This document shows, in pieces, positions 1 to 6,374 of a stretch of 6,374 bases of DNA (the first letter of the stretch is position 1; each line of letters begins with the position of its first letter). The notes under the pieces were generated by a model. It had not been told where the DNA came from and searched no databases. It worked only from the letters and a program-made list of their open reading frames with translations. The stretch is from Burkholderiaceae bacterium (GTDB lineage Bacteria; Pseudomonadota; Gammaproteobacteria; Burkholderiales; Burkholderiaceae_D), in contig JAISIS010000046.1 in assembly GCA_031261905.1 (NCBI GenBank), positions 1-6,374 of the forward strand, written 5' to 3'. The translations under genes were made by a program, and so were the position numbers.

Positions 1-2151
1 TGCACGGTGGTGACCACGGATGCCAGCGCACTGGCGCAGATTGATACTTCCGGCTACGTTCTCCCTACCGTAAAGGTGCCGGGACGGCGCGGCAGAAAGC
101 CCAAGGATTACCAGCCGGAAAACGATGAAATTGTGGCATTGAACGCGGTTGAGCGCGCTGAAATGAAGGCGGCTGAGCGTTCGCGCGCCAGGGACAGAAA
201 GGCCAAGGAAAAGGCGCTGTTGAAAGACGCCCTTTCCAGTGATTCGGAAGCTACGGCGGAAGAAATTGAACGCCGCCGCGAGCGTCTGGTGGCGCTGATC
301 AAGCTCGGCAAGGAGCGCAATTTCCTTACCTTTGCCGAAATCAACGACCATTTGCCGGAGCATATTGTTGATCCGGACGCGATTGAAGGCATTATCAATA
401 CCTTCAACGATATGGGCATTTCCGTGCATGAGCACGCGCCGGACGCGGAAGATTTGCTGTTGACGGACAATGTGATCAATGTCACCAGTGATGAAGAAGC
501 GGAAGCTGCCGCCGAGGCTGCGCTTTCCACGGTGGATTCCGATTTCGGACGCACGACAGACCCGGTTCGCATGTATATGCGTGAAATGGGTTCGGTTGAG
601 TTGTTGACGCGTGAAGGCGAAATTGAAATTGCCAAGCGGATTGAAGATGGCCTGAAGGATATGATTCAGGCGATTTCCTCCAGCCCGACGACGATTATGG
701 AGATTCTGGCGCAGGCCGAGAAAATCCGCCAGGGCGAAGTGAAGGTGGATGATGTGGTTGATGGCCTGTCCGAGGATGATGGAGATACCTTGACGCCGGT
801 GAGCGGCGCTGCCGATCAGGACGATGGGGACGATGATTCGGACGATGTGGAAGACGATGCCGCCGAGGACGAGGAGGACGATGAAACTGCTTCACCGGCC
901 AGTAGCGGGAGTGGAGGGTATTCCGCAGAGCAACTGGAAAAACTGAGAGCGCATGTGCTTGAGAAATTTACGGTGATTGATGACTGCTTCCAGCGGATGC
1001 GCAAGGCCTCTGCGGAAAATGCCTACAATTCAAAAGGCTACATTGCTGCGCACGAGAATATCTCCAGCGAGTTGCTGGGAATGCGCTTTACAGCCAAATT
1101 TATTGAAAAGCTGGCGGATACCTTGCGTGCGCAGATGGACGAGATTCGCCAGATTGAACGTCAAATCCTGGATGTGGTGGTCAATCGCTGCGGTGTGCCG
1201 CGCGCCCACTTTATCAAAACCTTCCCTGGCAATGAAACCCGGCTGGAATGGGTTGATGAGGAAGTGAATGCCGGTTATCCGTACAGCGCGATTCTTGGCC
1301 GCAATGTTCCGATGGTCAAGGAGCTTCAGCGCAAGCTGATTGATATCGAGGAGAAAAGCGGTATGCCGCTGGCGGATATGCGCGATATCAACCGGAAAAT
1401 GACGGCGGGTGAAATGCGCGCGCGCAACGCCAAGCGGGAAATGACCGAGGCCAACCTGCGGCTGGTAATTTCCATTGCCAAGAAATACACCAATCGCGGT
1501 CTCCAGTTCCTGGATCTGATCCAGGAGGGCAATATCGGGCTGATGAAGGCGGTGGACAAGTTCGAGTATCGCCGTGGCTACAAGTTTTCTACTTACGCCA
1601 CATGGTGGATACGGCAGGCGATTACCCGCTCTATTGCCGACCAGGCGCGCACTATCCGGATTCCGGTGCACATGATTGAAACCATCAACAAGATGAACCG
1701 CATCTCCCGCCAGATATTGCAGGAAACCGGTTCTGAACCTGATCCGGCTACGCTGGCGCAGAAGATGGAAATGCCGGAGGACAAGATCCGCAAGATCATG
1801 AAGATCGCCAAGGAACCGATTTCAATGGAAACGCCGATTGGCGATGATGATGATTCCCATCTGGGCGATTTTATCGAGGACAACAATACACTCGCCCCTG
1901 CGGATGCCGCGTTGCATGTTTCCATGCGCAATGTGGTAAAAGATGTGCTGGATTCGCTTACGCCGCGCGAGGCCAAGGTGTTGCGGATGCGTTTTGGCGT
2001 TGAGATGTCCACGGATCATACGCTGGAAGAGGTTGGCAAGCAGTTTGACGTGACGCGCGAGCGTATTCGTCAGATAGAGGCCAAGGCGCTAAGAAAATTG
2101 CGTCACCCCTCCCGTTCGGATAAACTGAAGAGCTTTCTGGAAAATAACTGA
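1..2151 (+). CDS. rpoD: RNA polymerase primary sigma factor RpoD (sigma-70), 5' end outside window
   Basis: Housekeeping sigma factor that directs RNA polymerase core to -35/-10 promoters. The reading frame is already open at the left edge. The first in-window start is GTG at 7 (714 residues), but no ribosome-binding site can be seen, so the true start probably lies upstream. Counting from that GTG: region 1.1 at about 91-141 ([12 protein letters not shown] and the following IVDPD), region 1.2 at about 178-216 ([21 protein letters not shown]), a very acidic linker rich in Asp/Glu at about 255-297 inside the non-conserved region, region 2 from about 479 ([30 protein letters not shown], then [10 protein letters not shown] at 530-539 with the paired Trp used in promoter melting), region 3 with HMIETINK, and region 4 from about 651 ([14 protein letters not shown]) with the -35-reading helix near [20 protein letters not shown]. 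The protein ends normally at TGA 2149-2151. Nothing suggests damage. Confidence 0.97.
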
Positions 2152-2159
2152 TTTTCCGA

Positions 2160-2236
<77 letters not shown>

Positions 2237-2244
2237 ATAAAATC

Positions 2245-2283
2245 AACGGGTTACGTGATATTTGCGTAACCCGTTTGCTTTAT
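2245..2283 (+). terminator. Stem-loop, probable intrinsic terminator after the tRNA
   Basis: A perfect 11-bp inverted repeat, AACGGGTTACG at 2245-2255 and CGTAACCCGTT at 2265-2275, flanks a 9-nt loop and is followed by the T-rich but interrupted stretch TTGCTTTAT. It would end the rpoD-tRNA transcript. The T tract is weak, so efficiency is uncertain. If the attachment core is in the tRNA, the terminator belongs to the element rather than the original chromosome. Its 3' arm touches the -35 box of the recombinase promoter. Confidence 0.6.
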
Positions 2284-2303
2284 AAGATGCCAAAAGGTAC
2301 AAT
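2275..2303 (+). promoter_or_regulatory. Promoter of the recombinase gene
   Basis: TTGCTT at 2275-2280, a 17-bp spacer, and TACAAT at 2298-2303 (five of six -10 consensus positions). Transcription would start near 2310, giving a leader of about 27 nt before the ATG at 2337. The -35 matches only three of six positions, so a moderate promoter is expected. The -10 box lies within a GGTACAA repeat. Confidence 0.55.
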
Positions 2304-2328
2304 TTCGGTACACTTAATTGTTGTACCG
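2296..2328. promoter_or_regulatory. GGTACA half-site cluster over the int promoter start, possible operator
   Basis: Two direct copies, GGTACAA at 2296-2302 and CGGTACA at 2306-2312, face one inverted copy, TTGTACCG at 2321-2328. Either upstream copy can pair with the inverted one (7 bp each), so two mutually exclusive hairpins are possible. The cluster covers the -10 box and start point, and its last base is the first G of the GGAGG ribosome-binding site at 2328-2332. That suggests control of the recombinase by a bound regulator, by RNA structure, or both. Confidence 0.5.
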
Positions 2329-2336
2329 GAGGCTTT

Positions 2337-3377
2337 ATGGCAACTTTCGTCAGAACCGAATCCGATACATGGAAAGCGCTTATCCGCAAGAAGGGATGGC
2401 CTACCCTCAGCAAAACCTTCCGTACCAAGCGTGACGCAATGGATTGGGCGCGCCGGACAGAAGATGAAATGGTGCGCGGTGTCTTTGTGCTGCGGACATC
2501 CTCCGAGCGTGTGACCTTTTCCGAAGCGCTTGATCGTTACCTTGCAGAAGTAACGCCCACCAAAAAGCCCAAGACACAAACAAGGGAACACGGCGTTGCC
2601 AGGCACCTCAGGCTTTTCTTCGGTAAATATTCCCTTGCCGCCATCAGCAGTGAACTTGTTGCCGTTTACCGTGACAAACGCCTTGCCGAAGGCAAATCCA
2701 ATAACACGGTGCGCATTGAACTTGCCTTGCTCAGCCACCTTTATGCCACCGCCATCATGGAATGGGGAATGGGACTGACGGTCAACCCAGTTGCCAATAT
2801 CCGCAAACCCAGTCCCGGCGCAGGGCGCAATCGCCGCCTTGGCAGGGAAGAAGAACAAAAATTGCTGGAGGCAGTCAATCATCACAGTAACCCCATGTTG
2901 GGCTGGATTGTGCGTATTGCCATCGAAACAGGGATGAGGCAATCCGAAATACTGGAATTACGCCTGCACCAGGTGGATTTAAAAAAACGGGTTGTCCGGC
3001 TGGAAGACACCAAAAACAACGATTCCCGCACCGTCCCCCTGACACTTGCCGCTACAGAAGTTTTCCGGAAAGCGCTGGGCAACCCCTCACGCCCTGCTGG
3101 GACAGACCTTGTGTTTTTCGGAGAACCCGGAAAAGACAGGCAACGCCGCCGCTACGAATTTCTCAAAACATGGCAGCACATCAAAAAATCACTTGGCATG
3201 GAAGACCTGCATTTCCATGACCTGCGCCACGAAGCCGTCAGCCGTCTGGTTGAAGCCGGATTAAGCGACCAGGAAGTAGCATCCATAAGCGGCCATAAAT
3301 CCATGCAGATGCTCAGGCGCTATACACATTTACGGGCAGAGGATTTGGTTGCCCGGCTGGACAGGATTGGCGCATAG
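2337..3377 (+). CDS. int: Site-specific tyrosine recombinase / integrase
   Basis: A 346-residue recombinase that should insert the element at, and with a directionality factor excise it from, the adjacent tRNA. The start ATG has GGAGG 4 nt upstream. The N-terminal ~50 residues look like a small arm/AP2-like DNA-binding domain (TWKALIRKKG, TFRTKRDA). A core-binding SAM-like domain covers about 60-145 (FSEALDRYL, NNTVRIELALLSHLY). The catalytic domain follows from about 167. All expected catalytic residues are visible: Arg201 in ETGMRQSEI, Lys226 in the beta-hairpin before RTVPL, His294 and Arg297 in HDLRH, His320 in SGHKS, and the nucleophile Tyr329 in RRYTHL. Length and motifs are those of an intact enzyme. 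It ends 9 bp from the convergent regulator gene. Confidence 0.94.
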   Translation: MATFVRTESDTWKALIRKKGWPTLSKTFRTKRDAMDWARRTEDEMVRGVFVLRTSSERVTFSEALDRYLAEVTPTKKPKTQTREHGVARHLRLFFGKYSLAAISSELVAVYRDKRLAEGKSNNTVRIELALLSHLYATAIMEWGMGLTVNPVANIRKPSPGAGRNRRLGREEEQKLLEAVNHHSNPMLGWIVRIAIETGMRQSEILELRLHQVDLKKRVVRLEDTKNNDSRTVPLTLAATEVFRKALGNPSRPAGTDLVFFGEPGKDRQRRRYEFLKTWQHIKKSLGMEDLHFHDLRHEAVSRLVEAGLSDQEVASISGHKSMQMLRRYTHLRAEDLVARLDRIGA

Positions 3378-3386
3378 AAATAGCAT

Positions 3387-4049
3387 TTATTCCCCCGGCC
3401 TTGGCAAATAAAACAAATCCCAGACAGACTGATGCGCCTTGCGCTGGTCTCCCCCGATAACTGGACTACCCTCTGGTTTCCTCTTCAAATCCCGGCGTTC
3501 CTTTATAGATTGCAGCTTGCGCTCCCGTGCCTTCTCCCGGTCTTTTGCCATTTCCACAAACGCCTGATAATCCTTTGTTTCCACAAACCCATAGATAAGG
3601 TCACACAGTGGGCTTTCCTGTACATGCCCAAGTTCCGACCTCACCTTACGTGAAACCGCCATGCGTGCCACCTCATCATCCATATCAATGCCGGACTGCC
3701 CATACAGCATAGCCGCCAGTCGAAGCTGCTCATCAAAATACGCCTTGTCAGCAGGTTCCTGATAGTCCAGACGTTCCGGGAAACCCTGCACCAGCGGCGG
3801 CGCGACATGGCCGTTGACAGCATCCGTGATGCCTGTTGCCAGCCAAAACGCATACTGCGGCCACAAGCGGGTAAGCGCCTCAATCATATCCAGGGTAGGG
3901 TTTTGCGTTCGCCTAAGCATATTGCGCCATCGCTGCGAAGAAACCCCCGTCTGTTCCTCAAGCGCGGAAAAGAAACCATATCCGCTGTCGAGGTTACGGA
4001 TTAGCAGGATAAGCCTGTCAGTGAGCGTAGTGGGAGCGGAGCTTGACAT
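3387..4049 (-). CDS. Helix-turn-helix transcriptional regulator, phage-repressor-like N-terminus
   Basis: A 220-residue protein. Residues about 9-62 form a helical DNA-binding domain: LTDRLILLIRNL, then GFFSALEEQTGVSSQRWRNM resembling a helix-turn-helix with recognition helix near SSQRWRNML, then LDMIEALTRLWPQYAFWLATG, a stretch often seen in XRE-like regulators of mobile elements. The middle (about 95-165) is acidic and helical with no domain I recognise. The C-terminal part at about 167-192 is strongly basic (REKARERKLQ, KERRDLKRK). It is convergent with the recombinase and divergent from the small HTH gene at 4153, the usual place for a regulator of the excision/transfer switch. Its promoter overlaps a palindrome, consistent with autorepression. 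No clear ribosome-binding site precedes the ATG, only a GGG. The regulatory role is inferred; the DNA-binding fold is fairly clear. Confidence 0.8.
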   Translation of the reverse strand: MSSSAPTTLTDRLILLIRNLDSGYGFFSALEEQTGVSSQRWRNMLRRTQNPTLDMIEALTRLWPQYAFWLATGITDAVNGHVAPPLVQGFPERLDYQEPADKAYFDEQLRLAAMLYGQSGIDMDDEVARMAVSRKVRSELGHVQESPLCDLIYGFVETKDYQAFVEMAKDREKARERKLQSIKERRDLKRKPEGSPVIGGDQRKAHQSVWDLFYLPRPGE

Positions 4050-4069
4050 ATTATGCCCAATAAATTAAC

Positions 4070-4088
4070 TTGTGCATATTACACACAA
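4070..4088. promoter_or_regulatory. TTGTG-N9-CACAA palindrome over the -10 box, possible operator
   Basis: TTGTG at 4070-4074 and CACAA at 4084-4088 are exact inverted copies whose centres are 14 bp apart. They enclose the -10 box and reach the expected start point of the minus-strand regulator. A dimeric HTH protein bound here would block that promoter. The owner is unknown; autorepression by the product of 3387-4049, or control by the 72-residue protein, are the simplest options. Confidence 0.5.
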
Positions 4089-4106
4089 TGCGATTAAGAA
4101 TGTCAA
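4078..4106 (-). promoter_or_regulatory. Strong sigma-70 promoter of the minus-strand HTH regulator
   Basis: On the minus strand: perfect -35 TTGACA (4106-4101), a 17-bp spacer, and -10 TGTAAT (4083-4078, five of six consensus). Transcription would begin near 4071, leaving a leader of about 20 nt to the ATG at 4049. It is the best promoter match I found in the window. Confidence 0.75.
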
Positions 4107-4152
4107 TAAGTTTTTATTATTTTGCACGGCTTTTTGGGGAAGGGGATAAAAA

Positions 4153-4371
4153 ATGAATACCGAGCAGCATCTTGTAGAAAAACATGGCCCATTGATGACG
4201 CTCCCGGTCCTGGCGAAGATGTTGGACAGGACAACTACAGGCTTGCGCCTGTTTTTGCGGCAGGACGATGATATTTCCCGCCAGCTTAACCGTGCGCGTT
4301 TGAAGATAGGCAGGCGGGTGTATTTCAGGACAAGCATGGTATCCCGTGTTATTGACGGGGAGGGAAAATGA
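4153..4371 (+). CDS. Small excisionase-like helix-turn-helix DNA-binding protein
   Basis: A 72-residue protein with a purine-rich ribosome-binding site (GGGGAAGGGG, 4136-4145) ahead of its ATG. Residues about 15-36 (MTLPVLAKMLDRTTTGLRLFLR) look like the helix-turn-helix of the AlpA/excisionase/MerR-like group, and the end (LKIGRRVYFRTSMVSRVI, about 50-67) looks like the wing and final helix. Small proteins of this type act as recombination directionality factors or as regulators in integrated elements. Divergent placement next to the larger HTH gene fits either role. Its stop overlaps the ATG of a very short reading frame (ATGA, 4368-4371). A real DNA-binding protein is likely; excisionase activity is inferred. 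Confidence 0.75.
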   Translation: MNTEQHLVEKHGPLMTLPVLAKMLDRTTTGLRLFLRQDDDISRQLNRARLKIGRRVYFRTSMVSRVIDGEGK

Positions 4372-4424
4372 GCCGTTTTATTCAGGGACGCCATGAAGTT
4401 GCCGCATTCTTGCCGTACTTCTGA
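4368..4424 (+). CDS. Possible 18-codon reading frame coupled to the small HTH gene
   Basis: An ATG overlapping the previous stop as ATGA, with a good Shine-Dalgarno (GGGGAGGG, 4357-4364) close ahead, opens an 18-residue frame (MSRFIQGRHEVAAFLPYF) that stops at 4422-4424 inside the third unit of the repeat array. It may be a leader-like peptide, a gene truncated when the array expanded, or chance. The overlap and ribosome-binding site are real; expression is not shown. Confidence 0.3.
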   Translation: MSRFIQGRHEVAAFLPYF

Positions 4425-4720
4425 AAGTTTCTGCCATATGCCTGCCGTACTTCTGCCGCATTATTGAAAGTAATGGCAGTAAACGCAAAAACATCTGCCG
4501 TAAAGCTGTCGCATTCCAGAAAGTTTTTGCCGTATTTCAGAAAGCGCTTGCCGTACAGGTTAAAGGTTTTGCAGTACAGGTGAAACTTTTTGCAGCCTGA
4601 TTGCCAACCAGATGCATCCAAAGTGCAGTACAGGTGCAGCACAAGTGCAAACTTTGTGCGAACTTCTGCAAACTTTCTGCATACGGGCTGCAAACTGGCT
4701 GCAAGCCAACTGAAACCGGG
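4389..4720. repeat. Helically phased degenerate tandem array, about 30 units of 10-11 bp
   Basis: A TGC-led word recurs at 4400, 4411, 4432, 4443, 4454, 4496, 4528, 4549, 4570, 4591, 4602, 4613, 4624, 4635, 4646, 4657, 4667, 4678, 4689 and 4700. The gaps are filled in register by variants: TGA at 4422, 4465, 4581 and 4711, TGG at 4474, CGC at 4484, TGT at 4507, CAG at 4517 and 4538, TTA at 4560. From 4400 to 4711 there are 29 steps averaging 10.7 bp, nearly one DNA turn each. Typical units are TGCCGTACTTC (4411, 4443), TGCAGTACAGG (4570, 4624) and TGCAAACTTTC (4667). Weaker in-phase units extend left (4389) and right (CGG 4721, TGA 4732, CGG 4742, TGC 4752). No protein-coding model explains it. 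The layout resembles centromere- or relaxosome-type binding arrays; the function here is inferred. Confidence 0.88.
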
Positions 4721-4726
4721 CGGTTT
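4713..4726. other. Short hairpin at the array/oriT junction
   Basis: AAACC (4713-4717) pairs with GGTTT (4722-4726) around GGGC, and two further T residues follow. A second, longer-range pair, CCGGG (4716-4720) with CCCGG (4740-4744), is possible. Either could be an oriT-associated structure or a weak terminator. Short stems like these also arise by chance. Confidence 0.3.
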
Positions 4727-4770
4727 TTAGCTGAAATTTCCCGGCATTTTATGCAAGAAATCACGTTTTT

Positions 4771-4797
4771 GTAGGGAGGGCAGGATAGCCCTGCGGA
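4771..4797 (-). other. oriT: oriT nic site of the RP4/VirD2 (MOBP) type
   Basis: On the minus strand the sequence reads GGCTATCCTG|CCCTCCC. It matches the conserved YATCCTG|Y core cut by MOBP relaxases of IncP plasmids (RP4 TraI) and by VirD2 at T-DNA borders. The predicted nick is between 4781 and 4780. The core is part of an inverted repeat, GCAGG (4780-4784) with CCTGC (4790-4794). With this polarity the array and integration genes enter the recipient first and mobC and the relaxase last, as in RP4. It lies 66 bp before the mobC-like ATG and just after the array. A MOBP-type relaxase encoded next door supports the call. Confidence 0.75.
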
Positions 4798-4846
4798 TGC
4801 CTGATGTCATACGCGCCCCACAAAAACGCCAACCGGAGATCGCCAC

Positions 4847-5431
4847 ATGCAAAGCCCGACAGATTCCCCATTCCCCGAAGCACTCGATACCATCCTTCCA
4901 ATCCGCATCGGGCAAAAGGCACGCGCCCGGTTTCGGGAACTGGCCCGGCAATCAGGCAAGACCGAATCCCAATATGCCCGGCAAATGATTTATGAGGCCA
5001 TCGCCAAAGCAAACAATGCCGGACAAACACCGGAACCAACAACATTACCCACCCTTTCACCAGAAGAAACCCGGCCTTGCCGTATCGCCATCCGGCTGCC
5101 GCGCTTTCTGCTTTTAAAGGCCAAAGCGCGCGCAGGGCAAAAAGGCATGAGCACCAACCGATGGATAGCCGCACTTATCCAGTCCAACATGCTCAACATC
5201 CCCGTCATGACAGAAACCGAAGTTGCCATTCTCAGGGAAAGCAACTACCAGCTAATGGCTATCGGCAGGAACATAAACCAGATAACCCGCGCCCTTAATA
5301 CCGGAGAACCTGACAAGGATACCCCCGCCATCCTCTTAAGACTGAAACAGCACCTGTCCCGGACAGAAACCCATATCAGCGAGCTGGTATCCGCCAGCCG
5401 CAACTCATGGCGGGTAAACGATGCTGCTTGA
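4847..5431 (+). CDS. mobC: MobC-like relaxosome accessory protein with two ribbon-helix-helix domains
   Basis: A 194-residue protein, GGAG 8 nt before its ATG. Two RHH-type segments follow each other: about 16-56 (LPIRIGQKARARFRELARQ, then KTESQYARQMIYEAIAKA) and about 77-117 (CRIAIRLPRFLLLKAKARA, then MSTNRWIAALIQSNM). Each has a beta strand and two helices. Residues about 124-152 carry the MobC/NikA-family signature, ending in LMAIGRNINQITRALN. Proteins of this family bind oriT and help the relaxase open the nic region. It overlaps the relaxase start by 11 nt, implying translational coupling. The doubled RHH is unusual for short MobC proteins and would suit binding to in-phase repeats, such as those immediately upstream. 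The family call is firm; array binding is a proposal. Confidence 0.85.
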   Translation: MQSPTDSPFPEALDTILPIRIGQKARARFRELARQSGKTESQYARQMIYEAIAKANNAGQTPEPTTLPTLSPEETRPCRIAIRLPRFLLLKAKARAGQKGMSTNRWIAALIQSNMLNIPVMTETEVAILRESNYQLMAIGRNINQITRALNTGEPDKDTPAILLRLKQHLSRTETHISELVSASRNSWRVNDAA

Positions 5432-6374
5432 GCCGATACTGGGAAAAAGCCTGCTTATCAGGAGAAAGGGAAACCACACCCCCAACCTGCTTGCCCGTAT
5501 ACGCCGGGTATCCAGAGGCGCAACAGAAGTCATGGTCAAAATCACCGGCTTTGGCAAAGGGTTTACCCATATCCGTTCCCACATGGATTACATCAGCAGG
5601 AACGGCAAAAACAAACTGGAAACCGAAACAGGCGAAACCCTGCAAGGCCAGGACAGCATCCATGATTACCTAGATTGCTGGAAAAGGGACATAACCAGCA
5701 GCCGGGCATACCGCCCCAGCAACCGGGATACGATGCACCTGGTACTATCCATGCCCGCATCCGTAGACAGCGAATCCGTCAGGAAGGCCACACGGGAATT
5801 TGCGAAAGAAACATTCAATAACCACGCCTATGTCTTTACCCTGCATACAGACGCAGCCCATCCGCACTGCCATTTGTCAGTGCGGATGGAAGGATTCAAC
5901 GGAAAACGCCTGAACCCGAAAAAGGCGGACTTGCAGGCATGGCGTGACGCCTTTGCGGAAAAGATGCGTGAACAAGGGATTGAGGCTGAATCCACGCCCC
6001 GGCATATCAGGGGGGTTACCCGTAAAGCGGAAAAGTCAGTCATACGCAATATTGAAAAACAGCGCGTATCAAAAGCACGCGCCAGAAAGGTTAGGGAAGC
6101 CGTCAACGAGATGACGGGCAAGGCCGTACCATCACAAACTATCTGTGACATAGAGGCAAAAGCCATCAATCGGCAAAGGCATATCCGCAGGGCGTGGCTG
6201 AATACGGCATGGCAACTGGAAGCGGAGAACCCTTCACTGGCGCAAGAGATTCATCAGATGGTAAGGAATATGCCCGTGCCGGAAACGGAGCGCCAGCAAC
6301 TGAAACGGGCACTCAGGGAGCGATTTGGGAGGCAACAGGAACAACAGCCGGAACGGCAGGAAGCCAGCGCGGGC
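5421..6374 (+). CDS. MOBP-type relaxase (VirD2/TraI-like mobilization nuclease), 3' end outside window
   Basis: An open frame of 318 codons running off the right edge without a stop. It is the DNA-nicking transesterase of transfer. Motif I is around HIRSHMDYISRNG, with Tyr57 the likely catalytic residue by analogy to LVKYIT of RP4 TraI. Motif III is HTDAAHPHCHL at 142-152, with His142, His147, His149 and His151 forming the metal-binding cluster. HLVLSMP at 106-112 is a core beta strand. Beyond about 200 the chain becomes Arg/Glu/Gln-rich. I chose ATG 5421, which overlaps mobC by 11 nt; its ribosome-binding site is weak. ATG 5532 (MVKITGFGKG) is an alternative start that keeps all motifs. Family members often have such an N-terminal extension. 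The substrate is probably the nic site at 4780/4781. Confidence 0.9.
   Translation, partial: MLLEPILGKSLLIRRKGNHTPNLLARIRRVSRGATEVMVKITGFGKGFTHIRSHMDYISRNGKNKLETETGETLQGQDSIHDYLDCWKRDITSSRAYRPSNRDTMHLVLSMPASVDSESVRKATREFAKETFNNHAYVFTLHTDAAHPHCHLSVRMEGFNGKRLNPKKADLQAWRDAFAEKMREQGIEAESTPRHIRGVTRKAEKSVIRNIEKQRVSKARARKVREAVNEMTGKAVPSQTICDIEAKAINRQRHIRRAWLNTAWQLEAENPSLAQEIHQMVRNMPVPETERQQLKRALRERFGRQQEQQPERQEASAG

Follow-up and report, generated by a model that had tools for sequence, protein, structure and literature searches.

The stretch of DNA analysed here, referred to as the window, is 6,374 nucleotides long and constitutes an entire contig (G000:C46) of a draft genome of 1.2 Mb that is 76% complete. 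Its genes run from rpoD through tRNA-Met, an integrase, a 220-aa HTH gene on the minus strand and HTH72 to a phased array, a predicted oriT core, mobC and a relaxase gene. The features are as follows.

7-2151: rpoD, chromosomal, preceding tRNA-Met (Pfam)
2160..2236, plus strand: tRNA-Met (CAT), a possible attachment site (ARAGORN)
2337..3377, plus strand: tyrosine recombinase (integrase; PF00589, 1.2e-36)
3387..4049, minus strand: 220-aa HTH protein, putatively repressor-like (weak HTH_31 match, E 0.043, below cut-off)
4153..4371, plus strand: HTH72, a 72-aa predicted winged-HTH protein and the favoured candidate binder of the array
4400..4762, no strand: phased array of ~34 degenerate 10-11-bp TGC units (periodicity tests and unit alignment)
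4778..4790, no strand: predicted oriT core GGGCAGGATAGCC (a core of this kind precedes mobC in relaxase relatives)
4847..5431, plus strand: MobC/NikA-like protein, predicted tandem ribbon-helix-helix (RHH; NikA-like 6.3e-07, MobC 4.2e-05)
5421..6374, plus strand: MobP1-type relaxase, cut by the contig end (PF03432 1.2e-16; NF041450 6.7e-35)

A predicted mobilizable element and oriT core

The gene content points to a predicted mobilizable element of an Oxalobacter-type bacterium. Integrase, relaxase, MobC and oriT core are all present in the window, and the right end of the element lies off the contig. The relaxase scores 61.6 bits against PF03432 (cut-off 24.6) and has its core in common with relatives, as expected of a MOBP relaxase with its oriT. 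Against the MobP1 family NF041450 it reaches 121 bits, with a curated cut-off of 200 and a protein cut by the contig end. A search of the draft genome for a second copy of the tRNA-Met 3' end, allowing up to 3 mismatches, found none that would mark the right end of the element. Relatives of the integrase at 66-75% identity occur in 12 of 20 HTH72 loci, and one at 71% in L171; the 220-aa HTH protein has no relatives in the other loci searched. An inverted repeat, TTGTG-N9-CACAA, lies between the divergent genes of the 220-aa protein and HTH72 (4070-4088) and is a possible operator. C-terminal pieces of other such relaxases stand at contig ends both in the same genome (L011, on C106) and at L010, and the genus thus has several elements of this sort.

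Of the 32 named relaxase loci, a pattern search gave 23 with a core of the GGGCAGGATAG kind ahead of mobC. GGGCAGGATAG resembles what we take to be an RP4-type nic region, with nic presumably on the minus strand between 4780 and 4781. Array and core are arranged so that mobC and the relaxase gene lie across the core from the array, and the RP4-type nic position would make the array side the leading one, which enters the recipient first.

An element of a Massilia MAG (L171) keeps the order integrase, HTH72, rep, mobC, relaxase, and its oriT core lies ~3 kb beyond the relaxase, preceded by three CTTGGTA-N-TACCAAG-like palindromes, one of them imperfect (L171:7620-7780); a clear array is absent. 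In L229, the core-like GCAGGATAGG is found past the 3' end of the relaxase gene. To its left is an AT-rich stretch (L229:100-600) phased at 10.6 bp (1 of 200 shuffles, plus strand scanned), and the adjoining ORF appears StbA-like by eye.

Periodicity and extent of the TGC array

The initial annotation described about 30 helically phased TGC units at 4389..4720, and the periodicity proved significant. The Fourier spectrum of TGC positions peaks at 10.7 bp with a power of 16.2, against a maximum of 11.2 in 1,000 shuffles. Of the 21 TGC within 4389-4720, 20 keep a common phase, and the one at 4439 is out of register by eye. Thirteen pairs of TGC stand 10 or 11 bp apart; dinucleotide-preserving shuffles (2,000) gave 1.2 such pairs on average and 6 at most. 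A motif-free measure, base identity at lag 11, is 0.417, where 500 shuffles average 0.249 (z 6.8). On the left of the core the window array reaches z 16.8 (300 shuffles), and no periodicity was found right of the core in the window or in the second Oxalobacter element described below.

The array is real, but its extent had to be corrected, as it runs further right, to 4762. Chain alignment yields 35 units over 4389-4762, or 34 counted from 4400, in mixed steps of 11 bp (23 times) and 10 bp (11 times); since the chain method rewards extension, the terminal units are weak. The information of a unit resides mostly in its first five bases, with the consensus TGCaa. The array ends ~15 bp short of GGGCAGGATAG (4778-4788), which upholds the earlier view that it lies beside the predicted oriT.

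Other origins of the repeats were considered and rejected. The initial annotation had argued against slippage, and indeed TRF gives only short 11- and 21-bp pieces with 76-85% matches. Nor does the region look like a conserved protein-coding gene: the one ORF scanned across the array (4382-4693, minus strand) has no notable family (one chance-level Pfam row, E 0.034, and no row in the profile set that includes NF041450), and translations of the two Oxalobacter arrays agree only in fragments of 7-27 residues, spread over several frames of both strands, as expected for a common repeat whatever the frame. One long frame common to both arrays was not found. An RNA element was rejected as well, with no Rfam family match in 4050-4900.

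We found neither DNA relatives of the array nor the HTH72 protein in plasmids, and viral contigs searched with the relaxase gave no relative. A six-fold TGC pattern occurs in at least 120 stretches of viral contigs; several among the matches listed are near-perfect tandem repeats, and tblastn detected no Stb, relaxase, MobC or HTH72 near the stretches among these matches. One contig of the viral collection (L048:9681-9941) carries TTGC-type repeats 11 bp apart that resemble the R388 stbDRs. A 286-aa metagenome relative of MobC (P0015, 61% identical) has a reading frame that passes through a conserved oriT, and upstream its TGC-compatible codons recur in phase, a value matched by 18 of 5,000 residue shuffles and suggestive only.

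Arrays among relatives of the relaxase and of HTH72

The second Oxalobacter element (L009, on a 14,715-bp contig) encodes a relaxase 51-52%, a MobC 36-37% and an HTH72 64-66% identical to those of the window. Its array occupies the equivalent position, between a replication-type gene and the core, and the TGC(A) unit is common to both arrays. These two elements form the one main homologue pair, and several gene identities rest on weak profile scores. Periodicity on the array side was scored with 300 shuffles each: z was 8.9 in L009, 4.4 in L186 and 4.2 for the R388 stbDRs, followed by L160 at 2.9 (reached by 4 of 300) and L187 at 1.7 (13 of 300). Single weak values mean little, because few shuffles attained the value of certain right-hand controls either (L005, L187 and L183 with 2, 5 and 8 of 300, respectively). 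The arrays of relatives have periods of 10.3-11.0 bp and differing motifs, with TACG-type (L186) and GnAA-type (L160) motifs in place of TGC in Methylococcaceae, supporting the earlier claim that spacing is better conserved than sequence.

We called an array at a core clear when at most 4 of 400 shuffles reached it, both strands being scanned. Clear arrays were found in the window, L009, L160 (1 of 400), L186 and L187. Cores with HTH72 have a clear array in two of five cases, the window and L009, and L247 (9 of 400), L171 (16 of 400) and L237 (49 of 400) are marginal or negative. StbA- and StbB-like genes stand on the array side of mobC in L159, L169, L186 and L187; in the last, StbB scores 4.1e-100 and StbA_2 4.2e-4, below cut-off. 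Two of three cores with detected Stb genes have a clear array (L186 and L187), L169 being without one (339 of 400) and L159 having no core match. Where the available DNA showed no HTH72 and no Stb genes (26 loci), no core has a clear array (lowest 16 of 400), a contrast limited by the short DNA left of the core in some of them, 0.5-0.8 kb in five. The relaxase was detected in all 26 of these loci and MobC in 25, indicating that MobC does not predict the array. The counts leave out L161 and a core match at 4004 of the window (chance, inside another gene), L166 and L230 (too little DNA on the left), L229 (core beyond the relaxase 3' end) and relaxase loci without a core match, L159 included. L170 is counted as negative, being reached by 4 of 300 shuffles at the band edge (11.5 bp) and, once the band stopped at 11.3, by 36 of 400.

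A profile built from the HTH72 proteins of the window and L009 detects relatives in 22 of 392 genomes of the family, both Oxalobacter included. A simple lag test of 1.5-kb flanks gave no array next to HTH72 relatives outside Oxalobacter, and this test missed the arrays of L236 and L240, which lie 1.1 kb downstream, inside its flanks. A further scan covered stretches of 9.8-19.5 kb, mostly 18 kb, around 20 HTH72 relatives. Ten of these loci contain a strong array of 10.6-10.9 bp (score 7.7-16.5, threshold 7), compared with 0 of 20 same-genome controls, which score at most 6.9 and one of which is only 3.8 kb long; at threshold 6, the numbers are 10 loci and 1 control. The Mann-Whitney p of 2.7e-5 is too small because the elements are related, and the family counts are not phylogenetically independent. 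All ten arrays lie downstream of HTH72, at 1.1 or 3.5-4.7 kb. A scan for 10.2-11.2-bp periodicity, with its 10 of 20 against 0 of 20, suggests itself as a sequence-independent search for oriT regions.

In seven of the ten loci there is also a conserved GTGGAACATAAAGGG, together with a relative of the RHH/zinc-ribbon gene found in L238 or L248; L250 is cut by its contig end just past the array; in L254 and L255 both this RHH gene and the conserved word are missing, and the arrays overlap with predicted ORFs. The best array segment of L236 and L240 has rep on one side and a TrbJ-like gene on the other. None of the ten HTH72 loci lacking an array matched the TrbJ, TrbL or RHH queries; the array thus belongs with the transfer region, and HTH72 alone is not predictive. 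L243, L250 and L251 each contain a TGCATCC pair that is missing from all 20 controls as well as from the window and L009. In seven of the loci (L248, L249, L251, L238, L243, L240 and L236), a small integrative element combines HTH72 with a replication-type gene, TrbJ/TrbL-like genes, the array, GTGGAACATAAAGGG and an RHH/zinc-ribbon-type gene; none of these elements matches the window relaxase, the one relaxase query used, and they are possible satellites of conjugative elements.

Candidate binders and comparison with known systems

We propose that the array is a likely docking track and that HTH72 is its most likely binder, assembling head to tail with one protomer per turn, a reading deduced from sequence to which we give a probability of about 0.4. 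The HTH72 model (pLDDT 88) predicts a winged HTH with an RdfS-like N-terminal helix. Its nearest solved folds, at middling Z, are RdfS, BldC-DNA complexes and the Pukovnik Xis; StbA is not among the fold matches, which excludes nothing. BldC is described as coating direct repeats in head-to-tail fashion, its molecules on smeA-sffA standing one DNA turn apart (PMC5859096), and both BldC and RdfS are described as forming head-to-tail oligomers with a loose sequence demand (PMC5859096, PMC11963761). Oligomerisation of this type fits a track whose spacing is kept while its bases drift. We also count for HTH72 that the window and L009 share the TGC(A) unit despite their diverged MobC proteins, HTH72 being 64-66% identical. 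Two points count against HTH72: the account of RdfS binding names attP and its own promoter and reports none at oriT (PMC11963761), and array words are not enriched before HTH72 genes (12 loci, forward strand).

HTH72 protomers would line the array head to tail, one per helical turn, and the coated, bent DNA might hold the relaxosome, composed of relaxase and MobC, in a fixed geometry. Because HTH72 resembles excisionases, it could also couple the element's excision to the onset of transfer. The rdfS gene is reported to be located upstream of both oriT and the gene for the relaxase; deleting it is reported to abolish excision as well as mobilisation of a plasmid with cloned oriT (PMC11963761). 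A more general form of the proposal, which we consider unlikely as a whole, is a spacing-only code at oriT: throughout a wide family of integrative elements, a winged-HTH protein resembling excisionases would coat a long phased track beside nic, one filament would both excise the element and build the relaxosome, and motifs would drift under selection for the one-turn register only. If the docking-track proposal is right, this would be a transfer-origin design that conserves helical register, not bases, across elements with different transfer modules, and it would link recombination directionality factors to relaxosome assembly.

The MobC/NikA-like protein could instead read the array, one chain per turn, with HTH72 serving merely as excisionase, which we hold to be possible if somewhat unlikely. 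ParR is seated on parC in a comparable one-chain-per-turn manner. The model of MobC is a predicted tandem RHH of modest confidence (pLDDT 72.6), and its best Foldseek rows are chains of the F relaxosome (best E 2.6e-03), which we take to be TraY. An RHH-type gene is the next gene past array and core in the window and L009, and lies within ~150 bp beyond GTGGAACATAAAGGG in L236, L238, L240, L243, L248, L249 and L251, the profile matches of L238 and L248 being below cut-off. MobC is nevertheless present in 25 of the 26 array-less relaxase loci, and the MobC of the window has diverged as much from that of L009 as from that of L187 (36% and 35%), yet only the window and L009 have the motif in common. 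Furthermore, RA3 MobC is described as binding an imperfect palindrome at its own promoter (PMC4175270). The MobC-like protein named in the initial annotation thus retains its predicted tandem RHH fold but fails to predict where arrays occur. An StbA-like protein of a conjugative helper, borrowed by an element without stbAB for stability of the excised circle or for tuning of transfer, is a quite improbable binder. The R388 array has the identical TGCA core and T = 10.6, four relatives carry the StbA- and StbB-like genes mentioned above, and there is a precedent of a borrowed centromere in SGI1, which is described as borrowing IncC partition proteins via its own parS sites (PMC10954446). However, no helper is known, other HTH72 elements have differing array motifs, and searches of 13 Oxalobacter genomes gave no StbB, a weak point as the controls are silent too, and a single weak StbA_2 match (E 0.175, in 1 of 13). 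HTH72 is favoured as binder over MobC or a helper's StbA.

Phasing might serve intrinsic DNA curvature through phased A/T runs and thereby aid relaxosome folding, with no dedicated TGC reader; we assign this little probability. A or T runs of at least 3 are phased in the window (1 of 300 shuffles), runs of at least 3 and at least 4 are phased in L009 (0 of 300 each), and TT is phased in the window about as well as TG (power 18.6 and 19.7, respectively). Runs of at least 4 are, however, unphased in the window (86 of 300), and TGC is its best-phased 3-mer (17.0 against 11.2 for TTT). Because A/T runs are also phased, strongly so in L009, intrinsic bending may add to the function of the array. 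That the array is a replication origin, its units being iterons of the excised element, is highly improbable. The best array segment follows a replication-type gene in L009 (STY4528-like, below cut-off), L236 and L240 (TrfA-like), but the window has no rep gene between HTH72 and the array (contig cut at 6374), and loci of the L238, L243 and L248 type have the array near the RHH gene, several kb from rep.

Compared with known systems, the array is like the stbDRs of R388, as the initial annotation had noted: both are TGCA-containing direct repeats with a period of about 11 bp beside oriT, predicted in the window, and in the leading region, which for the window follows from the presumed nic position. 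The R388 repeats are 9-bp units spaced by two nucleotides (PMC3098194). They form two sets of five 9-mers beside stbABC, with a MOBF relaxase, whereas the window has ~34 degenerate units and a MOBP-type relaxase. The window units share only TGCA with the 9-bp StbA consensus TTGCATCAT of R388, the N-terminal structure of StbA being 7pc1. Searches by tblastn with R388 and L187 proteins found no StbA or StbB in the window or the 14.7-kb contig of L009, although a diverged StbA, the less conserved of the two proteins, could be missed, and the window contig is cut at 6374.

The R1 parC repeats are also 11 bp apart and are bound by the RHH protein ParR. Unlike R1 parC, the array adjoins a predicted oriT rather than a par operon, and no ParM-type ATPase was detected among the window proteins scanned. 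The RP4 TraK region has a MOBP relaxase and core motif like those of the window, and its protein binds between nic and the traK gene; the difference is that no TraK/StbA-like gene was recognised in the Oxalobacter elements. RP4 TraK has been called a StbA homologue (PMC3098194). BldC on smeA-sffA, RdfS and Xis resemble the proposed role of HTH72 in being winged-HTH proteins that polymerise head to tail with loose sequence demand, BldC at one turn per protomer; the BldC sites described hold 2 or 4 protomers, and HTH72 binding is predicted from a middling fold match. A literature search at title and abstract level, covering few subscription papers, returned no description of a phased array this long on a mobilizable integrative element. 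What these sources do describe are the shorter array of R388, the filaments formed by BldC and RdfS, and the borrowing of a centromere by SGI1. Together, these comparisons suggest that the array is best read as a variant of the StbA/TraK/ParR kind of array, with HTH72 as its predicted binder.
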